A DNA stretch of 64,000 nt from Algoriphagus aquimarinus (GTDB taxonomy: Bacteria > Bacteroidota > Bacteroidia > Cytophagales > Cyclobacteriaceae): NCBI RefSeq assembly GCF_007997215.1, contig NZ_VORW01000001.1, forward strand, positions 310,001-374,000. The letters are read 5' to 3'. A model generated the notes under the pieces. That model saw only the letters and a list, made by a program, of their open reading frames with translations. It searched no databases and had not been told where the DNA came from. Position 1 is the first letter of the stretch; every line of letters starts with the position of its first letter. Below are positions 1-64,000 of the stretch, one piece after another. Both the position numbers and the translations under genes were made by a program.

Positions 1-857
1 ATTCTCGGCCCAATTTTGAAAACTACATCCGAAATACCGATGTCCTTTTCCAAATTACTGCTTAGCATCAAGGCTTTCAAACCAGGCCTTGGCGTATTAT
101 TAAGTCGATCAAGTCCGTAATAGGCAAGAATCCTGTTTTCACCTGTAATAGGAACAATATCTGCGGCGATACTCACTGCCACCAAATCCAAATAAGCATC
201 CAACAGAGAACTGTCCATTCCGCGTTTGATTGCAATCGCCTGAATCAGCTTGAAGCCAACTCCTGCCCCACTCAATTCTTTGTATGGATAATTGCAGTCA
301 CTACGCTTGGAGTCCAATACGGCTATGGCAGCAGGAAGCTCATCTCCGGGAGTATGGTGATCACAAATAATAAAATCAACACCTAACTCCGTGGCCAAAG
401 CCACTTTTTCTATCGCCTTAATCCCACAATCCAACGCGATAATCAATTTGATATCATTTTCAGCTGCGAATCTTACTCCTTTTTCAGAAATACCGTAGCC
501 CTCTTTGTAGCGATCGGGAATATAGAAAACTACATCTGGATAGAAGGTTTTTAGAAAACCGTACATCAGCGCTACAGCAGTCGTGCCATCTACATCATAG
601 TCTCCATAGACCATAATCTTTTCGTCGCTGGCTATCGCAGCTTGAATTCTATCTACAGCCTCAGTCATATCCTTCATCAGAAAAGGATCGTGAAGGGAGG
701 TAAGGGAAGGACGGAAGTAACTCTTCGCCTGCTCAAAACTCTCCACCCCTCGATTAATCAGCATGTTGGCCAATGTCAAATTGACATTGATCTCTTTGCT
801 CAGCTGATCTATTGCTGGTTGTGAGGTTTTAGGCTTTTGTTTCCAGAGGTACTCCAT
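1..857 (-). CDS. recJ: Single-stranded-DNA-specific exonuclease RecJ (3' end cut by the window)
   Basis: Translating the minus strand from the ATG at 857 gives the N-terminal 285 residues of a RecJ-type DHH exonuclease; the C-terminal half lies outside the window. DHH-family motifs appear in order: DYDVDGTTA (motif I), ALDCGIKA (motif II), CDHHTPG (the DHH motif) and LSGAGVGFKLIQ (motif IV). RecJ degrades single-stranded DNA 5' to 3' in recombination and mismatch or base-excision repair. A short AT-rich spacer separates its start from the small membrane gene upstream. Family assignment is secure; the C-terminal OB-fold cannot be checked here. Confidence 0.95.
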   Translation of the reverse strand, partial: MEYLWKQKPKTSQPAIDQLSKEINVNLTLANMLINRGVESFEQAKSYFRPSLTSLHDPFLMKDMTEAVDRIQAAIASDEKIMVYGDYDVDGTTAVALMYGFLKTFYPDVVFYIPDRYKEGYGISEKGVRFAAENDIKLIIALDCGIKAIEKVALATELGVDFIICDHHTPGDELPAAIAVLDSKRSDCNYPYKELSGAGVGFKLIQAIAIKRGMDSSLLDAYLDLVAVSIAADIVPITGENRILAYYGLDRLNNTPRPGLKALMLSSNLEKDIGISDVVFKIGPR

Positions 858-961
858 GAAGCTAATTTAGTAAACTAAGTTTCTTGTGATTTTATTAATT
901 AAAAGTATTGGTTCTATAATCGACTATAGAAGCCAAAAAGTTTACTTGAAGGCAAAAAAAG

Positions 962-1150
962 CTAGCCTTTTGTCTTTCTATATTTTCCCCAAAAATAAAC
1001 CGGGAAAATAAGCGCTTTGAGCTTCCAATCATTTTTCTCAAACAAAGTCAAACTGGAATCCTCATGCACAGCACGATACATTTTTCCTGCAAACAGACAA
1101 TGTCCAATCAGCAATACGAAAACGATGGCATAAATAATCAGTTCAGTCAT
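962..1150 (-). CDS. Small single-pass membrane protein, unknown function
   Basis: 62 residues. A hydrophobic segment covers about residues 4-22 (ELIIYAIVFVLLIGHCLFAG), followed by a polar stretch and a basic aromatic tail (FWGKYRKTKG). Sequence character and position (same strand, between prmA and recJ) fit a real small gene. I do not recognise a family with a known function. The plus-strand reading frames that overlap the 1151-1340 gap upstream look like noise. Confidence 0.6.
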   Translation of the reverse strand: MTELIIYAIVFVLLIGHCLFAGKMYRAVHEDSSLTLFEKNDWKLKALIFPVYFWGKYRKTKG

Positions 1151-1340
1151 GAAGGTTATATGTTGCAGTCATAAAGTTTGTCAGGCACTGGTGTTTCTTG
1201 ACACTTCCTACTCCTATTTACGATTTTCGAATTTCGATATACGGCGACAAAGCAGAGTTGAACCCTGTGAGCAATCAGAACCATTCCACTTACAAATCCT
1301 ACCACTTACTTTTTTTACTTCCGTCATCGGTCTTCAGACT

Positions 1341-2171
1341 TCAAGCCTTTTTCTGTAAAATTAAAGCTGCCCAATTATCCTTGCTTTGTTGAGAAATCAA
1401 TTCTAATCCCAACGGCTTAGCACAGTTAGTCAAATCTTCAATGTCTTCTGTGTAGAATCCACTGATCAAAAGAAAACCATTATCCTTGAGCAAATCAGTG
1501 TAAATGTTCATCTCATCCAAGAGTACATTTTTATTGATATTGGCCAAGACGATATCAAATTCACCTTGTGGATTCACTTCTCGTATCGTGCCTAAGTCCA
1601 TTCGGGTAGTCAATCCGTTCAGATCAAAGTTCTCGTTGCCATTGTCCACACACCAATCATCGATATCGAATGCTTCGACCTGGCTAGCTCCGAGTAAGTG
1701 CGCCATGATGGCAAGAATTCCAGTTCCAGAACCCACATCTAATACTCTTTTACCTTGGTGATCGATTTCGCCCTGATGGCGAAGCATCTGGAAAGTAGTC
1801 GCATGATGCCCCGTGCCAAATGACATTTTGGGATTGATCACAATCTCATGCTTAAACTCGGGTTGTGAGGAGTGAAAAGATGCTCGAACATAGACTAGAT
1901 CATCCACAGCAATGGGGTCGTAATTTTTCTCCCACTCTTCGTTCCAGTTGACCTTAGGCATGATGCCTTCTTCCAACGTGATGTAGGCATCCACTTTATA
2001 TTGAGCTATCACTTCATCGAAAGCCACTCGATCGAAATCTGATTCCAGCGTATAAGCATCGATTCCCTCCTCAGTTTCGAGGAAGGAATCAAAGCCTATC
2101 ATGGATAGTTCAGCTATAAGGATTTCCCGGAATTGTTCCAGGCACTTGATTTTAAACTCCAGGTAATCCAT
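1341..2171 (-). CDS. prmA: Ribosomal protein L11 methyltransferase PrmA
   Basis: 276 residues, the usual PrmA length. An N-terminal substrate-recognition region (about 1-100) precedes a class I SAM-dependent methyltransferase domain. Visible motifs are NPKMSFGTGHHATT before the domain, the SAM-binding glycine loop VLDVGSGTGILA near residue 145 and the NINKNVL catalytic-loop motif near 211. It trimethylates ribosomal protein L11 in the cytoplasm. It starts 6 nt after the tpiA stop on the same strand, so the two are probably co-transcribed (tpiA-prmA). Confidence 0.95.
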   Translation of the reverse strand: MDYLEFKIKCLEQFREILIAELSMIGFDSFLETEEGIDAYTLESDFDRVAFDEVIAQYKVDAYITLEEGIMPKVNWNEEWEKNYDPIAVDDLVYVRASFHSSQPEFKHEIVINPKMSFGTGHHATTFQMLRHQGEIDHQGKRVLDVGSGTGILAIMAHLLGASQVEAFDIDDWCVDNGNENFDLNGLTTRMDLGTIREVNPQGEFDIVLANINKNVLLDEMNIYTDLLKDNGFLLISGFYTEDIEDLTNCAKPLGLELISQQSKDNWAALILQKKA

Positions 2172-2177
2172 TTTATA

Positions 2178-2939
2178 TTAGAATGATTTGATAATGTCTA
2201 CGAAATCACGAGACTTCAAAGATGCTCCACCGATTAATCCTCCGTCTACGTCAGGCTTTGCGAAAAGCTCCTGTGCATTTTTTGGGTTACAGCTACCACC
2301 ATAAAGGATAGAAGTGTTTTCTGCGATGTCTTTTCCATATTTAGAAGCCACATGTCTTCTCAAGGCAGCATGCATGTCCTGCGCTTCCTCGGAGCTTGCA
2401 GTCTTACCTGTTCCAATTGCCCAGATCGGTTCATAAGCAATCACGATCTTAGAGAAATCCTCAGGACTCAAGTCAAAAAGACCTTCAGTCAACTGAAATT
2501 TCACGTTTGGCTCATGCGTGCCTGCAGTTCTGATCTCAAGAGATTCTCCACAGCAGAAGATTGGAGTCAAGCCATTTGCTAGCGCAAGCTTCACTTTTGT
2601 AGCAAGCACTTCATTGTTTTCTTTGAAATATTCACGACGTTCGCTGTGGCCGATGATCACATATTGAACTCCGAAGGAAGCAAGAATCTTAGCAGAAACT
2701 TCTCCTGTAAATGCTCCAGCTTCTTTATCAGAACAGTTTTGAGCTCCGATAAACACACCTTTTGCTTCTCCGATCAGTTTTTTAACTGGGAAAATATGAG
2801 GAAAAGGAGGATTAAGCACAGCGATAGCATCGCCAGAATGCTCGTCCTTCATCATATTCAATATTTCGGAAGTAAGAGTCTGACCTTCTTCGAAAGTCAT
2901 GTTCATTTTCCAGTTGCCGGCTACGATTTTCTTACGCAT
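2178..2939 (-). CDS. tpiA: Triosephosphate isomerase
   Basis: 253 residues, a full-length TIM barrel. Catalytic residues are present: Lys in GNWKMN (residues 8-13), His in IIGHSERR (near 95-102) and Glu in AYEPIWAIGTG (near 170). The phosphate-binding ending GGSCNPKNA...GGLIGGASL is also present. It interconverts dihydroxyacetone phosphate and glyceraldehyde 3-phosphate in glycolysis and gluconeogenesis. It is divergent from recX across a 72-nt promoter region and probably heads an operon with prmA. Confidence 0.97.
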   Translation of the reverse strand: MRKKIVAGNWKMNMTFEEGQTLTSEILNMMKDEHSGDAIAVLNPPFPHIFPVKKLIGEAKGVFIGAQNCSDKEAGAFTGEVSAKILASFGVQYVIIGHSERREYFKENNEVLATKVKLALANGLTPIFCCGESLEIRTAGTHEPNVKFQLTEGLFDLSPEDFSKIVIAYEPIWAIGTGKTASSEEAQDMHAALRRHVASKYGKDIAENTSILYGGSCNPKNAQELFAKPDVDGGLIGGASLKSRDFVDIIKSF

Positions 2940-3011
2940 AATGTGTTTTGAAAATTTAATAAGGTTTGATAAAAAAGAAACTAGGGATATTTTGGTCTAA
3001 AATTACGGAAA

Positions 3012-3524
3012 ATGTCCAGTTGGGGAAAATATAAGCCAAATGAGTCAGGAAAAAACTCCTGGTCACAAGAAGAAGCTTTTGAAAAGCTTACCACCTTCTG
3101 TGCCTATCAGGAACGCTGTCCATGGGAAATCAGACGAAAACTCTACGATAAAGGCATATCTGATGAACCTGCAGAGCGATTGATAGCAGAATTGATCGCC
3201 GCAGAATTTGTAAACGAAGAGCGCTATGCAAGAGCCTTTGCCAGAGGAAAATTCAGACTAAAAAAATGGGGAAGAAACCGTATCCGGATGGAGCTGAAAA
3301 TGCGGGAAGTTTCTGAAGAACTCATCCGAAAAGGCCTTTCTGAAATTGACCCTGAGGAGTATTACGATACACTTTTAACTCAAGCAGAAAAGAAGTGGGA
3401 GAATACTCACGAATCTGACACCTACAAAAAGAAGTTCAAAGTCACCCAATACCTGATGAACAAGGGCTTTGAGATGGATCTGATCAAAGATGCGATTGAG
3501 AGTTTGATTAGTGATCAGTCGTAG
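3012..3524 (+). CDS. recX: Regulatory protein RecX
   Basis: 170 residues, mostly helical, with RecX-type three-helix repeats. The sequence around residues 28-75 (ERCPWEIRRKL, then FVNEERYARAFARGKFRLKKWG) is characteristic of the family. RecX modulates RecA filament growth. It is not next to recA here; a stand-alone recX is common in Bacteroidota. It is followed by a 330-bp intergenic region with palindromes. Confidence 0.9.
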   Translation: MSSWGKYKPNESGKNSWSQEEAFEKLTTFCAYQERCPWEIRRKLYDKGISDEPAERLIAELIAAEFVNEERYARAFARGKFRLKKWGRNRIRMELKMREVSEELIRKGLSEIDPEEYYDTLLTQAEKKWENTHESDTYKKKFKVTQYLMNKGFEMDLIKDAIESLISDQS

Positions 3525-3556
3525 TAATCAAACACAATCATCAACCATTGGTGCAA

Positions 3557-3570
3557 TCCCGATATCGGGA
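3557..3570. repeat. Perfect 14-bp palindrome, REP-like
   Basis: TCCCGATATCGGGA is its own reverse complement. A related unit, TCCCGAA-5 nt-TTCGGGA, occurs at 45341-45359. In both places the right arm is followed by similar sequence (TCAGACTTGTG here; on the other strand at 45.3 kb CAGGCTATGTG), which suggests members of one dispersed family. Function unknown. Confidence 0.5.
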
Positions 3571-3646
3571 TCAGACTTGTGCCTATTGAAATGCAGTCAT
3601 CAGACTGCCTACTTATATCTAACCTGATAGAAGTATGAAGACTTCA

Positions 3647-3686
3647 TTATGTTAGGTCCAAGTCACGAAACTTGAACCTAACATAA
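3647..3686. terminator. Strong hairpin downstream of recX, probable terminator or processing structure
   Basis: Two 17-nt arms (3647-3663 and 3670-3686) pair with a single G-T wobble around a 6-nt loop; the left arm begins TTATGTTAGGT. There is no clear U-run after it, so intrinsic termination is uncertain. It lies about 120 nt past the recX stop, in a 330-bp region with no gene. Confidence 0.5.
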
Positions 3687-3786
3687 CACTTACACCAAAG
3701 GTATTCTGCGACCGCGACTGATCTTTGCGACTGAAAACTCAATACTAATATCATCCCAATGTTAAGTTTTGGATTACTATATGTTT

Positions 3787-3842
3787 TAATGTTACCAAAT
3801 TGTTAACTTTACGTAACACTGACCGTAACATTAGTAACATTA
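3787..3842 (+). promoter_or_regulatory. GTAACATTA repeat cluster upstream of the secreted transglutaminase-like gene
   Basis: A perfect tandem copy of GTAACATTA (3825-3833 and 3834-3842) sits just before the start codon at 3855. The inverted form TAATGTTAC lies at 3787-3795, with further GTTAAC and GTAAC units between. Such an array looks like binding sites for a regulator of the downstream gene. No protein partner can be named. Confidence 0.4.
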
Positions 3843-3854
3843 GCTTCATCCGAG

Positions 3855-4676
3855 ATGAAAAAAGCATTACTCACATTTATTCTAATCTTTGCATTCGGCT
3901 TCCTAGCCATGGCACAAGAGGCCGTGGGAATGTTGGAAGAGTTAAGCTTTGATAGCAATTCAGAAAAGGCTCTTTGGGAAGCTGGTCAGCAGAATCCATA
4001 TTTACTTTTTAGAGCAGTTCAAGCGGAAAAAGCCCCGTCAGATGAAAAATGGAATGAATTACTCGCTGAATTGGACAAGAAATTTAGTAGGAAAGGCACT
4101 CACCTGACTGTACTCCGCCAGGTTTTCGAAAAGTCACATCAGCAATTATTTAAGACGTATGAGCAACATTCCACCTTTAATGACATGTTGGAGCAAGGCA
4201 AGTTTGACTGTGTTAGCGGGTCTGCTGCCTTAGCATTGCTTTTGGATCGTTACAAATTTGAATACAAAGTAGTAGAGACTGATTATCACGTCTTCATAGT
4301 GGTGAATTATGAAGGAAAGGATATCATTTTGGAAAGCACGCTTCAAATAGGCGGAATGATCACAGCGCCATCAGAAGTCGCTTCATACCTTGAGGGATAT
4401 AAGGCTGATGATTCGGTTAAGCTAAAATCTCTCAATCAAAGATTGGGCGCACCAAAAATAGATTTATCAGATAATGCAATTTTCAGAAAAGTCAACCTGA
4501 CCCAGTTGGCAGGTTTGCAATATTACAATGATGCAATCTCACTTTTTAATGATCAGAGTTTCCAAAGAGCTTCACTGCAATTACATAAAGCACTTAAGCT
4601 TTACAACTCTGAGCGTATCGATGGACTTAAGGAATTAGCAGATAAGCAGGCAAATTTGTTAGCTAGCTCAAAATAA
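3855..4676 (+). CDS. Secreted transglutaminase-like (papain-fold) protein
   Basis: 273 residues with a clear signal peptide (MKKALLTFILIFAFGFLAMA, cut before QEA). After a helical region comes a cysteine at 119 (FDCVSGSAALALL), His145 in TDYHVFIVV and Glu160 in DIILEST. This C-H-D/E order and spacing is that of the transglutaminase-like cysteine-peptidase fold. The C-terminal 60 residues resemble a TPR-like helical pair (YYNDAISLFNDQSFQRAS). Substrate unknown. The gene is monocistronic, with a repeat cluster directly upstream. Confidence 0.6.
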   Translation: MKKALLTFILIFAFGFLAMAQEAVGMLEELSFDSNSEKALWEAGQQNPYLLFRAVQAEKAPSDEKWNELLAELDKKFSRKGTHLTVLRQVFEKSHQQLFKTYEQHSTFNDMLEQGKFDCVSGSAALALLLDRYKFEYKVVETDYHVFIVVNYEGKDIILESTLQIGGMITAPSEVASYLEGYKADDSVKLKSLNQRLGAPKIDLSDNAIFRKVNLTQLAGLQYYNDAISLFNDQSFQRASLQLHKALKLYNSERIDGLKELADKQANLLASSK

Positions 4677-4680
4677 AAAT

Positions 4681-4702
4681 GGCCTCCGTTGTATAGGAGG
4701 CC
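4681..4702. terminator. Hairpin terminator after the transglutaminase-like gene
   Basis: GGCCTCC (4681-4687) pairs with GGAGGCC (4696-4702) around an 8-nt loop, 5 nt after the stop codon. The T-run is better on the minus-strand side, so it may act in both directions. Confidence 0.6.
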
Positions 4703-4779
4703 AAGATCCGTTGGAACAATCACCCCTATTGTCCAATCAGTCTCTCGAAAAATAACCTTATCAAAGTTTCCTAGGTAAT

Positions 4780-4854
4780 TCAGGCCATTAATGCGGCAAA
4801 GAACCCTATAAGCAATGCTTTTCTAATCAAATCAATTATAACATCCTTTGTCAT
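4780..4854 (-). CDS. Possible 24-residue hydrophobic micropeptide
   Basis: ATG at 4854 to TGA at 4780 encodes a peptide with a charged start (MTKDVIIDLIRK) and a hydrophobic end (ALLIGFFAALMA). It lies between slyD and the 4681 hairpin, which has T-rich sequence on the minus side and could terminate such a transcript. No homologue recognised; this could be chance. Confidence 0.25.
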   Translation of the reverse strand: MTKDVIIDLIRKALLIGFFAALMA

Positions 4855-4913
4855 AGGTAGAAATACTTGTTCTCTCAAAAGTATCCTAACTTATCTAAGT
4901 GCGCTATACGACA

Positions 4914-4940
4914 AATGCCCTATTCTGAGAACAGGGCATT
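4914..4940 (-). terminator. Hairpin downstream of the SlyD-like gene
   Basis: AATGCCCT plus TTCT pairs with AGAA plus AGGGCATT, with one mismatch and a single-base loop, 9 nt past the stop at 4949. The T-run is weak on the minus strand, but position and stability fit a terminator. Confidence 0.6.
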
Positions 4941-4948
4941 GTAAATAA

Positions 4949-5464
4949 TTAGTGATGATGATGTCCATCTGGACCGTGCGCATGACCATGTTCGAGCTCT
5001 ACGGGTAGTGCATCTCGTACGGAGATTATTTTACCAGCAAAGGATAAATCGTATCCCGCCAATGGAGGATTAAAATCCATATGAACTCCAGTGTAATCTA
5101 TCTTGGTTATCTCACCACGAATCTGACCACCCTTATTGTCTTGCATAGGAATCACATTTCCGACACGTAAGAGATCCTTATTTACCTTTCCTTTTTCTTT
5201 GAAATTGGCTTTTGGAATAATGGTCTTTTTCTCCTCCATGTAATCTCCATAAGCATCATCAAAACCAAGATCTGCAGTAAATTCATCCCCGGCAGATTTA
5301 CCTAGCAATGCTTCTTCGAATTTCGGAAATACCTCGCCTGCATTAAATAGAAAGTAAAAAGGCTTATCCTCAGGTACAGTCTCATAAGGAACCATTCCTG
5401 TCTCACCATCATCTACCTTCAGGTCGTAGCATACCGCTACCACTTTGTTCTTTTCTACTTTCAT
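4949..5464 (-). CDS. SlyD-like FKBP peptidyl-prolyl isomerase
   Basis: 171 residues. An FKBP fold interrupted by an insert-in-flap region (about 70-125) is followed by the FKBP ending NPPLAGYDLSFAGKI. The tail is histidine-rich (HGHAHGPDGHHHH), as in metal-binding SlyD proteins. SlyD is a cytoplasmic prolyl isomerase/chaperone that can bind nickel or other divalent metals. It starts 20 nt downstream of the Wzi-like gene on the same strand and may be its operon partner. The histidine tail is native-looking, not a cloning tag. Confidence 0.9.
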   Translation of the reverse strand: MKVEKNKVVAVCYDLKVDDGETGMVPYETVPEDKPFYFLFNAGEVFPKFEEALLGKSAGDEFTADLGFDDAYGDYMEEKKTIIPKANFKEKGKVNKDLLRVGNVIPMQDNKGGQIRGEITKIDYTGVHMDFNPPLAGYDLSFAGKIISVRDALPVELEHGHAHGPDGHHHH

Positions 5465-5484
5465 ATCGTTATTTAATCTTTCTT

Positions 5485-7197
5485 CTAGCGGAATATATAA
5501 GCCAAACCTACTTGACCTACGAAATTCTTTCGGTCATATCCTGGAATAAAGTACTGATCTGGGCTGTTCTCCAAGTACCATTTATAATTCAGGGTATTTA
5601 CATATTGTAGTCGTGCATTAACCAAAATACTTCCAATCTTCCAATCTCCGATCAAGGAAGGAACCAGATCCACATATTTGTTTCTCCAATCTTTAGAAGC
5701 CTCGTATCTGTAATAATAGAAGTCATTGTTATAAACAATCCTTTCCATCTGGAAACCAATTCTATTCATTTTATTCACCCAGGCAAATTCCATGAAAATC
5801 ATATTACTAGCTGGGCCATTTCCAACTCCAAGCACCTGTCCATTGTGAGTATATCCATCCCTGACATAATCATGAATGTACCACGTATTTAAAGCTTTGA
5901 TATCATCTCTGATAGTCTGTCCTGTTTGGGTCATTTCTGAACTGATCTGGAAATAATGCCCTGGCTTTTTTAAGCTCATTAAGTGTGAAAATCCAAAAGT
6001 AAATGCTCGCCCAGATTCTGGAGTAATCATAAAGTCACTCAACTTGCGATCATTATCACGCGTGCCATATTCTCCATAGAATTCAAAGTGACCTTCTGGA
6101 CTTAGCCATCTGAAAAACCCGGAACTAAACTGCTGCCTCTTTTCTTGGATAGGATCCACGATATTCTGGGCTTTCTTTCTACCATTGAAAACTGGAAGTA
6201 TATCAGCTAATGATGAAACATCTCTACGGTACATCTGGCTGGTAGATCCGTAGCCAAGAAAAAGGCCCGGGACCCATTTCGGCTGGTAAGTCAAAACTAA
6301 TCCGGACATAAATCGCTTACTATTCTCAGGTTTTGGACTGTAGACGTTATTTTCTTGAATCCTGTAATCAGGCCATGGAGGCAAAAATCCAGAAGATTTC
6401 AAGAATCCACCAATCAGCTGTCCTTCAAAGGATCCAATTCCTGTTTTTACAGGTTTGCGTGTATTTGCTGTAAAGTGAATAAATCCTGGAGCATTATTTC
6501 CAAGTAGCAGTGAGCTCCTTCTTCCAGGCCCCCACCACAGATTTTCGGAAGAAATACCAAGTGAATACTCCTGAAAATTATAGCGTATACTGGACTGGCC
6601 TAAATACGCCCGTGTATATGAATCCTCGCCAAATCGCTCGGGCATATCTATTCGATTCATGTAGTCGTAATAGAAAAGAATCGTAGCCTGATGTTCAATA
6701 GGAAAGCCGTCATAGTCCTGGTTTTGAGCCATCAACAATTCCGGTTGAAACTGTAAACTAAAAGAACCATACTCCAAATATGCTCCAGGGCTAAGTATAG
6801 CCTGTATACCTCGATTTGGAATAAAAGCGCCATCGTTCACTCCAAAAGCATAGGTAGAGTTGTATTGAAACTTTGCAACGGCAGGCATCATCATGAATTT
6901 GCCTTTGTTATCCTTTCCGAAAATCTTATGAATTGTAGTAGCATTCATATCTACTACTGAACTATCTAAATCAAAACCATATTTTATCCCGAAGGCCGAA
7001 ACTGGATAAAGAGGCCGAATCATAAATGAGGAAGCGGAATCTATATCCCCCAAAAGTTGAGCTCTTCGCAGATAATCATCTAAAACTGGTGTACCAACAG
7101 GCACAGTCTGTCCCACCGAATAATTGCTTAATAAAAGAATCAGCAACCATGTCCCAAAAAAGCTAGTTAGAATATTCCTTGTCTTCATTATTCTCAT
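5485..7197 (-). CDS. Outer-membrane beta-barrel of the Wzi capsule-assembly family
   Basis: 570 residues. A signal peptide (about 1-29, MKTRNILTSFFGTWLLILLL...) precedes a barrel rich in alternating aromatic strands. It includes SENLWWGPGRRSSLLLGNNA, typical of Bacteroidota Wzi-family proteins, and ends in YIFR. Wzi anchors capsular polysaccharide at the outer membrane in Gammaproteobacteria; the exact role here is inferred. The start overlaps the upstream lipoprotein stop (ATGA), so translation is probably coupled. A second in-frame ATG three codons later (MKTRN) is equally plausible. wecB is divergent nearby. Confidence 0.85.
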   Translation of the reverse strand: MRIMKTRNILTSFFGTWLLILLLSNYSVGQTVPVGTPVLDDYLRRAQLLGDIDSASSFMIRPLYPVSAFGIKYGFDLDSSVVDMNATTIHKIFGKDNKGKFMMMPAVAKFQYNSTYAFGVNDGAFIPNRGIQAILSPGAYLEYGSFSLQFQPELLMAQNQDYDGFPIEHQATILFYYDYMNRIDMPERFGEDSYTRAYLGQSSIRYNFQEYSLGISSENLWWGPGRRSSLLLGNNAPGFIHFTANTRKPVKTGIGSFEGQLIGGFLKSSGFLPPWPDYRIQENNVYSPKPENSKRFMSGLVLTYQPKWVPGLFLGYGSTSQMYRRDVSSLADILPVFNGRKKAQNIVDPIQEKRQQFSSGFFRWLSPEGHFEFYGEYGTRDNDRKLSDFMITPESGRAFTFGFSHLMSLKKPGHYFQISSEMTQTGQTIRDDIKALNTWYIHDYVRDGYTHNGQVLGVGNGPASNMIFMEFAWVNKMNRIGFQMERIVYNNDFYYYRYEASKDWRNKYVDLVPSLIGDWKIGSILVNARLQYVNTLNYKWYLENSPDQYFIPGYDRKNFVGQVGLAYIFR

Positions 7198-7862
7198 TTC
7201 AAAGTAAGGGCTTCAACAGTTACTTCTGCTAGGGACCAAGATTCGTCACATAAAGGATCTGGTGAGTTTTTGGAGACTAAGTCTGAATTCATATAGATCC
7301 TTGTACTAGTATTACTATGTTCAATTATTTTAGAAATACTATATCTAGTAGTATAATTTGGGAATGCTCCAAAGAGACAAAGACCAGGCATGTTTGTTTG
7401 AATTGCGCCAGATTTAGGTCTATTCTGTTTGAAATAGGTATCTGGATACGATTGATATAGACAATAAGTGGATTCACAAGGCGAATTAGAAAAGGATGTC
7501 CTGAAAACCTCTTCATTATCTACACCAAAGAACCATTGATCTGGACCTCCAAGCCCGTCAGATGGATTTCCATCCCAGCTGTCATGGATGAGAATTTCTA
7601 GTGTTACTTTCAGTAGATTGTGAGAGGGCAATCCAGTAAGATTAACCGCTATTTCTTCATTATGATAATAGCCGACTACCGTATCATTTTGAAAAATAAA
7701 AAGCCTTGCATTTTCAAAACCCTCTAGATTTAAGTCTGAAAAGTTATTGGTATAGACCACTTTTTCTGATTCCAGCGTATCGGTACAAGAGAAAAATGAA
7801 ACTACGGTCGTAAGAAGTAAAAGGGCTTTCACTGCTTTTGGCCACTTATTGCAATCCATCAA
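7194..7862 (-). CDS. Lipoprotein upstream of the Wzi-like barrel, unknown function
   Basis: 222 residues with a lipoprotein signal: hydrophobic segment then SFFSC, so Cys26 is the predicted lipidated residue. The mature part is beta-rich and has six further cysteines or so, which suggests disulfides in the periplasm or on the surface. It overlaps the Wzi-like gene by 4 nt, so the two probably work together at the envelope. No family with a known function recognised. Confidence 0.75.
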   Translation of the reverse strand: MMDCNKWPKAVKALLLLTTVVSFFSCTDTLESEKVVYTNNFSDLNLEGFENARLFIFQNDTVVGYYHNEEIAVNLTGLPSHNLLKVTLEILIHDSWDGNPSDGLGGPDQWFFGVDNEEVFRTSFSNSPCESTYCLYQSYPDTYFKQNRPKSGAIQTNMPGLCLFGAFPNYTTRYSISKIIEHSNTSTRIYMNSDLVSKNSPDPLCDESWSLAEVTVEALTLK

Positions 7863-7968
7863 ATTCAGTTAGTTAAGAAAATATAGCATTGCAAAGAAAC
7901 AAAAAAGGAGCCAAAACAGACTTACCTAAAGAAAGCTTATTTCGGCCGAAATCTCCAAAAGGATTTGT

Positions 7969-7976
7969 TATTTTTG
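7969..7976 (+). promoter_or_regulatory. Candidate -7 box for wecB
   Basis: TATTTTTG matches the Bacteroidota -7 consensus TAnnTTTG and lies 21 nt before the wecB start at 7998. A convincing -33 element is not obvious. Confidence 0.45.
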
Positions 7977-7997
7977 GACTGAAACTAACAACAAGCG

Positions 7998-9098
7998 ATG
8001 GCTACTTTTACCATAGTTGCAGGTGCACGACCCAATTTCATGAAAATCGCACCTATTATTCATCAATTTATCAAAAAGCAACAGGAGGGAATTCAAGTCA
8101 AATACAGACTGGTACATACTGGACAGCATTACGATAAGAAGATGTCTGGTGACTTTTTTGAGCAACTGAATATCCCTGAGCCAAATGCAAATCTCGGTGG
8201 AGGCGGAGGAACTCAAGCTGAGCAGACTGCAGCTATTATGGTCGCGTTTGAAAAGGAATTGTTAGAGAACAGACCTGATTTAGTATTGGTTGTTGGAGAT
8301 GTCACCAGCACACTTTCTTGTTCTATAGCAGCCAAAAAGCTGCAGATAGACGTGGCGCACGTAGAAGGTGGAATCAGATCCGGTGATTTAAGTATGCCTG
8401 AGGAAATCAACCGTATGGTAACCGACAGTATCACGGACCATTTTTTCACTACTTCTGAGATAGCCAATTCTAACCTTCGTAAATGTGGTTTTGCAGAGGA
8501 AAAGATTCACTATGTTGGCAATACGATGATCGATACCCTCATGGCTCAGATGCCTAGATTTCAGAAACCAGAAGGTGAGATTTTTGATAAACTAATCTCA
8601 GGACAATTCTTTGTCATGACTATGCACCGTCCAGCTAATGTGGATCAGGAACATAAGCTAAAAGCTATGATTGAAGCCATATTGGAAGGAACAAAAGGGC
8701 TTCCAATCATTTTCCCTGTTCATCCAAGAACTGCCAAAAACTTACAATCCCTAGGAATAGATGCTCCGAACTTGCATATGAGTGATCCTTTGGGCTATCT
8801 GGAATTCAATTACCTAGTGAAAAATGCGAAAGGCGTAATCACAGACTCTGGTGGAATTACTGAGGAAGCTTCTGTGATGAATGTCCCTTGTATCACACTG
8901 CGAGACAATACCGAACGTGCGGAAACCATACATCTTGGCACAAATGAACTAGCAGGGACAGATCCTGCCAAGCTAAAGCCTTTCTTGGAAAAAATCATGA
9001 ATGGTGAATGGAAGCAATATCAGGGAATTCCGCTTTGGGATGGAAAAACTGCTGAACGAATTGTGGACATATTGATTAGATCTTACCCAAATTCATAG
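7998..9098 (+). CDS. wecB: UDP-N-acetylglucosamine 2-epimerase (non-hydrolysing)
   Basis: 366 residues, the normal length for the GT-B-fold epimerase. Conserved segments are GARPNFMKIAPI at the N terminus, VGDVTSTLSCSIAA, HVEGGIRSGD, MPEEINR, TMHRPANVD, HPRT and TDSGGITEEAS. It converts UDP-GlcNAc to UDP-ManNAc for surface polysaccharide. The divergent Wzi-like capsule gene makes an envelope-polysaccharide role likely. The next gene starts 1 nt after its stop. Confidence 0.95.
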   Translation: MATFTIVAGARPNFMKIAPIIHQFIKKQQEGIQVKYRLVHTGQHYDKKMSGDFFEQLNIPEPNANLGGGGGTQAEQTAAIMVAFEKELLENRPDLVLVVGDVTSTLSCSIAAKKLQIDVAHVEGGIRSGDLSMPEEINRMVTDSITDHFFTTSEIANSNLRKCGFAEEKIHYVGNTMIDTLMAQMPRFQKPEGEIFDKLISGQFFVMTMHRPANVDQEHKLKAMIEAILEGTKGLPIIFPVHPRTAKNLQSLGIDAPNLHMSDPLGYLEFNYLVKNAKGVITDSGGITEEASVMNVPCITLRDNTERAETIHLGTNELAGTDPAKLKPFLEKIMNGEWKQYQGIPLWDGKTAERIVDILIRSYPNS

Positions 9099-9099
9099 A

Positions 9100-9588
9100 A
9101 TGAAAACTCAAAGACGCATCGATTACCTAGTGAAAAGTCTACACCTTCTTCCACATCCAGAAGGAGGTTTTTACAGGGAAACTTATCGATCATCTGAAAC
9201 TTTAAACACAGAGTATGGCAGTAGAAATCTAGCTACATCGATCTATTTTCTTTTGACTTCGGCCGATGTCTCAAGATTCCACCGTATCAAAAGCGACGAA
9301 CTTTGGTTTTTTCATGAAGGGTCTGCGCTAACGATTCACTTGCTAAATGACACTGGTCATCAGGAACTAAGACTAGGATTGCCATATGAAAATGAAGAAC
9401 AGCTACCCTATCAGCTGGTAAAGGCAAATACAATTTTTGGAAGTACCATTGATAGTCAGGATAGTTATGCACTAGTTTCCTGTGTAGTCTCTCCTGGATT
9501 TGATTTTAATGATTTTGAGCTTTTTGATAAAGAAACTTTAGCGAAAAAATATCCTGAAGCAATCCAAATTATCTCAAGGCTGACTTAA
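9100..9588 (+). CDS. Cupin-fold protein, DUF985 family
   Basis: 162 residues. The family pattern is visible: LHLLPHPEGGFYRETYRS near the N terminus, TSIYFLLT, SRFHRIKSDELWFFHEGS and CVVSPGFDFNDFELF. It is a single small beta-barrel domain, and the His/Glu in the FHR...DELWFFHEG segment could bind metal. Biochemical function is not established for the family. It begins directly after wecB and is probably co-transcribed. Confidence 0.85.
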   Translation: MKTQRRIDYLVKSLHLLPHPEGGFYRETYRSSETLNTEYGSRNLATSIYFLLTSADVSRFHRIKSDELWFFHEGSALTIHLLNDTGHQELRLGLPYENEEQLPYQLVKANTIFGSTIDSQDSYALVSCVVSPGFDFNDFELFDKETLAKKYPEAIQIISRLT

Positions 9589-9640
9589 CCCTACTTCCTA
9601 ACTATTGAGATTAATCAAACTAATAAGCTTAATAATGCAA

Positions 9641-9661
9641 AAGGCTCCTTTCAGGAGCCTT
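9641..9661. terminator. Bidirectional terminator between convergent genes
   Basis: AAGGCTCCT pairs with AGGAGCCTT around a 3-nt loop, with A-rich sequence before and T-rich after. It separates the DUF985 gene from the convergent DinB-fold gene. Confidence 0.85.
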
Positions 9662-9682
9662 ATACTTTTTTGCAAATTTCAC

Positions 9683-10213
9683 TTAGAAGCCTACATAAGC
9701 AGGAGGCTCTACACCTTCAGATCTAAGGTAAGCAATCGCCGCACCTCTGTGATGAGTAGAGTGATCCATCAGCAAAGCCATCACCTGACGTCTTGTCACA
9801 TTGTTTCCAAAAACTTCAATAGTTTCTCCTGCATCAGCATCAGAAAGGGCCTTCATTGTAGCGGTTCCGTAGTCATAACTTTTGCTTACAAAGGCAGCCA
9901 GATCTTCTTTAGACGCCGTGGCAAGATCAATTGTAAATCCAGGGTCCCCTCCTTTAAGGTATCCTTGAGAGATGCCTGTGATTGCTGTTCCAATGTGATG
10001 AATTTGTTCTTTGAAGGACATTGCTGCTGGATCCGATTTATAATCCATACCTGAATCTGGCATTTTATTCAGCACGTCTATAGTGAATTGCTTACTATTT
10101 TGCCATTTGCTCAAAAACTCATCTTTTGTAGTTTGTGCTGTTGTGGCTAACGAAGCCATCATAAAGATGGCAACCATAAAGAAGCCTGATAGGAATTGTA
10201 GTGGATTTTTCAT
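9683..10213 (-). CDS. Secreted DinB-fold (YfiT/DinB four-helix) protein
   Basis: 176 residues from the ATG at 10213. An alternative TTG seven codons upstream would put a charged stretch before the signal peptide and is less likely. A signal peptide (MKNPLQFLSGFFMVAIFMMA...) ends near TTAQ. The mature part is a four-helix DinB-superfamily protein with putative metal ligands in EQIHHIG and in MDHSTHHRGAAIAYLR. This is the metal-dependent DinB fold, unrelated to DNA polymerase IV. It is preceded by a leader that closely resembles the one before the DUF885 gene at 45.3 kb. Confidence 0.8.
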   Translation of the reverse strand: MKNPLQFLSGFFMVAIFMMASLATTAQTTKDEFLSKWQNSKQFTIDVLNKMPDSGMDYKSDPAAMSFKEQIHHIGTAITGISQGYLKGGDPGFTIDLATASKEDLAAFVSKSYDYGTATMKALSDADAGETIEVFGNNVTRRQVMALLMDHSTHHRGAAIAYLRSEGVEPPAYVGF

Positions 10214-10299
10214 GTGTTTATAATTTATTTTCAATAGTCACATGGAATCTCGCAAATAGACATCACAGTATGTGACTCTTGGGTCATGCTCGATTTCAT
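10214..10299 (-). promoter_or_regulatory. Conserved 5' leader with potential 22-codon leader peptide (copy A)
   Basis: Reading the minus strand, a short frame runs from ATG at 10299 to TGA at 10231 (MKSSMTQESHTVM...). It ends 17 nt before the DinB-fold start, followed by TATAAACACATGAAAA. The same nucleotide pattern, and a peptide starting MKSNMPKTSHTRM, lies before the DUF885 gene (45306-45419). A TCACA-3 nt-TGTGA dyad is inside. The shared sequence suggests a common regulatory leader. Confidence 0.5.
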
Positions 10300-10375
10300 T
10301 TGAATAGAGATTGGTTATTTGGTTAAATTTCATTTATTCCCAAGCCAAATCAAACACTTTGTCTAATTTTAAAGC

Positions 10376-10951
10376 ATGAGAAAACATCTTTGGATAGGTA
10401 TATTGATAGTGGGAATAGCAGGTTGTGATGATACATATTTGCCAAAACCACCCGGTTACAATCGAATTGATTTACCTGCTCATTCTTTTGAGAAACTATC
10501 TGAGGGATACCCCTATCAAATTGACTATTCTACCTATTCTATAGTTGAAGCCGACTCTTTTAATATTGATGAAGAGGCTTGGCTCAATTTGAACTATGTG
10601 GATTTTGGTGCCAAAGTGCACTTGACTTATAAGCGAATCGATGGAGATAAGGTCAATTTTAAAAAATTGTCCAATGATGCTTTTAAGCTAACCTCCCAAC
10701 ATCAGGTAAAAGCCTATGGGATTGAGGAAGGGGTTCTAGTAACGCCAGAAGGATATACTGGGGTAGTCGCGGAATTGACTGGTGAGGTACCAACTCAGTT
10801 CCAGTTCTTTGTTACTGACTCTACCAAAAACTTTCTTCGAGGAGCTTTGTATTTCAACACTGCAATGAAAAATGATTCTCTTGCACCAGTAATAGAATTC
10901 ATCAAAGTGGACATGGCCCACCTGATGAATTCCGTGAAATTTGAAGATTAA
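10376..10951 (+). CDS. gldD: Gliding-motility lipoprotein GldD
   Basis: 191 residues with a lipoprotein signal (MRKHLWIGILIVGIAGC, lipidated Cys17). The GldD pattern is recognisable: PKPPGYNRIDLP, a YPYQIDYSTYS segment, then LTYKRI, HQVKAYGIEEG and TDSTKNFLRGALYFNT, ending with DSLAPVIEF. GldD is one of the Bacteroidota gliding and T9SS-associated lipoproteins needed for gliding in Flavobacterium. It is isolated from other gld genes here. Its end overlaps the convergent symporter gene by 4 nt. Confidence 0.85.
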   Translation: MRKHLWIGILIVGIAGCDDTYLPKPPGYNRIDLPAHSFEKLSEGYPYQIDYSTYSIVEADSFNIDEEAWLNLNYVDFGAKVHLTYKRIDGDKVNFKKLSNDAFKLTSQHQVKAYGIEEGVLVTPEGYTGVVAELTGEVPTQFQFFVTDSTKNFLRGALYFNTAMKNDSLAPVIEFIKVDMAHLMNSVKFED

Positions 10952-12723
10952 CTAAGGTTTTTCCAGGATCTGATAATAATAATTCCTCCACCTAGTGCTA
11001 TTGCTGCAGCAATAAACCCTCCAAGCATATTGCCATAAATGAAGAATCCTGTGGAGAATAAAGCGGCATATACCATCGCTGATCCTATCATCATCAACCC
11101 GATTTCTTTAGGCAATTGACCTATTACTTGTCTTTCCTCAGGATATCTGTCTAGCACTTTTTTCCATCCAAAAGCTGCAGGAGTTACTTTTCTATAGAAG
11201 GAAAGTAATACTTCGTCTTTTTCCGGAGCAGTAATGAAGGTCACAATCAACCATCCAATCGTAGTGATACTAACACTATATACTAATTTCAAATAAGCCT
11301 GATTTTCAGGGATCATTATCCAGTTTACTTTAGGATTGATCACTTCGAAAAATATAGCAACCACGAAAGAAATTGCCATTGCAGAGATTTCAGTGTATGC
11401 GTTTATTCTCCACCAAAACCATCTTAGGATAAAGATTAAGCCTGTTCCCGCACCAATTTGAAGTAGAATATTGAATGCATCCAAAGCACTGGAAAGGGCC
11501 AATGCGAGAATGGCAGAAAGACACATTAGAACAACCGTAGAGATTCTACCCACTGCTACCAATTCCTTATCCGAAGCTTCAGGCTTCAAAAACCTTAAAT
11601 AGAAATCATTCACGATGTAAGAAGACCCCCAGTTCAAGTGAGTAGAAAGTGTGGACATCACCGCTGCTATCAAAGATGCCAGTACAAGACCGATCAAACC
11701 TGTTGGAAGAAAGGTCAACATAGCTGAATAAGCTAAATCATCTCCCAATTTATCCGCTGGGATGTTAGGAAATGCTGTTTGTAAATCAGAGATGTTTGGG
11801 TAAACAATCAGTGATGCAAGTGCTATCAAGATCCAAGGCCAAGGACGCAATGCGTAATGAGCGATGTTGAAAAACAAAGTTGCACCAATTGCATGCTTTT
11901 CATCTTTTGCAGAAAGCATACGCTGTGCAATGTATCCGCCTCCTCCAGGCTCAGCTCCTGGATACCAAGTAGCCCACCACTGAATTGCTATTGGCATTAA
12001 AAATAGTGGAATATATGCGTTTGGATCCGAGAAATCAGGAAGGAAGTCAAGCTTTCCAGAAACATTCTCATGAGTCAACAGACTGTTGATACTTCCAATC
12101 TCAGGTAGACCTATTATATAGTACGCTGCTCCAAATGAACCTATAATAGCGATGAAGAACTGAAAAAAGTCAGTTAATAAAACTCCTTTTAACCCACCTA
12201 GAGAACTATAAACTACCGTCACTACGGAAGCTATAAGTAAGGTTTGAACTGGAGTTAGGCCTAGCATTACACCACCGATTTTGATGGCGGCGAGGGATAC
12301 TGTTGCCATAATCACCACATTGAAGAATACACCTAAGTAAATAGCGCGGAAAGCTCTTAAGAATGCTGCGCCTTTGCCAGAATACCTCAACTCATAGAAT
12401 TCCAAATCTGTCGTTACTTCAGATCTTCTCCAAAGTTTGGCATAAACGAATACCGTGAGCATACCTGTAAGCAAGAAAGCCCACCAAGCCCAGTTACCAG
12501 CAACACCATTTTTTCTAACTATATCCGTCACCAAGTTTGGTGTATCTGCAGAGAAAGTAGTTGCTACCATAGATACTCCGAGCAACCACCAAGGCATGTT
12601 TCTACCTGAGAGAAAAAATTCTTTGGCTGAGGAACCAGCTTTTTTCGATGTATATAGCCCTATTAAGAGGGAAATGACAAAGAAAGCGGCAATGATAGCC
12701 CAGTCAATGGAGGTTACATTCAT
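10948..12723 (-). CDS. Sodium:solute symporter (SSS family)
   Basis: 591 residues with about 14 hydrophobic segments. It starts MNVTSIDWAIIAAFFVISLLI, followed by KEFFLSGRNMPWWLLGVSM and TTFSADTPN, typical of SSS/SLC5-like transporters. It moves an organic solute with Na+ across the inner membrane. Substrate is unknown. The divergent kinase-like gene at 13169 suggests a sugar or amino-sugar, but that is only context. Confidence 0.9.
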   Translation of the reverse strand: MNVTSIDWAIIAAFFVISLLIGLYTSKKAGSSAKEFFLSGRNMPWWLLGVSMVATTFSADTPNLVTDIVRKNGVAGNWAWWAFLLTGMLTVFVYAKLWRRSEVTTDLEFYELRYSGKGAAFLRAFRAIYLGVFFNVVIMATVSLAAIKIGGVMLGLTPVQTLLIASVVTVVYSSLGGLKGVLLTDFFQFFIAIIGSFGAAYYIIGLPEIGSINSLLTHENVSGKLDFLPDFSDPNAYIPLFLMPIAIQWWATWYPGAEPGGGGYIAQRMLSAKDEKHAIGATLFFNIAHYALRPWPWILIALASLIVYPNISDLQTAFPNIPADKLGDDLAYSAMLTFLPTGLIGLVLASLIAAVMSTLSTHLNWGSSYIVNDFYLRFLKPEASDKELVAVGRISTVVLMCLSAILALALSSALDAFNILLQIGAGTGLIFILRWFWWRINAYTEISAMAISFVVAIFFEVINPKVNWIMIPENQAYLKLVYSVSITTIGWLIVTFITAPEKDEVLLSFYRKVTPAAFGWKKVLDRYPEERQVIGQLPKEIGLMMIGSAMVYAALFSTGFFIYGNMLGGFIAAAIALGGGIIIIRSWKNLS

Positions 12724-13168
12724 AGTATTTGGGATTAATGTATTCTTTAATTTTTTTGATAAAACGCCTTCTACTTAAATAATAAATTTCGCTAATGTAT
12801 TTATTTTCTGCGAAATGGGAAAAGACTGACTCAGAAGTTTACTCAGTTTTTTGCCTTATTCCGTCAATTTCAAAATAAAAGGTATGGAAAAGATTATTTT
12901 TTTGGTTGGACGGACTGATTTCAATATGAATTCAATATGTTTTATTTTTTGCTCTCTAATTCTTTTGTGAGAATATCTTAATTCAAGCCCAATTTCTAAT
13001 TCATGTTATGGAAGAACGTCCAAATGGAAAACCTTTGGATTCCTGAGGATTCCTGAGGATTTATCAAAATGACTAATTTTAGGGTATAATCTTAAAAACC
13101 GATCTAATTGGTCGGTTTTTTTTGTGGCAAATAATTCGGTTTTGGTCGCGATACTATAGCTTTGGGCC
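12724..13168. other. 445-bp intergenic region between symporter and kinase genes
   Basis: AT-rich, with no convincing gene. It contains a direct repeat of TTCAATATG (about 12930-12950), two tandem copies of GATTCCTGAG (around 13040-13060) and the hairpin at 13094-13120. TAGCTTTG at 13157-13164 matches a -7 box but is only 4 nt before the kinase start, which would imply a leaderless message. Confidence 0.5.
13094..13120 (+). terminator. Intrinsic terminator of an unidentified plus-strand transcript
   Basis: AAAAACCGA pairs with TCGGTTTTT and is followed by more T. No plus-strand gene precedes it within 2 kb, so it may end a small RNA, a short leader, or antisense transcription from the 12.8-13.05 kb spacer. 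Confidence 0.6.
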
Positions 13169-14233
13169 ATGATTAAGGAACACATCGCAGGCATTCTGTC
13201 TAATTATACGTTTGAATCATTCGAAAATTTTGAATTCCAAGCCTTCGGAGCGGGTCTGATCCATGGCACGTATTTGATAGAAGCTGGAGATTCGAAATTC
13301 ATTTTGCAGGAATTCAACAATGGCGTGTTTCAATATCCTGAGCGAATTTCTCACAATCAGCGCTTGGTCAAATCCCAAGGAGATGGTAATCTGCTGCCTT
13401 TTCAATTGCCTCTGCCTATACTCAACTCGGATAAAAAGCTGATTACTGATTGGGATGGAAAATTATTCCGTCTATTCGAATTCGTTTCTGGCCAGACGAT
13501 CCAGCAAATTTCAGAATTGGATCAGGCTTATTTAGCAGCAAAAGCCTATGGAGTTTTTGCGGAATGGGGAAAAGTAGTCGATACATCCCAATTGCAAGAG
13601 TGTATCCCAAATTTCCATCGATTGGATTTGCGCTTCGCAAAGCTTGAGGAAGTTGCTACAGGAAAAGGAGCCCTTTCAAAAGAAAATCAGGAAGTATTGG
13701 ATTTTTATCTTGGCCAAAAAGAATTGATTGCAGCCTATCAGAAATTCCAGGCAATTCTTCCTGCTCGTCTCACCCACAACGACACCAAAATCAACAATCT
13801 GATTTTTTCGCATGATCTTCAAAAAGTGGAAGCTTTGGTCGATTTAGACACCCTTATGAGTGGATACTTGATGTATGACTTTGGTGATTTGGTGCGCACC
13901 GTTGCATGTTCTGAGTCAGAGAGTAGCCAAAATTGGGGCGCTATTAAATTAGAAATTCCTGTTTTCGAGCAATTACTAAATGGCTACTGGGAAGGTATCA
14001 AATCCTTATCTACGGAAGAGGAAACGAAATCCTTGCTTTTATCGGGAGAAGTAATGACCTGCATTATGGGACTTCGATTTTTCGCGGATCACCTTCAAGG
14101 TAATGTGTATTATAAAGTGCAGTATCCTGAGCAGAATTTTCATAGAGCAAAAAATCAGATGCTTTTATTACAAAGTATTCAGGCAAATAAATCTGAATTA
14201 GAAGAAATCTGGAAGTCTGTCACGCAATCCTAA
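13169..14233 (+). CDS. Aminoglycoside-phosphotransferase-fold kinase (possible amino-sugar kinase)
   Basis: 354 residues with the APH-type kinase fold. It has an N-terminal lobe (residues 20-110), the catalytic loop LTHNDTKINNLIF near 203-215 (HxD...N), and the metal motif VDLDTLMSGYLMYDFGD near 228-245. The family phosphorylates small molecules. The HNDTKxNN form and position beside a solute symporter are reminiscent of N-acetylhexosamine 1-kinase-like proteins; that specific role is an inference. Monocistronic. Confidence 0.75.
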   Translation: MIKEHIAGILSNYTFESFENFEFQAFGAGLIHGTYLIEAGDSKFILQEFNNGVFQYPERISHNQRLVKSQGDGNLLPFQLPLPILNSDKKLITDWDGKLFRLFEFVSGQTIQQISELDQAYLAAKAYGVFAEWGKVVDTSQLQECIPNFHRLDLRFAKLEEVATGKGALSKENQEVLDFYLGQKELIAAYQKFQAILPARLTHNDTKINNLIFSHDLQKVEALVDLDTLMSGYLMYDFGDLVRTVACSESESSQNWGAIKLEIPVFEQLLNGYWEGIKSLSTEEETKSLLLSGEVMTCIMGLRFFADHLQGNVYYKVQYPEQNFHRAKNQMLLLQSIQANKSELEEIWKSVTQS

Positions 14234-14319
14234 AATTGATTTCAGACAATTCCAGTCATTTTTTATTGGCATTTGGGCTGAGTGGGTTTAATTTGTCCTA
14301 ACCCAAAAATCAATTTTCC

Positions 14320-16413
14320 TTGTCCGGTTTTTTTGACACCAAAATAGAATTTCTCAAAGGAGTAGGTCCACAGCGCGCCGCTCTGATTAACAAGGAGTTG
14401 AATATTTTCACCTTCGGGGAATTGCTACAGCATTATCCGTTTCGGTACGAGGACAGGACGAAGTTTTTTAAAATCCGAGAGCTGCATTCCGATATGGAAT
14501 CAGTCCAGGTAATTGCCAAAATTCGAAAGGTAGAACTCGTAGGTATGGGGAATAAAAAGCGGCTCGTGGCTCAGGTAGCGGACGAAACTGGGGAGATGGA
14601 GATGACCTGGTTCAAAGGAATCGCTTGGGTTCAAAAAAATATTGCTCCAGGCGCTGCTTATGTTTTTTTGGGGAAACCTGCCCAGTTTGGCAGAAAGTGG
14701 AGCATCGCTCATCCTGAGATGGAGCCACTGACCACAGCAAATGAAAAAAGAAATAATTTCCAGCCAATATATTCTACAACTGAAAAGCTGAGAGCTCGAT
14801 TTTTGGATTCTAGAGGGATTTCCAAAATCATGGAGCAATTGGTTCAGGTTTGCTACCCGCACATTCAGGAGACGATGTCTATTGAGATTTTGGAGCAATA
14901 CCAACTCATTGGAAAAAAGGAATCTATTAGACAAATCCACTTCCCTACCAAGCCAGATTTGCTTCAGCGTGCTCGAAAGCGTTTGAAATTCGAGGAGTTT
15001 TTCTATTTACAACTTCGCCTACTCATGCTGAAAGTGGCTCGAGTGGAGAAGTATCGCGGTCAAATCCTCAACAATACAGAATTACTCACCGAGTTTTATA
15101 CCAATCATATTCCTTTCGAATTGACCAATGCGCAAAAGCGGGTAATTCGTGAATCGTACGGTGACTTGAAGTCTGGCAAGCAAATGAATCGTCTGATTCA
15201 GGGAGATGTGGGAAGCGGAAAGACGATGGTAGCATTTATTTGCGCTCTGATAGCGATTAGCTCTGGAGCACAAGCTTGCCTGATGGCTCCGACGGAGATT
15301 TTGGCTACTCAGCATTATTCAGGTTTGAAAGAATTCGCTGATATGATGGGGCTGAAAATTGCTTTGCTCACCGGCTCCACAAAAAAGGCAGCGAGAAGAA
15401 TCATTCACGAAGAATTGCTTTCCGGTGAACTCAAAATTCTAATTGGAACGCATGCGCTTTTGGAAGATATTGTGCAGTTTCAAAATCTTGCGCTGGCAAT
15501 CGTCGATGAACAGCATCGCTTTGGCGTAGCTCAGCGAGCCAAGCTTTGGGCGAAGAATGAACAATTTATCCCGCACGTGTTGGTCATGACGGCGACTCCG
15601 ATCCCACGGACGCTGGCGATGACACTTTACGGCGATTTGGATGTATCAGTGATAGATGAGATGCCTGCAGGGAGGAAGCCTATTCAGACAGTGCATCGCT
15701 ATGATAAAGACCGTCTGAAGGTTTTTGGCTTTATCAACGAAGAGGTAAAAAAGGGAAGGCAAGTTTACATCGTTTACCCGCTCATCGAAGAATCTGCAAA
15801 GATGGATCTGAAGAATGTCATGGATGGCTACGAAAGTATCTCCCGTGCTTTTCCCAATTATCCGATCAGCATAGTGAATGGCAGCATGAAAGCTGACGCA
15901 AAGGAATACGAAATGCAACGCTTCGTGAAAGGGGAAACAAAGATCATGGTAGCAACTACGGTGATCGAAGTAGGCGTGAATGTGCCCAATGCTTCGGTGA
16001 TGATCATTGAGAACGCTGAGCGATTTGGGCTGTCTCAGTTGCATCAGCTGCGTGGAAGAGTAGGAAGAGGTGCTGAGCAGAGTTATTGCATCCTGATGAG
16101 CAAGTATGAGCTATCGAAGGATTCCCGAGTAAGACTGGAAACGATGGTGCGAACCAACGACGGTTTTGAGATCGCTGATGTGGATTTGAGATTGCGTGGC
16201 CCAGGAGACTTGATGGGAACGCAACAAAGTGGAATTACGGATTTACTGATTGCTGATCTGAGCAAGGATGCTCCGATTTTGACTTTGGCGAGAGATGCTG
16301 CCCAGCAGGTTTTGGCTAGTGACCCTGAATTGAATCAGCCTGAAAATTTGCCGATACTCCGACAAATCAAGCAGCAAAAGAAGCATGCGGTAAATTGGAG
16401 CAGGATTTCATAG
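14320..16413 (+). CDS. recG: ATP-dependent DNA helicase RecG
   Basis: 697 residues. An N-terminal wedge/OB region (FLKGVGPQRAALI at 10-22) precedes SF2 helicase motifs: GDVGSGKT (Walker A, near 290), MAPTEILATQHY, VDEQHRFGV (DExH box), MTATPIPRTLA and the C-terminal QLRGRVGRG and RLRGPGDLMGTQQSG. RecG remodels stalled replication forks and branched DNA. The frame opens with TTG at 14320 (TTG TCC GGT TTT); no nearby in-frame ATG explains the conserved N terminus, so a TTG start is likely. Confidence 0.96.
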   Translation: MSGFFDTKIEFLKGVGPQRAALINKELNIFTFGELLQHYPFRYEDRTKFFKIRELHSDMESVQVIAKIRKVELVGMGNKKRLVAQVADETGEMEMTWFKGIAWVQKNIAPGAAYVFLGKPAQFGRKWSIAHPEMEPLTTANEKRNNFQPIYSTTEKLRARFLDSRGISKIMEQLVQVCYPHIQETMSIEILEQYQLIGKKESIRQIHFPTKPDLLQRARKRLKFEEFFYLQLRLLMLKVARVEKYRGQILNNTELLTEFYTNHIPFELTNAQKRVIRESYGDLKSGKQMNRLIQGDVGSGKTMVAFICALIAISSGAQACLMAPTEILATQHYSGLKEFADMMGLKIALLTGSTKKAARRIIHEELLSGELKILIGTHALLEDIVQFQNLALAIVDEQHRFGVAQRAKLWAKNEQFIPHVLVMTATPIPRTLAMTLYGDLDVSVIDEMPAGRKPIQTVHRYDKDRLKVFGFINEEVKKGRQVYIVYPLIEESAKMDLKNVMDGYESISRAFPNYPISIVNGSMKADAKEYEMQRFVKGETKIMVATTVIEVGVNVPNASVMIIENAERFGLSQLHQLRGRVGRGAEQSYCILMSKYELSKDSRVRLETMVRTNDGFEIADVDLRLRGPGDLMGTQQSGITDLLIADLSKDAPILTLARDAAQQVLASDPELNQPENLPILRQIKQQKKHAVNWSRIS

Positions 16414-16545
16414 TGGATTGAAAGATTGCAATATTTGAAAATTGAAAAATTGAGCGTCAGCTTGTTTTTGAACAGCCTGACAAGTTACGCCCTCTGTGAA
16501 AATCTCTGTGCACACTGTGGTTAAAACAGTTTTGAGAATAAATTT

Positions 16546-16872
16546 TTACTTTTTCTTCGAAAAAACTTGGCCAATCCTCCTGAAAATCTGCTTCTCTTTT
16601 TCCCAGAAAAACTTAAACTGGCCGAAAATAAAGCCATAGATCAGCAAAATGATTTGGTATAACGGTAAGACTAATAGTAAGTAGAGGACAGTATTTAGAA
16701 ATCCACCTTTCTCAACTCCAAAAAAATCTAAGATGGGATTTTTAATGAAAAGAATAGTGAAACCTGTACAGGCAAAAACTACCAAAACCAGAACCACCTG
16801 AAGAAGGCTTTCTAATTTCCACTTTGTTTGTAGGCGCTGAAGAAAGCCTGGCTTACCATTTTCTGCTGACAT
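16546..16872 (-). CDS. Small two-helix membrane protein, DUF6787-like
   Basis: 108 residues with a basic N terminus and two membrane segments (about 24-45 and 61-85). It is followed by FGQFKFFWEKEKQIFRRI and a lysine tail. The order of segments and the FWEKE motif match a small Bacteroidota membrane family I associate with DUF6787. Function unknown. It is 61 nt downstream-facing from lysC on the same strand. Confidence 0.65.
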   Translation of the reverse strand: MSAENGKPGFLQRLQTKWKLESLLQVVLVLVVFACTGFTILFIKNPILDFFGVEKGGFLNTVLYLLLVLPLYQIILLIYGFIFGQFKFFWEKEKQIFRRIGQVFSKKK

Positions 16873-16932
16873 CCATCAAAAGTAATAAGAATCATTCTAA
16901 ATAAAATAGCCGGCGCTAGGCCGGCTATCATT

Positions 16933-18252
16933 TTACCAAGTAAATAAGTCCTGATTGAGACTTTGGAGAGCCTCTTTTTTGAATTTGGAATCTACCAAAA
17001 CAGAAACATTATGGCGACTACCTCCGAAAGAAACCATCCTTACAGGATATTCTATCAACGAATCGATGACGGATTGTATAGCACCTTTGCTTTCCGACAC
17101 CATGTTCCCAACGATACAGATGATCGTCTGATCTCGGTCGATCTCTACAGTACAGAACGTGCTTAGCTCTTCCAAAATATGCTCCAAGTGACTCAAATCA
17201 TCAATTGTCACTGATACCGCCACTTCAGAAGTAGTGATCATATCGATAGGAGTTTTATATTTCTCAAAAATCTCAAACACCTTTCTCAAGAAACCATAAG
17301 CCAAGAGCATACGGCTGGATTTTATTTTGATAGCAGTGATGCCGTCTTTAGCAGCAATTGCTTTTACCCCAATAGTCTCTACATCAGCCTTGATTAAAGT
17401 GCCGTGCGCTTCAGGCTGCATGGTGTTAAGCAGTTTCACAGGTACGTTGAATTGCTGAGCGGGCCAGATAGATGCTGGATGAAGAATTTTGGCTCCAAAA
17501 TAAGCAAGCTCGGCCGCCTCGTCGAAAGACATCTCGGCGATTGGACGGGTTTTGTCTACGATTCTAGGGTCATTATTGTGCATGCCGTCGATATCTGTCC
17601 AGATCTCGCAAGCTGTAGCTTGAATGGCTGCAGCTACCAAAGACGCAGTATAATCACTGCCTCCACGCTTCAGATTATCCACTTCATTCAGGTGATTTTT
17701 GCAAATAAATCCCTGAGTTATAAAAATTGTGTCATCTGGGTGCTGAGCAAGAATTGCTTTAAGTTTATCAGATATTTTCTGTAATTCCGGCTCCGAATTT
17801 TCATCAATACTCATGAAATCAAACGCAGATAGAAATACTGCTGGTATCTCCAGTTCTTCCAAAAGTGTATGAAACAACTTAGTAGAAAGTAATTCTCCTT
17901 GAGCTAGAATATCACGATTGATTGCCTCATTGAAGGAGATTTTCAACAGAATATTCAAAAATTCAAAATGCTCCTTGATGATTTCCTGTGCTTTTTCTCT
18001 CGCCGATTCAGACTTCAACAGCTGAGGATAAAACTGATTATAATGTGCATGAAGCTCATCAATTCTTGATTTTGCCAGTGCTTTGTCAGCAGAAGCTAAT
18101 GCCTCACCAATACTAACCAAAGAATTAGTCGTGCCGGAAAGAGCAGAAAGAACTACGATTTTTGATTCATCACCACTGGTGATCAGGTCTTTTACCTGGT
18201 GCATGCGTTCTGGACGGCCCACAGAGGTGCCTCCAAATTTCATGATTTTCAT
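16933..18252 (-). CDS. lysC: Aspartate kinase (monofunctional)
   Basis: 439 residues from ATG at 18252, where the family N terminus MKIMKFGGTSVG begins. A longer frame opening with TTG at 18297 adds 15 residues that do not belong to the family and overlaps ribH. The kinase domain (KFGGTSVG, KRGGSDYTASL, the regulatory-linked EIWTDIDGMHNNDPRIV) is followed by two ACT domains (about 290-439), which usually mediate feedback by lysine or threonine. First step of aspartate-family amino acid synthesis. No homoserine dehydrogenase is fused. Confidence 0.93.
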   Translation of the reverse strand: MKIMKFGGTSVGRPERMHQVKDLITSGDESKIVVLSALSGTTNSLVSIGEALASADKALAKSRIDELHAHYNQFYPQLLKSESAREKAQEIIKEHFEFLNILLKISFNEAINRDILAQGELLSTKLFHTLLEELEIPAVFLSAFDFMSIDENSEPELQKISDKLKAILAQHPDDTIFITQGFICKNHLNEVDNLKRGGSDYTASLVAAAIQATACEIWTDIDGMHNNDPRIVDKTRPIAEMSFDEAAELAYFGAKILHPASIWPAQQFNVPVKLLNTMQPEAHGTLIKADVETIGVKAIAAKDGITAIKIKSSRMLLAYGFLRKVFEIFEKYKTPIDMITTSEVAVSVTIDDLSHLEHILEELSTFCTVEIDRDQTIICIVGNMVSESKGAIQSVIDSLIEYPVRMVSFGGSRHNVSVLVDSKFKKEALQSLNQDLFTW

Positions 18253-18286
18253 AGGGTCTATGCTTAAAAGGTTAATAGGTTTTTTC

Positions 18287-18763
18287 TTAGAATCCAAGCA
18301 TTTTCACTGCTGTGATAGCTGCTTCGTCGCCTTTGTTACCATGTTTTCCTCCAGCGCGATCCATGGCTTGCTGCTGAGTATTGGGCGTCAATACTCCAAA
18401 AATTACTGGCTTATTGTATTTCAAGCCTACATTAGTAATTCCATGTGCAACTGCGTCACAGATGAAATCAAAATGCTTGGTCTCTCCTTGAATCACACAT
18501 CCAAGACAGATTACAGCATCAATGCTTTCTTCTTGTGCTAGCCATTGAGCAGCGAGTGTAAGTTCAAATGAGCCTGGAACATTTCTACGAATGATGTTTT
18601 CTTTTTTTGCTCCATTTTCCAATAGTGTTTGGTATGCACCGGAATAAAGTGCTTCGGTCACATCTTCATTCCATTCGGATACGATGATTCCAAAAGTTTT
18701 ATTACTGATATCCTGGATATTTTTGGAGGAATGAGCACTTAGACTTTTAAGGGAAGTTGCCAT
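18287..18763 (-). CDS. ribH: 6,7-dimethyl-8-ribityllumazine synthase
   Basis: 158 residues, the usual lumazine synthase length. Motifs are VSEWNEDVTEAL, NVPGSFELTLAAQWLA and the catalytic loop GCVIQGETKHFDFICDAVAHG. It condenses 5-amino-6-ribitylamino-uracil with dihydroxybutanone phosphate in riboflavin synthesis, assembling as a pentamer or icosahedron. It lies 34 nt upstream of lysC; other riboflavin genes are not in view. Confidence 0.96.
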   Translation of the reverse strand: MATSLKSLSAHSSKNIQDISNKTFGIIVSEWNEDVTEALYSGAYQTLLENGAKKENIIRRNVPGSFELTLAAQWLAQEESIDAVICLGCVIQGETKHFDFICDAVAHGITNVGLKYNKPVIFGVLTPNTQQQAMDRAGGKHGNKGDEAAITAVKMLGF

Positions 18764-18798
18764 TGATAAGTTCTTTATGAAAATGTTTTAAACAAAAA

Positions 18799-18826
18799 AA
18801 GAGTAAGACCACAAGGCCTTACTCTT
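18799..18826 (-). terminator. Terminator after the TPR gene
   Basis: AAGAGTAAG and CTTACTCTT (18799-18807 / 18818-18826) form a stem. On the minus strand it is followed by a long T-run, 25 nt past the stop of the TPR gene. Confidence 0.85.
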
Positions 18827-18850
18827 CTTAGTATGCTATTCAAGAAAGCA

Positions 18851-19564
18851 TTACTTAGAGGCAAGACCTTCTAAGCGAGCTTTATGTTTTCGTGCTGAAG
18901 AAAATTCGAAAGACTCGAAATACTTGTCTTCGATCTCACCATAAGTAGCGATTGCCTCAGGGATTTTACCTGCTGCTTCGTATGCAATAGCAAGTTTGGT
19001 CAAATACTTAGGAGTGAAATACTTGTTTTCATCGTATTCAGCTGCTTTTTTGTAGCTAGAGATAGCTTTGTCTGTATTGCCAAGCTCCATGTTAGCATCT
19101 CCGATAAGAGAATAAGCTTTTGCCTGTACCAAGAAATCATCAGCTGAGAATTGTTCCAATTCTGTCAATGCTTCTTCGTATTTTCTCTCTGAAAGATAGA
19201 TTGAGCCAATGTAGAAATGCGCCAAGTTAGCAGCATCTGTACGTGGATAGTCATCTGCAATGCTAATGAGTCCAGCATTAATACCGTCTCCATTCAATGC
19301 TAGTTGAACACTATCTTGCTCGAAGAAATACACAGCTTGGAACATCTCCTTCTGTGCTTTCTCATTTTGGTTCTGGGTATTGATCTGGAAAAACAAGATT
19401 CCTCCAATCAAAACCACTGCTGCGATTAATACACCAGCTAGTACCTTACTATTCTGCTTCAAAAAAGCTTCACCTCTACCAAGTCTTGTTGCTATCTCAG
19501 AAGGATCTTCCAAAATATCATTGTGATGATCAGGGTGTACTCTTTTACTTTGTTTCGTTGCCAT
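18851..19564 (-). CDS. Membrane-anchored tetratricopeptide-repeat protein
   Basis: 237 residues from ATG at 19564 (MATKQSKRV); a TTG three codons upstream is a weaker start. A cytoplasmic basic stretch is followed by one membrane helix (about 43-62, VLAGVLIAAVVLIGGILFF). The periplasmic part carries TPR units (NLAHFYIGSIYLSERKYEEA, AYSLIGDANMELGNTDKAIS, TKLAIAYEAAGKIPEAIATY). The architecture resembles YfgM/YbgF-like scaffold proteins. Partner unknown. A -7 box lies just upstream at 19584-19591. Confidence 0.8.
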   Translation of the reverse strand: MATKQSKRVHPDHHNDILEDPSEIATRLGRGEAFLKQNSKVLAGVLIAAVVLIGGILFFQINTQNQNEKAQKEMFQAVYFFEQDSVQLALNGDGINAGLISIADDYPRTDAANLAHFYIGSIYLSERKYEEALTELEQFSADDFLVQAKAYSLIGDANMELGNTDKAISSYKKAAEYDENKYFTPKYLTKLAIAYEAAGKIPEAIATYGEIEDKYFESFEFSSARKHKARLEGLASK

Positions 19565-19583
19565 GCTACTCAAATTTCAGCCG

Positions 19584-19591
19584 CAAATATA
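19584..19591 (-). promoter_or_regulatory. Candidate -7 box for the TPR gene
   Basis: On the minus strand this reads TATATTTG, matching TAnnTTTG, about 20 nt before the ATG at 19564. It supports the ATG start over the upstream TTG. Confidence 0.5.
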
Positions 19592-19622
19592 CGGTTTTTA
19601 TACTTTCTACAAAGCCCAATAA

Positions 19623-19657
19623 AAAAGCCATGAAAGCTTTCTGTCTTCATGGCTTTT
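19623..19657 (-). terminator. Terminator after pdhA
   Basis: AAAAGCCATGAA pairs with TTCATGGCTTTT (12-bp perfect stem, 11-nt loop). On the minus strand it ends in a T-run, 22 nt past the pdhA stop. Confidence 0.88.
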
Positions 19658-19678
19658 AAGACGTTATGTTTTTCTTAT

Positions 19679-20698
19679 TTATTCCATTACAAAAGGATAG
19701 TCTTCCTGGATGTAAACATCCTTGAAAGCATCCTGTCCGTCAGGCCAAGGTGATTCTTCAGCGAATTTCACTGCATCCGTCACCTTTTGTTTCACTCCTT
19801 TGATTATTTCCTCAATCTCTTCCTCGCTGAGGATCTTATTTTCTTTGATAGTAGCAAGTACCTGCTCCATTGGATCACGTTGCTTGTATTCCTCTACCTC
19901 CTCTTTGGTTCTGTATTTCTGAGGATCAGACATGGAGTGCCCTTTGTACCGGTAGGTTCTCATTTCAAGCAAAGTAGGCCCATCGCCTCTTCTTGCTCTA
20001 TCTGCCGCTTCTGCTACTGCTTCGTGTACGGCTTCTACATTCATTCCGTCTACAGCAAAAGATGGCATATCGTAAGATTCACCCAAAGTAGAAAGGTCTT
20101 CCACATTAGATGATCTCTTTACTGCCGTACCCATTGCGTAGCCATTGTTCTCGATAACGAAAATCACTGGAGTTTTGTAAAGCATAGCCAAATTCAACGA
20201 TTCGTGAAAAGCTCCCTGACGCACCGCACCATCACCCATATAGCAAATTGCCAGGTTTTTGGTGCCTTTATATTTTTCTGCGAAGCCCATTCCAAGACCC
20301 ATAGGAATTTGTGCTCCTACGATTCCGTGACCTCCCATGAAATTTTTCTCTTTATCGAAAATGTGCATAGAACCACCTTTTCCTTTGGTAGTTCCAGTCG
20401 CTTTACCGAAAAGCTCAGCCATGATCGCTCCTGGATCAGTACCCAACCCAAGTGGGTGAGCATGACAACGATAAGCGGTAATCCACTTGTCGTCTTTGGT
20501 CAAAGCAGAAATAGCCCCAGAAGCACAAGCCTCCTGACCAATATATAAATGACAGAATCCTCTGATTTTTTGTTGACCGTAAAGTTGCCCCGCTTTCTCC
20601 TCGAACCTCCTCATTAAGAGCATGCTCTCGTACCAGAAAGTGTAAGTTTCCTTCGAATATTTTACTTTAGACTTAGTTGCTACTGTTCTCTTTGCCAT
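19679..20698 (-). CDS. pdhA: Pyruvate dehydrogenase E1 component, alpha subunit
   Basis: 339 residues. The thiamine-diphosphate motif GDGAVRQGAFHESLNLA...NN (near 150-182) and the phosphorylation-loop-like RYKGHSMSDPQKYRTKEEV are present. It is the alpha chain of the heterotetrameric E1 that decarboxylates pyruvate (or a branched 2-oxo acid) to feed acetyl-CoA. The beta chain is not adjacent, unlike in many bacteria; split E1 genes are common in Bacteroidota. A -7 box lies at 20733-20740 and a terminator follows, so the gene is probably monocistronic. Confidence 0.92.
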   Translation of the reverse strand: MAKRTVATKSKVKYSKETYTFWYESMLLMRRFEEKAGQLYGQQKIRGFCHLYIGQEACASGAISALTKDDKWITAYRCHAHPLGLGTDPGAIMAELFGKATGTTKGKGGSMHIFDKEKNFMGGHGIVGAQIPMGLGMGFAEKYKGTKNLAICYMGDGAVRQGAFHESLNLAMLYKTPVIFVIENNGYAMGTAVKRSSNVEDLSTLGESYDMPSFAVDGMNVEAVHEAVAEAADRARRGDGPTLLEMRTYRYKGHSMSDPQKYRTKEEVEEYKQRDPMEQVLATIKENKILSEEEIEEIIKGVKQKVTDAVKFAEESPWPDGQDAFKDVYIQEDYPFVME

Positions 20699-20732
20699 AT
20701 CGTAATGATGAAAATATGCTAATTTTAGGTCT

Positions 20733-20740
20733 CAAATATA
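20733..20740 (-). promoter_or_regulatory. Candidate -7 box for pdhA
   Basis: Minus strand reads TATATTTG (TAnnTTTG consensus), 35 nt before the pdhA start, in the 92-nt spacer shared with divergent recF. Confidence 0.5.
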
Positions 20741-20790
20741 ATCAACCCACCCTAAATAACAGGCTACCGCCGAAATAATTACCCAATCTC

Positions 20791-21900
20791 ATGCACTTGA
20801 AGTCTCTAGAACTCTTACAATTCAAAAATCATGAGAAGACCCGACTCCAATTTTCAAGCGAGATTAACTGCTTTGTGGGACTGAATGGTAGTGGAAAAAC
20901 CAACGTATTGGACGGTATTCATTATTTGTCATTGACCAAAAGTGCCGTTCAGTCCAGCGATAGCCTGAATGTGCAGCACGAGAAGGATTTCTTTGCGATC
21001 AAAGGGCAATTTGAACTAGCTGAAGCAAAGCCGTTGGAAGTGAGATGTACAGTAGAATTGGGTAAAAAGAAGCAGATCTATCAAAATGGAAAGGCACTTG
21101 CCAAAACTTCCGAGCATGTAGGGATGATTCCTTTGGTCTTAATAGCTCCTGATGATACGGAGTTGATTAAAGGTGGAAGCGATGGACGAAGAAAGTTTTT
21201 TGATGGTTTGATATCCCAGCTTGATCATGCTTATTTGGATCAATTGATTCGATACCATCACTTTTTAAAGCAACGAAATGCTTTGCTGAAGAAGTTCGCC
21301 GAAACTGGAAGACGAGATTTAACGCTTTTGGATAATTATGATACAGAGTTAATAGAACTTAGCGTGAAACTTTCAGCTAGGAGAAATGAGCTTCTGACAG
21401 AAATGGCTCCTTTATTACAAAGTCATTATTCTGAGATCTCTCAGGGTCAAGAGCTAGTCAGTGTGATCTATGAAACGGAAGCATTGCGGGAGGACTTCAG
21501 TGCCTATTTTAAAAGCCTTCGGAAAAAAGATCTGATCACCAAAAATAGTAATGCGGGAATCCATAAAGACGATTTCGGTTTTATAATAGGAGAGCACCCT
21601 ATCCGGAAAATTGGTAGTCAAGGACAGCAGAAGTCCTACATCATATCGCTTAAACTGGCTCAGTTCCAGATTTTCGAGATAGAAAAAGGCGAAAAGCCAA
21701 TTCTCTTATTGGACGACATCTTTGACAAACTCGATGATCTGCGGATTGCCCAACTCATGAAGTTGATTTCTCAGCACACCTTTGGACAGATATTTTTGAC
21801 GGATGCTAGACCAGAGCGGTCAAAGAAGATACTTTCGGAATTAGATTCGGAGGTGGCTTTCTTTTCGATAAAAGAGGGAGTTATTAATATCGAGATATAA
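20791..21900 (+). CDS. recF: DNA replication and repair protein RecF
   Basis: 369 residues. SMC-like ABC ATPase: Walker A GLNGSGKTNVLDGIHYLS (near 30-47), the RecF loop GGSDGRRKFFDGLISQLD, the signature-like IGSQGQQKSYIISLKLAQ and Walker B ILLLDDIFDKLDD. RecF helps load RecA at single-strand gaps with RecOR. It is a single gene here, divergent from pdhA and not in the dnaA-dnaN-recF arrangement. Confidence 0.96.
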   Translation: MHLKSLELLQFKNHEKTRLQFSSEINCFVGLNGSGKTNVLDGIHYLSLTKSAVQSSDSLNVQHEKDFFAIKGQFELAEAKPLEVRCTVELGKKKQIYQNGKALAKTSEHVGMIPLVLIAPDDTELIKGGSDGRRKFFDGLISQLDHAYLDQLIRYHHFLKQRNALLKKFAETGRRDLTLLDNYDTELIELSVKLSARRNELLTEMAPLLQSHYSEISQGQELVSVIYETEALREDFSAYFKSLRKKDLITKNSNAGIHKDDFGFIIGEHPIRKIGSQGQQKSYIISLKLAQFQIFEIEKGEKPILLLDDIFDKLDDLRIAQLMKLISQHTFGQIFLTDARPERSKKILSELDSEVAFFSIKEGVINIEI

Positions 21901-21902
21901 AA

Positions 21903-21922
21903 AAAGGAGCCGAAGCTCCTTT
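21903..21922. terminator. Bidirectional terminator between recF and the nucleotidyltransferase gene
   Basis: AAAGGAGC pairs with GCTCCTTT across a 4-nt loop, immediately after recF and 4 nt before the convergent gene's stop. Confidence 0.85.
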
Positions 21923-21925
21923 ATC

Positions 21926-22831
21926 TTATTTCCATAGATCAGCCGGATATTCTCCAGCATCATGTAGCTTCTTAAGTGAATCGATCACCACAGGCTTATC
22001 TTCTGTGTAGGTGACGCCAAACCAGATTTTTCCGCCTTCCAATATTTCAAAAGCAGCTTCATCAGCTTTGATGAGATTGTTGGCTACCGTTGGGATGTAG
22101 AATTCAGATTTTAGATTTTCAAGATTTGCCGGAAGGAATTCATTCCACATTTTCTCGATATCAGCAAAGACATCTTGATGAAAGCCCCAGAAATTCATAC
22201 TTACCGGTGTGTCTTCAGAGATTTCCAACACTTCGTTTTCTCCTTTACTTATTATTTTCTCGCCTTCACGAGCGATAGAAGTTCTTTCTACCATGCCGAT
22301 CAGATGACCTTTCTCATTGGTTTCGCAGACTCCACGGCTTACTGTGCCATTTTCAGAAAGCACATTCTGGATCGCATAGCCTACCATCGCATGGAGGTCA
22401 GATTTTACTTCAGTAGTCAGGAATTTCCCGATTGCATTAAAAGCTTCTTTGCCGTAAAAATCATCTGCATTGATTACAGCGAATGGCTCTTTGATTGCAT
22501 CCTTTGCGCAAAGTACAGCATGAGCTGTTCCAAAAGGTTTCTTACGCTCTGCTTGCTTCAATTCAGCAGGTACAAAGCTATCAAGTGACTGGATTACAAA
22601 GTCAACTTCAATCTTGCCTTCGAGCTTTGGTAGGAATAAGTCTTTTGATTCTTCGAGAATTTCTTGGCGAACGATAAGAACAACTTTGCCAAATCCTGCT
22701 CTGATGGCATCAAAAATAGAATACTCAAGAATAGTTTCTCCGCTAGGTCCAAATCCATCGATCTGCTTATTTCCGCCATATCGGCTTCCCATTCCGGCTG
22801 CAAGTACTAGTAAGGTAGGTTTCTGGTTCAT
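21926..22831 (-). CDS. Sugar-phosphate nucleotidyltransferase
   Basis: 301 residues from ATG at 22831. The frame continues to a TTG at 22855, but that codon lies inside the -7 box at 22853-22860, so it cannot be the start. The N-terminal NTP-transferase signature LAAGMGSRYGGNKQIDGFGP, the INADDFYGKEAFNAI metal motif and SMNFWGFHQDVF are present. It transfers a nucleotidyl group to a sugar phosphate; the exact sugar is not evident. Confidence 0.85.
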   Translation of the reverse strand: MNQKPTLLVLAAGMGSRYGGNKQIDGFGPSGETILEYSIFDAIRAGFGKVVLIVRQEILEESKDLFLPKLEGKIEVDFVIQSLDSFVPAELKQAERKKPFGTAHAVLCAKDAIKEPFAVINADDFYGKEAFNAIGKFLTTEVKSDLHAMVGYAIQNVLSENGTVSRGVCETNEKGHLIGMVERTSIAREGEKIISKGENEVLEISEDTPVSMNFWGFHQDVFADIEKMWNEFLPANLENLKSEFYIPTVANNLIKADEAAFEILEGGKIWFGVTYTEDKPVVIDSLKKLHDAGEYPADLWK

Positions 22832-22852
22832 AGTAGGTTTATAAAACGATGG

Positions 22853-22860
22853 CAAAAATA
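22853..22860 (-). promoter_or_regulatory. Candidate -7 box for the nucleotidyltransferase
   Basis: Minus strand reads TATTTTTG, 21 nt before the ATG at 22831, matching TAnnTTTG. It helps choose the start codon. Confidence 0.5.
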
Positions 22861-22900
22861 AGTCTTTATGTCAGCAGGACAAGAGAATACCCATGTTTCT

Positions 22901-23097
22901 AAAAAAGCCATTGGTCTATATTTAAACCATATTATGAATTATATACATCAAATTTATCACCTAATGGTTTTATAAATGTCTTTAAGCTAAATATTAGATA
23001 CAAAATCGTAGCAGACTAGATAAATTTTCAACCATAATAGGAATTAATTTAATTTTCTGTTTAGTTTTATGCCATAATCTCAAAAAACCATTAGACC
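22901..23097 (+). promoter_or_regulatory. Repeated CCATT(G/A)G motif upstream of the PII-amtB operon
   Basis: Three related sites: AAAAAAGCCATTGGTCTA at 22901-22918, the inverted CCTAATGGTTTT at 22960-22971, and AAAAAACCATTAGACC at 23082-23097. The last is only 10 nt before the PII start codon. The shared core AAAA(A/G)CCATT(A/G)G suggests binding sites for a regulator of ammonium assimilation. The region is otherwise AT-rich with no gene. Confidence 0.4.
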
Positions 23098-23107
23098 CAT
23101 TGAAAAA

Positions 23108-23446
23108 ATGAAAAAAATTGAAGCGATTATCAGGACTTCCCGCTTTGACCAGATCCACTCCTGTGTGGCTGCGCTCGGTGTGAAGTTTCTCACTTTTTAC
23201 GAAGTGAAAGGAATGGGCTTGGAGCATGCCAGGCTTGAAATGTATCGTGGGGTACCTTATGAGCCTGCATACATTCCAAGAACTAAGATTGAAATCGTCA
23301 CGGTAGAAGAATTGGTGGAGCCAGTGATCAACTGTATCCTAACTGAGGGTAAAACAGGTCAAATCGGGGATGGGAAAATCTTCGTCTACGACGTGTTGGA
23401 AGCTCATCGTATCAGAAATAGCGATACAGGAGAACAGGCACTTTAA
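23108..23446 (+). CDS. P-II family nitrogen regulatory protein
   Basis: 112 residues, ungapped against E. coli GlnB through the first 62 positions. It keeps KKIEAII, the T-loop tyrosines 46 and 51 (YRGVPY) and the B-loop TGQIGDGKIFV. However Gln39, which coordinates Mg-ATP and 2-oxoglutarate, is Glu, Arg38 is Leu and Lys58 is Arg. It normally binds ATP/ADP and 2-oxoglutarate and gates the ammonium channel. It is followed after 35 nt by amtB, the classical glnK-amtB pair. Confidence 0.9.
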   Translation: MKKIEAIIRTSRFDQIHSCVAALGVKFLTFYEVKGMGLEHARLEMYRGVPYEPAYIPRTKIEIVTVEELVEPVINCILTEGKTGQIGDGKIFVYDVLEAHRIRNSDTGEQAL

Positions 23447-23481
23447 TCTTATTCACTTATTCACCGAACCTATTTTATCAA

Positions 23482-24711
23482 ATGCAAGACTTATTTACCG
23501 TCAATAACTTATGGATGATGATCGCCACTACCATGGTTTTCATTATGCACCTGGGCTTTGCCAGCTTGGAAGCTGGGCTTACGCGCTCAAAAAATACCGT
23601 TAACATTCTGTTCAAAAACACAATCATTCCTGCGATTGGGCTTTTGACTTATGCCTTTGTTGGCTTTAACCTAATGTACCCTGGTGCAGAATATGCTGGC
23701 TCATTCTTCGGCTTTGCAGGTTTTGGACTTACCCTTCCTGATGGATGGGATACCAGCGAGTATAATGCAGGGTATACCTTCTTTACCGATTTTATTTTCC
23801 AAGCTATGTTTGCTGCCACAGCAGCTACAATCGTTTCTGGAGCAGTAGCTGAGCGAGTGAAACTTGGGCCATTTATCTTTTTCTCCTTCTTATACGTAGG
23901 CATATGCTATCCAATCGTAGGAATGTGGAAATGGGGTGGTGGATTCCTTAATACACTTGAAACACCATTTTATGACTTCGCAGGATCCACGATTGTACAT
24001 TCTGTCGGTGGATGGGGAGCCTTAATTGGCGCAGCTCTTTTAGGCCCTAGAATTGGCAAATATACCTCTAGAGGCATGACAGCGATTCCTGGCCATAATA
24101 TTCCCTTGGCCACTTTCGGCGTATTCTTATTATGGTTCGGATGGTTTGGATTCAATGGTGGCTCAGTGCTTAGTGCCGATCCGGGATTGGTATCCAAAGT
24201 TTTCGTAACAACTTCGATGGCAGCTGCAGCCGGAGCTTTTGGGGCTCTGATCGTTTCTTACATAATGTTCAAAACATACGATATCACCATGGTATTGAAT
24301 GGTATTTTGGCAGGCTTAGTGGGAATCACCGCTGGAGCAGATCAAATGAGTGTCAATTCTTCGATTATCATTGGACTGATTGGCGGTGGCTTAATCGTCT
24401 TGGCAGTAGTTTTCTTTGATAAAATCAAAGTGGATGACCCTGTAGGGGCGATTTCAGTTCACCTTGTTGGTGGGATCTGGGGTACTTTGGCTGTTGGGAT
24501 CTTCGGCGATCTGGCAAGCGTTAGTCAGTTTTTCTCTCAGTTGATTGGAGTGGCAGCAGTAGGTGCGTTCTGTGTAATTTTTGCAGGAGTGATCTTCTTT
24601 GTCATGAAAAAGACCATCGGTATCCGAGTAGATGAAGCTGAAGAAACTGAAGGCCTGGATATCAATGAGCACAGTATGCGTGCATATCCTGACTTTGCTA
24701 CGAAAGATTAA
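23482..24711 (+). CDS. amtB: Ammonium transporter
   Basis: 409 residues with 11 membrane segments of the Amt/Rh family. The twin pore histidines are in STIVHSVGGWGALIG and AISVHLVGGIWGTL; the early motif GFASLEAGLTRSKNTVNI is characteristic. It imports ammonium across the inner membrane and is controlled by the PII protein encoded just upstream. The C-terminal tail (RVDEAEETEGLDINEH) is the usual regulatory tail. A terminator follows. Confidence 0.96.
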   Translation: MQDLFTVNNLWMMIATTMVFIMHLGFASLEAGLTRSKNTVNILFKNTIIPAIGLLTYAFVGFNLMYPGAEYAGSFFGFAGFGLTLPDGWDTSEYNAGYTFFTDFIFQAMFAATAATIVSGAVAERVKLGPFIFFSFLYVGICYPIVGMWKWGGGFLNTLETPFYDFAGSTIVHSVGGWGALIGAALLGPRIGKYTSRGMTAIPGHNIPLATFGVFLLWFGWFGFNGGSVLSADPGLVSKVFVTTSMAAAAGAFGALIVSYIMFKTYDITMVLNGILAGLVGITAGADQMSVNSSIIIGLIGGGLIVLAVVFFDKIKVDDPVGAISVHLVGGIWGTLAVGIFGDLASVSQFFSQLIGVAAVGAFCVIFAGVIFFVMKKTIGIRVDEAEETEGLDINEHSMRAYPDFATKD

Positions 24712-24740
24712 TTAAAGAAAACCAACTACCATAATTGAAA

Positions 24741-24774
24741 AAGCCCCGTTCCAAAATTGGTCGGGGCTTCTTTT
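24741..24774 (+). terminator. Terminator after amtB
   Basis: AAGCCCCG pairs with CGGGGCTT around a 13-nt loop, followed by CTTTTT. Confidence 0.88.
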
Positions 24775-24777
24775 TAG

Positions 24778-24966
24778 TCAAAATGCTGGTTCGAAATATC
24801 TATTGAGAATTACATGATGGACTTTGCCAAACATTTGATAACACCAGTCTTTGAATTCTTGAATCTCTGTGGGTAAAATTAACCTTAGTCCTTTTCTCAG
24901 CTCACGTTCAAACAAATACTTGGAAAAGCTGACCTTTTGTAAGATAGTCTTCACATATTCGATCAT
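24778..24966 (-). CDS. Small conserved-looking protein of unknown function
   Basis: 62 residues (MIEYVKTILQKVSFSKYLFE, then RELRKGLRL...EFKDWCYQMFG). The pattern of a helical start followed by ELRKxL, a WCY/F segment and ILNRYF at the end resembles a short hypothetical family I have seen in Bacteroidota genomes. It is convergent with amtB and shares the terminator. No function known. Confidence 0.65.
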   Translation of the reverse strand: MIEYVKTILQKVSFSKYLFERELRKGLRLILPTEIQEFKDWCYQMFGKVHHVILNRYFEPAF

Positions 24967-25079
24967 AGTCTAAAGAGTTTAGGGTTTTAACTGATTTTAA
25001 GTTTCAATACGGAGGCTTTTCTATAGATGTTGCGTTATTTTAGAAATCAAAGAGTAGAATATTTCCTATTTTCGCAACC

Positions 25080-26528
25080 ATGATTAAAACGCTTGCCCAA
25101 TTCATTTTCGTATGTGGCCTCTTCCTAATTTCAGGATGGGCTATAGCTCAGGATGTTCAAATTGAGCTTGGACCTGCTGAGATCGGGTTGAATGAAACTT
25201 TCACAATCAAAGTAACACTCAGCAACGAGAAGATCAAATCCTACGACCAGTTTCCAGAGATTCCAAGTTTCCAAAAACAAGGAATCTCTCAATCTTCTTC
25301 GATGAACCTCATTAATGGACAGATGAGTAGTTCCAATAGTATTATTCAATACTACAAGCCTAGCAGAAAAGGAGATTTTACTTTGCCTTCTTTTGAGCTT
25401 AATATCAATGGACAAGCTTATTCTTCTGTTGGAAAAAAAATCACTGTAGGAGATGCTGCAAGTGCAAACAGCGGGAGTAATAATCTTTCTGATCCCTTTG
25501 CAGATTTCTTTGGACGTTCGGCTGTTGAAGACCCCGAGTATGTAGAAATGGATGACGATGCCTTTTTCTCCATTTCAGTAGACAAAGAGGAGATATATCA
25601 AGGCGAAGGATTTAATCTGAGCTTGGCATTTTATATGTCTGAGTCCAATCAAGCTCAGTTCAATTTTTACGAGCCCGGCAGACAGCTAGATGATATTCTA
25701 AAGAAAATAAAGCCCACAAATGCCTGGGAAGAAAACTTCAACATCAGCAATATTGATCCGGAACAAGTTACGATCAATGGCAAAAGGTGGACAAAATATA
25801 AGGTGTATGAAGCTACATTTTTCCCTTTTTCCGAAGGAGAAATAGCAATCCCAAGAATCCCATGGGAAATGATTAAATACAAAATTGCCAAAAACCCAAC
25901 TTTCTTCGGGGCAAATAGACAGGAGGACTTTAAAACGTTCTATTCTAATGCAAAAACGATTAAAGTTAAGCCACTACCTCCACATCCATTGAAAAATGAA
26001 GTCAGTGTGGGACAGTTTCAAATCAGAGAAAACATCAAAAGTATAGACGTAGAGACTGGTCAGGGCTTTGACTACAACTTCGGTATCAGTGGAGTAGGAA
26101 ATATCAATGCAGTATCAGCTCCTAAAAGACTTCCTATCGCCAATTTAAATACCTATGACCCAAACGTTCGTCAGCAGATTAATCGAGGATATGGTAGGGT
26201 CTCCGGAATCAAGGAATTCAATTATTACATTACAATCAACGAGGCTGGAGAAGTAGATCTTGGGAAGAATTTTGAATGGGTATATTTTGATCCAGAGCGT
26301 GCAGTCTATGATACGCTGCGACCTCAGGCAAAAATTACAGTCGTTGGAGAGAGTAAAGTCAATCAAGCAATCTCCAGTCAGCGACTAGGTGGGCTGTATG
26401 ATCGAATTTCCACCGAAGACAACAGGTTTTTAAACGAGAAATATAAATACTATTTTACAGTCTCAATCAACGTGTTGTTGCTCCTAGCAGTGGCATTACT
26501 GGCTGTATTGATAATTAGAAAGAGATAA
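25080..26528 (+). CDS. batD: BatD-family protein (oxygen-tolerance protein)
   Basis: 482 residues. A signal peptide (to WAIAQ, about residue 23) is followed by Ig-like beta-domains. Typical BatD sequence includes [40 protein letters not shown] and [20 protein letters not shown]-type motifs; one membrane helix lies near the end (about 457-478, [14 protein letters not shown]). BatD acts with MoxR-type ATPases and VWA proteins in the Bat system, but no other bat gene is here. Upstream TATTTTCG resembles a -7 box. The stop overlaps the aroC start. Confidence 0.85.
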
Positions 26529-27613
26529 TGGGCAATTCATTTGGAAAGCTATTCAAGATCACCACGTTTGGTGAATCGCATGGACTAGCTTTAGGGGTAA
26601 TCATCGAAGGATGCCCAGCAGGACTGAAAATAGACGAGGCTAAACTTATCGCAGAGATGCAGCGAAGGAAGCCAGGTCAGTCCAAAATTACCACACAGCG
26701 TAAGGAGGAGGATGAATTTGAGATCAAATCCGGAGTTTTTGAAGGAGTGACCACAGGTACTCCTATCGGAATTGTGATCAATAATTCTGATCAAAAAAGT
26801 AAAGATTACTCTCACATCTCAGATAAATTTCGTCCTTCCCATGCAGATTTCACCTACTTCGAAAAGTATGGCTTGAGAGATTATCGTGGAGGCGGAAGAA
26901 GCTCTGCAAGAGAAACAGCCGCTCGTGTAGTAGCTGGAGCTATCGCCAAACAACTTTTGGAAACAAAGGGGATTAGCATCCAAGCTTACGTTTCTCAGGT
27001 AGGTGATTTGAAATTGGAGAAATATCATACTGAATTAGATCTGACTAAGGCAGAAGAAAACATCGTGAGATGTCCTGACCCAGTAATAGCTGAAGAGATG
27101 ATCGAATTAATCGATTCGGTGAGGAAAGATCGGGATACAATCGGAGGTGTGGTTAGCTGCGTGATCAAAAACACTCCAGTAGGAATCGGCGAACCAGTAT
27201 TCGATAGATTGCACGCGGAGCTTGGTAAGGCTATGCTAAGCATCAATGCTGTAAAAGGTTTTGAATACGGAAGTGGCTTCGAAGGTGTGAAAATGCGCGG
27301 ATCAGCCCATAACGACACATTTGTTCGAGACGGAGATAAAGTGCGCACTTTGACCAATCATTCTGGTGGAATTCAAGGTGGCATATCCAACGGAGAAGAT
27401 ATTTATTTCAATGTGGCTTTCAAACCAGTAGCTACCATCATGACAGATCAAGAATCAGTGAATGAGGCTGGTGAAACTGTGGTAGTTTCAGGAAAAGGAC
27501 GTCACGATCCTTGCGTGGTGCCTAGAGCTGTACCGATTGTGGAAGCAATGGCGGCTTTGGTCATAGCTGATTATATTTTATTGTCAAAAAGCAATAAACT
27601 GCAAGACTTCTAA
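26528..27613 (+). CDS. aroC: Chorismate synthase
   Basis: 361 residues. Family signatures: [20 protein letters not shown] at the N terminus, [17 protein letters not shown] near 117-134 and [17 protein letters not shown] near the C terminus. It converts EPSP to chorismate using reduced FMN. Its ATG overlaps the batD stop (TAATG), so the two are translated from one message although functionally unrelated. Confidence 0.97.
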
Positions 27614-27620
27614 CCCAAAT

Positions 27621-28952
27621 ATGATGTTTAAAAAGATACCCTTACATACCCAAATTATCATCGGACTTGTTCTGGGGTTGATTTTTGGCTTAGTGGTCAT
27701 CAAAACGACCATACCGAATTCCTTTACGATTGATTACATCAAGCCGATAGGGACAATTTTTATAAACTCTCTCAAAATGATAGCTGTGCCTTTAGTCTTG
27801 GCATCCTTGATTGTTGGAGTTTCTAATCTTGGGGATGTTTCCAAATTGAGTCGCATTGGAGGAAAAACAATAGGAACCTATTTGATCACAACTGTGATCG
27901 CTGTGACAATTGGGCTAGTCCTTGTGAATGTTTTCCAGCCAGGCAAAAGCTTGCCTCCAGAAACGAGGGAGAGTTTGATGAGCTTATACGAAGGGGATGC
28001 AGGATCACGGGTAGGTCAGGCTGCTGAATTACAGAAGCAAAGTCCTTTACAGCCTTTGGTCGATATAGTTCCGGATAACGTTTTCCAAGCCACCACTAAT
28101 AATGCAGCGATGCTACAGGTAGTTTTCTTCGCTATTCTTGTAGGAATTGCTCTATTGCAAGTACAAAAAAGTAAGGCAGACCCCGTGATTGCGTTTTTCG
28201 ATGGAATGAACGAAGTAATTATCCAGATAGTAAATTATATCATGATGATCGCTCCATATGGAGTATTTGCCTTGATGGCCTCCTTGATTGTGGAGATTGC
28301 AGGAGACAATCCCGATTCCGCAGTTCAGCTATTGATGGCTTTATTGAAATATAGTTTGGTCGTTCTCGGCGGTCTATTAATTATGATATTGGTCGTTTAT
28401 CCATTGATTTTGATGGCTTTCACCAAGGTGAAATACAAGGACTTTTTCAAGGCAATCAGACCAGCTCAATTACTGGCTTTCTCTACTAGTTCAAGCTCTG
28501 CAACTCTTCCAGTGACAATGAAGCAAGTAGAAGAAGAATTAGGTGTCTCCGAAGAGATTTCCAGCTTTGTGCTTCCATTGGGAGCAACAGTCAATATGGA
28601 TGGAACTAGCCTTTACCAAGGTGTAGCTGCGGTATTTATCGCGCAGGCTTTAGGGATGGAATTGAGTTTAACGCAGCAGCTGATGATAGTCTTGACAGCT
28701 ACATTAGCTTCTATCGGTTCAGCCGGAGTACCTGGAGCCGGACTGATTATGTTGATTATCGTATTGGAATCTATTGGTGTTCCTGCTGCCGGTATAGCAT
28801 TGATTATCGCTCCGGACAGAATATTGGATATGTTCCGAACAGTGGTGAACGTGACTGGTGATGCTACTGTGTGTACTATTGTAGCAAGTACAGAAGGTGA
28901 ATTGCCAGATGGTTTGATAAGAAAGTCAAATCCATTGACGCCGAATGAATAG
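27621..28952 (+). CDS. Dicarboxylate/amino-acid:cation symporter (GltP/DctA family)
   Basis: 443 residues. DAACS-family features are FSTSSSSATLPVTMKQVEEE (the serine-rich hairpin), PLGATVNMDGTSLYQG, GSAGVPGAGLIML and the ending PDRILDMFRTVVNVTGDATV. It moves glutamate/aspartate or C4-dicarboxylates with Na+ or H+ through the inner membrane. It starts 7 nt after aroC, so it sits in the batD-aroC transcript. A very strong terminator follows. Confidence 0.93.
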   Translation: MMFKKIPLHTQIIIGLVLGLIFGLVVIKTTIPNSFTIDYIKPIGTIFINSLKMIAVPLVLASLIVGVSNLGDVSKLSRIGGKTIGTYLITTVIAVTIGLVLVNVFQPGKSLPPETRESLMSLYEGDAGSRVGQAAELQKQSPLQPLVDIVPDNVFQATTNNAAMLQVVFFAILVGIALLQVQKSKADPVIAFFDGMNEVIIQIVNYIMMIAPYGVFALMASLIVEIAGDNPDSAVQLLMALLKYSLVVLGGLLIMILVVYPLILMAFTKVKYKDFFKAIRPAQLLAFSTSSSSATLPVTMKQVEEELGVSEEISSFVLPLGATVNMDGTSLYQGVAAVFIAQALGMELSLTQQLMIVLTATLASIGSAGVPGAGLIMLIIVLESIGVPAAGIALIIAPDRILDMFRTVVNVTGDATVCTIVASTEGELPDGLIRKSNPLTPNE

Positions 28953-28966
28953 AAAACGTTAAGTAC

Positions 28967-29006
28967 AAAAAAGGCTCCGTCATTAAATTGTGACGGAGCC
29001 TTTTTT
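28967..29006. terminator. Perfect 16-bp bidirectional terminator, copy 1
   Basis: AAAAAAGGCTCCGTCA pairs with TGACGGAGCCTTTTTT around an 8-nt loop. The same hairpin recurs at 29682-29719, on the other side of the toxin-antitoxin genes. Confidence 0.95.
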
Positions 29007-29135
29007 GGTTATTGCCACATTCGCTTATATCCTAATTGGCTAACCCATTAAACATAGTGAACGTCTGCATCTACTATTCGTTGAATGTGAAGATGACATT
29101 GTCCATTACATCAAATTATTATTTAACTTAATACC

Positions 29136-29336
29136 ATGGAAACCATTGTAATAGAAGTGGAAAATAGCAAGCAATCCAAGGAAATCAAGTCAGCATTAAA
29201 TGTGAAATTTATTACTTCCGAAGGAGTCGAGAAATGTAAAGAAATCGCAGAAAGTGTGGCTCAGGGTTATAAAGAAATGCTTGACATAAAATCAGGCAAA
29301 TTGAAAGCAAAAGATGCTAGGGATTTAATTGGCTAA
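29136..29336 (+). CDS. Probable antitoxin of a type II toxin-antitoxin pair
   Basis: 66 residues, acidic and basic helical (METIVIEVENSKQSKEIKSA, then FITSEGVEKCKEIAES). It resembles the small antitoxins that precede RelE/ParE toxins in Bacteroidota (DUF2683-like). It begins 130 nt after terminator copy 1 and its stop is 2 nt before the toxin start. The pair is visibly more AT-rich than its neighbours. Confidence 0.7.
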   Translation: METIVIEVENSKQSKEIKSALNVKFITSEGVEKCKEIAESVAQGYKEMLDIKSGKLKAKDARDLIG

Positions 29337-29338
29337 TT

Positions 29339-29665
29339 GTGACCTATAAAGTTAAATCTGTTCCTGAATTTGAGAAAGAGCTTAAAAAGCTATTTAAGAA
29401 GTATCATTCTCTTAGATCAGAATATATTAAACTCATAGAAAAACTTGAAATTAACCCTAGGCAAGGAACTCCACTTTTTAAGAACTGCTATAAAATCAGA
29501 TTGTCAATTGCTTCAAAAGGGAAAGGTAAGTCAGGCGACGCTAGAGTAATAACTAATTTTGCTATTTCTGAAGACACGGTTTATTTACTTTCCATCTATG
29601 ATAAATCTAACCAGGAGAACATAACAGATTCATACATAAAATCTTTACTTAAAGATCTTGATTAA
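29339..29665 (+). CDS. RelE/ParE-family toxin
   Basis: 108 residues with a GTG start 2 nt after the antitoxin stop. The RelE/ParE pattern is visible: FEKELKKLFKKYHSLRSEY, then LEINPRQGTPLFKNCYKIRL, GKGKSGDARVITNF and the last strand VYLLSIYDKS. Such proteins cleave mRNA on the ribosome (RelE) or poison gyrase (ParE); which applies is unknown. Flanking duplicated terminators suggest a late arrival. Confidence 0.8.
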   Translation: MTYKVKSVPEFEKELKKLFKKYHSLRSEYIKLIEKLEINPRQGTPLFKNCYKIRLSIASKGKGKSGDARVITNFAISEDTVYLLSIYDKSNQENITDSYIKSLLKDLD

Positions 29666-29681
29666 TGAAATTTTAGATCAC

Positions 29682-29719
29682 AAAAAAGGCTCCGTCATAA
29701 ATGTGACGGAGCCTTTTTT
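29682..29719. terminator. Perfect 16-bp bidirectional terminator, copy 2
   Basis: The arms are identical to those at 28967-29006, with a shorter 6-nt loop; flanking bases CA before and GGTT after also match. It serves the toxin gene and convergent fumC. Confidence 0.95.
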
Positions 29720-29740
29720 GGTTTAAATGAAATGTGACTT

Positions 29741-31141
29741 TTACTTCAAACCTCCAGTCATTTCTTCAGGTTTTACCCATTCAGTGAATTGTTCGGAAGT
29801 AAGCAAGTTAAGTGCGATAGCCGCTTCTCTTAGGCTAGTACCTTCTTTGTGCGCTTTCTTGGCAATTGCAGCAGCATTTTCATAACCTATATGTGGATTC
29901 AGAGCTGTCACCAGCATCAATGAATTCTCCAAATGTCTCTGGATCATCGCTGTATTAGGTTCAATTCCTACTGCGCAATGGTCGTTGAATGACACACATG
30001 CATCACCGATCAAGCGAGCTGAACTAAGGAAGTTAGAAGCTATCAATGGTTTAAATACGTTCAATTCAAAATGACCATTTGATCCACCAATTGAGATAGC
30101 AACATCATTTCCCATCACCTGAGCAGCGACCATAGTCAAAGCCTCCACTTGGGTTGGATTGACTTTACCTGGCATAATAGAAGATCCTGGCTCATTTTCA
30201 GGGATCAAAATCTCACCGATTCCAGATCTTGGCCCTGAGGAAAGCATTCGCACATCATTGGCGATTTTCATCAGGGAAACGGCCAATTGCTTCAATGCTC
30301 CATGAGTTTCTACCATGGCATCGTGAGCCGCCAATGCTTCAAACTTATTTTCTGCAGTCACAAATGGCTGCCCTGAAAGTTCAGCAATCTTCTTTGCCAC
30401 CAGCTCAGAGTATCCTTTTGGAGTATTCAGGCCTGTTCCTACTGCCGTCCCTCCCAGAGCTAATTCTGAAAGATGTGATAAGGTGTTTTTCAAGGCTTTT
30501 AAGCCGTGATTAAGCTGGGCTACATACCCACTAAACTCTTGGCCCAGCGTAAGCGGAGTAGCATCCATAAAGTGAGTACGCCCAATTTTCACCACATCCT
30601 TGAAAGCTTCCACTTTCTCGGCTAGCGTATCTCTGAGCTTCTCCACACCTGGAATAGTAGTCTCCATCACCATCTTGTATGCAGCGATATGCATCGCCGT
30701 AGGATAAGTGTCATTTGAAGACTGAGACTTATTTACATCATCATTTGGGTGGATTTTCTTTTTGGCATCCTCCAAAGAACCACCAAGAAGAACATGTGCA
30801 CGGTAAGCAATTACCTCATTAGAATTCATGTTAGACTGCGTGCCGGAACCTGTCTGCCAAATCACAAGAGGAAATTGATCGTCGTGCTGACCGTCCAAAA
30901 TCTCATCACATACTTTGCCGATTATATCAGCTTTGTCCTGATCCAAAACACCCAGTTCAGCATTTGTCTGAGCAGCCGCTTTTTTCAAAATTGCAAAAGC
31001 TCTTGTGATTTCAATGGGCATGCGATTTTTCTCACCCCCGATTTTAAAGTTATTAATTGACCTTTGGGTCTGTGCGCCCCAGTATTTGTCAGCAGGCACC
31101 TCTACAGGTCCCATGGTGTCTTTTTCTATGCGGATGCTCAT
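29741..31141 (-). CDS. fumC: Class II fumarate hydratase
   Basis: 466 residues. Signature [46 protein letters not shown] and [20 protein letters not shown] are present. It catalyses fumarate to malate in the TCA cycle as an oxygen-stable homotetramer. It is convergent with the toxin gene and probably monocistronic. Confidence 0.96.
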
Positions 31142-31216
31142 ATGATATGTTTTATTGAATCTTTTTTACAGCGCTAAATTACGCCCAAAAGCCATTTTTC
31201 CCTAAAAATAGAAGGG

Positions 31217-31702
31217 TTAATCCTTCATTTGGAAATTGATCAACTGGTGAAAAACTTTACGTGTAGCTTTCACCTGCCTATTGAAGAAATACATGGCTAC
31301 TACATAATTGGCTATACCTAATAAAAAACAGATAATGGCATAGCTGAAATTGGGAAGCAGAAATGAATAGAATGCCGTAAAAGCGAGCAAAATGATAGAC
31401 CAAAACGCTATAAAAAAAAGTGCGCCAGGAAATAATCGGTAATTGATAAATAGGATACATCCTCGCGGAGTTGCTTCAATTTTCCCCAAAATCAAGGGGA
31501 GAAATGTATCTCCTTTGTCCACAACTTTTGAGATCCTGAACCCTTTTTGCCCAACTAAACCATTGAAAACTATATCTCCTCTGACTTGGGTTCTTTGATC
31601 TAAGAAATTAACCTCTCGTGTCACACGATTCAAGTGACTTAGCACTTCTTCTTTGGAAAGAGCGCTAACTAAGGTTTCGCTATCGTAGGGCAAAAGGTTC
31701 AA
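31217..31702 (-). CDS. Two-helix membrane protein of unknown function
   Basis: 161 residues. A soluble N-terminal half (about 1-85, SALSKEEVLSHLNRVTREV) is followed by two membrane helices (about 92-112 and 118-138) and a basic tail. It lies 6 nt after ridA on the same strand and probably shares its transcript. No family with a known function recognised. Confidence 0.65.
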   Translation of the reverse strand: MNLLPYDSETLVSALSKEEVLSHLNRVTREVNFLDQRTQVRGDIVFNGLVGQKGFRISKVVDKGDTFLPLILGKIEATPRGCILFINYRLFPGALFFIAFWSIILLAFTAFYSFLLPNFSYAIICFLLGIANYVVAMYFFNRQVKATRKVFHQLINFQMKD

Positions 31703-31708
31703 AATTGA

Positions 31709-32086
31709 TTATTTAACGGCGATGCAGGAGATTTCTACATTTACATTTTTAGGAAGCTTACTTACTTCTACTGTTTCTCTAGCGGGAGGGTTCGATTTGA
31801 AGTACTGACCATACGCCTCATTGATCGTAGCAAATTCATCCATGCTTTTGATGAAAATACTGCATTTGACGATATCGCTGAACGTGAAATCAGCTGCTCT
31901 AAGAACGGCCTCCAGGTTTTTCATGACCGCATGAGTTTCCTCGGTGATATTCTCATTGATCAGTTCGCCAGTCTCAGCGTCTAGTGCAATTTGACCCGAA
32001 ACATAAAGAGTATTTCCTGCCAAAACAGCCTGAGAATATGGCCCAATTGGTGCTGGAGATTCTTTTGTGAAAATGATTGTGTTCAT
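31709..32086 (-). CDS. ridA: RidA-family reactive-intermediate deaminase
   Basis: 125 residues, the full YjgF/YER057c/UK114 length. Motifs: APIGPYSQAVLAGNTLYVSGQI and the C-terminal PARETVEVSKLPKNVNVEI with the active-site arginine and the terminal EISCIAVK. It hydrolyses reactive enamines/imines from PLP enzymes. It lies 44 nt downstream of mazG. Confidence 0.95.
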   Translation of the reverse strand: MNTIIFTKESPAPIGPYSQAVLAGNTLYVSGQIALDAETGELINENITEETHAVMKNLEAVLRAADFTFSDIVKCSIFIKSMDEFATINEAYGQYFKSNPPARETVEVSKLPKNVNVEISCIAVK

Positions 32087-32130
32087 TTGATTCTTGTTTA
32101 TGCTTTTTACTACTAATATCTTATAAGTTT

Positions 32131-32931
32131 TTACTTCTTCTTCGCTTCATTCCAATACACATCCATTTCAGCCAAGGTCATATCGCTCAGGTTTTTTCCA
32201 GAGGTCTTCGCTGCTTCCTCCAAATACTGAAAACGTTTGATGAATTTCTTATTTGTTCGCTCCAAAGCTTCCTCAGGATTGATATCTATAAAACGAGCGT
32301 AATTAATTAGAGAAAATAGCAAGTCACCGAATTCTCCACTGGCTTTTTCTTGGTCGATTTCTTTATCTTCCGCTACATTAAATTCATCCTTGAATTCCTG
32401 CATTTCTTCCTCTACTTTCTCCCAAACTTGATGCTTTTCTTCCCAGTCAAACCCTACTCCACGAGCCTTTTCCTGGATACGCATTGCTTTGATCAGTGCT
32501 GGAAGTGATTTTGGGACGCCGCCAAGCACAGATTTATTTCCTTTCTCAGTCAGTTTTATTTTCTCCCAATTCTGCTTCACTGCTTCTTCATCCTCAGCGA
32601 GCGTGTCTCCATAAATATGAGGATGGCGACGGATTAGCTTTTCGCAGAGCGAATCGATCATCGTTTTCATATCAAAGTTGCCTTCTTCTGATCCGATTCG
32701 TGCGTAAAAAACAATATGTAGAAGTATATCGCCTAGTTCCTTTTTGATTTCGTCTGCATCACCTTCAAGAATTGCGTCAGAAAGCTCAAATGTTTCCTCA
32801 ATAGTCAAATGTCTAAGACTTTCTGTCGTTTGTTTTTTATCCCAAGGACATTGTTCCCTGAGTTCATCCATTATTGTTAACAATCTGTCAAAAGCTGCCA
32901 ATTTCTCGGCTCGGGTACTCAAATTTATCAT
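32131..32931 (-). CDS. mazG: Nucleoside triphosphate pyrophosphohydrolase MazG
   Basis: 266 residues with two MazG domains. The first carries CPWDKKQTTESLRHLTIEET and the metal-binding ELGDILLHIVFYARI; the second has GEFGDLLFSLINYAR. It removes non-canonical or excess NTPs and lowers ppGpp stress signalling in some bacteria. It is first in a mazG-ridA-31217 group and divergent from the gene at 33004. Confidence 0.95.
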   Translation of the reverse strand: MINLSTRAEKLAAFDRLLTIMDELREQCPWDKKQTTESLRHLTIEETFELSDAILEGDADEIKKELGDILLHIVFYARIGSEEGNFDMKTMIDSLCEKLIRRHPHIYGDTLAEDEEAVKQNWEKIKLTEKGNKSVLGGVPKSLPALIKAMRIQEKARGVGFDWEEKHQVWEKVEEEMQEFKDEFNVAEDKEIDQEKASGEFGDLLFSLINYARFIDINPEEALERTNKKFIKRFQYLEEAAKTSGKNLSDMTLAEMDVYWNEAKKK

Positions 32932-32979
32932 GGGGGAGGAAACTATGCTAGGATTGTGAACGTTTTCAAAGTAAAGCCT

Positions 32980-32997
32980 TAAATTTGCGCAAATTTA
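32980..32997. promoter_or_regulatory. 18-bp perfect palindrome containing two opposed -7 boxes
   Basis: TAAATTTGCGCAAATTTA holds TAAATTTG on each strand, matching TAnnTTTG both ways. It lies between divergent mazG and the gene at 33004, so the two promoters overlap face to face. Confidence 0.5.
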
Positions 32998-33003
32998 TCC
33001 GTT

Positions 33004-33234
33004 ATGACAACCGTATTTCTTACACTAGGTTTTGTTGCACTATTCTTCATTTTGATGTCGGTAAGGCTTCTATTCCTCAAAAACGGCCAATTCAAGGGCA
33101 CTTGTGCCTCACAAAGTCCCTTCTTAAATAAAGAAGGAGCCACCTGTGGGTTTTGTGGTAAGACCATGGACGGCGAAGCCGAATGTGGAAACCCTGACAA
33201 CGAAGTAGACAAAGTCCTCGCTAAATTCAAGTAA
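33004..33234 (+). CDS. Small membrane-anchored cysteine-rich protein
   Basis: 76 residues. An N-terminal membrane helix (about 4-25, VFLTLGFVALFFILMSVRLL) is followed by a polar domain with Cys35, a CGFCGK knuckle and one more Cys (AECGNP). Four cysteines of this kind could hold a metal or form disulfides. It resembles a short conserved Bacteroidota membrane family without known function. It starts 72 nt from divergent mazG and precedes glmM. Confidence 0.65.
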   Translation: MTTVFLTLGFVALFFILMSVRLLFLKNGQFKGTCASQSPFLNKEGATCGFCGKTMDGEAECGNPDNEVDKVLAKFK

Positions 33235-33291
33235 TAGTATTTCTGTCAATTGACTGGAATCATCTGTTTTTCACCTAATTATTAATTTTAA

Positions 33292-34686
33292 GTGTCACTA
33301 ATAAAATCAATCTCTGGTATCAGAGGTACCATCGGTGGTAAGGCCGGCGATGGATTAACTCCCATTGATATTGTCAAGTTTGCTTCGGCTTACGGAGCTT
33401 GGGTACTAGAGAAAACAAACAATCCTAAAGTAATTATTGGTAGAGATGCTCGTCTTTCAGGTGAAATGGTCTCTGGATTGGTATCCGCTACGCTGCAAGG
33501 CATGGGAATCCACGTGATCGACTTAGGCTTGAGTACTACTCCTACTGTAGAATTTGCTGTTCCGTTGGAAAAAGCCGGTGGAGGAATTATCCTTACAGCT
33601 AGTCACAATCCAATTCAATGGAATGCTTTGAAGCTTTTAAATGCAAAGGGTGAGTTTATCTCTGATGCTGAAGGAAAAGATATTTTAGAGAAAGCTGAGA
33701 ACGAAGATTTTTCTTTCGCGGAAGTAAAAAAACTTGGAAGATATTCTCAAATCAACGATTACATAGAGCGCCATATTCAGCATGTGTTGGATCTGGAATT
33801 GGTAGATGTTGAAGCGATTAAAGCCAGAAATTTCAAAGTAGTTGTGGATGGAGTGAATTCCACTGGTGGAATTGCAGTGCCTATGCTTCTAAGAGCCTTA
33901 GGAGTAACTGAGATTGAAGAAATGTACTGTACGCCTGATGGTCATTTTCCTCACAATCCTGAACCGCTTCCTGAAAATCTAAGAGATATTTCTCAGAAAT
34001 TAGAAAGAGGAAATTATGATTTAGGTATCGTGGTAGATCCTGATGTGGATCGTTTGGCCTTCATCAATGAAGACGGATCTACATTCGGCGAAGAATATAC
34101 CTTGGTCGCAGTCGCCGATTATGTGTTGTCAAAGACACCAGGAAATACAGTTTCAAATCTAAGTTCTACTCGTGCACTTCGTGATGTGACTGAGAAAAGA
34201 GCGGGTGTATACACCGCTTCAGCTGTGGGAGAAGTGAATGTAGTCAATCAGATGAAAGCTGTGGATGCAGTTATCGGTGGTGAAGGTAACGGTGGAATTA
34301 TCTACCCAACTTCTCATTACGGCCGTGACGCTTTGGTAGGAATAGGATTGTTTTTGACACACCTAGCCAACTTCGGCAAAAGCATTTCAAGATTGAGAGC
34401 AACTTACCCTAGTTATCATATTTCAAAAAACAAAATAGAACTCACGCCTGAGATTGACGTGGATAATATTTTGCTTGAAATCAAAAAGAAGTATAAAAAC
34501 CATCCAATCAACGATATAGACGGCGTAAAAATCGAATTTGAAAAGGAATGGGTACATTTACGTAAGTCAAATACGGAGCCAATTATACGGATCTACTCCG
34601 AGTCTGAGTCAGAAGCTACGGCTGAGCATCTTGCCAAAAAACTGATGCAAGACATCAAAGAAGTGGTAAACGCTTCGATGATTTAA
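33292..34686 (+). CDS. glmM: Phosphoglucosamine mutase
   Basis: 464 residues. A GTG start (33292) gives the family N terminus SLIKSISGIRGTIGG. The phosphoserine loop ILTASHNPIQWNALK, metal loop VVDPDVDRLAFI, sugar loop GGEGNGGIIYP and phosphate-binding RKSNTEPIIRIY are all present. It makes glucosamine 1-phosphate for peptidoglycan and surface polymer precursors. A related phosphomannomutase role cannot be excluded, but the length and start fit Bacteroidota GlmM. Confidence 0.88.
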   Translation: MSLIKSISGIRGTIGGKAGDGLTPIDIVKFASAYGAWVLEKTNNPKVIIGRDARLSGEMVSGLVSATLQGMGIHVIDLGLSTTPTVEFAVPLEKAGGGIILTASHNPIQWNALKLLNAKGEFISDAEGKDILEKAENEDFSFAEVKKLGRYSQINDYIERHIQHVLDLELVDVEAIKARNFKVVVDGVNSTGGIAVPMLLRALGVTEIEEMYCTPDGHFPHNPEPLPENLRDISQKLERGNYDLGIVVDPDVDRLAFINEDGSTFGEEYTLVAVADYVLSKTPGNTVSNLSSTRALRDVTEKRAGVYTASAVGEVNVVNQMKAVDAVIGGEGNGGIIYPTSHYGRDALVGIGLFLTHLANFGKSISRLRATYPSYHISKNKIELTPEIDVDNILLEIKKKYKNHPINDIDGVKIEFEKEWVHLRKSNTEPIIRIYSESESEATAEHLAKKLMQDIKEVVNASMI

Positions 34687-34726
34687 GCCTTTGGCTGAAA
34701 GAATAAACAACACAAAATAGAGTGCC

Positions 34727-35869
34727 ATGAAAGTTTATTTAGACAACGCCGCCACTACCGCCATGGACGATCGTGTGATCGATGCCATGATTCCATTTAT
34801 GAGAAATCATTACGGCAACCCTTCCTCTGTCCATAGTTTTGGCAGGGAGGTTAGGTCAGCCATTGAGAGATCTCGAAAAAAGGTGGCTGAGTTGATAAAT
34901 GCTACTCCAGCAGAAATTTTCTTCACTTCAGGTGGAACCGAAGCAGATAACACTGCGATAGTTTGCGGAATCGAAAGTCATGGAATCACTCATGCGATCA
35001 CTTCCCCACTAGAGCATCATGCTGTGCTACACACGCTAGAAATGTGTGCAAAAAAAGGGCATATCAAACTTAGCATTCTGGATGTGAATGAAAAAGGTGA
35101 ATTGGATATGAATCAGCTGGAAGAATTGCTGAAAGCTAATCCAAAGAGCCTAGTGTCTCTGATGCATGCAAACAATGAGATCGGAAACTTGAATGATCTA
35201 AATCACATCGGATCTCTTGCAAAAGAATACAGTGCATTTTTCCATTCTGATACTGTCCAAACCATGGGGCATTATGTTCATGATATGAAATCCTTTCCTG
35301 TGGATGCCATGGTGGCTGGTGGGCATAAATTTCACGGCCCGAAAGGTTCTGGGTTTTTATATGTGAAAAAGGATAAGAAAATCCATCCTTTGATTCTTGG
35401 TGGAGCGCAGGAGAGAAATATGCGTGGAGGAACTGAGAATGTCATTGGCATTATCGGAATTACAAAAGCATTGGAAATCGCCTATGAAGACATGGCTGAG
35501 CATCAAACTCATGTGGAATCAATCAAAAAGCATTTCATCCAAAGCCTAACTCAGGAGATTCCAGGAGTAGATTTCAATGGACTTTCTGCTGATCTGGATA
35601 AGAGTCTTTACACCGTTTTGAGTGTGAGCTTACCTCCTTCTGAAGTGAATAGTGGTATGTTGCTCTTCAATCTTGACCTGGAAGGTGTTTTAGCTTCTGG
35701 CGGATCTGCATGCAGTTCTGGAGCCACAGTGGGTTCCCACGTGCTAAGAGCGATTAATCACACACCAGAGCGAGATACCGTAAGGTTCTCATTCAGCCGA
35801 TTTAATACAATAGAAGAAGTTGACTATACAGTCGGAAAGTTGAAAGAACTTTACGCGGTAGAAGCATAA
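34727..35869 (+). CDS. Cysteine desulfurase (NifS/IscS family)
   Basis: 380 residues. PLP-binding lysine in VAGGHKFHGPKGSGFLYV, N terminus VYLDNAATTAMDD, histidine in LEHHAVLHTLE, and the catalytic cysteine loop SGGSACSSGATVGSHVL. It mobilises sulfur from cysteine for iron-sulfur clusters or tRNA thiolation. No isc or suf partners are adjacent. It starts 40 nt after glmM. Confidence 0.93.
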   Translation: MKVYLDNAATTAMDDRVIDAMIPFMRNHYGNPSSVHSFGREVRSAIERSRKKVAELINATPAEIFFTSGGTEADNTAIVCGIESHGITHAITSPLEHHAVLHTLEMCAKKGHIKLSILDVNEKGELDMNQLEELLKANPKSLVSLMHANNEIGNLNDLNHIGSLAKEYSAFFHSDTVQTMGHYVHDMKSFPVDAMVAGGHKFHGPKGSGFLYVKKDKKIHPLILGGAQERNMRGGTENVIGIIGITKALEIAYEDMAEHQTHVESIKKHFIQSLTQEIPGVDFNGLSADLDKSLYTVLSVSLPPSEVNSGMLLFNLDLEGVLASGGSACSSGATVGSHVLRAINHTPERDTVRFSFSRFNTIEEVDYTVGKLKELYAVEA

Positions 35870-35877
35870 AAAATAGG

Positions 35878-35900
35878 AAAGGAGCTCAAAAGGCTCCTTT
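35878..35900. terminator. Terminator between the cysteine desulfurase and a convergent gene
   Basis: AAAGGAGC pairs with GCTCCTTT around a 7-nt loop, followed by TTTC. Confidence 0.8.
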
Positions 35901-35935
35901 TTCATTTGATTTTAGCTTTAAGAACTTCAGAATTC

Positions 35936-36679
35936 TCACTTCCCCTTGTACCCAATCGCATACCGCGTCCAAATCTCATAGATGGGATCACCTTTGGAAC
36001 TGAGCCCGCTATGATGCCATTCTCCATCGATTACCTCATAGTTGAAGTCCAGATTAGCGCCTACTCGGCTGTCATCTCGGGAAAAGAAGGTGATGTTCTC
36101 GATGTATTTCCCGCCTTTTCCAGTGTAAGTTCCTCCACCAGTTCCCGAGAATTCTTTGGTCTCTGAGTTAAAAGCAATCCACTGAAATCTACCACCACTT
36201 AGGATTTTTACAGTTCTCCGAGCTCCGGGTGTAGATCGTGATATCTCACCATCTCTTTTTCTGCCCGTGATCACCCAGTTTCCTGTTAGCTCATCTTTTT
36301 GGTCAGATACTTTTTCCCAGATTTCCACGAGCATTTTTCCATTGATTTCTGAGGAGATTACCATCTTGTCATTTACCCAGTCTAAGGTGTACTTATTGGA
36401 AGTCCCTACTTGAAAAGGATCCAACGTAAAGAAATCTAAGGTTTCCATATATTTCCCATCATCGTAAGAAAACGGCCCACCGCCTGCACTTATAAAGTGG
36501 TTGTCAGCGACTTGTTTAGCTCCATAAGCGAAATAATCATCTTGATATACTTTGATGTATTCGATGTCTTTCACTTCTTGTCCATCTTGGTGCGTCAGTT
36601 TCCACGCTCCATCTAAGCTTTGTGCATCGACCAAACTGAAGAAGAATAGGCTTACAAAAAAAAGTACAGTTGCTTTCAT
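35936..36679 (-). CDS. Secreted protein with an internal duplication, unknown function
   Basis: 247 residues with a signal peptide (MKATVLFFVSLFFFSLVDA). Two similar halves are visible: near 60-125 (SAGGGPFSYDDGKYMETLDFF ending EIWEKV) and near 178-240 (GTGGGTYTGKGGKYIENI ending YEIWTRY). Each half looks like a small beta-barrel, lipocalin-like. Function unknown; probably periplasmic or secreted. Confidence 0.7.
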   Translation of the reverse strand: MKATVLFFVSLFFFSLVDAQSLDGAWKLTHQDGQEVKDIEYIKVYQDDYFAYGAKQVADNHFISAGGGPFSYDDGKYMETLDFFTLDPFQVGTSNKYTLDWVNDKMVISSEINGKMLVEIWEKVSDQKDELTGNWVITGRKRDGEISRSTPGARRTVKILSGGRFQWIAFNSETKEFSGTGGGTYTGKGGKYIENITFFSRDDSRVGANLDFNYEVIDGEWHHSGLSSKGDPIYEIWTRYAIGYKGK

Positions 36680-36789
36680 GGTTTTTGAGAATTTTATTCA
36701 CCTATTAATTTGAGCAAGATTCGGCAGAAAACCAATGGTTTCTTTATGTTACGGCTTGATCTTCTTTTAAATAGATAAGATTTTATACT

Positions 36790-37113
36790 ATGAAAACATT
36801 TACGCTAGGAACTTCGAAAAGCCAAGTTTTGGAAATGATTCCTGAGCGGTCCATTCATAAAATCCACCTAGATGAGAAAGTAATAGCTCTAGTAAGACTA
36901 GGCGAAATTTTCTATGCCTTCCAAGCCGACTGTCCACACCGTGGGACGTCATTGATTGAGGGAACACTTACAAACCGAGGGGAAATCATTTGTCCATTGC
37001 ATAAATACAGGTTTGAAATCAAATCGGGGAAAGTGAAAGTCGGCTCTTGTGGTGATTTGGAAATTTATCAAAATGAGCTTACTGAAGTAGGACTGAAAAT
37101 TTGGCTCCCTTAG
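36790..37113 (+). CDS. Small Rieske [2Fe-2S] protein
   Basis: 107 residues, one Rieske domain. Cluster ligands are in ADCPHRGTSL (CxH) and IICPLHKYRFEIKSG (CxxH). The form is that of soluble ferredoxin components such as NirD or dioxygenase ferredoxins. No oxygenase or reductase gene is adjacent, so its electron partner is unknown. Confidence 0.9.
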   Translation: MKTFTLGTSKSQVLEMIPERSIHKIHLDEKVIALVRLGEIFYAFQADCPHRGTSLIEGTLTNRGEIICPLHKYRFEIKSGKVKVGSCGDLEIYQNELTEVGLKIWLP

Positions 37114-37224
37114 GCATAAGATAAAATATGCCACACATCACTTTTTTGACTTGAAAAATGAGTTTGTGAATCAGAATTTGAATTTTCTATCTACTTTATA
37201 CATTCAATCACCCAAGTTCACATT

Positions 37225-38499
37225 ATGTTAAAGAGAGGGATCCGCAAATGGGATCTGGTTTTTCTGATTATTAATTCTGTGATTGGAGCAGGGATTTTTG
37301 GTCTTCCTGCTAAAGCTTTCGCCCTATCCGGCCCATATTCTTTGTTGGCTTTTGGAGTTTGTGCAGTGGTAATGCTGGTGCTTATCTTGGTTTTCATGGA
37401 AGTGAGTTCACGCTTTGATAAAACTGGCGGACCATACCTGTACATCAAGGAAGCTTTTGGTTCCATGCCAGCCTTTGCTGTTGGATGGATTTTGATGCTC
37501 ACACGACTTTTTAGCTATGCTACGCTGATCAATCTTCTGGTGATTTACATGGCATTTTTCTCTCCTATCTTCCAGGAAGAATGGATGCGAATTCTGATGA
37601 TTGTGGGGATCACTGGAGTTTTGACTGGCATCAACTTGCTAGGTATCAAAGACTCAACTAGGACGACCAACATTCTGACTATATCGAAATTGGTGCCTTT
37701 GACACTATTTATAGTAATAGGTCTCTTCTTTCTAAATCAGGAAGCATTTGACTTCAGTGCTCCACCTCCCATGCCTGAGTTTGCAAATACGGCTTTGCTC
37801 TTGATTTTTGCTTTTGGAGGTTTTGAAGCTGGTCTTGTTATCTCTGGTGAAGTGGAAAATCCTCGCAAAAACCTGCCTTTTGCCCTGATGACCGGAGCAT
37901 TGATTATTACGGTTTTCTATGTACTGATTCAAGTGGTAGCCATCGGGACACTTCCTGATTTGGCTACATCTGATAAGCCCCTTGCTGACGCTGCCACTCG
38001 CGTAATGGGATATGGTGGTGGATTATTTATCACAATAGGCGCAATAGTATCCATTCTAGGGACGCTGAATGTGCAGATCCTGAGTGGTTCGAGATTGCCT
38101 TTTGCACTCAGTGAATCTCAACAATTCCCGAAGATATTTTCCTTCATTCATCCCCGTTTCCGCACGCCCACGGTGGCGGTTTTATTCTTTGCATTCCTAA
38201 TCATCATCGTCGCAACTGTCTGGGATTTCATGGGTTCGTTGGCAATCTCAGTCATCGCCCGATTACTGATTTACCTGTTGGTTTGTGGATCGCTGATTCG
38301 CTTACGCAAAAGCCAACCAGATGCTGATTATTATAAAGTAAAGTTCGGAATCCCACTTGCCATCGCTGGAATCGGCGCAACTATCTGGCTACTCAGCAGC
38401 ACACAACTAGAAGAAATCACCGACATGGCACTGTGGACTGCCCTGGGTTTTGTGATCTATGGAGTGCATAAGATTTTCTCTAGAAAATTAGAACAGTAG
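37225..38499 (+). CDS. APC-family amino-acid permease
   Basis: 424 residues with about 12 membrane segments. The start KWDLVFLIINSVIGAGIFGLP and helix-6-like FAFGGFEAGLVISGEVENPRKNLP are typical of the amino acid-polyamine-organocation superfamily. Substrate not evident. It is monocistronic and precedes the gltX promoter region. Confidence 0.88.
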   Translation: MLKRGIRKWDLVFLIINSVIGAGIFGLPAKAFALSGPYSLLAFGVCAVVMLVLILVFMEVSSRFDKTGGPYLYIKEAFGSMPAFAVGWILMLTRLFSYATLINLLVIYMAFFSPIFQEEWMRILMIVGITGVLTGINLLGIKDSTRTTNILTISKLVPLTLFIVIGLFFLNQEAFDFSAPPPMPEFANTALLLIFAFGGFEAGLVISGEVENPRKNLPFALMTGALIITVFYVLIQVVAIGTLPDLATSDKPLADAATRVMGYGGGLFITIGAIVSILGTLNVQILSGSRLPFALSESQQFPKIFSFIHPRFRTPTVAVLFFAFLIIIVATVWDFMGSLAISVIARLLIYLLVCGSLIRLRKSQPDADYYKVKFGIPLAIAGIGATIWLLSSTQLEEITDMALWTALGFVIYGVHKIFSRKLEQ

Positions 38500-38621
38500 T
38501 AAATCACCAACATTCTAGAATATTCCTACGCTTTTCTATCTCCGCTATCTTTGCATTTTTCAAAGAAGTATTCTACTTCCTTACTTTCTATCAGAAATCC
38601 CACCATACGGGAACAATTCCC

Positions 38622-38629
38622 TATCTTTG
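38622..38629 (+). promoter_or_regulatory. -7 box for gltX (with a second upstream copy)
   Basis: TATCTTTG followed by CACCCC matches the classical Bacteroidota -7 element TAnnTTTG, 68 nt before the gltX start. A second identical box, TATCTTTG, is at 38546-38553, so two tandem start sites are possible. Confidence 0.65.
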
Positions 38630-38697
38630 CACCCCTGATAAAAAAATCAAAACATGCCCATAAAATCGATGATTCAAAGGCATAGACATAGAAATCC

Positions 38698-40236
38698 ATG
38701 AGTAAAGAAGTTCGCGTAAGATTCGCTCCATCACCTACGGGGCCATTGCATATCGGCGGAGTGAGAACCGCACTATATAATTACCTTTTTGCCCGAAAAA
38801 TGGGAGGTAAGTTCCTCCTCAGAATAGAGGATACTGACCAAACTCGATTTGTGCCAGGCGCTGAAGATTACATTCAGGAGTCTCTGGCATGGCTGGGAAT
38901 ATCTCCTGACGAAAGCCCATGGAACCCTGGTGACTGTGGACCCTATCGCCAGTCTGAGCGAAAGCCTAGTTACATGCAGTATGCTCTTGACTTGGTAGAA
39001 GCTGGACATGCCTACTATGCTTTTGATACCTCAGAAGAATTAGAAGCCATGCGTGAGCGATTGGAGGCTGCACGAGTAGTTCAGCCGCAATACAATAATA
39101 TCACCAGAACGCAGATGAAAAATTCACTGACGCTTTCGGAGGATGAAGTAAAGGCAAAATTAGCTGCTGGAGATCCTTATGTGATTCGAGTGAAAATCCC
39201 TCGCAATGAGGAAGTTCGCCTGAACGATATGATCCGCGGCTGGGTGATGGTTCACACCTCCACGCTGGATGATAAAGTGCTGATGAAATCTGACGGGATG
39301 CCTACTTACCACTTGGCGAATATCGTGGATGATCACCTAATGAAAATCACACACGTGATCCGTGGAGAGGAATGGCTTCCATCTGCTCCATTGCACGTAT
39401 TGCTATACAAGTATTTTGGCTGGGAAGATACCATGCCTGAGTTTGCTCACTTACCGTTGCTTCTGAAGCCTGACGGAAATGGAAAGCTTTCCAAGCGGGA
39501 TGGAGATAAGTTAGGATTCCCTGTTTTCCCTATCAACTGGGAAAATAAAGAGAATGGTGAAACTGCCGCTGGCTTCCGTGAGCAAGGATATTTGCCTGAT
39601 GCGTTCTTAAACTTCTTGTCATTCCTTGGCTGGAACCCGGGTGATGCACGTGAAATTTTCTCTTTGGATGAATTGATCAAAGCTTTCTCCGTAGAAAGAA
39701 TTGGCAAGTCAGGTACTAAGTTTGACATTGCGAAAGCTAAATGGTACAACGAGCAATACCTACGAGCCAAATCCAATTCAGAATTAGCAGAGTATGTAAT
39801 CTCTGGTGCTTCTGCAGATGGAATCACTATCCTTCCAGAAACTGCCGAAGCCATTGTATCTCTTACTAAGGAGCGTGTGACTTTCCCTGCCGATCTATGG
39901 CAAGAATGTAAATTCTTGGTGACACCCCCTACTGAATTCGATGAAGCTATCGCAAGTAAAAGATGGAATGCCGATGCTGTTACAGTTCTAACGGGCTACG
40001 CAGAATTATTAGAAGGATATACTGGAGCATACGATGCTGAAAAGGCGAAGGCAATGCTGGGTGAAACCGCTGAAGCGAAAGAAATAAAATTAGGAAAAGT
40101 GATGCAGGCTGTGCGACTTGCCATAACTGGAGTTGGTGTTGGTCCTGATTTGATGGAGATTTTTGCTATTTTAGGGACTGAAGAAGTGGCCAAGCGTATC
40201 AGGTTTGCGTTAGCTTCTCTAGAGGTAATCGGCTAA
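38698..40236 (+). CDS. gltX: Glutamyl-tRNA synthetase
   Basis: 512 residues. Class I synthetase: the HIGH-type motif in PSPTGPLHIGGVRTALYNYL (8-27), and the KMSKS-type KLSKRDG near 265. It charges tRNA-Glu; discriminating versus non-discriminating cannot be told from the sequence alone. It starts 198 nt after the permease, with its own promoter, and is followed by a small gene. Confidence 0.96.
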   Translation: MSKEVRVRFAPSPTGPLHIGGVRTALYNYLFARKMGGKFLLRIEDTDQTRFVPGAEDYIQESLAWLGISPDESPWNPGDCGPYRQSERKPSYMQYALDLVEAGHAYYAFDTSEELEAMRERLEAARVVQPQYNNITRTQMKNSLTLSEDEVKAKLAAGDPYVIRVKIPRNEEVRLNDMIRGWVMVHTSTLDDKVLMKSDGMPTYHLANIVDDHLMKITHVIRGEEWLPSAPLHVLLYKYFGWEDTMPEFAHLPLLLKPDGNGKLSKRDGDKLGFPVFPINWENKENGETAAGFREQGYLPDAFLNFLSFLGWNPGDAREIFSLDELIKAFSVERIGKSGTKFDIAKAKWYNEQYLRAKSNSELAEYVISGASADGITILPETAEAIVSLTKERVTFPADLWQECKFLVTPPTEFDEAIASKRWNADAVTVLTGYAELLEGYTGAYDAEKAKAMLGETAEAKEIKLGKVMQAVRLAITGVGVGPDLMEIFAILGTEEVAKRIRFALASLEVIG

Positions 40237-40247
40237 AAACGTAAGCT

Positions 40248-40451
40248 ATGACTAAGAAGAAAAAGAAAAATGAAGATCCGAAGGTTCATGAAGAATTGAA
40301 CGGCTTCAAAATGGATATCAATTCCTTTGGTGAGATTTCTTCTTCCTTTTCTATTGATAAAATCAACGAATTTCTCAATAAGAATGTAGAGGATAAGAAG
40401 TTAAAAGATCGGGATGATTTGAAATCGGATGAAAAAGAGAAAAAATCCTAA
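40248..40451 (+). CDS. Small lysine-rich protein, unknown function
   Basis: 67 residues, very charged (MTKKKKKNEDPKVHEELNGF at the start, EKEKKS at the end), with a middle part DINSFGEISSSFSIDKINEFL that could form a helix. It is 11 nt downstream of gltX, with a terminator after it, so it belongs to the gltX transcript. It looks like a real small gene, but no function can be given. Confidence 0.65.
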   Translation: MTKKKKKNEDPKVHEELNGFKMDINSFGEISSSFSIDKINEFLNKNVEDKKLKDRDDLKSDEKEKKS

Positions 40452-40477
40452 TATCATCAGTTCTGTATAATTACTAG

Positions 40478-40501
40478 AAGAGCTCCCAAAGTGGAGCTCT
40501 T
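40478..40501 (+). terminator. Terminator of the gltX transcript
   Basis: AAGAGCTCC pairs with GGAGCTCTT around a 6-nt loop and is followed by TTTTCTTT. Confidence 0.88.
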
Positions 40502-40644
40502 TTTCTTTGATTTCCATATAGTAGCGTGACAAACTACGCTGACCAATGTATAATAGCTCATAAAAACATTACCTATTGATTGTGGAAACTAACATTCAAT
40601 TCAAAATAAACTCAGAGCAAATCTATAATTCTTTACTTTTGAGC

Positions 40645-41322
40645 ATGAATAGAATTTTCCTTACGGGTATTTTCATGTTAGCCTCCTTTGTAGCCTTGGC
40701 TCAGACAAGCGTCGGAATCCGTGGGGGCTATGCAACTTCTACCTATTCTTATCGAGCCACACCCTCCAACAGAGTAGCTTCTGTTGATGGAATCGGTGCG
40801 CCAACATTTGCCTTAGTATTTGAACATTTTAATTCAAAAAATGCCGGAATCGAGATAAATCTTCAATTTCTAAGAATAGGATTCAGTCAAATTGAAGATG
40901 TGGATATAGACCCTATCCTAACAAATGAAACTCAATTTGATTACTTAAAAGTCCCTATTCTTTCTAGTTTTTTCTTAGGAAGATCAGGAAGATTTCAAAT
41001 TAAGGCAGGTCCACATCTGGGCTACATGCTCCAAGCGAAAGACATCAAACGAGAGTTTTCCGACACTACACCTTTAGAAATCCCTACCTATGGAGGTTCT
41101 GATGACAAACCCAGAAAAATCATGTATGGCCTCACGGCAGGAGCAGGAATTTCCAAACTTTTTGGCAAAAGCACATTGACTGGAGAAGTTCGATTCGCTT
41201 ACGATTTCACCAATCCTGAAGGCCAAGAGCGTATTTTCGATATGAGTTCGACCAACTTGGAGTTTACTTTAGCCTATCTTTTTAGAATTAAAGATTCGAA
41301 AATTGAAAAATTGAAAGATTAA
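40645..41322 (+). CDS. Outer-membrane beta-barrel protein (porin-like, OmpA/OprF-type small barrel)
   Basis: 225 residues from ATG at 40645, where the signal peptide MNRIFLTGIFMLASFVALAQ begins; the 23 codons upstream in frame are not signal-like. Alternating beta-strands (VGIRGGYATSTYSY, GPHLGYMLQAK, LEFTLAYLFRIK) fit the outer-membrane beta-barrel family PF13568. The last ten or so residues (KDSKIEKLKD) come from an AT-rich inverted repeat that runs through the stop codon, so the barrel's natural end is probably LAYLFRI. Confidence 0.8.
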   Translation: MNRIFLTGIFMLASFVALAQTSVGIRGGYATSTYSYRATPSNRVASVDGIGAPTFALVFEHFNSKNAGIEINLQFLRIGFSQIEDVDIDPILTNETQFDYLKVPILSSFFLGRSGRFQIKAGPHLGYMLQAKDIKREFSDTTPLEIPTYGGSDDKPRKIMYGLTAGAGISKLFGKSTLTGEVRFAYDFTNPEGQERIFDMSSTNLEFTLAYLFRIKDSKIEKLKD

Positions 41323-41368
41323 AAGATCCCAACTCGTAATTTTTCAATCTTATAATTTTCGAATTTTT
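41290..41368. repeat. AT-rich inverted repeat overlapping a gene end
   Basis: Two 31-nt arms (41290-41320 and 41338-41368) match at 26 positions when one is reverse complemented. They share the core ATTCGAAAATT and ATTGAAA words, separated by 17 nt. The left arm encodes the last residues of the barrel protein. A similar ATTTGAAAATTGAAAAATTG string occurs after recG (about 16430-16453). Confidence 0.6.
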
Positions 41369-41417
41369 CAATTCACTCTGTCATATATTGGAGTCATTGC
41401 CCGACTAACCTATGTAA

Positions 41418-41912
41418 ATGAATCGCAGCCAGCTTGATCATATCTTAAAAGCCCACCATAGGGATGCATACCTTTGGGCTAGGCAATGTTGCTCTTTTGA
41501 GGATGAAATGGCCAAGGATGTGCTTCAACTGTCATACTTGAAGATATTAGAAGGACAGGCGAAGCTAAAGGATGCATCAAAGGCAAAGACCTGGCTCTTT
41601 TCTATCATCAGATATACTGCGATTGATGAGCTAAGAAAGGCTGGAAAAGTGGTTTCACTCATGGATTCGTACGATCCAATTGAAATCATAGAGGAAGTGG
41701 ATGGCACTAACTACGAGGAAATAATCAAGCTACTTCCCGAAATGCAACGCGAAGTGATTTTGATGGTTTTTTATCATCAGATGACCATCGCTCAAAGTGC
41801 CGAGATCCTCCAAATCGGCCTAGGAACTGCGAGAACACATTACGATCGCGGGAAAAAGAAACTCAAAGAATTAATAACGAAAGTTCAAATCCAGGAAGAA
41901 TATGGGAAATAA
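41418..41912 (+). CDS. ECF-type RNA polymerase sigma factor
   Basis: 164 residues. Region 2 (AHHRDAYLWARQCC to AKTWLFSIIRYTAIDELRK) and region 4 (LLPEMQREVILMVFYHQMTI to GTARTHYDRGKKKLKEL) of the sigma-70 family are clear. The gene after it overlaps by 11 nt and encodes a single-pass membrane protein, the usual position of an anti-sigma factor. It likely directs an envelope-related regulon including the third gene of the operon. Confidence 0.88.
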   Translation: MNRSQLDHILKAHHRDAYLWARQCCSFEDEMAKDVLQLSYLKILEGQAKLKDASKAKTWLFSIIRYTAIDELRKAGKVVSLMDSYDPIEIIEEVDGTNYEEIIKLLPEMQREVILMVFYHQMTIAQSAEILQIGLGTARTHYDRGKKKLKELITKVQIQEEYGK

Positions 41913-42213
41913 CGAACAATTAGAACGGTTTTTTGACCAGATGAAAAAGCAGGATGAACAGTTAGAAATCCCAGCTTTTCCAGAAGTCAAAACAAGGAAA
42001 TTCAGTTTTTGGATTCCTGCAGGGATAGCTGCATCTATGGCATTTGCCTTCCTATTTATCCAAAAACCTGAGCCTATCGAACCTGTATCTCCTGAAGTGG
42101 TGATCATTACGCTACAGGAAGACGAGAATCAAAATCAACATTTCACAATAGAAGAAAGCACATTTCTAGAAACCTGGGAATCACCTACTGCTTCTTTATT
42201 GACTGAATATTAA
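41902..42213 (+). CDS. Single-pass membrane protein, probable anti-sigma partner
   Basis: 103 residues. A cytoplasmic N terminus (about 1-34, MGNNEQLERFFDQMKKQDEQ), one membrane helix (about 36-52) and a short acidic periplasmic tail. Size, topology and 11-nt overlap with the sigma gene suggest a small anti-sigma factor, but there is no recognisable zinc or anti-sigma domain. Confidence 0.6.
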   Translation: MGNNEQLERFFDQMKKQDEQLEIPAFPEVKTRKFSFWIPAGIAASMAFAFLFIQKPEPIEPVSPEVVIITLQEDENQNQHFTIEESTFLETWESPTASLLTEY

Positions 42214-42224
42214 ACTAATTAAAA

Positions 42225-42980
42225 ATGAAAAAAATACTCATTTTATTTCTTACGCTGTTTGTAGGCTTTGCAAATGCACAAGACCTCTTTCAGAAAAATC
42301 TATACTCTGCCGACAGAGTGATGGAGCTGCGCAAGGAGCTAGAACTTACAGATGCTCAAGCAACCAAAATCAAAAAAATACATAGCGAAAATGCAGGCAA
42401 ATTCAGCACCATGAAATGGGATCTAGATGATGCTACCGAGAAGCTCAAATTCCTTTTGGATGAATCCAAAATCAATGAGACTATTGTTCAAAAACAAATG
42501 GATCAGGTGCTAGCCTTAGAAAATTCCCTGAAGAAGCAGCAACTCAGCACCATGGTGTCCATCAAAAATGAACTGAGTCCAGAGCAGCAGGAGATTTTGC
42601 AATCGCATAGGTTTCACACAGTTTCGGATGTTAAGGTAGTCGGATATGGAGCAAACTCGGTTAGCTCGGCAAAAGTCCTACAAGGATATGCAAGAAATTA
42701 CAAAATCGGTACTTCAAATAATATTGGATTACAAAATGTAGCCATTGCTACAAGCCCAAAAGTATCCGTACAAGTGGCTGGCACGAGTGCATCAGCACAG
42801 CCTCTGTATTACTTGGACACCAAAGATGGCATGAAACAATTGAAGGATTTTTCGTCCATTGACCCTGATAATATCGAAAGTATCAATGTCCTAAAAGACA
42901 AAGCCGCTGTAAATGCATTCGGTGAAAACGCCAAAAATGGAGTGATCGTTATCAAGCTAAAGGATGGCACTAAAAAGTAA
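42225..42980 (+). CDS. Periplasmic Spy/CpxP-like protein with a TonB-plug-like C terminus
   Basis: 251 residues with a signal peptide (MKKILILFLTLFVGFANA). The N-terminal half is helical with LTDAQ (41-45) and LSPEQ (117-121), the paired LTxxQ-type motifs of Spy/CpxP chaperones. Residues about 210-248 (PDNIESINVLKDKAAVNAFG, then ENAKNGVIVIKLKDG) match the carboxy end of SusC-type TonB-receptor plugs. This combination is unusual. It is the third gene of the sigma operon, 11 nt after the anti-sigma-like gene, so probably a target as well as a member. Confidence 0.7.
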   Translation: MKKILILFLTLFVGFANAQDLFQKNLYSADRVMELRKELELTDAQATKIKKIHSENAGKFSTMKWDLDDATEKLKFLLDESKINETIVQKQMDQVLALENSLKKQQLSTMVSIKNELSPEQQEILQSHRFHTVSDVKVVGYGANSVSSAKVLQGYARNYKIGTSNNIGLQNVAIATSPKVSVQVAGTSASAQPLYYLDTKDGMKQLKDFSSIDPDNIESINVLKDKAAVNAFGENAKNGVIVIKLKDGTKK

Positions 42981-43000
42981 TTTTGATTATTGGTTTATAT

Positions 43001-43033
43001 AAAAAAGGAGTCCGGTTTTCGGACTCCTTTTTT
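43001..43033. terminator. Perfect 14-bp terminator after the sigma operon
   Basis: AAAAAAGGAGTCCG pairs with CGGACTCCTTTTTT across a 5-nt loop. It reaches the stop codon of the convergent toxin-like gene, so it serves both strands. Confidence 0.93.
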
Positions 43034-43376
43034 ATGTTGATCTGATTTTGGCGGGATTCATCTTGGTTGGAAAAAAATCTGTGACGAATACACGATTAGA
43101 GACTTCATCAATAAAGAACATAATCTTAAGTTCAAATTGGCTACTAGCTCGGTAGAGAAGAAATCGAACAGCTTTGGTATCATCTATCAACATCTGCTCC
43201 CTCGAACAGCGATGTGGTTGATGGTGCAGTGAGTCTACTTTTTCAAAAATTTCAGTGTCAATTTCGAAAACTCGCCGAGGACTAAAGTTTGAATTCAGGT
43301 AAGGGTAGATTTCATCTTGGAATCTCAAGATTGAAGACCTAGTAAGGACTATTTCATATCTCTCTCCTTGAAACAT
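43032..43376 (-). CDS. RelE-like toxin candidate
   Basis: 114 residues. The fold pattern is RelE/ParE-like: an N-terminal strand-helix region (YEIVLTRSSILRFQDEIYPY), then VRFLLYRASSQFELKIMFFI, and the C-terminal VFVTDFFPTKMNPAKI. It overlaps its upstream partner by 28 nt on the minus strand, the usual toxin-antitoxin arrangement. Activity not proven. Confidence 0.6.
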   Translation of the reverse strand: MFQGERYEIVLTRSSILRFQDEIYPYLNSNFSPRRVFEIDTEIFEKVDSLHHQPHRCSREQMLIDDTKAVRFLLYRASSQFELKIMFFIDEVSNRVFVTDFFPTKMNPAKIRST

Positions 43377-43564
43377 TTTTCATTCATTTGTCTAAATTCC
43401 TCTAACGAATGAACCCTGCCCTCTTTAATATCCTCTAAAGATTCCTTCAATCTAACCTTCATTTCATCTTGGATGATTATATCCTCTATTCTTTCTAGGG
43501 TGGCGGTTTTTTCAATCTTCATCACACGTTGGATAAGATTCAGCTTGAGTTTTTCTGCGTTCAC
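43349..43564 (-). CDS. Antitoxin-like partner of the RelE-like gene
   Basis: 71 residues, helical and charged (LIQRVMKIEKTATLERIEDI, then SLEDIKEGRVHSLEEFRQMN). The segment EDIKEGRVHSLEEFR is typical of small Bacteroidota antitoxins preceding RelE-like genes. Its 3' end overlaps the toxin-like gene by 28 nt. Confidence 0.6.
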   Translation of the reverse strand: MNAEKLKLNLIQRVMKIEKTATLERIEDIIIQDEMKVRLKESLEDIKEGRVHSLEEFRQMNEKCFKERDMK

Positions 43565-43622
43565 AAGTGTACCATTTAAAATTAAGAACTATCGAAATTA
43601 CATTTTTTCCTGCAAATTATTT

Positions 43623-45305
43623 TTAATCCAAAAACTTCCAACTCGCTTTATGATCTTTTTTCAATGGATTTCCAGTGACTTTAGCACGAAGAATTTCTAT
43701 CGGCATAGCGTTTTGGCTCATAATCAGATCGTGGTATTCTTTCTCTGTCATCTTACCTGAGTCCACCATTTCCTCACGCATCGCATATATTTCCAGTGCA
43801 CCAATCATATAGGCAATCTGATACAATGGCCCGTAGCTTCCTTCAAAAGACCGGCGAACTTCCGCTTCAGCATTTGCACGCTCATGACCAACCTTGTCTA
43901 CTAGCAAGTCTATGCATTCCTGTGGAGTCATATTTTCCAAGTGATAACTCAGTGAGAAAATGATCCGAGCACAGCGGTGCATTCTCCAGAAAAGCATCCC
44001 AACCTTATCTTTTGCATCTCTCGGAAAGCCTTTGTCCCAAAGAACAAATTCCCAATATAACGCCCAGCCTTCAGTCCAAAACGGAGTTCCAAACATGCGC
44101 CTATGAGTCATATTCCGTTGGTTCATAAACTGCTGTAAGTGATGGCCTGGAATCAACTCATGTTGAACAGTAGCTCTAGAAAAATGCGGATTATTGCCAC
44201 GCATGCTCATCATCTTATCCTCATGGCTCATCTCAGAAGTAGGGTAAGCAATCTGAATTACTTCTCCTCCCAGAAAGAAAGGGCTAACTCGTTGGCGCTC
44301 GGCTGAGATCATGATGGTTCTCCAAGATTCCTTGGCCAAAGGCGGTACCGTGATCAGGTCATTGTCCTCCACGTAAGCAGTAGCTTCCTCAGCCAATCGA
44401 ATAACTTCTGCAGGCCACTCTCCCGCTGGCAAATAAGTTTCCTTCACCATTTCCAGCGCAGCTTTCCAGTCATTCCCAAAACCCAATTCATTCGATGCTT
44501 TGAGCATTTCTTTCTCACACCAAGCAAATTGCTTTTCGGCTTCCTTTATTAATTCCTCAGGAGAATAGGCGATCATCTCAAATGCCAATTGCTTTTCCAA
44601 GGCATCTCTACCTATCGGCCTTCCTATAATTCCACTTCCATCGTCTTTCACAGAATTCGTATAATGCTCACGAAGGCCTTTTGCATAAGCTTTCATGCTT
44701 GCATCCAGTTTTTTCCAAGGCTCAGGCATCCACCAAGTAAACATCGGGTCATAGTCAAAATAATAGCCATAAGCTTCACCCGTCGTTCTACTCATAGCTT
44801 CTACTGCACTTGCCGCTAGATCCGCTTTCTGCCAGCTCGTATATTTTGGGGTTGAAGCAAGATTTTTCAATTGTGAGTCAACTTGCTTCGCAACCTCATT
44901 CCAAGTGGCTGCGAGTTGTTGAGGTTCTGGTATCACCGCTCTGCGCCTTCCCTGATAGAATTCTTCCAAAGGCTGAGCAAAAGCCAAAACTCCTTCGACT
45001 TCATCGAAGGAAGTCTTTTCTATAGCTAGTTCAGCAAGCTCTTTTTCCAGATAATTTCGGAAAAGCACATAATCGATTTTCCCATCTTCAGACAGAGAAC
45101 CATAATTCACTTTACCGAGGTCAGTCAGATACTCCTGATTGAGTTTTTGAATTCTGGAAAAATATTCTTCAGAAAGTGAGTTGGAATACAACCTCCTTAG
45201 GGTGCCATAATCGGCCTGATACGTTAGGATCGTTTGCACTAATTCGGTCGAAAATCCATAAGTCGAGATTAGACACAAAATCAGAAATAAATAGATTTTT
45301 TTCAT
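43623..45305 (-). CDS. Secreted DUF885-family protein (predicted metallopeptidase fold)
   Basis: 560 residues from ATG at 45305, where the signal peptide MKKIYLFLILCLISTYGFS begins. The frame extends 38 codons upstream into a leader and could give an unrelated N-terminal extension. The DUF885 signature QHELIPGHHLQQFMNQRN (an HExxxHH-like zinc site near residue 405) and GWALYWEFVLWD are present. The family resembles M32-type carboxypeptidases; substrates are not established. It is preceded by a leader resembling that of the DinB-fold gene at 10.2 kb. Confidence 0.85.
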   Translation of the reverse strand: MKKIYLFLILCLISTYGFSTELVQTILTYQADYGTLRRLYSNSLSEEYFSRIQKLNQEYLTDLGKVNYGSLSEDGKIDYVLFRNYLEKELAELAIEKTSFDEVEGVLAFAQPLEEFYQGRRRAVIPEPQQLAATWNEVAKQVDSQLKNLASTPKYTSWQKADLAASAVEAMSRTTGEAYGYYFDYDPMFTWWMPEPWKKLDASMKAYAKGLREHYTNSVKDDGSGIIGRPIGRDALEKQLAFEMIAYSPEELIKEAEKQFAWCEKEMLKASNELGFGNDWKAALEMVKETYLPAGEWPAEVIRLAEEATAYVEDNDLITVPPLAKESWRTIMISAERQRVSPFFLGGEVIQIAYPTSEMSHEDKMMSMRGNNPHFSRATVQHELIPGHHLQQFMNQRNMTHRRMFGTPFWTEGWALYWEFVLWDKGFPRDAKDKVGMLFWRMHRCARIIFSLSYHLENMTPQECIDLLVDKVGHERANAEAEVRRSFEGSYGPLYQIAYMIGALEIYAMREEMVDSGKMTEKEYHDLIMSQNAMPIEILRAKVTGNPLKKDHKASWKFLD

Positions 45306-45419
45306 GTGTTTATATTTTCTTTTAAAATCCACATAGCCTGTCCCGAACTGCTTTCGGGAGAATCTCACATGGCTAATAATCATCCTAGTGTGTGACGTTT
45401 TCGGCATGTTCGATTTCAT
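45306..45419 (-). promoter_or_regulatory. Conserved 5' leader with in-frame leader peptide (copy B)
   Basis: In gene direction it begins ATGAAATCGAACATG at 45419, close to copy A (10214-10299). Both share GTCACA, GATG, GAGATTC, ATGTG and end with TATAAACACATGAAAA at the start codon. Copy B carries an additional hairpin, TCCCGAA-5 nt-TTCGGGA, at 45341-45359. The predicted peptide starts MKSNMPKTSHTRM and is in frame with the DUF885 gene. Confidence 0.5.
45341..45359. repeat. REP-like hairpin inside leader B
   Basis: TCCCGAA and TTCGGGA form a 7-bp stem around CTGCT. It resembles the palindrome at 3557-3570 and is absent from leader A, so it may be an insertion. Confidence 0.5.
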
Positions 45420-45734
45420 AAGACTAAGGAAAAGTGGAACCTTAAATTAAATCTTTTGTGTCTAAATACTTGAAATAGCCACCTCATAATTCTGCGTCAG
45501 AATAATTCTTTGATCAGCGGCAAAATTGATTTTTGACAAATTACCCAACCATTTTGTAATCAATTACTTATATTGAAGCAGATCAAAACCCATAATTTTC
45601 TAGAATTGAACCAAACAGCAATTTTTGAAAGTCATTAGGCTAATGATCTACCATTTAATTTTTACTCGTTGCTCCTTCTATGCACGGCAATTTTTTGGCC
45701 TGAGAAGGAGCGATTCCACCAAAAACTCACCATT
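45420..45734. other. 315-bp intergenic region upstream of the ABC operon
   Basis: AT-rich, no gene. It holds ATTCTG-cgt-CAGAAT at 45489-45503 and a 9-bp stem (GCTCCTTCT / AGAAGGAGC, 45671-45679 with 45703-45711) in the probable 5' leader of the ABC ATPase gene. No clear -7 box seen. Confidence 0.4.
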
Positions 45735-46622
45735 ATGGAATTAAAGATTAGTAATCTGTCAAAGACCTATCCGAACGGAGTTAGGGCTTTGCATGATGTT
45801 TCACTGAGTGTTCCTCAAGGGATGTTCGGTTTGCTCGGACCAAACGGAGCAGGCAAATCCACCCTCATGCGTACGATTGCAACACTACAAGATGTCGACA
45901 GCGGTAGTATTATGCTTGATGACATTAATGTCTTGGAAGACAAACAAACTGTAAGAGAACGCCTTGGTTATTTGCCTCAGGATTTTGGTCTATATCCTCG
46001 GATCAATGCCGAAGTAATGCTGGATCACATTGCCCAAATGAAAGGAATAGGCAAGAAATCTGAGAGAAAGGTCTTAGTAGAGAGTTTGCTGCAAAAAGTA
46101 AATCTCTTCAAAGACCGTAAAAAAGGGCTTGGTACTTTTTCAGGAGGAATGCGCCAGCGTTTTGGAATTGCTCAGGCGTTAGTCGGCAGTCCTTCACTGA
46201 TCATTGTGGATGAGCCTACTGCCGGACTTGACCCTTCTGAGAGAAACAGATTCTACAATTTACTATCGGAAATCGGAGAAAATACCATCGTGATTCTATC
46301 TACACATATCGTAGAGGATGTAAATACACTTTGCTCCAACATGGCCATCATCTGCCAAGGCGAAGTACTGATGCAATGCAAACCAAAGGAGGGAATAGCT
46401 ACGGTACAGGGAAAAATCTACAAAAAAGCCATCAACAAAGATGAGCTCGAAAGCTATAGAAATGGCTATCAAGTGATCTCTACGAAACTAATAGAAGGAC
46501 GGCTGAGCTTGCGAATTCAAGCTGATACTGATCCTGCAAATGGTTTTGAGGCAGTGCCTGCGGATCTGGAAGACGTGTACTTCAGTAATATTTCGAAGAA
46601 AGTAGATCCTATTACTATCTAA
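45735..46622 (+). CDS. ABC transporter ATP-binding protein
   Basis: 295 residues from ATG at 45735 (MELKISNLSKTYPNG); 22 further codons upstream in frame do not look like family sequence. Walker A GPNGAGKST, Q-loop LPQDFGLYP, signature FSGGMRQRFGIAQ, Walker B LIIVDEPTAGLDP and the switch histidine STHIVED are all present. It is the nucleotide-binding partner of the permease encoded 10 nt downstream. Confidence 0.95.
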   Translation: MELKISNLSKTYPNGVRALHDVSLSVPQGMFGLLGPNGAGKSTLMRTIATLQDVDSGSIMLDDINVLEDKQTVRERLGYLPQDFGLYPRINAEVMLDHIAQMKGIGKKSERKVLVESLLQKVNLFKDRKKGLGTFSGGMRQRFGIAQALVGSPSLIIVDEPTAGLDPSERNRFYNLLSEIGENTIVILSTHIVEDVNTLCSNMAIICQGEVLMQCKPKEGIATVQGKIYKKAINKDELESYRNGYQVISTKLIEGRLSLRIQADTDPANGFEAVPADLEDVYFSNISKKVDPITI

Positions 46623-46632
46623 GGTTTCAGAT

Positions 46633-49600
46633 ATGTTTTTAGACATCTTCATTTTTGAACTGAGATACCGGTTTAGTCGGCCGGCTACCTATATCTACTT
46701 TGGACTATTGCTGGTCGTAGCCATGCTGCTGATCGGGTTCGGAAATACTCCTGCTTCCGAAAAAGTTTTTCACAATGCTCCCATAGTCATCGCTAATCTG
46801 CAGCTTTTGATTTCTCTGTTTGGAATCTTGATAGCCTCTGCGGTGATGGGAGTTCCGCTTTATCGGGACTTGGAGCATAAGACGGGCACATTCCTATTCA
46901 GTTATCCCATTTCCAAATTCGCCTATTTCATGGGTAGATTCTGGGGCTCCTTTGTCACACTATTGTTTATTTCTTTGGGGAGTTTATTTGGGATCTTTCT
47001 GGGGAGTTTACTCGGTCCTACTTTCGGCACCGATGCTTTACGCTACGGACCCAATGAACTGATGAACTATCTTCATCCTTGGCTGACATTGACGCTCCCG
47101 AACTTATGGTTTGCAGCAACTTTATTCTTTGCCTTAATCGTTTTCACAAGAAACATCAAATCGATTTACTCGGGTGGAATCATAGTATTCATAGCTTATT
47201 TGCTGGCTAATTTCCTGGCAAGAGATATCGAAAACAAAGATCTCGTACAGCTCTTGGATCCGTTTGGGCTCAATACTTTCGATTATCAAACTCGTTATTT
47301 GACTCCATTTGAGCAGAATAATTTCATTCTGCCATTATCTGGAAATCTGCTCTGGAACAGGCTACTCTGGTCAGGCATAGGCTTGACTTTGTTTATTGCA
47401 GCTTATTTTAGATTCAGCTTTAGCTATTTCTTCAAAACTGTCCAGAAAAAATCTAAAAAAGAGGTTGAGAAGGCCTTCGTCCCAAACCTTTCTCAGGTGA
47501 TTTCCAAAGCCAGTTTTGCAGGAAATTATCAGTGGAATAGCTTCCTCACACTCACGAAGATTGAGGTCCAAAATATCACGAAGGATATTTATTTCAGGTC
47601 TATTCTATTAGGTGGAATGGTCTTTTTGATACTGGATTTTTGGATCGGAAACACACTGTACAGTGTCCCGAACTTCCCTTCCACCGCCTTTCTGATGGAG
47701 TACAAGACCTTTGATTACAATCTCTTCGTCTTCATCATCATAGTATTTTTCACAGGAGAAACACTCCACCGAGACAAGGCTTCAGGGTATTCTGTCATCA
47801 ATGATACTTTCCCTGTGAAAGACGGAGCTGTGATCGCTTCCAAGTTTTCCGGGATGGCGTTTGTTTGTCTGCTATTGACTACGCTTCCAATTATCGTAGG
47901 CATCATCATCCAGACGTTGAAGGGCTATTTTGACTATAACCTCGGGATTTATTTGGTAGATAGCTACCTCATCTCTCTTCCTGATTACCTACAAATGGTC
48001 ATGCTGGTATTTGCAGTGCATCTTGTGGTGAATAACAAATTCGCCGGACATGCCGCTGCTATTGGAGTCTGGGTATTGATTATTGTTCTGCGAGACTTCG
48101 CCAATTATGATTTCAATCTTTTCTTTTTCTCCTATAAACCAGGATACCGATGGAGCGACATGAATGGATTGGGTCACTTTGGAGAGCCACTATTCTGGTT
48201 CAATCTGTATTGGACAGCTTTTGGAATCTTCCTGATCTTATTCTTCAGTATTTTCTTCAGCCGAGGCACGGAGAATTCAGTGAAAAGCAGATTCAAAACA
48301 GCCCGTAAAAAACTAGGCAAAAAGACCGCACTAGTTTCCTATGCATTTCTACTGGTAGCAATACTAACAGGAGCATATATCTACAATTCTACCGTATATG
48401 TCAATGCCTACCGGACTTCCAAGGAAGGAGAGCTCAGACAGGTAGCCTATGAGAAGCAACTGAAGCAATATGAATTTCTACCTCAGCCAAAAGTCACCAA
48501 AGTCAATCTCAAAGCTGACCTCTATCCACTGGAAAGAGATGCCTATTTCGAAGCTCAAGTAGAGTTGGTAAATAAGACCGATGTACCAATTGATTCTATA
48601 CATTTCAATAGCACGGGGTTGACATCTTTTGAAATTTTATACAAGGGTACTGAATTACCTTACCGTTTCCCATTGGTATATGAGCCAGCCAAGTTTCAGA
48701 TTTTTGGCAAAAAACAAGAGCGGGAATGGTACAAGATCACTGCACTCCCTAAAACCATGATGCCTGGCGATACGCTGGAGTTAGTCATCAAAAGCAAAGT
48801 GACCAACGATGAATTCCCAAATTCAGGTTTCGGAAGAGAGTTGGTTTACAACGGTACATTCCTCGCTGGAGGCATGCCTGATATAGGTTATTCATCAGGC
48901 AACGAGATGGACAGCGATGAAAAACGAAGGGAATATGAGCTACCAGAAAAACCGGAAGATCTACCTCCACATGACGATCCTTATGGACGAAGAACACTCT
49001 TATTCTCAGATGAAGCTGACTTTATCCAATTTGAAGCCACTGTAAGCACCATTCCAAGTCAAATTGCTGTGGCACCAGGATATCTTCAAAAAGAGTGGAC
49101 CGAAGATGACCGACGATATTTCCACTACGTACAGGATACTCCGATTCAGGCATTTTTCTCTGTGCTTTCTGCCGAATATGAAATTCTAAGGGACAAAGCG
49201 TCTTTGCCTAATGGGCAGGAAATTGATATAGAGATCTATTATCAAAAAGGCCATGAATACAATCTGGATCGCTTTGTACAATCTTACAAAGATGGACTCA
49301 CTTACTATTCAGAGACCTATGGTCCTTTTCAGTACAAACAAATGCGGATCTTGGAATTTCCGCGATACGCAGGTTTTGCTCAGTCATTCCCCAATACAGT
49401 GCCCTTTAGTGAGGACTTTGGTTGGGTAGCTGATTTCTCCGATCCAAATAGCTTTGACTATGTGTATTATGTAACGGCTCACGAGCTTGCCCATCAGTGG
49501 TGGGGGCATCAGATTACACCTAATTATACGCGTGGATCCAATTTGATCTCAGAGGCGTTGGCCGAATATTCTGCATTGGTACTTACTGAAAGAAAATACG

Positions 49601-50277
49601 GTAAAGAGAATATGAAGCGCTTTCTGAAGGATGAACTAGATGGATATCTGCGTGGAAGATCCAATGAGAGTAAAAAAGAAAATCTCTTTATCAACACTAA
49701 TCGCTCCTACCAATGGTACCAAAAGGGAAGCTTGATTTTATACGGTTTGAGGGATTTGATTGGAGCAGAAGCGATAGATAGCGCCCTGTATAATTTCAAT
49801 GCTGAGTTTGGCTTGAAGCTTACTCCTCCATTTCCAGGAAGTGCCGACTTATATAGGCATTTGGATGCTCATACACCTGATAGTTTGAAATACTACTTGG
49901 ATGATACTTGGAACAAGATTACTCTTTATGACAACAAAGTCGAAGAAGTAACTGCAACGAAAATTTCCGATGGAGAATACGATGTTACTCTCAAATTGAA
50001 ATCTCAGAAACTCTATGCAGACTCAGCTGGACAAGAATCTGATGCCAAATACGAAGGAGATTACATTGATATTGGAATCTTCGCAGCAGATGATCAAGAT
50101 GAAAATGGAAAAGATCGGGTGAACCCATTATATGTTCAGAAATACAAAATTTCGCCTGGCGAAACGACTCTGACTATACGGGTGAAAGGCGAGCCGTCAA
50201 AAGCAGGCATTGATCCTTACAATAAACTCATTGATCGAATTCCTGACGATAACACTACGAGCGTAGAATTCAAGTAA
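46633..50277 (+). CDS. ABC-2 permease fused to an M1-family aminopeptidase domain
   Basis: 1214 residues. The first half (about 1-590) has some 12 membrane segments in two ABC-2-like blocks. The second half is a periplasmic M1 peptidase: HELAHQWWGHQ at 950-960 gives zinc ligands H950 and H954, and SEALAEY supplies the third ligand E974. The HExxH-to-Glu gap is 19 residues, one more than in classical M1 enzymes. It probably forms an exporter-protease complex with the preceding ATPase. Terminator directly after. Confidence 0.88.
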   Translation: MFLDIFIFELRYRFSRPATYIYFGLLLVVAMLLIGFGNTPASEKVFHNAPIVIANLQLLISLFGILIASAVMGVPLYRDLEHKTGTFLFSYPISKFAYFMGRFWGSFVTLLFISLGSLFGIFLGSLLGPTFGTDALRYGPNELMNYLHPWLTLTLPNLWFAATLFFALIVFTRNIKSIYSGGIIVFIAYLLANFLARDIENKDLVQLLDPFGLNTFDYQTRYLTPFEQNNFILPLSGNLLWNRLLWSGIGLTLFIAAYFRFSFSYFFKTVQKKSKKEVEKAFVPNLSQVISKASFAGNYQWNSFLTLTKIEVQNITKDIYFRSILLGGMVFLILDFWIGNTLYSVPNFPSTAFLMEYKTFDYNLFVFIIIVFFTGETLHRDKASGYSVINDTFPVKDGAVIASKFSGMAFVCLLLTTLPIIVGIIIQTLKGYFDYNLGIYLVDSYLISLPDYLQMVMLVFAVHLVVNNKFAGHAAAIGVWVLIIVLRDFANYDFNLFFFSYKPGYRWSDMNGLGHFGEPLFWFNLYWTAFGIFLILFFSIFFSRGTENSVKSRFKTARKKLGKKTALVSYAFLLVAILTGAYIYNSTVYVNAYRTSKEGELRQVAYEKQLKQYEFLPQPKVTKVNLKADLYPLERDAYFEAQVELVNKTDVPIDSIHFNSTGLTSFEILYKGTELPYRFPLVYEPAKFQIFGKKQEREWYKITALPKTMMPGDTLELVIKSKVTNDEFPNSGFGRELVYNGTFLAGGMPDIGYSSGNEMDSDEKRREYELPEKPEDLPPHDDPYGRRTLLFSDEADFIQFEATVSTIPSQIAVAPGYLQKEWTEDDRRYFHYVQDTPIQAFFSVLSAEYEILRDKASLPNGQEIDIEIYYQKGHEYNLDRFVQSYKDGLTYYSETYGPFQYKQMRILEFPRYAGFAQSFPNTVPFSEDFGWVADFSDPNSFDYVYYVTAHELAHQWWGHQITPNYTRGSNLISEALAEYSALVLTERKYGKENMKRFLKDELDGYLRGRSNESKKENLFINTNRSYQWYQKGSLILYGLRDLIGAEAIDSALYNFNAEFGLKLTPPFPGSADLYRHLDAHTPDSLKYYLDDTWNKITLYDNKVEEVTATKISDGEYDVTLKLKSQKLYADSAGQESDAKYEGDYIDIGIFAADDQDENGKDRVNPLYVQKYKISPGETTLTIRVKGEPSKAGIDPYNKLIDRIPDDNTTSVEFK

Positions 50278-50280
50278 AAC

Positions 50281-50315
50281 AAAAAAGGTCGTTTCGAATT
50301 GAAACGACCTTTTTT
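50281..50315. terminator. Perfect 15-bp terminator after the permease/peptidase gene
   Basis: AAAAAAGGTCGTTTC pairs with GAAACGACCTTTTTT, 5-nt loop. It serves both this gene and the convergent small gene, whose stop is at 50317. Confidence 0.95.
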
Positions 50316-50316
50316 A

Positions 50317-50526
50317 CTATTTCCTCTTTCGAAGTAGTGCTACAAGTATCAAAACAAATATAGCTCCACCTACTACCCAAGCCCATGGCTGTTGGTACCA
50401 TTCTTCTTTACCTATATTGACATCGATATCTAATCCGCCATCTTGTGCAAATGCCGCGACCGAAAAGAACATAGTCATTAAAAATAAAAATAGACTCTGC
50501 GAATACTTTTTCAGTTGATTTTTCAT
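50317..50526 (-). CDS. Small secreted protein with a C-terminal membrane anchor
   Basis: 69 residues. A signal peptide (to AAFAQ, about 28), a short acidic region (GGLDIDVNIGKEEWYQQPW) and a C-terminal membrane helix ending LLRKRK. I recognise this layout from short Bacteroidota proteins of unknown function. It is 13 nt downstream of the beta-barrel gene on the same strand. Confidence 0.7.
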   Translation of the reverse strand: MKNQLKKYSQSLFLFLMTMFFSVAAFAQDGGLDIDVNIGKEEWYQQPWAWVVGGAIFVLILVALLRKRK

Positions 50527-50539
50527 GGTTATCTGGTTT

Positions 50540-51073
50540 TTATTTGAATCTAATATTATAAGTCGCTGCTACACCGATAGTCTGAATATCAGCAGCAGGA
50601 TCGGAAGTAAATACTTGATTATAAAAAGCGAAAATATTCCAATCATAATTATGATAACCTACTTGGGGACGGATATAAAAACCACCGTCACTAATTACAT
50701 CACCCGTTAAAAATGTGTAACCCACGTCAGTTCCCACAAAGAATCCAGTAGGCTCAGGATAATATCTAAGCATTAGTCCTAGTGGAATAGCACCGAAGTC
50801 TTGAGCGCCTACTACATCCGAATTCTTAAAATACTTGGTAAAACCAGTCGCCACTCCAAGTCCGAAATTATCTGTCCTCATAAATTGACCTGCTACATCA
50901 AGTCCAAAAGCAAAGGAGGAATAATCTCCAATATCCCCAACAGGGATTCCCATATTAAGACCTAGTTTAAGCCAAGAGTTATCTTCATTGATATCTTCAA
51001 TGTCTCTTGTTGTCTGTGCATATGTAGCAAATCCGACAACCATTAGCGTAAGTGATAAAATTAGTTTTTTCAT
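50540..51073 (-). CDS. Small outer-membrane beta-barrel protein
   Basis: 177 residues from ATG at 51073, where the signal peptide MKKLILSLTLMVVGFATYAQ begins; the frame's earlier codons do not look signal-like. It has strand motifs GLNMGIPVGDIGDYSSFAFG, FFVGTDVGYTFLTGDV, a PQVGYHNYDWNIFAFYNQVF hairpin and a terminal TYNIRFK. Porin-like family, function unknown. Probably co-transcribed with the small anchored gene downstream. Confidence 0.8.
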   Translation of the reverse strand: MKKLILSLTLMVVGFATYAQTTRDIEDINEDNSWLKLGLNMGIPVGDIGDYSSFAFGLDVAGQFMRTDNFGLGVATGFTKYFKNSDVVGAQDFGAIPLGLMLRYYPEPTGFFVGTDVGYTFLTGDVISDGGFYIRPQVGYHNYDWNIFAFYNQVFTSDPAADIQTIGVAATYNIRFK

Positions 51074-51405
51074 AATTGGTTTGTTTTTCTTCTCTTGTAG
51101 CCAAACCGAGTGCCATGAGCGAAAATTATTTATTTCAACCTCCTCTAAAAGTAGCTTAATGGCTTCTATAGAGCTATTTAACAGTTTTTCACAAACCATA
51201 AGAAACGGAATAGGACTAAGATTACGACTTATCTCCGCGCCCTATTTCGGGTAATTATCTCCTCAATTATTGGGAAATAATTGAATCATATGTTCATATA
51301 CGCCCCCTTTTGGTATCCTTTCCATTCGAATGGTGGAATGATTGATTGAACGAGTAGGCTTTCATCTTTTTTATAATCTAGAGGATGAAGTCTAAGTCAT
51401 TAGTC
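51074..51405. other. 332-bp intergenic region between a beta-barrel gene and dnaE2-like gene end
   Basis: No gene seen. It contains TCAATTATT-ggga-AATAATTGA (51263-51284) and the perfect palindrome CCATTCGAATGG (51322-51333). The former could be a terminator-like stem for the polymerase gene, although it is about 120 nt past its stop. Confidence 0.4.
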
Positions 51406-54372
51406 TTATACAGATACAGTAGAAAGTACCGATCTCGGCGGCACCTCCTTCTTATCCTTCAGTCCCACTTTCCACATGGCGTGTACATCTAGCGCAAAGG
51501 CACCAAATTCCTCTATGACTTTGCCGCGCATTTTGTAAAAACCCTTGCCTTGAAATGGGTAACGCCTTAGAGAATTGGGGAAATGAACGGTATCCAGCCA
51601 ATCACCTTTTGCATCGAGAAAAGTCCCAAAAGCCATATGCTCTCGCTTGATCGTACGCACATCTTTAGTAGTGACGAGCTGGCCGAGAACCTCAATTTGT
51701 TTCCCAAGTAAGCTTGGAAACTGATCCGCCAGCGTCATTCCTTTGCCGTCATTGGCTGCAAGCCGAAACATATCCGTCAGCGCAAACCCCAATACATTGA
51801 TCTCGTCAAGCGCGTCTTCCAGCGGGTAATCCGGGAAATCCGGTAAAGTGAAGTCTATCGCAGGCTCTTTGAAAAGCGCAGGAGAATCTGGAAGAGCTGT
51901 CATATGCTTTTGCGCGAAATTGGCTTTCCAAAGCAGTTTTTTCTTTCCCAGTCCTGTAAATCCAAAAGCTCCCACACTGATCAGGATGTTCAGTTGCTCC
52001 GGTCCTGCATGCGTGCGCTCGATGAAGTCTTCCAAACTCAGGTAGGCGCCATTGGCATGTCTTTCTTCCAGGATTAAGTCACAAAGCTTCTTTTCCAGTT
52101 GCTGCACATGGATCAAGCCTACAAAAACCTCTTCGCCACGTATGTTGGTGAGGTAGTCGCTGCGATTCATACAAGGCGGATTTACCTTTGCACCGGTGCG
52201 TTTAAGTTCGTGGAAATAGAATTCCGTGCTGTAAAAACCTCCGAAATTATTGATCACCGCCACCATAAATTCCATGGGGAAATAGGTTTTCAGATACAGA
52301 CTCTGGTAGCTTTCCACTGCGAAAGAAGCTGAGTGTGCCTTGGAAAAGGAATAGCCTCCGAAAGATTCCATTTGTCGCCAGACTTCGGCTGCGACAGTTT
52401 CTTCATGTCCGAGTTCCTTACAGTTTTTGAAGAATTTTTCACGGATCTCATTAAAGCGATTATGTGATCTGTACTTGCCGGACATGGCACGACGAAGAAT
52501 ATCCGCCTCGCCCATGTCCAAGCCAGCAAAGTGATGGGCTACCTTAATCACATCTTCCTGATACACCATCACGCCGAAGGTTTCCTCCAGCAGTTCCTTC
52601 ATCTTGGGATGCAGATAGATGATCTTTTCTGGATCATGAAATCGCTCGATGTATTGCTTCATCATCCCTGACTGCGACACGCCCGGACGGATAATGGAGC
52701 TTGCAGCTACCAGCGTGAGGTAATCGTCACATTTCAACTTGGTGAGGAGCTGCCGCATGGCCGGACTCTCGATGTAGAAGCATCCGATGGTATCTGCTTT
52801 TCGGATTTGCTCCGCCACCTTAGGATCGCTCATGAACTCCTCTACTCGATGGATATCGATGTCAATCCCCCGGTTTTTCTTTACCAGCCGAATTGCTTCC
52901 TTGATATGTCCCAACCCGCGCTGACTGAGGATATCGAGCTTGAACAAGCCGATTTTCTCTGCCAAAAACATATCTATCTGCGCTGTGCAAAAGCCCTTTG
53001 GCGGCAGATCATTTACAGTGTATTGGTAAATAGGCTTCTCGGAAATCAGCATCCCGCCAGGGTGAATGGAAAGATGATTCGGGAAATTCTCCAACAGCTG
53101 TCCGTACTTCAGAATCGTTCGCTGGATTTTATCCTCATTCATCGGCTGATCCTTGCCTCGGACGAGCTGGTCGATTTCTTCTTTTGGTAGCCCAAATACT
53201 TTTCCCAGCTCACGGATTACCGCTCTGCGCTGAAAGGTGCTGTACATTCCCAGCAGGGAGACATGATCTTTGCCGTAGCGCTTGAAAATGTAATCGATGA
53301 CTTCATCCCGGTCTTTCCAGGAGAAATCTATGTCAAAATCCGGCGGGGAAGTCCGGTGTGGATTCAGAAATCGCTCGAAATACAAATCGAGTTTGATAGG
53401 ATCCACATCGGTGATTTTCAGGCAATAAGCCACAATAGAATTGGCACCGCTTCCTCGGCCTACGTAGTAAAAACCACGGTTTTGGGCATAGCGAATCACG
53501 TCCCAGACGATCAGAAAATACGCATTGAAATTCAGGTCGTTGATGATTTTCAGTTCTTTGACCACACGGGCTTTGGCTGTAGGGTTGTTCCCATAGCGGT
53601 AGTGAAGGCCTTCGAAGGCTAGCTTTTCCAGCAAAACCCGATCGTCTTCCCCGCTGGCACTGTAGTGCTTTTTGTTTTTGTCAGTGTGGAGTTCGGTTTT
53701 GATTTCACAGGCATCGATCAGCTGTAGCGTGTTGCTGATCATGCCGGGGAAATTCCGAAAAGCACTCATCAACGCTGCTTCCGAAACGAACATTTCATCC
53801 GGCGAAGCAAAGTCCTTTTCTCCCAACTTACTGATCAGCGTATTTTTGCCAATGGCTCGAAGCAGACGATGGATGTTGAAAGCCGTTTTGTCCTGAAAAG
53901 TCACCGGGTGGCGGATGATCCATTTCTTCGGAAAGGCTTCCACTTCCTGCTTTTTGATGCGATTCAGCTCGCTGGCCAGTACACCGATGAACTCATGTTC
54001 TTTTAGATTTTGCGCAGTAAAGCTTCCAAAAGGATAAATAATCAGCACTTGGGAAAAGCAATCCGGACGCTCAGGGAAAATCAAGTCTTGCTGTAAATGC
54101 TGAGACAAAAATCGATTGATTTCGAGTAGACCCGCGTCATTTTTCGCCAGTAACACATAGCAGAGCGTATCCTCGTTCCGGATCTCAGTTCCGACGATGG
54201 GTTTGATTTTCCTTTCCCTACAAAAATCCACAAAATCCCAGAGATCGGCCGTGCTATTGATATTGGTGAGGCCAAGGGAAGATAGGCCGCGCTCGGCTGC
54301 AGCATTCACGAGTTTCTCGGTGCTAAAGGTGCCGTAGCGATAGCTAAACCAGGTTTTACAAGTAATAAACAT
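51406..54372 (-). CDS. DnaE-type DNA polymerase III alpha subunit (ImuC/DnaE2-like)
   Basis: 988 residues, shorter than replicative DnaE. A PHP domain (1-270) lacks the metal-binding HxH motif: it begins FITCKTWFSYRYGT and has LTNINST where active PHPs have a DH pair. The polymerase active site is intact, with PDFDIDFSW near 345 and a third Asp in FKLDILSQRG. A helix-hairpin-helix segment and a C-terminal OB fold (EVLGQLVTTKDVRTIKREH) follow. It starts 1 nt after the Y-family polymerase stop, so the two are one operon. Confidence 0.88.
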   Translation of the reverse strand: MFITCKTWFSYRYGTFSTEKLVNAAAERGLSSLGLTNINSTADLWDFVDFCRERKIKPIVGTEIRNEDTLCYVLLAKNDAGLLEINRFLSQHLQQDLIFPERPDCFSQVLIIYPFGSFTAQNLKEHEFIGVLASELNRIKKQEVEAFPKKWIIRHPVTFQDKTAFNIHRLLRAIGKNTLISKLGEKDFASPDEMFVSEAALMSAFRNFPGMISNTLQLIDACEIKTELHTDKNKKHYSASGEDDRVLLEKLAFEGLHYRYGNNPTAKARVVKELKIINDLNFNAYFLIVWDVIRYAQNRGFYYVGRGSGANSIVAYCLKITDVDPIKLDLYFERFLNPHRTSPPDFDIDFSWKDRDEVIDYIFKRYGKDHVSLLGMYSTFQRRAVIRELGKVFGLPKEEIDQLVRGKDQPMNEDKIQRTILKYGQLLENFPNHLSIHPGGMLISEKPIYQYTVNDLPPKGFCTAQIDMFLAEKIGLFKLDILSQRGLGHIKEAIRLVKKNRGIDIDIHRVEEFMSDPKVAEQIRKADTIGCFYIESPAMRQLLTKLKCDDYLTLVAASSIIRPGVSQSGMMKQYIERFHDPEKIIYLHPKMKELLEETFGVMVYQEDVIKVAHHFAGLDMGEADILRRAMSGKYRSHNRFNEIREKFFKNCKELGHEETVAAEVWRQMESFGGYSFSKAHSASFAVESYQSLYLKTYFPMEFMVAVINNFGGFYSTEFYFHELKRTGAKVNPPCMNRSDYLTNIRGEEVFVGLIHVQQLEKKLCDLILEERHANGAYLSLEDFIERTHAGPEQLNILISVGAFGFTGLGKKKLLWKANFAQKHMTALPDSPALFKEPAIDFTLPDFPDYPLEDALDEINVLGFALTDMFRLAANDGKGMTLADQFPSLLGKQIEVLGQLVTTKDVRTIKREHMAFGTFLDAKGDWLDTVHFPNSLRRYPFQGKGFYKMRGKVIEEFGAFALDVHAMWKVGLKDKKEVPPRSVLSTVSV

Positions 54373-54373
54373 C

Positions 54374-55522
54374 TTAGGCGCGGGTTAGGGTGATGGCTCG
54401 GGTTAGGCTTTTTTCGCCGTAGCGGTTTTTGATCCAGTCGATGGCTTGGTACAGGTTTACACCTTCTTCGGTGTCTTGGAAAATGTCGATTTGCTGATGG
54501 CCTTGTACGAGGTGACTGACTTTCACTCCGACGAGACGTACGAGCATTCGCTTTTCATAGAGCTTCGCAAAGAGTTCCTTGGCTCTTTCTAGAAGTACCT
54601 CATCGGAACTGGTGTAGGAAATAATGCACTGACGGCTGACTGTGTCGAAATTGGCATAGCGGAGCTTCACCGTGATACAGCCACAGAGCTTTCGTTTTTG
54701 GCGAAGCTCAAATCCTACTTTCTCCGTCATCCGTACGAGTTGGCTATTCAGAAAAGCCATGTCGATGGTGTCCGATTCGAAGGTGTTTTCGGTGCCTATG
54801 CTCTTCTGCTCGGTGTAGGGAATCACAGGGGATTCATCAATTCCATTAGCTTTTCGGGAAAGGTCGATTCCTGATTTTCCTAGGAGATTTTGCATCATCC
54901 GTGGAGGAATCTCGCTCAGCAGTTTGATACTTTCCACGCCCATCCGCTCCAGCAGTGCGGAGGTTTTTTCGCCCACTCCCGGCATTCTTCGGATGGGAAG
55001 TGGCGCGAGATAGGGCTTTTCATTTCCAAAAGGAATTGTGGTCTGTCCGTTTGGTTTGGCGTCATGTGTGGCTACTTTGGATACGAGTTTGTTTACTGCC
55101 AAAGCACAGGAAATCGGTAATCCTGACTCTCGAACGATCCTTTCCCGCAGTTCCTTGGTGAATTTTTCACAGCCAAAAAACCTATCCATTCCCGTCATAT
55201 CGATGTAAAACTCATCTATAGAAGCTTTCTCCATCAGAGGAACCTGCTCCTGAATGATTTCTGTAACCAGACGTGAATTCTGGCTGTAGCTGTCGTGATC
55301 GCCTTTGATGTAAAATGCAGAAGGGCAAAGCCTCCGCGCCAACTTCATCGGCATGGCGGAATGCACGCCGAATTTCCGAGCCTCGTAACTGCACGAAGCC
55401 ACCACGCCCCGGTCGGAGCTACCGCCGATGATGACGGGTTTGTCATTGAGGGCACTGTTTTTCAACCGCTCCACAGACACGAAAAATGTGTCTAGATCCA
55501 AATGCACGATATGCCTTTCCAT
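54374..55522 (-). CDS. dinB: Y-family DNA polymerase (Pol IV/UmuC-like)
   Basis: 382 residues. Catalytic residues are intact: Asp9 in HLDLDTFFVSVE, and Asp103/Glu104 in SIDEFYIDMTG. This differs from ImuB proteins, which lack them. A helix-hairpin-helix (PIRRMPGVGEKTSALLERMG) and a little-finger domain follow, then QIDIF, a likely beta-clamp-binding motif, and a short UmuC-like tail (RYGEKSLTRA). It performs translesion synthesis and is followed by the DnaE2-like gene 1 nt later. Confidence 0.92.
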   Translation of the reverse strand: MERHIVHLDLDTFFVSVERLKNSALNDKPVIIGGSSDRGVVASCSYEARKFGVHSAMPMKLARRLCPSAFYIKGDHDSYSQNSRLVTEIIQEQVPLMEKASIDEFYIDMTGMDRFFGCEKFTKELRERIVRESGLPISCALAVNKLVSKVATHDAKPNGQTTIPFGNEKPYLAPLPIRRMPGVGEKTSALLERMGVESIKLLSEIPPRMMQNLLGKSGIDLSRKANGIDESPVIPYTEQKSIGTENTFESDTIDMAFLNSQLVRMTEKVGFELRQKRKLCGCITVKLRYANFDTVSRQCIISYTSSDEVLLERAKELFAKLYEKRMLVRLVGVKVSHLVQGHQQIDIFQDTEEGVNLYQAIDWIKNRYGEKSLTRAITLTRA

Positions 55523-55538
55523 TTCTCAGATTACTTGC

Positions 55539-55561
55539 TATATTTGATAGTATTAGTATCA
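55539..55561 (+). promoter_or_regulatory. -7 box and overlapping dyad operator of the LexA-like repressor gene
   Basis: TATATTTG at 55539-55546 matches the -7 consensus for the plus-strand repressor gene. It is overlapped by TGATAGTATTAGTATCA at 55545-55561, which matches its reverse complement at 14 of 17 positions. The site lies between the divergent dinB start (55522) and the repressor start (55592), so one operator could control both. Confidence 0.6.
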
Positions 55562-55591
55562 TTTTATTGTCATTAATTGTATCGAATAAAA

Positions 55592-56401
55592 ATGGGAAGT
55601 CAAAGCTTTTTCTGGGCGGCCAATCTGAAATTTCTCAGAAAGCGACGCAAATTGAGTCAGGACATGCTAGCTGAAAATCTTGGCATGACTCGCGCCAAAC
55701 TGAATGCGCATGAAAATGGGCATAGTAAGTCTCCTGCTATCGAGGATTTGCTGTTGTGTGCAGATTACTTCCGGATGAGTGTGGATACGTTGCTGCGGGT
55801 AGACCTGTCGAAGCTCAGCGAACTGAAAATCCGTGATCTGGAAGCTGGAAATGATGTGTTTTTGAGTGGCTCGAAAGTTCGGATTCTGGCCACCACCGTG
55901 AGTTCAAGTAATGAAGATAATATAGAGCTTGTCCCGATCAAGGCGAAAGCTGGCTACTTGGGAGGTTTTGGAGATCCGGAGTATTTGAGTACACTGCCTG
56001 TTTTCAATCTGCCAAATCTGCCAAAAGACAAGAAATATCGAATGTTCCAAACCGAAGGAGACAGCATGCTGCCCATTGCGGATGGCGCGTATGTGATTGG
56101 CTCGTATTTGTCCGAGTGGCGACTTGCCAAAGAAACTCCCTGTGTGGTGGTGACGGCAAGTGAGGGGATCAGCTTTAAGATGCTGAGTTTTCAGGCCGAG
56201 GAAAGAAACTTTTTACTACGCTCCCTGAATCCTGTCTATACGCCATATAAAGTCTCTGCGGAAGAGGTTCGGGAGATCTGGAAATTTGAATACTATATGA
56301 GTGATGACTTTCCGCAGGAACCATTGACACTGCAGCAAGTCGGAATTGAGATCTCGGAGATTAATAGGAAGCTGGGGTTGATGCAGAAGGGTGAGTTGTA
56401 A
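55592..56401 (+). CDS. LexA-like repressor: XRE HTH plus S24 peptidase domain
   Basis: 269 residues from ATG at 55592; a TTG five codons upstream is less likely. An XRE-type HTH (about 10-65, LSQDMLAENLGMTRAKLNAH) is followed by an S24 domain. An Ala120-Gly121 pair (IKAKAGYLGGFGD) fits the self-cleavage site, Ser158 (EGDSMLP) and Lys196 (ISFKMLS) form the catalytic dyad, 38 residues apart as in LexA. It is probably cleaved when RecA filaments form, releasing the divergent polymerase operon. Confidence 0.85.
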   Translation: MGSQSFFWAANLKFLRKRRKLSQDMLAENLGMTRAKLNAHENGHSKSPAIEDLLLCADYFRMSVDTLLRVDLSKLSELKIRDLEAGNDVFLSGSKVRILATTVSSSNEDNIELVPIKAKAGYLGGFGDPEYLSTLPVFNLPNLPKDKKYRMFQTEGDSMLPIADGAYVIGSYLSEWRLAKETPCVVVTASEGISFKMLSFQAEERNFLLRSLNPVYTPYKVSAEEVREIWKFEYYMSDDFPQEPLTLQQVGIEISEINRKLGLMQKGEL

Positions 56402-56745
56402 GGGGTGTCTCTCGCGGCGGCGCAACGGCGCAGCGAAGGTTTTGTAAAGTGTCCCGCGAATGCGCAGAGGAACAATGAAGAATTTGTAACCTTGGAGTGT
56501 AGCCCTGAGTAAGAAAAATTTACAAAAGGAATATGACTGTGTCAGCCTGAGCGAAGTCGAAGGCTCTTTTAAAGTAAAAATTATTGTCCTCGACTTCGCT
56601 CGGACTGACACGATTTGCTGTGAAAAATATAATCCGTCATTAGTAGCAGAGTCGAAGGGTTATTTCTTGCGGCGACACAGCGAAGGATTAGGGTTTCCAA
56701 CTGTTTGTTTTACAGCGACGCTCTCGATAGTTATTACAAGTTTGC
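56402..56745. other. 344-bp gene-free spacer between convergent genes, rich in degraded repeats
   Basis: No gene seen. Two related GC-rich strings (CGCAGCGAAGG near 56430 and ACAGCGAAGGA near 56680) and the inverted repeat at 56539-56611 suggest an accumulation site for dispersed repeats. Confidence 0.5.
56539..56611. repeat. Dispersed-type inverted repeat (GTGTCAG...GAGCGAAGTCG)
   Basis: The left arm GTGTCAGCCTGAGCGAAGTC (56539-56563) pairs with the right arm 56588-56611, which contains CGACTTCGCTCGGACTGACA; they differ at three or four positions and are separated by 24 nt. I have seen this word recur in Bacteroidota intergenic DNA; that is memory, not a search. Confidence 0.6.
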
Positions 56746-57618
56746 TTATTCCAGTTTCCGCCAGCCTTTCGGGGTCATTTCTGTTAAACTTTTAAAAGTT
56801 TTATTGAAATGTGATAAGGTAGGGAAGCCTACTTGATAAGAAACTTGGGAGATACTTAAGTCTGTTTCTAAAAGCAATTTTTTCGCTTCAGTAACTCTTA
56901 GCTGCTGGACATATTGAGTAAAAGTTCTTCTCGTACGCAATTTGAAAAACCTACAAAAAGCCTCTTTGCTCATAAACGCTTGTTCAGCGACTTCCTCTAA
57001 AGAGATCTGTCTAGCACTATTGTCTAGGATAAATCTCATCACCTGATCCATTCGCCTACCGTCTCGCTCATTCATGGTTCTAAGCACAGGTATCTGATTT
57101 AATGCAACCAAATCATCAGAATTAAAGTCCAAAAGCGATAAAATATAGATGCAATGTTGCAGCCTCGTAAGGCCTGAAAACTCAGAAAATCTAGAAACCA
57201 ACTCTGCTACTTTATCTCTTGTATCACCGTTTATTTTAAAGCATCCCGTGATTTTTTCATTCAGATGAGTGAGTTCAAGAAAGTCTTCCACCTCCGAAAA
57301 AGCCCTACTCATCGCTTTGAAATCAAAGAAAATAGTGTTCCCAGCGATCTTAAGATTGCTTTCTTCCTGAAAATAATCCGCATCACTCCGAAAAACATGC
57401 GGGATACTCTCGGGCAATAAAAACAAATCCCCAGGCTCAAATCTCCCAACATAGTCTCCAACTAGCAGCTGCCCTCTACCTTCCACAATGAGTGTTAATT
57501 GGGCTTGAGGATGCTGATGAAGATTATTGTAAAAATACTTCCCGCGATCTTCTTGGTACTGAATAAACGTTTTTTCAGACTTAGGGATCTGAAAGGAAAT
57601 TACCTTACTCATATTCAA
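56746..57618 (-). CDS. AraC-family regulator of the hydroxyproline cluster
   Basis: 290 residues. An N-terminal cupin sensing domain (HQHPQAQLTLIVEGRGQLLV-type, then FEPGDLFLLPESIPHVF) is followed by two AraC HTH motifs near 195-288 (ISLEEVAEQAFMSKEAFCRF and VSYQVGFPTLSHFNKTFK). The divergent position next to the catabolic genes suggests it activates them in response to hydroxyproline or an intermediate. MNMSKVIS allows two close starts. Confidence 0.88.
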   Translation of the reverse strand: MNMSKVISFQIPKSEKTFIQYQEDRGKYFYNNLHQHPQAQLTLIVEGRGQLLVGDYVGRFEPGDLFLLPESIPHVFRSDADYFQEESNLKIAGNTIFFDFKAMSRAFSEVEDFLELTHLNEKITGCFKINGDTRDKVAELVSRFSEFSGLTRLQHCIYILSLLDFNSDDLVALNQIPVLRTMNERDGRRMDQVMRFILDNSARQISLEEVAEQAFMSKEAFCRFFKLRTRRTFTQYVQQLRVTEAKKLLLETDLSISQVSYQVGFPTLSHFNKTFKSLTEMTPKGWRKLE

Positions 57619-57634
57619 AACTAGTCTTGAATTA

Positions 57635-57656
57635 TTAGATCTTATATAATATCTAA
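57635..57656. promoter_or_regulatory. 22-bp near-perfect palindrome between araC-type regulator and catabolic genes
   Basis: TTAGAT at the left and ATCTAA at the right flank a TTATATAA core; 20 of 22 positions match the reverse complement. It lies 17 nt upstream of the regulator start and 88 nt before the first enzyme gene. A good candidate operator. Confidence 0.55.
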
Positions 57657-57721
57657 CTATTTATATCAAAATAGAACCATTTTTTACTAAGTCAAGAAAG
57701 GAATACAGTATTGGAATACCC

Positions 57722-57729
57722 TACTTTTG
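57722..57729 (+). promoter_or_regulatory. Candidate -7 box for the hydroxyproline operon
   Basis: TACTTTTG matches TAnnTTTG and lies 15 nt before the ATG at 57744. It argues against the upstream TTG (57711) as a start. Confidence 0.45.
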
Positions 57730-57743
57730 AAAGAAAAAAAGAT

Positions 57744-58634
57744 ATGAACTGGAAAGGTGTATTCCCCGCTGTGACGACTAAATTCCATGCTGACGGAAGT
57801 TTGGATATGGAGCTATTTTTCAAAAACATTGACTTCCAACTGGAATCCGGAGTTCACGGGATCATCCTTGGTGGTACGCTTGGAGAAAGCTCTGTTCTTT
57901 CTCAGGAAGAAAAGATCACATTAACCCGCGAAACTGTCAAGTATCTTGACGGCAAAGTTCCTGTGATCTTGAACATCGCCGAAGGTGCGACTCAAGATGC
58001 ACTTTTTTGGGCTGCTAAAGCGAAAGAACTTGGCGCTGCTGGCTTGATGATGCTTCCTCCAATGAGATACGCTGCTGACGCTCGTGAAGTAGTTACGTAC
58101 TTCAAAGCTGTAGCGGATTCTACTGATCTTCCGATAATGATCTATAATAACCCTGTAGATTATAAAACTCTGGTAACCATAGATATGTTTGCTGAGCTTG
58201 CAGAATGCAAAAATATTGAGGCAATCAAAGAATCAACTCGTGACATTTCAAATGTGACTCGCATGAGAAATAGATTTGGAGATCGTTTCAAATTGCTTTG
58301 TGGAGTGGATACACTTGCCATGGAAGAATTGGTAATGGGAGCAGATGGCTGGGTGGCTGGTTTAGTTTGTGCTTTCCCGAAGGAAACTGTGACAATTTTT
58401 AACCTGATCAACGAAGGTAAAAACGAAGAAGCGAGAGAAATCTACCGTTGGTTCCTTCCTCTTTTAGAACTTGATATTCATCCTAAATTGGTACAATACA
58501 TCAAACTTGCTGAGCAGCATTGTGGCATTGGAAGCGAGCACGTCCGAGCACCTAGATTGACTTTGATTGGTGAAGAAAGAGTAAGAATTGAGAAAATCAT
58601 TACTGACGGCTTGGCGAAAAGACCTAAATTGTAG
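57744..58634 (+). CDS. DHDPS-family lyase: probable 1-pyrroline-4-hydroxy-2-carboxylate deaminase
   Basis: 296 residues from ATG at 57744 (MNWKGVFPAVTTKF). A TIM barrel of the dihydrodipicolinate-synthase family: Schiff-base Lys162 in IEAIKESTRD and Tyr134 in IMIYNNPVDY. The GGTLGESSVLS loop is typical. In the hydroxyproline pathway this family converts 1-pyrroline-4-hydroxy-2-carboxylate to 2-oxoglutarate semialdehyde. The neighbouring genes support that role over lysine synthesis. Confidence 0.85.
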   Translation: MNWKGVFPAVTTKFHADGSLDMELFFKNIDFQLESGVHGIILGGTLGESSVLSQEEKITLTRETVKYLDGKVPVILNIAEGATQDALFWAAKAKELGAAGLMMLPPMRYAADAREVVTYFKAVADSTDLPIMIYNNPVDYKTLVTIDMFAELAECKNIEAIKESTRDISNVTRMRNRFGDRFKLLCGVDTLAMEELVMGADGWVAGLVCAFPKETVTIFNLINEGKNEEAREIYRWFLPLLELDIHPKLVQYIKLAEQHCGIGSEHVRAPRLTLIGEERVRIEKIITDGLAKRPKL

Positions 58635-58653
58635 ATTATAGTGTTCAGGCTAT

Positions 58654-58717
58654 AGACCTAAGAAGCAAGATGTAGAAATCAGGAATTCTTCGTCCTTCCA
58701 TCTTTCGACTTTGGTCT
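58654..58717 (+). terminator. Hairpin after the deaminase gene, possible attenuator
   Basis: Arms 58654-58672 and 58699-58717 pair as AGACC, AAG and AAGATG with CATCTT, CTT and GGTCT, interrupted by two internal mismatched segments. A run of T follows. It could reduce expression of the downstream genes. Confidence 0.45.
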
Positions 58718-58757
58718 TTTTAACTCCAAAATTTCAACAATCAAACTTTACAATCTT

Positions 58758-60212
58758 ATGAATCTCGATCTTATATTTTCAGCTGCGCAAGAAGCATTTT
58801 TATCTTACAAAAACCTCTCAGGAAACAAGAAAGCAGATTTTCTAGAAAAAATCGCTGAGATCCTTGAAGAGAACCGAAATGCGATTGTAATGATGGCAGT
58901 AAAAGAATCGAATCTTCCTGAAGGTAGAATTAATGGCGAACTAGGTCGTACAACTGGTCAGATTAAGCTTTTTGCCAATCAGCTCAGAGAAGGAAGCTGG
59001 GTAGAAGCGACTATTGATCCGGCAGACCCAAAGAGATCTCCTTTGCCAAAAGCAGACATCCGTAGAATGCTGATCCCTATCGGACCAGTTGTGGTATTTG
59101 GTGCGAGTAATTTCCCTTTGGCATTTTCCACTGCCGGAGGCGACACTATTTCAGCTTTGGCGGCAGGATGTCCTGTGGTCTATAAAGGTCACCCAGCACA
59201 TCCAGATACTTCAAAATTTGTAGGCGATTGCATTTCTCAGGCTGTTAAAAAATCCGGTTTACCTGAAGGAGTCTTCGCTCACGTAGAAGGTGGAGTAAAA
59301 ATGGGGCAAGATCTAGTGAAGCATCCATTGGCAAAAGCAGTTGCTTTTACTGGATCATACGGAGCAGGAAAATCGCTCTTTAATATAGCTAGTGACCGCG
59401 ACGAACCTATACCAGTATATGCTGAAATGGGTTCTGTCAATCCGGTTTTCACTTTTCCACAGCGATTAACCAACGAGCTTGTTCCTATGGCTCAAAGCTT
59501 TGTGGGATCACTTACGTTGGGAGCGGGACAGTTTTGCACGAATCCAGGGCTGATTTTCGTACCTAAAGAATTGGCTGGTAGATTTGAAAATGCTGTTTCC
59601 GCGGCTTTGCAAGGAGCAGCTGGATCTCCAATGCTTCATGAAGGTATTGCGAGCTCTTATTATTCTGCACTAGATAATCTTAAAACACGTTCAGAACTGA
59701 ATTGGGTGAAAGTGCCAGATGCTCAGCATTTGATAAACGTGAGTCCAGCTTTGGCTGAGATCAAAGCTGCTGATTGGATCGCAGATGACCTTTTCCAACA
59801 GGAAGTGTTTGGATCATTTGCTTTGATGGTAGTTTATGAAAATGAAGCTGAGCTTATCGAAGTTGCCAAAAAACTTCATGGACAGCTGACAATAACTCTT
59901 TGGGCGGATACATCTGAGCTGAAAGCAAACGCTGATCTGATCAATCTTTTGGAAGAAAAATGTGGTCGATTGCTATTTGCAGGAGTCCCTACAGGCGTAG
60001 AAGTTGGCTATGCGATGCAGCATGGCGGACCTTTCCCTTCCACTACCAGTTCAAACAGCACATCCGTGGGAGCTCATGCAATTAAGAGATTTGCCAGACC
60101 AATAGCTTTACAGGATATGCCTGCCGATTTGCTTCCTGATGCTTTGAAAGACGAAAATCCATTAGGAATTACAAGGCAAGTAAATGGTAAGTTCACGGTA
60201 GAGAAGATCTAA
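58758..60212 (+). CDS. Aldehyde dehydrogenase: probable 2-oxoglutarate-semialdehyde dehydrogenase
   Basis: 484 residues. Catalytic Cys260 in GAGQFCTNPG and Glu223 in AEMGSVNPVF, with the NAD(P)-binding loop AFTGSYGAGKSLF, are present. The subgroup with LGRTTGQ near residue 62 and FGASNFPLAFSTAGGDT is the NADP-type 2,5-dioxovalerate (ketoglutarate semialdehyde) dehydrogenase. It delivers 2-oxoglutarate, the end product of hydroxyproline degradation. Confidence 0.88.
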   Translation: MNLDLIFSAAQEAFLSYKNLSGNKKADFLEKIAEILEENRNAIVMMAVKESNLPEGRINGELGRTTGQIKLFANQLREGSWVEATIDPADPKRSPLPKADIRRMLIPIGPVVVFGASNFPLAFSTAGGDTISALAAGCPVVYKGHPAHPDTSKFVGDCISQAVKKSGLPEGVFAHVEGGVKMGQDLVKHPLAKAVAFTGSYGAGKSLFNIASDRDEPIPVYAEMGSVNPVFTFPQRLTNELVPMAQSFVGSLTLGAGQFCTNPGLIFVPKELAGRFENAVSAALQGAAGSPMLHEGIASSYYSALDNLKTRSELNWVKVPDAQHLINVSPALAEIKAADWIADDLFQQEVFGSFALMVVYENEAELIEVAKKLHGQLTITLWADTSELKANADLINLLEEKCGRLLFAGVPTGVEVGYAMQHGGPFPSTTSSNSTSVGAHAIKRFARPIALQDMPADLLPDALKDENPLGITRQVNGKFTVEKI

Positions 60213-60281
60213 GGATTTACGAATTACGAAGTTTGATTTACGGGTCTTCCGAAACTTCAACCACTCTTCAATAAATTTGCC

Positions 60282-60361
60282 TTCAGGATTTTAAGTGTTG
60301 TCTGGATATCTTTGATCGCTAATTTTCCAATCTTTAAATATTTCAATTTTAAAATCCTGAA
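60282..60361 (+). promoter_or_regulatory. Inverted repeat ending at the epimerase start codon
   Basis: TTCAGGATTTTAA (60282-60294) and TTAAAATCCTGAA (60349-60361) are exact reverse complements, 54 nt apart. The last A is the first base of the ATG. If folded in mRNA it would shut the start region. Confidence 0.5.
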
Positions 60362-61386
60362 TGTCGAATAACGAAGATTTCGCACCCACACGACACACTT
60401 TCTCCTGCATCGATGCCCATACTTGTGGCAATCCAGTGCGGGTAGTTTCGGGCGGAGTTCCCTTTTTGAAAGGGGAAAATATGCTGGAAAAACGCCAGTA
60501 TTTTCTAGACAATCTAGACTGGATCAGGACAGGATTAATGTTCGAGCCGCGAGGACACGATATGATGTCTGGTTCCATGCTTTTCCCTCCACACAATCCA
60601 GAGAATGACGTAGCAGTACTATTCATAGAAACTAGCGGTTGTCTGCCAATGTGTGGACATGGAACTATTGGAACTGTTACGATAGCTATCGAGGAAGGAC
60701 TGATTTATCCAAAGACTCCCGGAAAACTTAGGCTAGAAACTCCTGCTGGATTGGTTCTAGTTGAGTACAAACAAGAAGGAAAAAAGGTTAAATCTGTCAA
60801 ACTGACGAATGTCAAAAGCTTTCTGGCAGCGGAAGGTTTGGAAATAGAATCTGACGAATTGGGAAAACTCATTGTGGATGTTTCTTACGGCGGCAATTTC
60901 TATTGCATCGTAGATCCTCAGGAGAATTTCCCTGGATTGGAACATTTCAAAGCCGAGCAATTGATTTCTATGGCTCGCTCACTTCGTCAGAAGATGAATG
61001 AGAAATACGAGTTTGTACACCCAGAGCATCCAGCCATCAAAGGACTTTCACATGTACTTTGGACGGGAAAAACACTTGATCCTACTAGCACTGCTAGGAA
61101 CGCGGTATTCTACGGGGATAAAGCTATTGATCGCTCACCTTGCGGCACAGGAACCTCGGCTAGACTTGCTCAATGGTACGCCAAAGGACTTCTGAAACCA
61201 GGTGAAGACTTCATACACGAAAGCTTTATTGGCTCAAAGTTCATCGGAAGAATCGAAGAAGAAACAGAAATCGCCGGCAAACCAGCTATCATCCCAAGCA
61301 TAGAAGGCTGGGCAAAAGTGTACGGATATAATACCATCATCCTGGACGACGACGATCCGTACGTGCATGGATTCCAAGTTATTTAA
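60361..61386 (+). CDS. 4-hydroxyproline 2-epimerase (proline racemase family)
   Basis: 341 residues. Both catalytic cysteines are present: Cys98 in PMCGHGTIG and Cys261 in SPCGTGTSARL. This marks a racemase/epimerase rather than the related dehydratase, where the first cysteine is Thr or Ser. The start SCIDAHTCGNPVRVV is typical of hydroxyproline epimerases. It converts trans-4-hydroxy-L-proline to cis-4-hydroxy-D-proline, the first catabolic step. Confidence 0.92.
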   Translation: MSNNEDFAPTRHTFSCIDAHTCGNPVRVVSGGVPFLKGENMLEKRQYFLDNLDWIRTGLMFEPRGHDMMSGSMLFPPHNPENDVAVLFIETSGCLPMCGHGTIGTVTIAIEEGLIYPKTPGKLRLETPAGLVLVEYKQEGKKVKSVKLTNVKSFLAAEGLEIESDELGKLIVDVSYGGNFYCIVDPQENFPGLEHFKAEQLISMARSLRQKMNEKYEFVHPEHPAIKGLSHVLWTGKTLDPTSTARNAVFYGDKAIDRSPCGTGTSARLAQWYAKGLLKPGEDFIHESFIGSKFIGRIEEETEIAGKPAIIPSIEGWAKVYGYNTIILDDDDPYVHGFQVI

Positions 61387-61405
61387 TAGACATTAGACAC
61401 AAGAT

Positions 61406-61467
61406 ATAAGTATCAAGACACTCGAAAGCACTGTCTATCGACTTAATACTTACTACTTGATACTTAT
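61406..61467 (+). promoter_or_regulatory. Inverted repeat ending 2 nt before the oxidase start codon
   Basis: ATAAGTATCAAG (61406-61417) and CTTGATACTTAT (61456-61467) are exact reverse complements; an inner AGACA/TGTCT pair continues the fold. The start codon is at 61470. Confidence 0.5.
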
Positions 61468-61469
61468 TC

Positions 61470-62717
61470 ATGAAACCAACCATCATCATAGGCGGCGGAA
61501 TAATCGGACTATTTACCGCGTATTTCCTTCAAAAAGAAGGCATTGAAGTTCAGGTAATCGATCAAGGCGACATGAAAGTGAATTGCTCCACAGGCAATGC
61601 TGGCATGATCGTACCAAGTCATATTATTCCTTTGGCCGCTCCAGGGATGATCAGCAAGGGGATTTCATGGATGTTTTCTTCCAAAAGCCCATTTTACATT
61701 CATCCACGACTGGATGCAAAACTTTTGAAATGGTGCTATCAGTTTTATAAAGCTGCCAATCCTGCCCACGTGGAGCGATCTGTTCCGGTTTTGAAAAATC
61801 TGAGCTTGCTGAGCAAAGCACTTTATCAGGAATTTCGGGATGAGCACCCAGAATCCAAGATTGCCTTGCAGGAAAAGGGATTGATGATGATCTATCAGAC
61901 GGAAGCCGTTGAGAAGGAAGAAATCGAATTTGCGCATCTTGCGAATGCTAATGGCTTACAGGCAGATATTCTAACACCTGAAGACATTCGAACCATTGAG
62001 CCAAACCTGGAAGTTAAAGCGCGTGGAGCAGTACGATTTCCTGGCGATGCACATTTGGATCCGGGGAAATTGTATGGATTTCTGAAAACCTATTTGCAGG
62101 AAAAAGGCGTGAAGTTCTTAACAAATACTCAAGTGACAGCTTTTGAGAAAAGTGGAAATACGGTCAAGGCTGTCATCACAGATCAAGGAAAAATTGATGC
62201 TGAGAAAGTAATTCTCTGTGGAGGTTCATGGTCTGGTGAGTTGGCGAATTTGTTAGGTTTTAATCTACCTATGATGGGTGGGAAAGGTTATTCTTTCCTT
62301 CAGGAAAATAAACCTGAGATCATGCAATCTACCATTTTGACTGAGATGAAAGTGGCAGTAAGCCCCTATGGGGAGCAGATTCGCTTTGGTGGAACGATGG
62401 AAATCGCAGGCACCAATCAAAAAGTAAACCTCAATCGCGTAAAAGGAATCTTCGAATCCATCAATCGCTATTACCCAGAATTCGAAGCTAAATTCCCCCA
62501 AGAAAATAAAATCTGGAAAGGATTAAGACCCTGCTCCCCTGATGGACTTCCCTACATAGGTTATGCTCCTGGCTATTCCAATGTGATGGTCAACAGCGGA
62601 CATTCCATGATGGGAATCAGTCTAGCTCCTGCCTCAGGCAAAATCATCAGCGAACTACATCAGCAAAAAGATACTACCCTTGAGTTGACAGGTTTTGAAG
62701 TGGATAGGTATAGTTGA
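61470..62717 (+). CDS. FAD-dependent D-amino-acid oxidase/dehydrogenase: probable D-hydroxyproline dehydrogenase
   Basis: 415 residues. The N-terminal FAD-binding loop IIIGGGIIGLFTAYFLQKEG and the C-terminal GLRPCSPDGLPYIG identify the DAO/DadA family. The substrate region has NCSTGNAGMIVPSH, typical of DadA-like proteins. Position after the epimerase suggests cis-4-hydroxy-D-proline as substrate, yielding 1-pyrroline-4-hydroxy-2-carboxylate. It is a single polypeptide, unlike the multi-subunit Pseudomonas-type dehydrogenases. Confidence 0.87.
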   Translation: MKPTIIIGGGIIGLFTAYFLQKEGIEVQVIDQGDMKVNCSTGNAGMIVPSHIIPLAAPGMISKGISWMFSSKSPFYIHPRLDAKLLKWCYQFYKAANPAHVERSVPVLKNLSLLSKALYQEFRDEHPESKIALQEKGLMMIYQTEAVEKEEIEFAHLANANGLQADILTPEDIRTIEPNLEVKARGAVRFPGDAHLDPGKLYGFLKTYLQEKGVKFLTNTQVTAFEKSGNTVKAVITDQGKIDAEKVILCGGSWSGELANLLGFNLPMMGGKGYSFLQENKPEIMQSTILTEMKVAVSPYGEQIRFGGTMEIAGTNQKVNLNRVKGIFESINRYYPEFEAKFPQENKIWKGLRPCSPDGLPYIGYAPGYSNVMVNSGHSMMGISLAPASGKIISELHQQKDTTLELTGFEVDRYS

Positions 62718-62823
62718 GCGGAAAGACGGAAGACCGCAGCAAACACGTTAGTTAAGTTTTTCCTCTTTTCTATGGGGTGAATTTATTGATGAAAATCTTA
62801 AGCCATTTCCTTAAATTGCTTCT

Positions 62824-63432
62824 ATGAAATCCGAGGATAAAGATCTTGTGAAAGAGCCGTTCACAGAATATGGAGTGTATTCTTATGCGGACTACCTGAC
62901 TTGGGAGATCGATGAAATGGTCGAACTCATCAAGGGAAAAGTGTTTCGTTCTGCTGCTGCAGCACCTAGAAAAAAGCATCAAGAAATCGTGCTTCAATTA
63001 GGCTCGCATCTTTTAAAACATCTTGAAAAGAAAACGTGCAAGGTATTTATCGCTCCTTTTGACGTAAGATTACCGGTCAAATCCAGAAAGAACGAAGATA
63101 TATTTACGGTCGTTCAGCCAGATGTCTGTGTCGTTTGTGATGGTACAAAATTGGATGATGCTGGGTGTTTCGGCGCTCCTGATTTAATCGTGGAAGTGCT
63201 TTCTCCGGGAAACAATAAGAAAGAATTACAGAACAAATACGAAGTTTATGAGGAATCTGGCATTCAGGAATACTGGATTATTTCTCCATACGAAGAAACT
63301 TTGATGATCAATAAGCTAATCAATGGGAAATATGTTCCATCTCGACTTTTCACCCGTGGTGATATCGTAAAATCAGATTGCATCGCAGGATTTGAAGTCG
63401 ATCTGGAAGAGTTTTTTGAGAAGATAGATTAG
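62824..63432 (+). CDS. Uma2-family PD-(D/E)XK nuclease-like protein
   Basis: 202 residues. The Uma2 pattern is clear: DEMVELIKGKVFRSAAAAPR, an FVAPFDVRLP-like segment (IAPFDVRLP), VVQPDVCVV, then APDLIVEVLSPGNNKKEL and EYWIISP. The PD...EVxxK residues fit a nuclease fold. Genes of this family are abundant in cyanobacteria and Bacteroidota; biological role unclear. It is unrelated to the neighbouring catabolic genes. Confidence 0.88.
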   Translation: MKSEDKDLVKEPFTEYGVYSYADYLTWEIDEMVELIKGKVFRSAAAAPRKKHQEIVLQLGSHLLKHLEKKTCKVFIAPFDVRLPVKSRKNEDIFTVVQPDVCVVCDGTKLDDAGCFGAPDLIVEVLSPGNNKKELQNKYEVYEESGIQEYWIISPYEETLMINKLINGKYVPSRLFTRGDIVKSDCIAGFEVDLEEFFEKID

Positions 63433-63447
63433 AAAAGCATAAAAAAA

Positions 63448-63469
63448 TCCTGCTTCAAGAGAAGCAGGA
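63448..63469. terminator. Terminator between the Uma2 gene and argJ
   Basis: TCCTGCTTC pairs with GAAGCAGGA around a 4-nt loop, preceded by A7. It is placed to terminate argJ transcripts on the minus strand, as the T-run lies there. Confidence 0.85.
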
Positions 63470-63499
63470 CAACTATTTTCCGTCTAGAAACCCAATCGA

Positions 63500-64000
63500 T
63501 TAGGTGGTATAAACCGAGTTGAACATCACGTAATCCGTGGTCAAATCTGATCCCCAGCCTAGGCCTTCTTCCTCTCCCGTATTCAGCTCTAGCAACACTT
63601 TGATATGGGATTCACGAAGCAACTTTTTCATGTAAGACTTCTCAAACTCCAGCGGATTTCCTTTATCCAACACTTGTACCAAGTGATTTTGGTCGCCTAT
63701 GAATAAGTTTACTTTTCTATAGTTGAAAGGCACACCAGCATTTCCTGCAGCTGCGATGATTCTGCCCCAATTCGGATCACGTCCAAACATAGCGGTTTTC
63801 ACCAAAGTAGAATCTGAAATCGCACGAACCAGTGTTCTGGCAATTGCTTCAGTTCTCGCTTTAGTCACTTTATATTCTATAAACTTAGAAGCTCCTTCTC
63901 CATCAGACACAATCAGTTTCGCTAAGTGAGTTAGGATTCCCAAGAGTTTTTCCAAAAACACCTCATAACCTGGATCTTCTTTGCTGGTCACTTTTCTATT
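63500..64000 (-). CDS. argJ: Glutamate N-acetyltransferase ArgJ (5' end outside the window)
   Basis: About 166 C-terminal residues; the frame stays open through the right edge. DGEGASKFIEYKVTKARTEA (with the region just after the autocleavage point), MFGRDPNWGRIIAAAGNAGV and the ending GWGSDLTTDYVMFNSVYTT are typical of ArgJ. The enzyme transfers acetyl from N-acetylornithine to glutamate in arginine synthesis. The upstream cleavage threonine is not in the window. Confidence 0.93.
   Translation of the reverse strand, partial: NRKVTSKEDPGYEVFLEKLLGILTHLAKLIVSDGEGASKFIEYKVTKARTEAIARTLVRAISDSTLVKTAMFGRDPNWGRIIAAAGNAGVPFNYRKVNLFIGDQNHLVQVLDKGNPLEFEKSYMKKLLRESHIKVLLELNTGEEEGLGWGSDLTTDYVMFNSVYTT

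Follow-up and report, generated by a model that had tools for sequence, protein, structure and literature searches.

A probable SOS-type translesion-synthesis cassette with its own S24 repressor and predicted paired operators in Algoriphagus

A locus of about 5 kb in Algoriphagus (Bacteroidota), at positions 51406-56401 of the 64,000-nucleotide stretch of DNA analysed here (the window), is probably a compact SOS-type translesion-synthesis cassette, carried as an insertion, which represses itself, is derepressed by DNA damage and encodes a mutasome free of ImuA and ImuB. A pair of polymerase genes lies divergent from a gene encoding an XRE-S24 repressor, and all three frames were confirmed in the list of open reading frames (Table 1). 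The initial annotation had proposed this arrangement with a gap of one nucleotide between the polymerase genes; the frames are found where it placed them, the domains agree, and the DnaE-like and Y-family frames are indeed separated by a single base (54373). Its description of the cassette as self-contained holds for the repressor and the two polymerases, but not for RecA and the sliding clamp, which are supplied from elsewhere.

Table 1. Features of the cassette and its surroundings, in positions of the window.
Feature	Position	Strand	Basis
Inserted segment by comparison with sister genomes (minimum 51393-56423, maximum 51263-56745)	51263..56745		sister-genome comparison
DnaE2-like (C-family) polymerase, 988 aa	51406..54372	-	domain, alignment and family-model searches
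Y-family polymerase (PolY), Pol IV-like/PolY2-like, 382 aa, catalytic residues kept	54374..55522	-	domain search, alignment
RecA-NT-like motif IDWIKNRYGEKSL, PolY residues 361-373, near C-terminus	54404..54442	-	regular expression
Beta-clamp-type motif QIDIF, PolY residues 344-348	54479..54493	-	loose expression
Operator O1, TGATAGTATTAGTATCA, predicted, centre 55553, 7/8 pairs complementary	55545..55561		17-bp dyad
Operator O2, TGTCATTAATTGTATCG, predicted, degenerate, right half kept, centre 55576	55568..55584		exactly 23 bp from O1
XRE-S24 protein of 269 aa, repressor of the non-canonical LexA type; scissile bond A120-G121 (55949-55954), S158 (56063-56065), K196 (56177-56179)	55592..56401	+	domains, conservation, fold
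Inverted repeat with arms of 22 nt (91% complementary), close to right end of insertion	56539..56611		repeat search

The N-terminus of the repressor matches HTH_3 (PF01381), of the CI type, with 34.6 bits against a cut-off of 23. Its S24 domain lies under the Pfam cut-off (19.3 vs 23.3 bits), and the assignment is backed by fold comparison and by conserved residues, the Ser and Lys of the dyad being present in 71/71 repressors. A structural model of the repressor, medium in quality (pLDDT 72, pTM 0.45), gave lambda CI and LexA as the first matches in a structure search; the fold matched the C-terminal domains of both, with full-length TM values that are low (0.29-0.36, by query length), and matches to HTH domains of the CI and SinR types were also obtained. 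The ATG at 55592 (269 aa) is more likely to be the start codon than the TTG at 55577, because four close relatives (L009-L012) have ATG at that position.

PolY contains the IMS, IMS_C and IMS_HHH domains (Pfam search), and D9, D103 and E104 align with E. coli DinB, which bears out the earlier claim that the Y-family protein keeps its catalytic residues. The same type of search found PF07733, PF17657, HHH_6 and PHP in the DnaE protein, in which D345 and D347 (PDFDIDF) and D480 align with the E. coli and Taq alpha subunits and are invariant in an alignment of 14 sequences (this protein and 13 relatives); we take these residues, in both polymerases, to be the catalytic ones. The NCBIfam model for error-prone polymerases gave 506.8 with this DnaE2, below its threshold of 939, and 1355.7 with the imuABC DnaE2 of a sister genome. 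Judged by these scores, the protein fits the DnaE2B type and not the imuABC type. The motif IDWIKNRYGEKSL in the tail of PolY resembles the first residues of the RecA encoded by this genome, IDKLDKTYGKGTV. The regular expression for this RecA-NT-like motif, our own, composed after inspection of the sequences and distinct from the profile of the authors of PMC12926913, matched 69/70 PolYs (this one included) and 0.9% of shuffled tails, with no match in the other DinB of this genome. Likewise, a loose expression for the clamp motif matched 70/70 PolYs, six of which carry another string (QRRML), so that 64/70 are counted. The genome has one RecA-family gene and two IMS genes, namely the cassette PolY and a DinB, which agrees with the earlier statement that no imuA was seen, as judged by the RecA family model. 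The classical imuABC reading was ruled out, since no ImuA was found with the RecA model and PolY has residues of the active type.

Both predicted operators lie in the divergent promoter, where O1 overlaps TATATTTG, a promoter-like sequence (55539-55546) upstream of the repressor gene that we take to be its -7 box. The rep-polY intergene holds neither of the published motifs, GGA-N5-TCC and CTAA-N5-TTAG. O2 is clear only through a matrix built from two operators of a relative (G014) alone, with which the site at +23 ranked second after O1 in 9/9 intergenes of the own clade (8 distinct genomes or copies). By general symmetry these intergenes yielded no clean second site and pairs that were off-register, and 0/9 passed a strict symmetric paired test, O2 being degenerate. 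When 49 of 71 intergenes (60-420 nt) were reduced to 37 by leaving out near-duplicates, dyad centres 23 bp apart occurred in 12/37 (shuffle mean 0.56, maximum 3 in 200 sets); a spacing of 17 was likewise above the shuffles in the same intergenes (9/37, shuffle maximum 4). In a further test, plain symmetry placed many spacings above shuffles (16 and 20 bp in 15/23 each, 23 bp in 18/23), and general symmetry was dropped as a test for paired sites because of this excess at several spacings besides 23. A strict rule, set after the plain-symmetry results and requiring TG..CA ends, at least 5/8 complementary pairs and a distance of 23 bp, alone isolates the spacing of 23. In other genera 9/38 intergenes pass this rule. 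Paired sites 23 bp apart recur in some, but not all, of the Bacteroidota analysed. In Chitinophaga relatives TGCTAATTTTGTTAGCA, which contains CTAA-N5-TTAG, is located just upstream of the repressor gene. A search of the own genome with TGATANNNTNNNTATCA returned 14 matches, of which 10 fall within frames. The cassette promoter is one of the 4 that lie outside, and next to the remaining three no DNA-repair gene was recognised, judging by how the translations begin. This repressor may have a looser regulon in its own genome.

Within the genus, most sister species have dnaE2 apart from polY, and the strict paired operator precedes 23/23 of the non-adjacent dnaE2 genes analysed, with 0 at 17 other spacings and 0 in 100 shuffle sets. 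These genes come from 22 of the 47 genomes with the other type of DnaE2, plus G321, and their promoters, all from one genus, are not independent. The same operator was found in 20/24 rep-polY intergenes of other Algoriphagus, with one locus each also at 20 and 29 bp. The ImuA-free PolY-DnaE2 mutasome in print rests on gene neighbourhood, co-occurrence and models; a paired operator common to separate polY and dnaE2 promoters lends indirect support, from sequence, to the view that the two genes form one regulated unit. DnaE2 is present in 57/59 genomes of the genus, 10 of them with the compact type, and the compact and dispersed types occur together in 0/59. An idea that only five genomes of the genus have the trio, the others having no DnaE2 beside PolY, was too narrow and was abandoned in view of the ten compact loci and the 57/59 genomes with DnaE2.

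Linkage was assessed in 80 named DnaE2 loci, the best of a longer list of matches to this DnaE2 and hence a sample biased towards it, of which 68/80 had enough upstream sequence. PolY lies on the same strand as DnaE2 in 55/68 loci (directly upstream in 37, directly downstream in 7), and in 37/68 a repressor is divergent upstream of PolY, immediately adjacent in 24; 18/68 have PolY with no repressor found, and 13/68 are without PolY. Among these best 80 matches the divergent trio occurs in many genera. For the linkage in relatives that the initial annotation set as a check, the outcome is mixed: linkage is seen in many genera, but within the genus PolY and DnaE2 are adjacent in only 12/59 genomes, and yet the paired operator is retained at those dnaE2 genes away from polY that were tested.

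The cassette is present as one insertion of about 5 kb, because sister genomes have empty sites: the flanking genes are neighbours without it in 12/15 of them, including genomes with the dispersed type, and the left gene was not found in the other 3. Seven of the 12 empty sites were compared base by base. One type, compact or dispersed, may have displaced the other. The three cassette genes have a G+C content of 47-49%, against 41% in the flanks, and seven other copies show the same range against 40-45% in their own flanks. The inverted repeat near the right end is, we presume, REP-like. It is rather doubtful that the trio was not gained horizontally, having instead moved within the genome or been lost from this site in other species, although some observations would suit such a history. 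No convincing terminal repeats or target duplication were found at the insertion ends, and no integrase or transposase within 51263-56745, where besides the trio there are only short frames or frames overlapping it. Moreover, in G017 similarity at the DnaE1 locus (84%, one piece 89%) equals that of the cassette genes (83-88%), and in G019 and G021 the values are close (82% vs 83-90%). In G009, however, the DnaE1 locus is at 79% against 85-86% for the cassette genes, and both the adjoining flanks in sister genomes and the deviant G+C of the other copies also argue for horizontal gain.

On the reading that we prefer, the S24 repressor of the undamaged cell would occupy two tandem 17-bp operators 23 bp apart and keep off both its own gene and polY-dnaE2, as the conservation of the operators suggests. 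Upon DNA damage, RecA filaments would cause the repressor to cleave itself at A120-G121 through its S158/K196 dyad, and cleavage would derepress both sides of the divergent promoter; both steps are suggested by residue conservation, by the fold and by tests published for relatives. PolY, probably held to RecA via its RecA-NT-like tail and to the clamp via QIDIF, would then copy past lesions with DnaE2 as an ImuA/ImuB-free mutasome, much as has been modelled in print.

It seems improbable that the polymerases belong to the global SOS regulon of a second S24 repressor (C4:41432-42184), or are subject to cross-talk, with the local protein as a minor or redundant autoregulator. Such a paralogue does exist, 38% identical to the cassette repressor, and most members of the genus searched have a similar second match. 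In the tree, with a long-branch warning, it groups with repressors whose promoters hold CTAA-N5-TTAG; its operon begins with a weak TGAT-N9-ATCA dyad, TGATGTTAAAAGAATCA (L052:6449), and large SOS regulons are described for related families (PMC8565304). Nevertheless, the rep-polY intergene is devoid of both published motifs, the operator letters track the clade of the local repressor, and CTAA-N5-TTAG is absent from the examined stretches of recA, the second dinB and C4. These stretches contain weak TGAT-N9-ATCA dyads five times, including the one of the C4 operon and another some 0.15 kb ahead of the second dinB, and GGA-N5-TCC six times, not at the starts of these genes. A further reading, in which a phage-type or general stress repressor happens to lie beside polymerases that are not damage-induced, we regard as very unlikely. 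The CI-like HTH and fold of the S24 protein, its score below the Pfam cut-off and the deviant G+C of the insertion would fit; against this, no phage gene was recognised among the neighbours read (family search on two neighbours only), the repressor accompanies PolY in many genera among the best 80 DnaE2 matches, and operators of this kind also stand before dnaE2 genes away from polY and before imuABC, with mutagenic polymerases as the common theme.

More tentatively, and with somewhat more doubt than confidence, we hypothesize that the self-repressed cassette reflects a dedicated mutasome regulon of the Bacteroidota, apart from any global SOS response, in which a repressor and a fixed 23-bp two-operator code outlast swaps of operator letters and of polymerases (PolY2-DnaE2B or imuABC), and which in Algoriphagus would also travel as a portable 5-kb cassette replacing the resident dispersed version. 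A self-carried repressor would explain how a dangerous mutator can be transferred between genomes without being permanently switched on, and two 17-bp sites 23 bp apart offer a handle for finding regulons in a phylum whose SOS control was recognised only in 2021.

The kind of system is already known and its parts are in print (PMC8565304, PMC6511836, PMC12926913). The initial reading of a mutasome variant is partly supported, but others had reported its elements before: the pairing of PolY2 with DnaE2 in 2019 and again in 2026, and the repressor family, from experiments on other species, in 2021. That work on the non-canonical LexA of Bacteroidetes (PMC8565304) used EMSA and induction with mitomycin C. 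In E. anophelis an error-prone polymerase gene is found opposite that of the repressor, both induced by mitomycin C; the inferred regulon includes DinB with DNA polymerase III alpha. The cassette repressor, placed here in a tree of homologues from genomes, shares the CI-type HTH and the S24 domain with Ala-Gly and Ser-Lys. It differs in its predicted operator, TGATAGTATTAGTATCA with a second site 23 bp off, which is neither GGA-N5-TCC nor CTAA-N5-TTAG. These motifs are not strictly required, since the diverged palindrome TTAC-AAATT-GTAA was accepted as the operator of one member (PMC8565304). Several promoters there have two or more sites, with no fixed inter-site distance in the passages found, and the word Algoriphagus is absent from the main text. 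The PolY2-DnaE2 operon, described computationally in 2019 and often including lexA (PMC6511836), and the DnaE2B-PolY-RecA module, described computationally in 2026 in a main text in which the words LexA and repressor are absent (PMC12926913), resemble the cassette in an active PolY with a RecA-NT motif linked to DnaE2, a genome with no ImuA or ImuB (ImuA by the RecA family model only) and DnaE1 as replicase; the repressor, the operators, the non-adjacent co-regulated form and the insertion go beyond the 2026 module. With lexA-imuA-imuB-dnaE2 the cassette has in common an SOS-type repressor beside a Y-family protein and DnaE2, but no ImuA was found and there is no inactive ImuB; the imuABC form stands behind a related repressor in G014, where a sister repressor and paired operators precede imuA-imuB-dnaE2. 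What is new here is the pair of predicted operators 23 bp apart, its sharing by dispersed dnaE2 genes, the insertion, and the imuABC locus of G014 with paired operators.

The initial annotation had described a trio of LexA-like repressor, Y-family polymerase and DnaE2-like polymerase, and the three open frames indeed lie where it had placed them. Its claim that the Y-family protein keeps its catalytic residues was likewise confirmed, since D9, D103 and E104 of PolY are intact in the alignment; the metal-binding aspartates are also retained in the aligned cassette DnaE2. On the NCBI DnaE2 model (cut-off 939) this DnaE2 scores 506.8, whereas the DnaE2 of the imuABC locus of a sister genome, G014, reaches 1355.7, and therefore the cassette DnaE2, judged by its sequence, belongs outside the imuABC type. 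The C-terminal end of PolY displays a clamp-type motif plus a motif like the RecA N-terminus; a loose expression for the latter, composed after the sequence had been inspected, matches 69 of 70 PolYs and the start of the genome's own RecA, versus 0.9% of shuffled tails, and does not match the genome's other DinB.

Features of the cassette in the window
Feature	Position	Strand	Description
DnaE2-like polymerase	51406-54372	-	open frame
PolY	54374-55522	-	open frame; a single base separates it from the DnaE2-like gene
O1, TGATAGTATTAGTATCA	55545-55561		predicted operator in the 69-bp intergene
O2	55568-55584		predicted operator; +23 site, second in matrix rank
XRE-S24 repressor	55592-56401	+	open frame, divergent; best start ATG 55592

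The genome assembly (5.16 Mb, 56 contigs) holds one Y-family gene beyond PolY and one RecA-family gene; therefore no ImuB was found among the Y-family genes searched, nor any ImuA with the RecA family model, and within the reach of that model the absence of imuA noted earlier stands. A second DnaE, an open frame of 1435 aa elsewhere in the genome, is taken as the replicative DnaE1. A second S24 repressor is also present elsewhere, and on contig C4 (L052:4357-6191) it adjoins another protein gene, the start of whose product looks TIR/SEFIR-like. The genome is of Algoriphagus type: by DnaE2 identity, the closest named relatives among the matches listed are A. locisalis (92%) and A. yeomjeoni (91%).

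DnaE2 relatives (E <= 1e-100) occur in 228 of the 395 genomes of the class. Linkage was counted at 80 named loci, the best of a longer list ranked by similarity to the DnaE2 of the window, of which 68 had sufficient upstream DNA, and a same-strand PolY was found at 55 of these. The search for the trio over Bacteroidota, put forward in the initial annotation as a check, was borne out in part: a divergent repressor stands upstream of PolY at 37 of the 68 loci, PolY lacks a detected repressor at 18, and 13 have no PolY. In Chitinophaga (L113-L115, L119, L120, L123-L126, L172) repressor and PolY are separated by some 1.5-1.7 kb, in which another gene presumably sits. In Lunatibacter salilacus (L108, 3660-7940) a related cassette is decaying, with the repressor frame broken, the DnaE2 frame split in the assembly and operator-like dyads still present upstream.

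Within the genus, DnaE2 was found in 57 of 59 genomes. The compact type of the window is present in 10, five of which carry two copies, and another adjacent arrangement in two (G022 and G454); PolY and DnaE2 lie apart in 40, on separate contigs in 31 (mostly drafts) and on the same contig in nine, at least 6.3 kb and up to 1.8 Mb from each other. A single gene of the pair was seen in six genomes; in G013 DnaE2 was found and PolY was not. In G014 neither a window-type DnaE2 nor PolY2 was matched, imuABC being present instead. None of the 59 genomes combines the compact with the other type. In the two adjacent variants (G022:C23:118983-123848 and G454:C62:102722-106803) DnaE2 comes before PolY, and the G022 repressor is divergent.

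The cassette repressor displays A120-G121, S158 and K196. Ser and Lys are kept in all 71 homologues. At the scissile position 46 of them have Ala-Gly, 24 have Ala-Ser and one has Met-Gly; all 24 Ala-Ser repressors, compared at the aligned position, come from other Algoriphagus (L014-L037). A structure search with its AlphaFold model (pLDDT 72, pTM 0.45) returned lambda CI on top (E 4e-7, TM 0.29 by query length) and LexA next.

Among 71 repressor-polY intergenes, 49 were usable by length and 37 non-redundant, and dyad pairs with a 23-bp centre distance occur in 12 of these 37, whereas 200 shuffled sets gave 0.56 on average and at most 3; other spacings also exceed the shuffles, less strongly, the largest being 17 bp (9/37). 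A strict rule (TG..CA ends, at least 5/8 pairs, 23 bp), set only after two earlier comparisons had been seen, holds in 20/24 intergenes of other Algoriphagus, 9/38 of other genera and 0/9 of the own clade, where the second site is half degenerate. The G014 repressor falls with this clade in the tree (support 98/91, bootstrap not settled), and at L044:7982-14534 of that genome the same-family repressor is divergent from imuA-imuB-dnaE2, with intervening dyads 23 bp apart. With a matrix built solely from these two sites, O1 comes out on top and the +23 site next in 9/9 own-clade intergenes, two of which belong to the same genome. Chitinophaga relatives carry TGCTAATTTTGTTAGCA, containing the published CTAA-N5-TTAG. 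O1/O2, the G014 pair, the other intergene dyads and the Chitinophaga sequence are therefore read as a single frame, and we infer that the operators share TG-XXXX-N5-XXXX-CA with varying inner letters. Metagenome genomes titled Bacteroidales (L134, L136, L138, L140, L152, L160, L179) also hold relatives of the repressor whose paired operators pass the strict rule, most of them TGATTA-N5-TAATCA; both groups are reported absent from this order in PMC8565304.

The same paired operator as in the repressor-polY intergenes is found by the strict rule, within 600 bp, at all 23 dispersed dnaE2 promoters sampled (22 of the 47 other-type genomes and G321, which has no PolY within its 13-kb stretch). It appears there at none of 17 other spacings (17 to 34 bp) and in none of 100 shuffle sets; when plain symmetry is scored within 300 bp, without the TG..CA rule, the commonest spacing is 23 bp (18/23), with 16 and 20 bp at 15/23 each. 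These promoters come from related species and are non-independent events, but most promoter pairs lie at separate genomic places. As the best indirect support, the shared paired operator suggests that repressor, PolY and DnaE2 constitute one regulon.

Similarity of the cassette to the loci of eight relatives (one genome counted twice) ends where the trio ends; at a ninth, L108, it ends inside the repressor gene. Both flanking genes were used to search 15 genomes of the genus. In 12 of them (G009, G010, G014, G016, G017, G018, G019, G021, G023, G024, G026, G029) the two genes are neighbours, within about 0.7 kb, and seven of these 12 entered the base comparison of empty sites; in the other three (G015, G032, G033) the left neighbour was not found. 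From the adjoining flanks and the end of similarity it follows that the window's genome holds the cassette as a 5.0 to 5.5 kb insertion, in which no integrase or transposase was recognised. The three cassette genes have a G+C content of 47-49% versus 41% in the flanks, and seven other copies deviate in the same direction. Compared with G009, the cassette genes are 85-86% alike versus 79% for the DnaE1 locus; with G017 the two similarities are about equal, and with G019 and G021 close to equal. Horizontal spread of the cassette is regarded as likely. A REP-like inverted repeat lies at 56539-56611, within the inserted stretch.

The gene order, the conserved residues, the paired sites, the insertion and the lack of any genome with both types among the 59 are direct observations. 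Beyond these, we propose that the repressor would repress at O1/O2, that RecA would trigger its cleavage, and that the cassette would then be induced, PolY, DnaE2 and RecA forming a putative mutasome. One type may have displaced the other in the genus.

Searches of the open-licence literature turned up nothing on the pairing at 23 bp, on co-regulated genes that are not adjacent, or on the insertion in Algoriphagus. The system itself is of a known kind, with some regulatory and evolutionary detail not found in print: the repressor family has been described with EMSA and mitomycin C data (PMC8565304), Bacteroidetes PolY2 together with DnaE2 is the subject of another description (PMC6511836), and DnaE2B-PolY-RecA has been named (PMC12926913).
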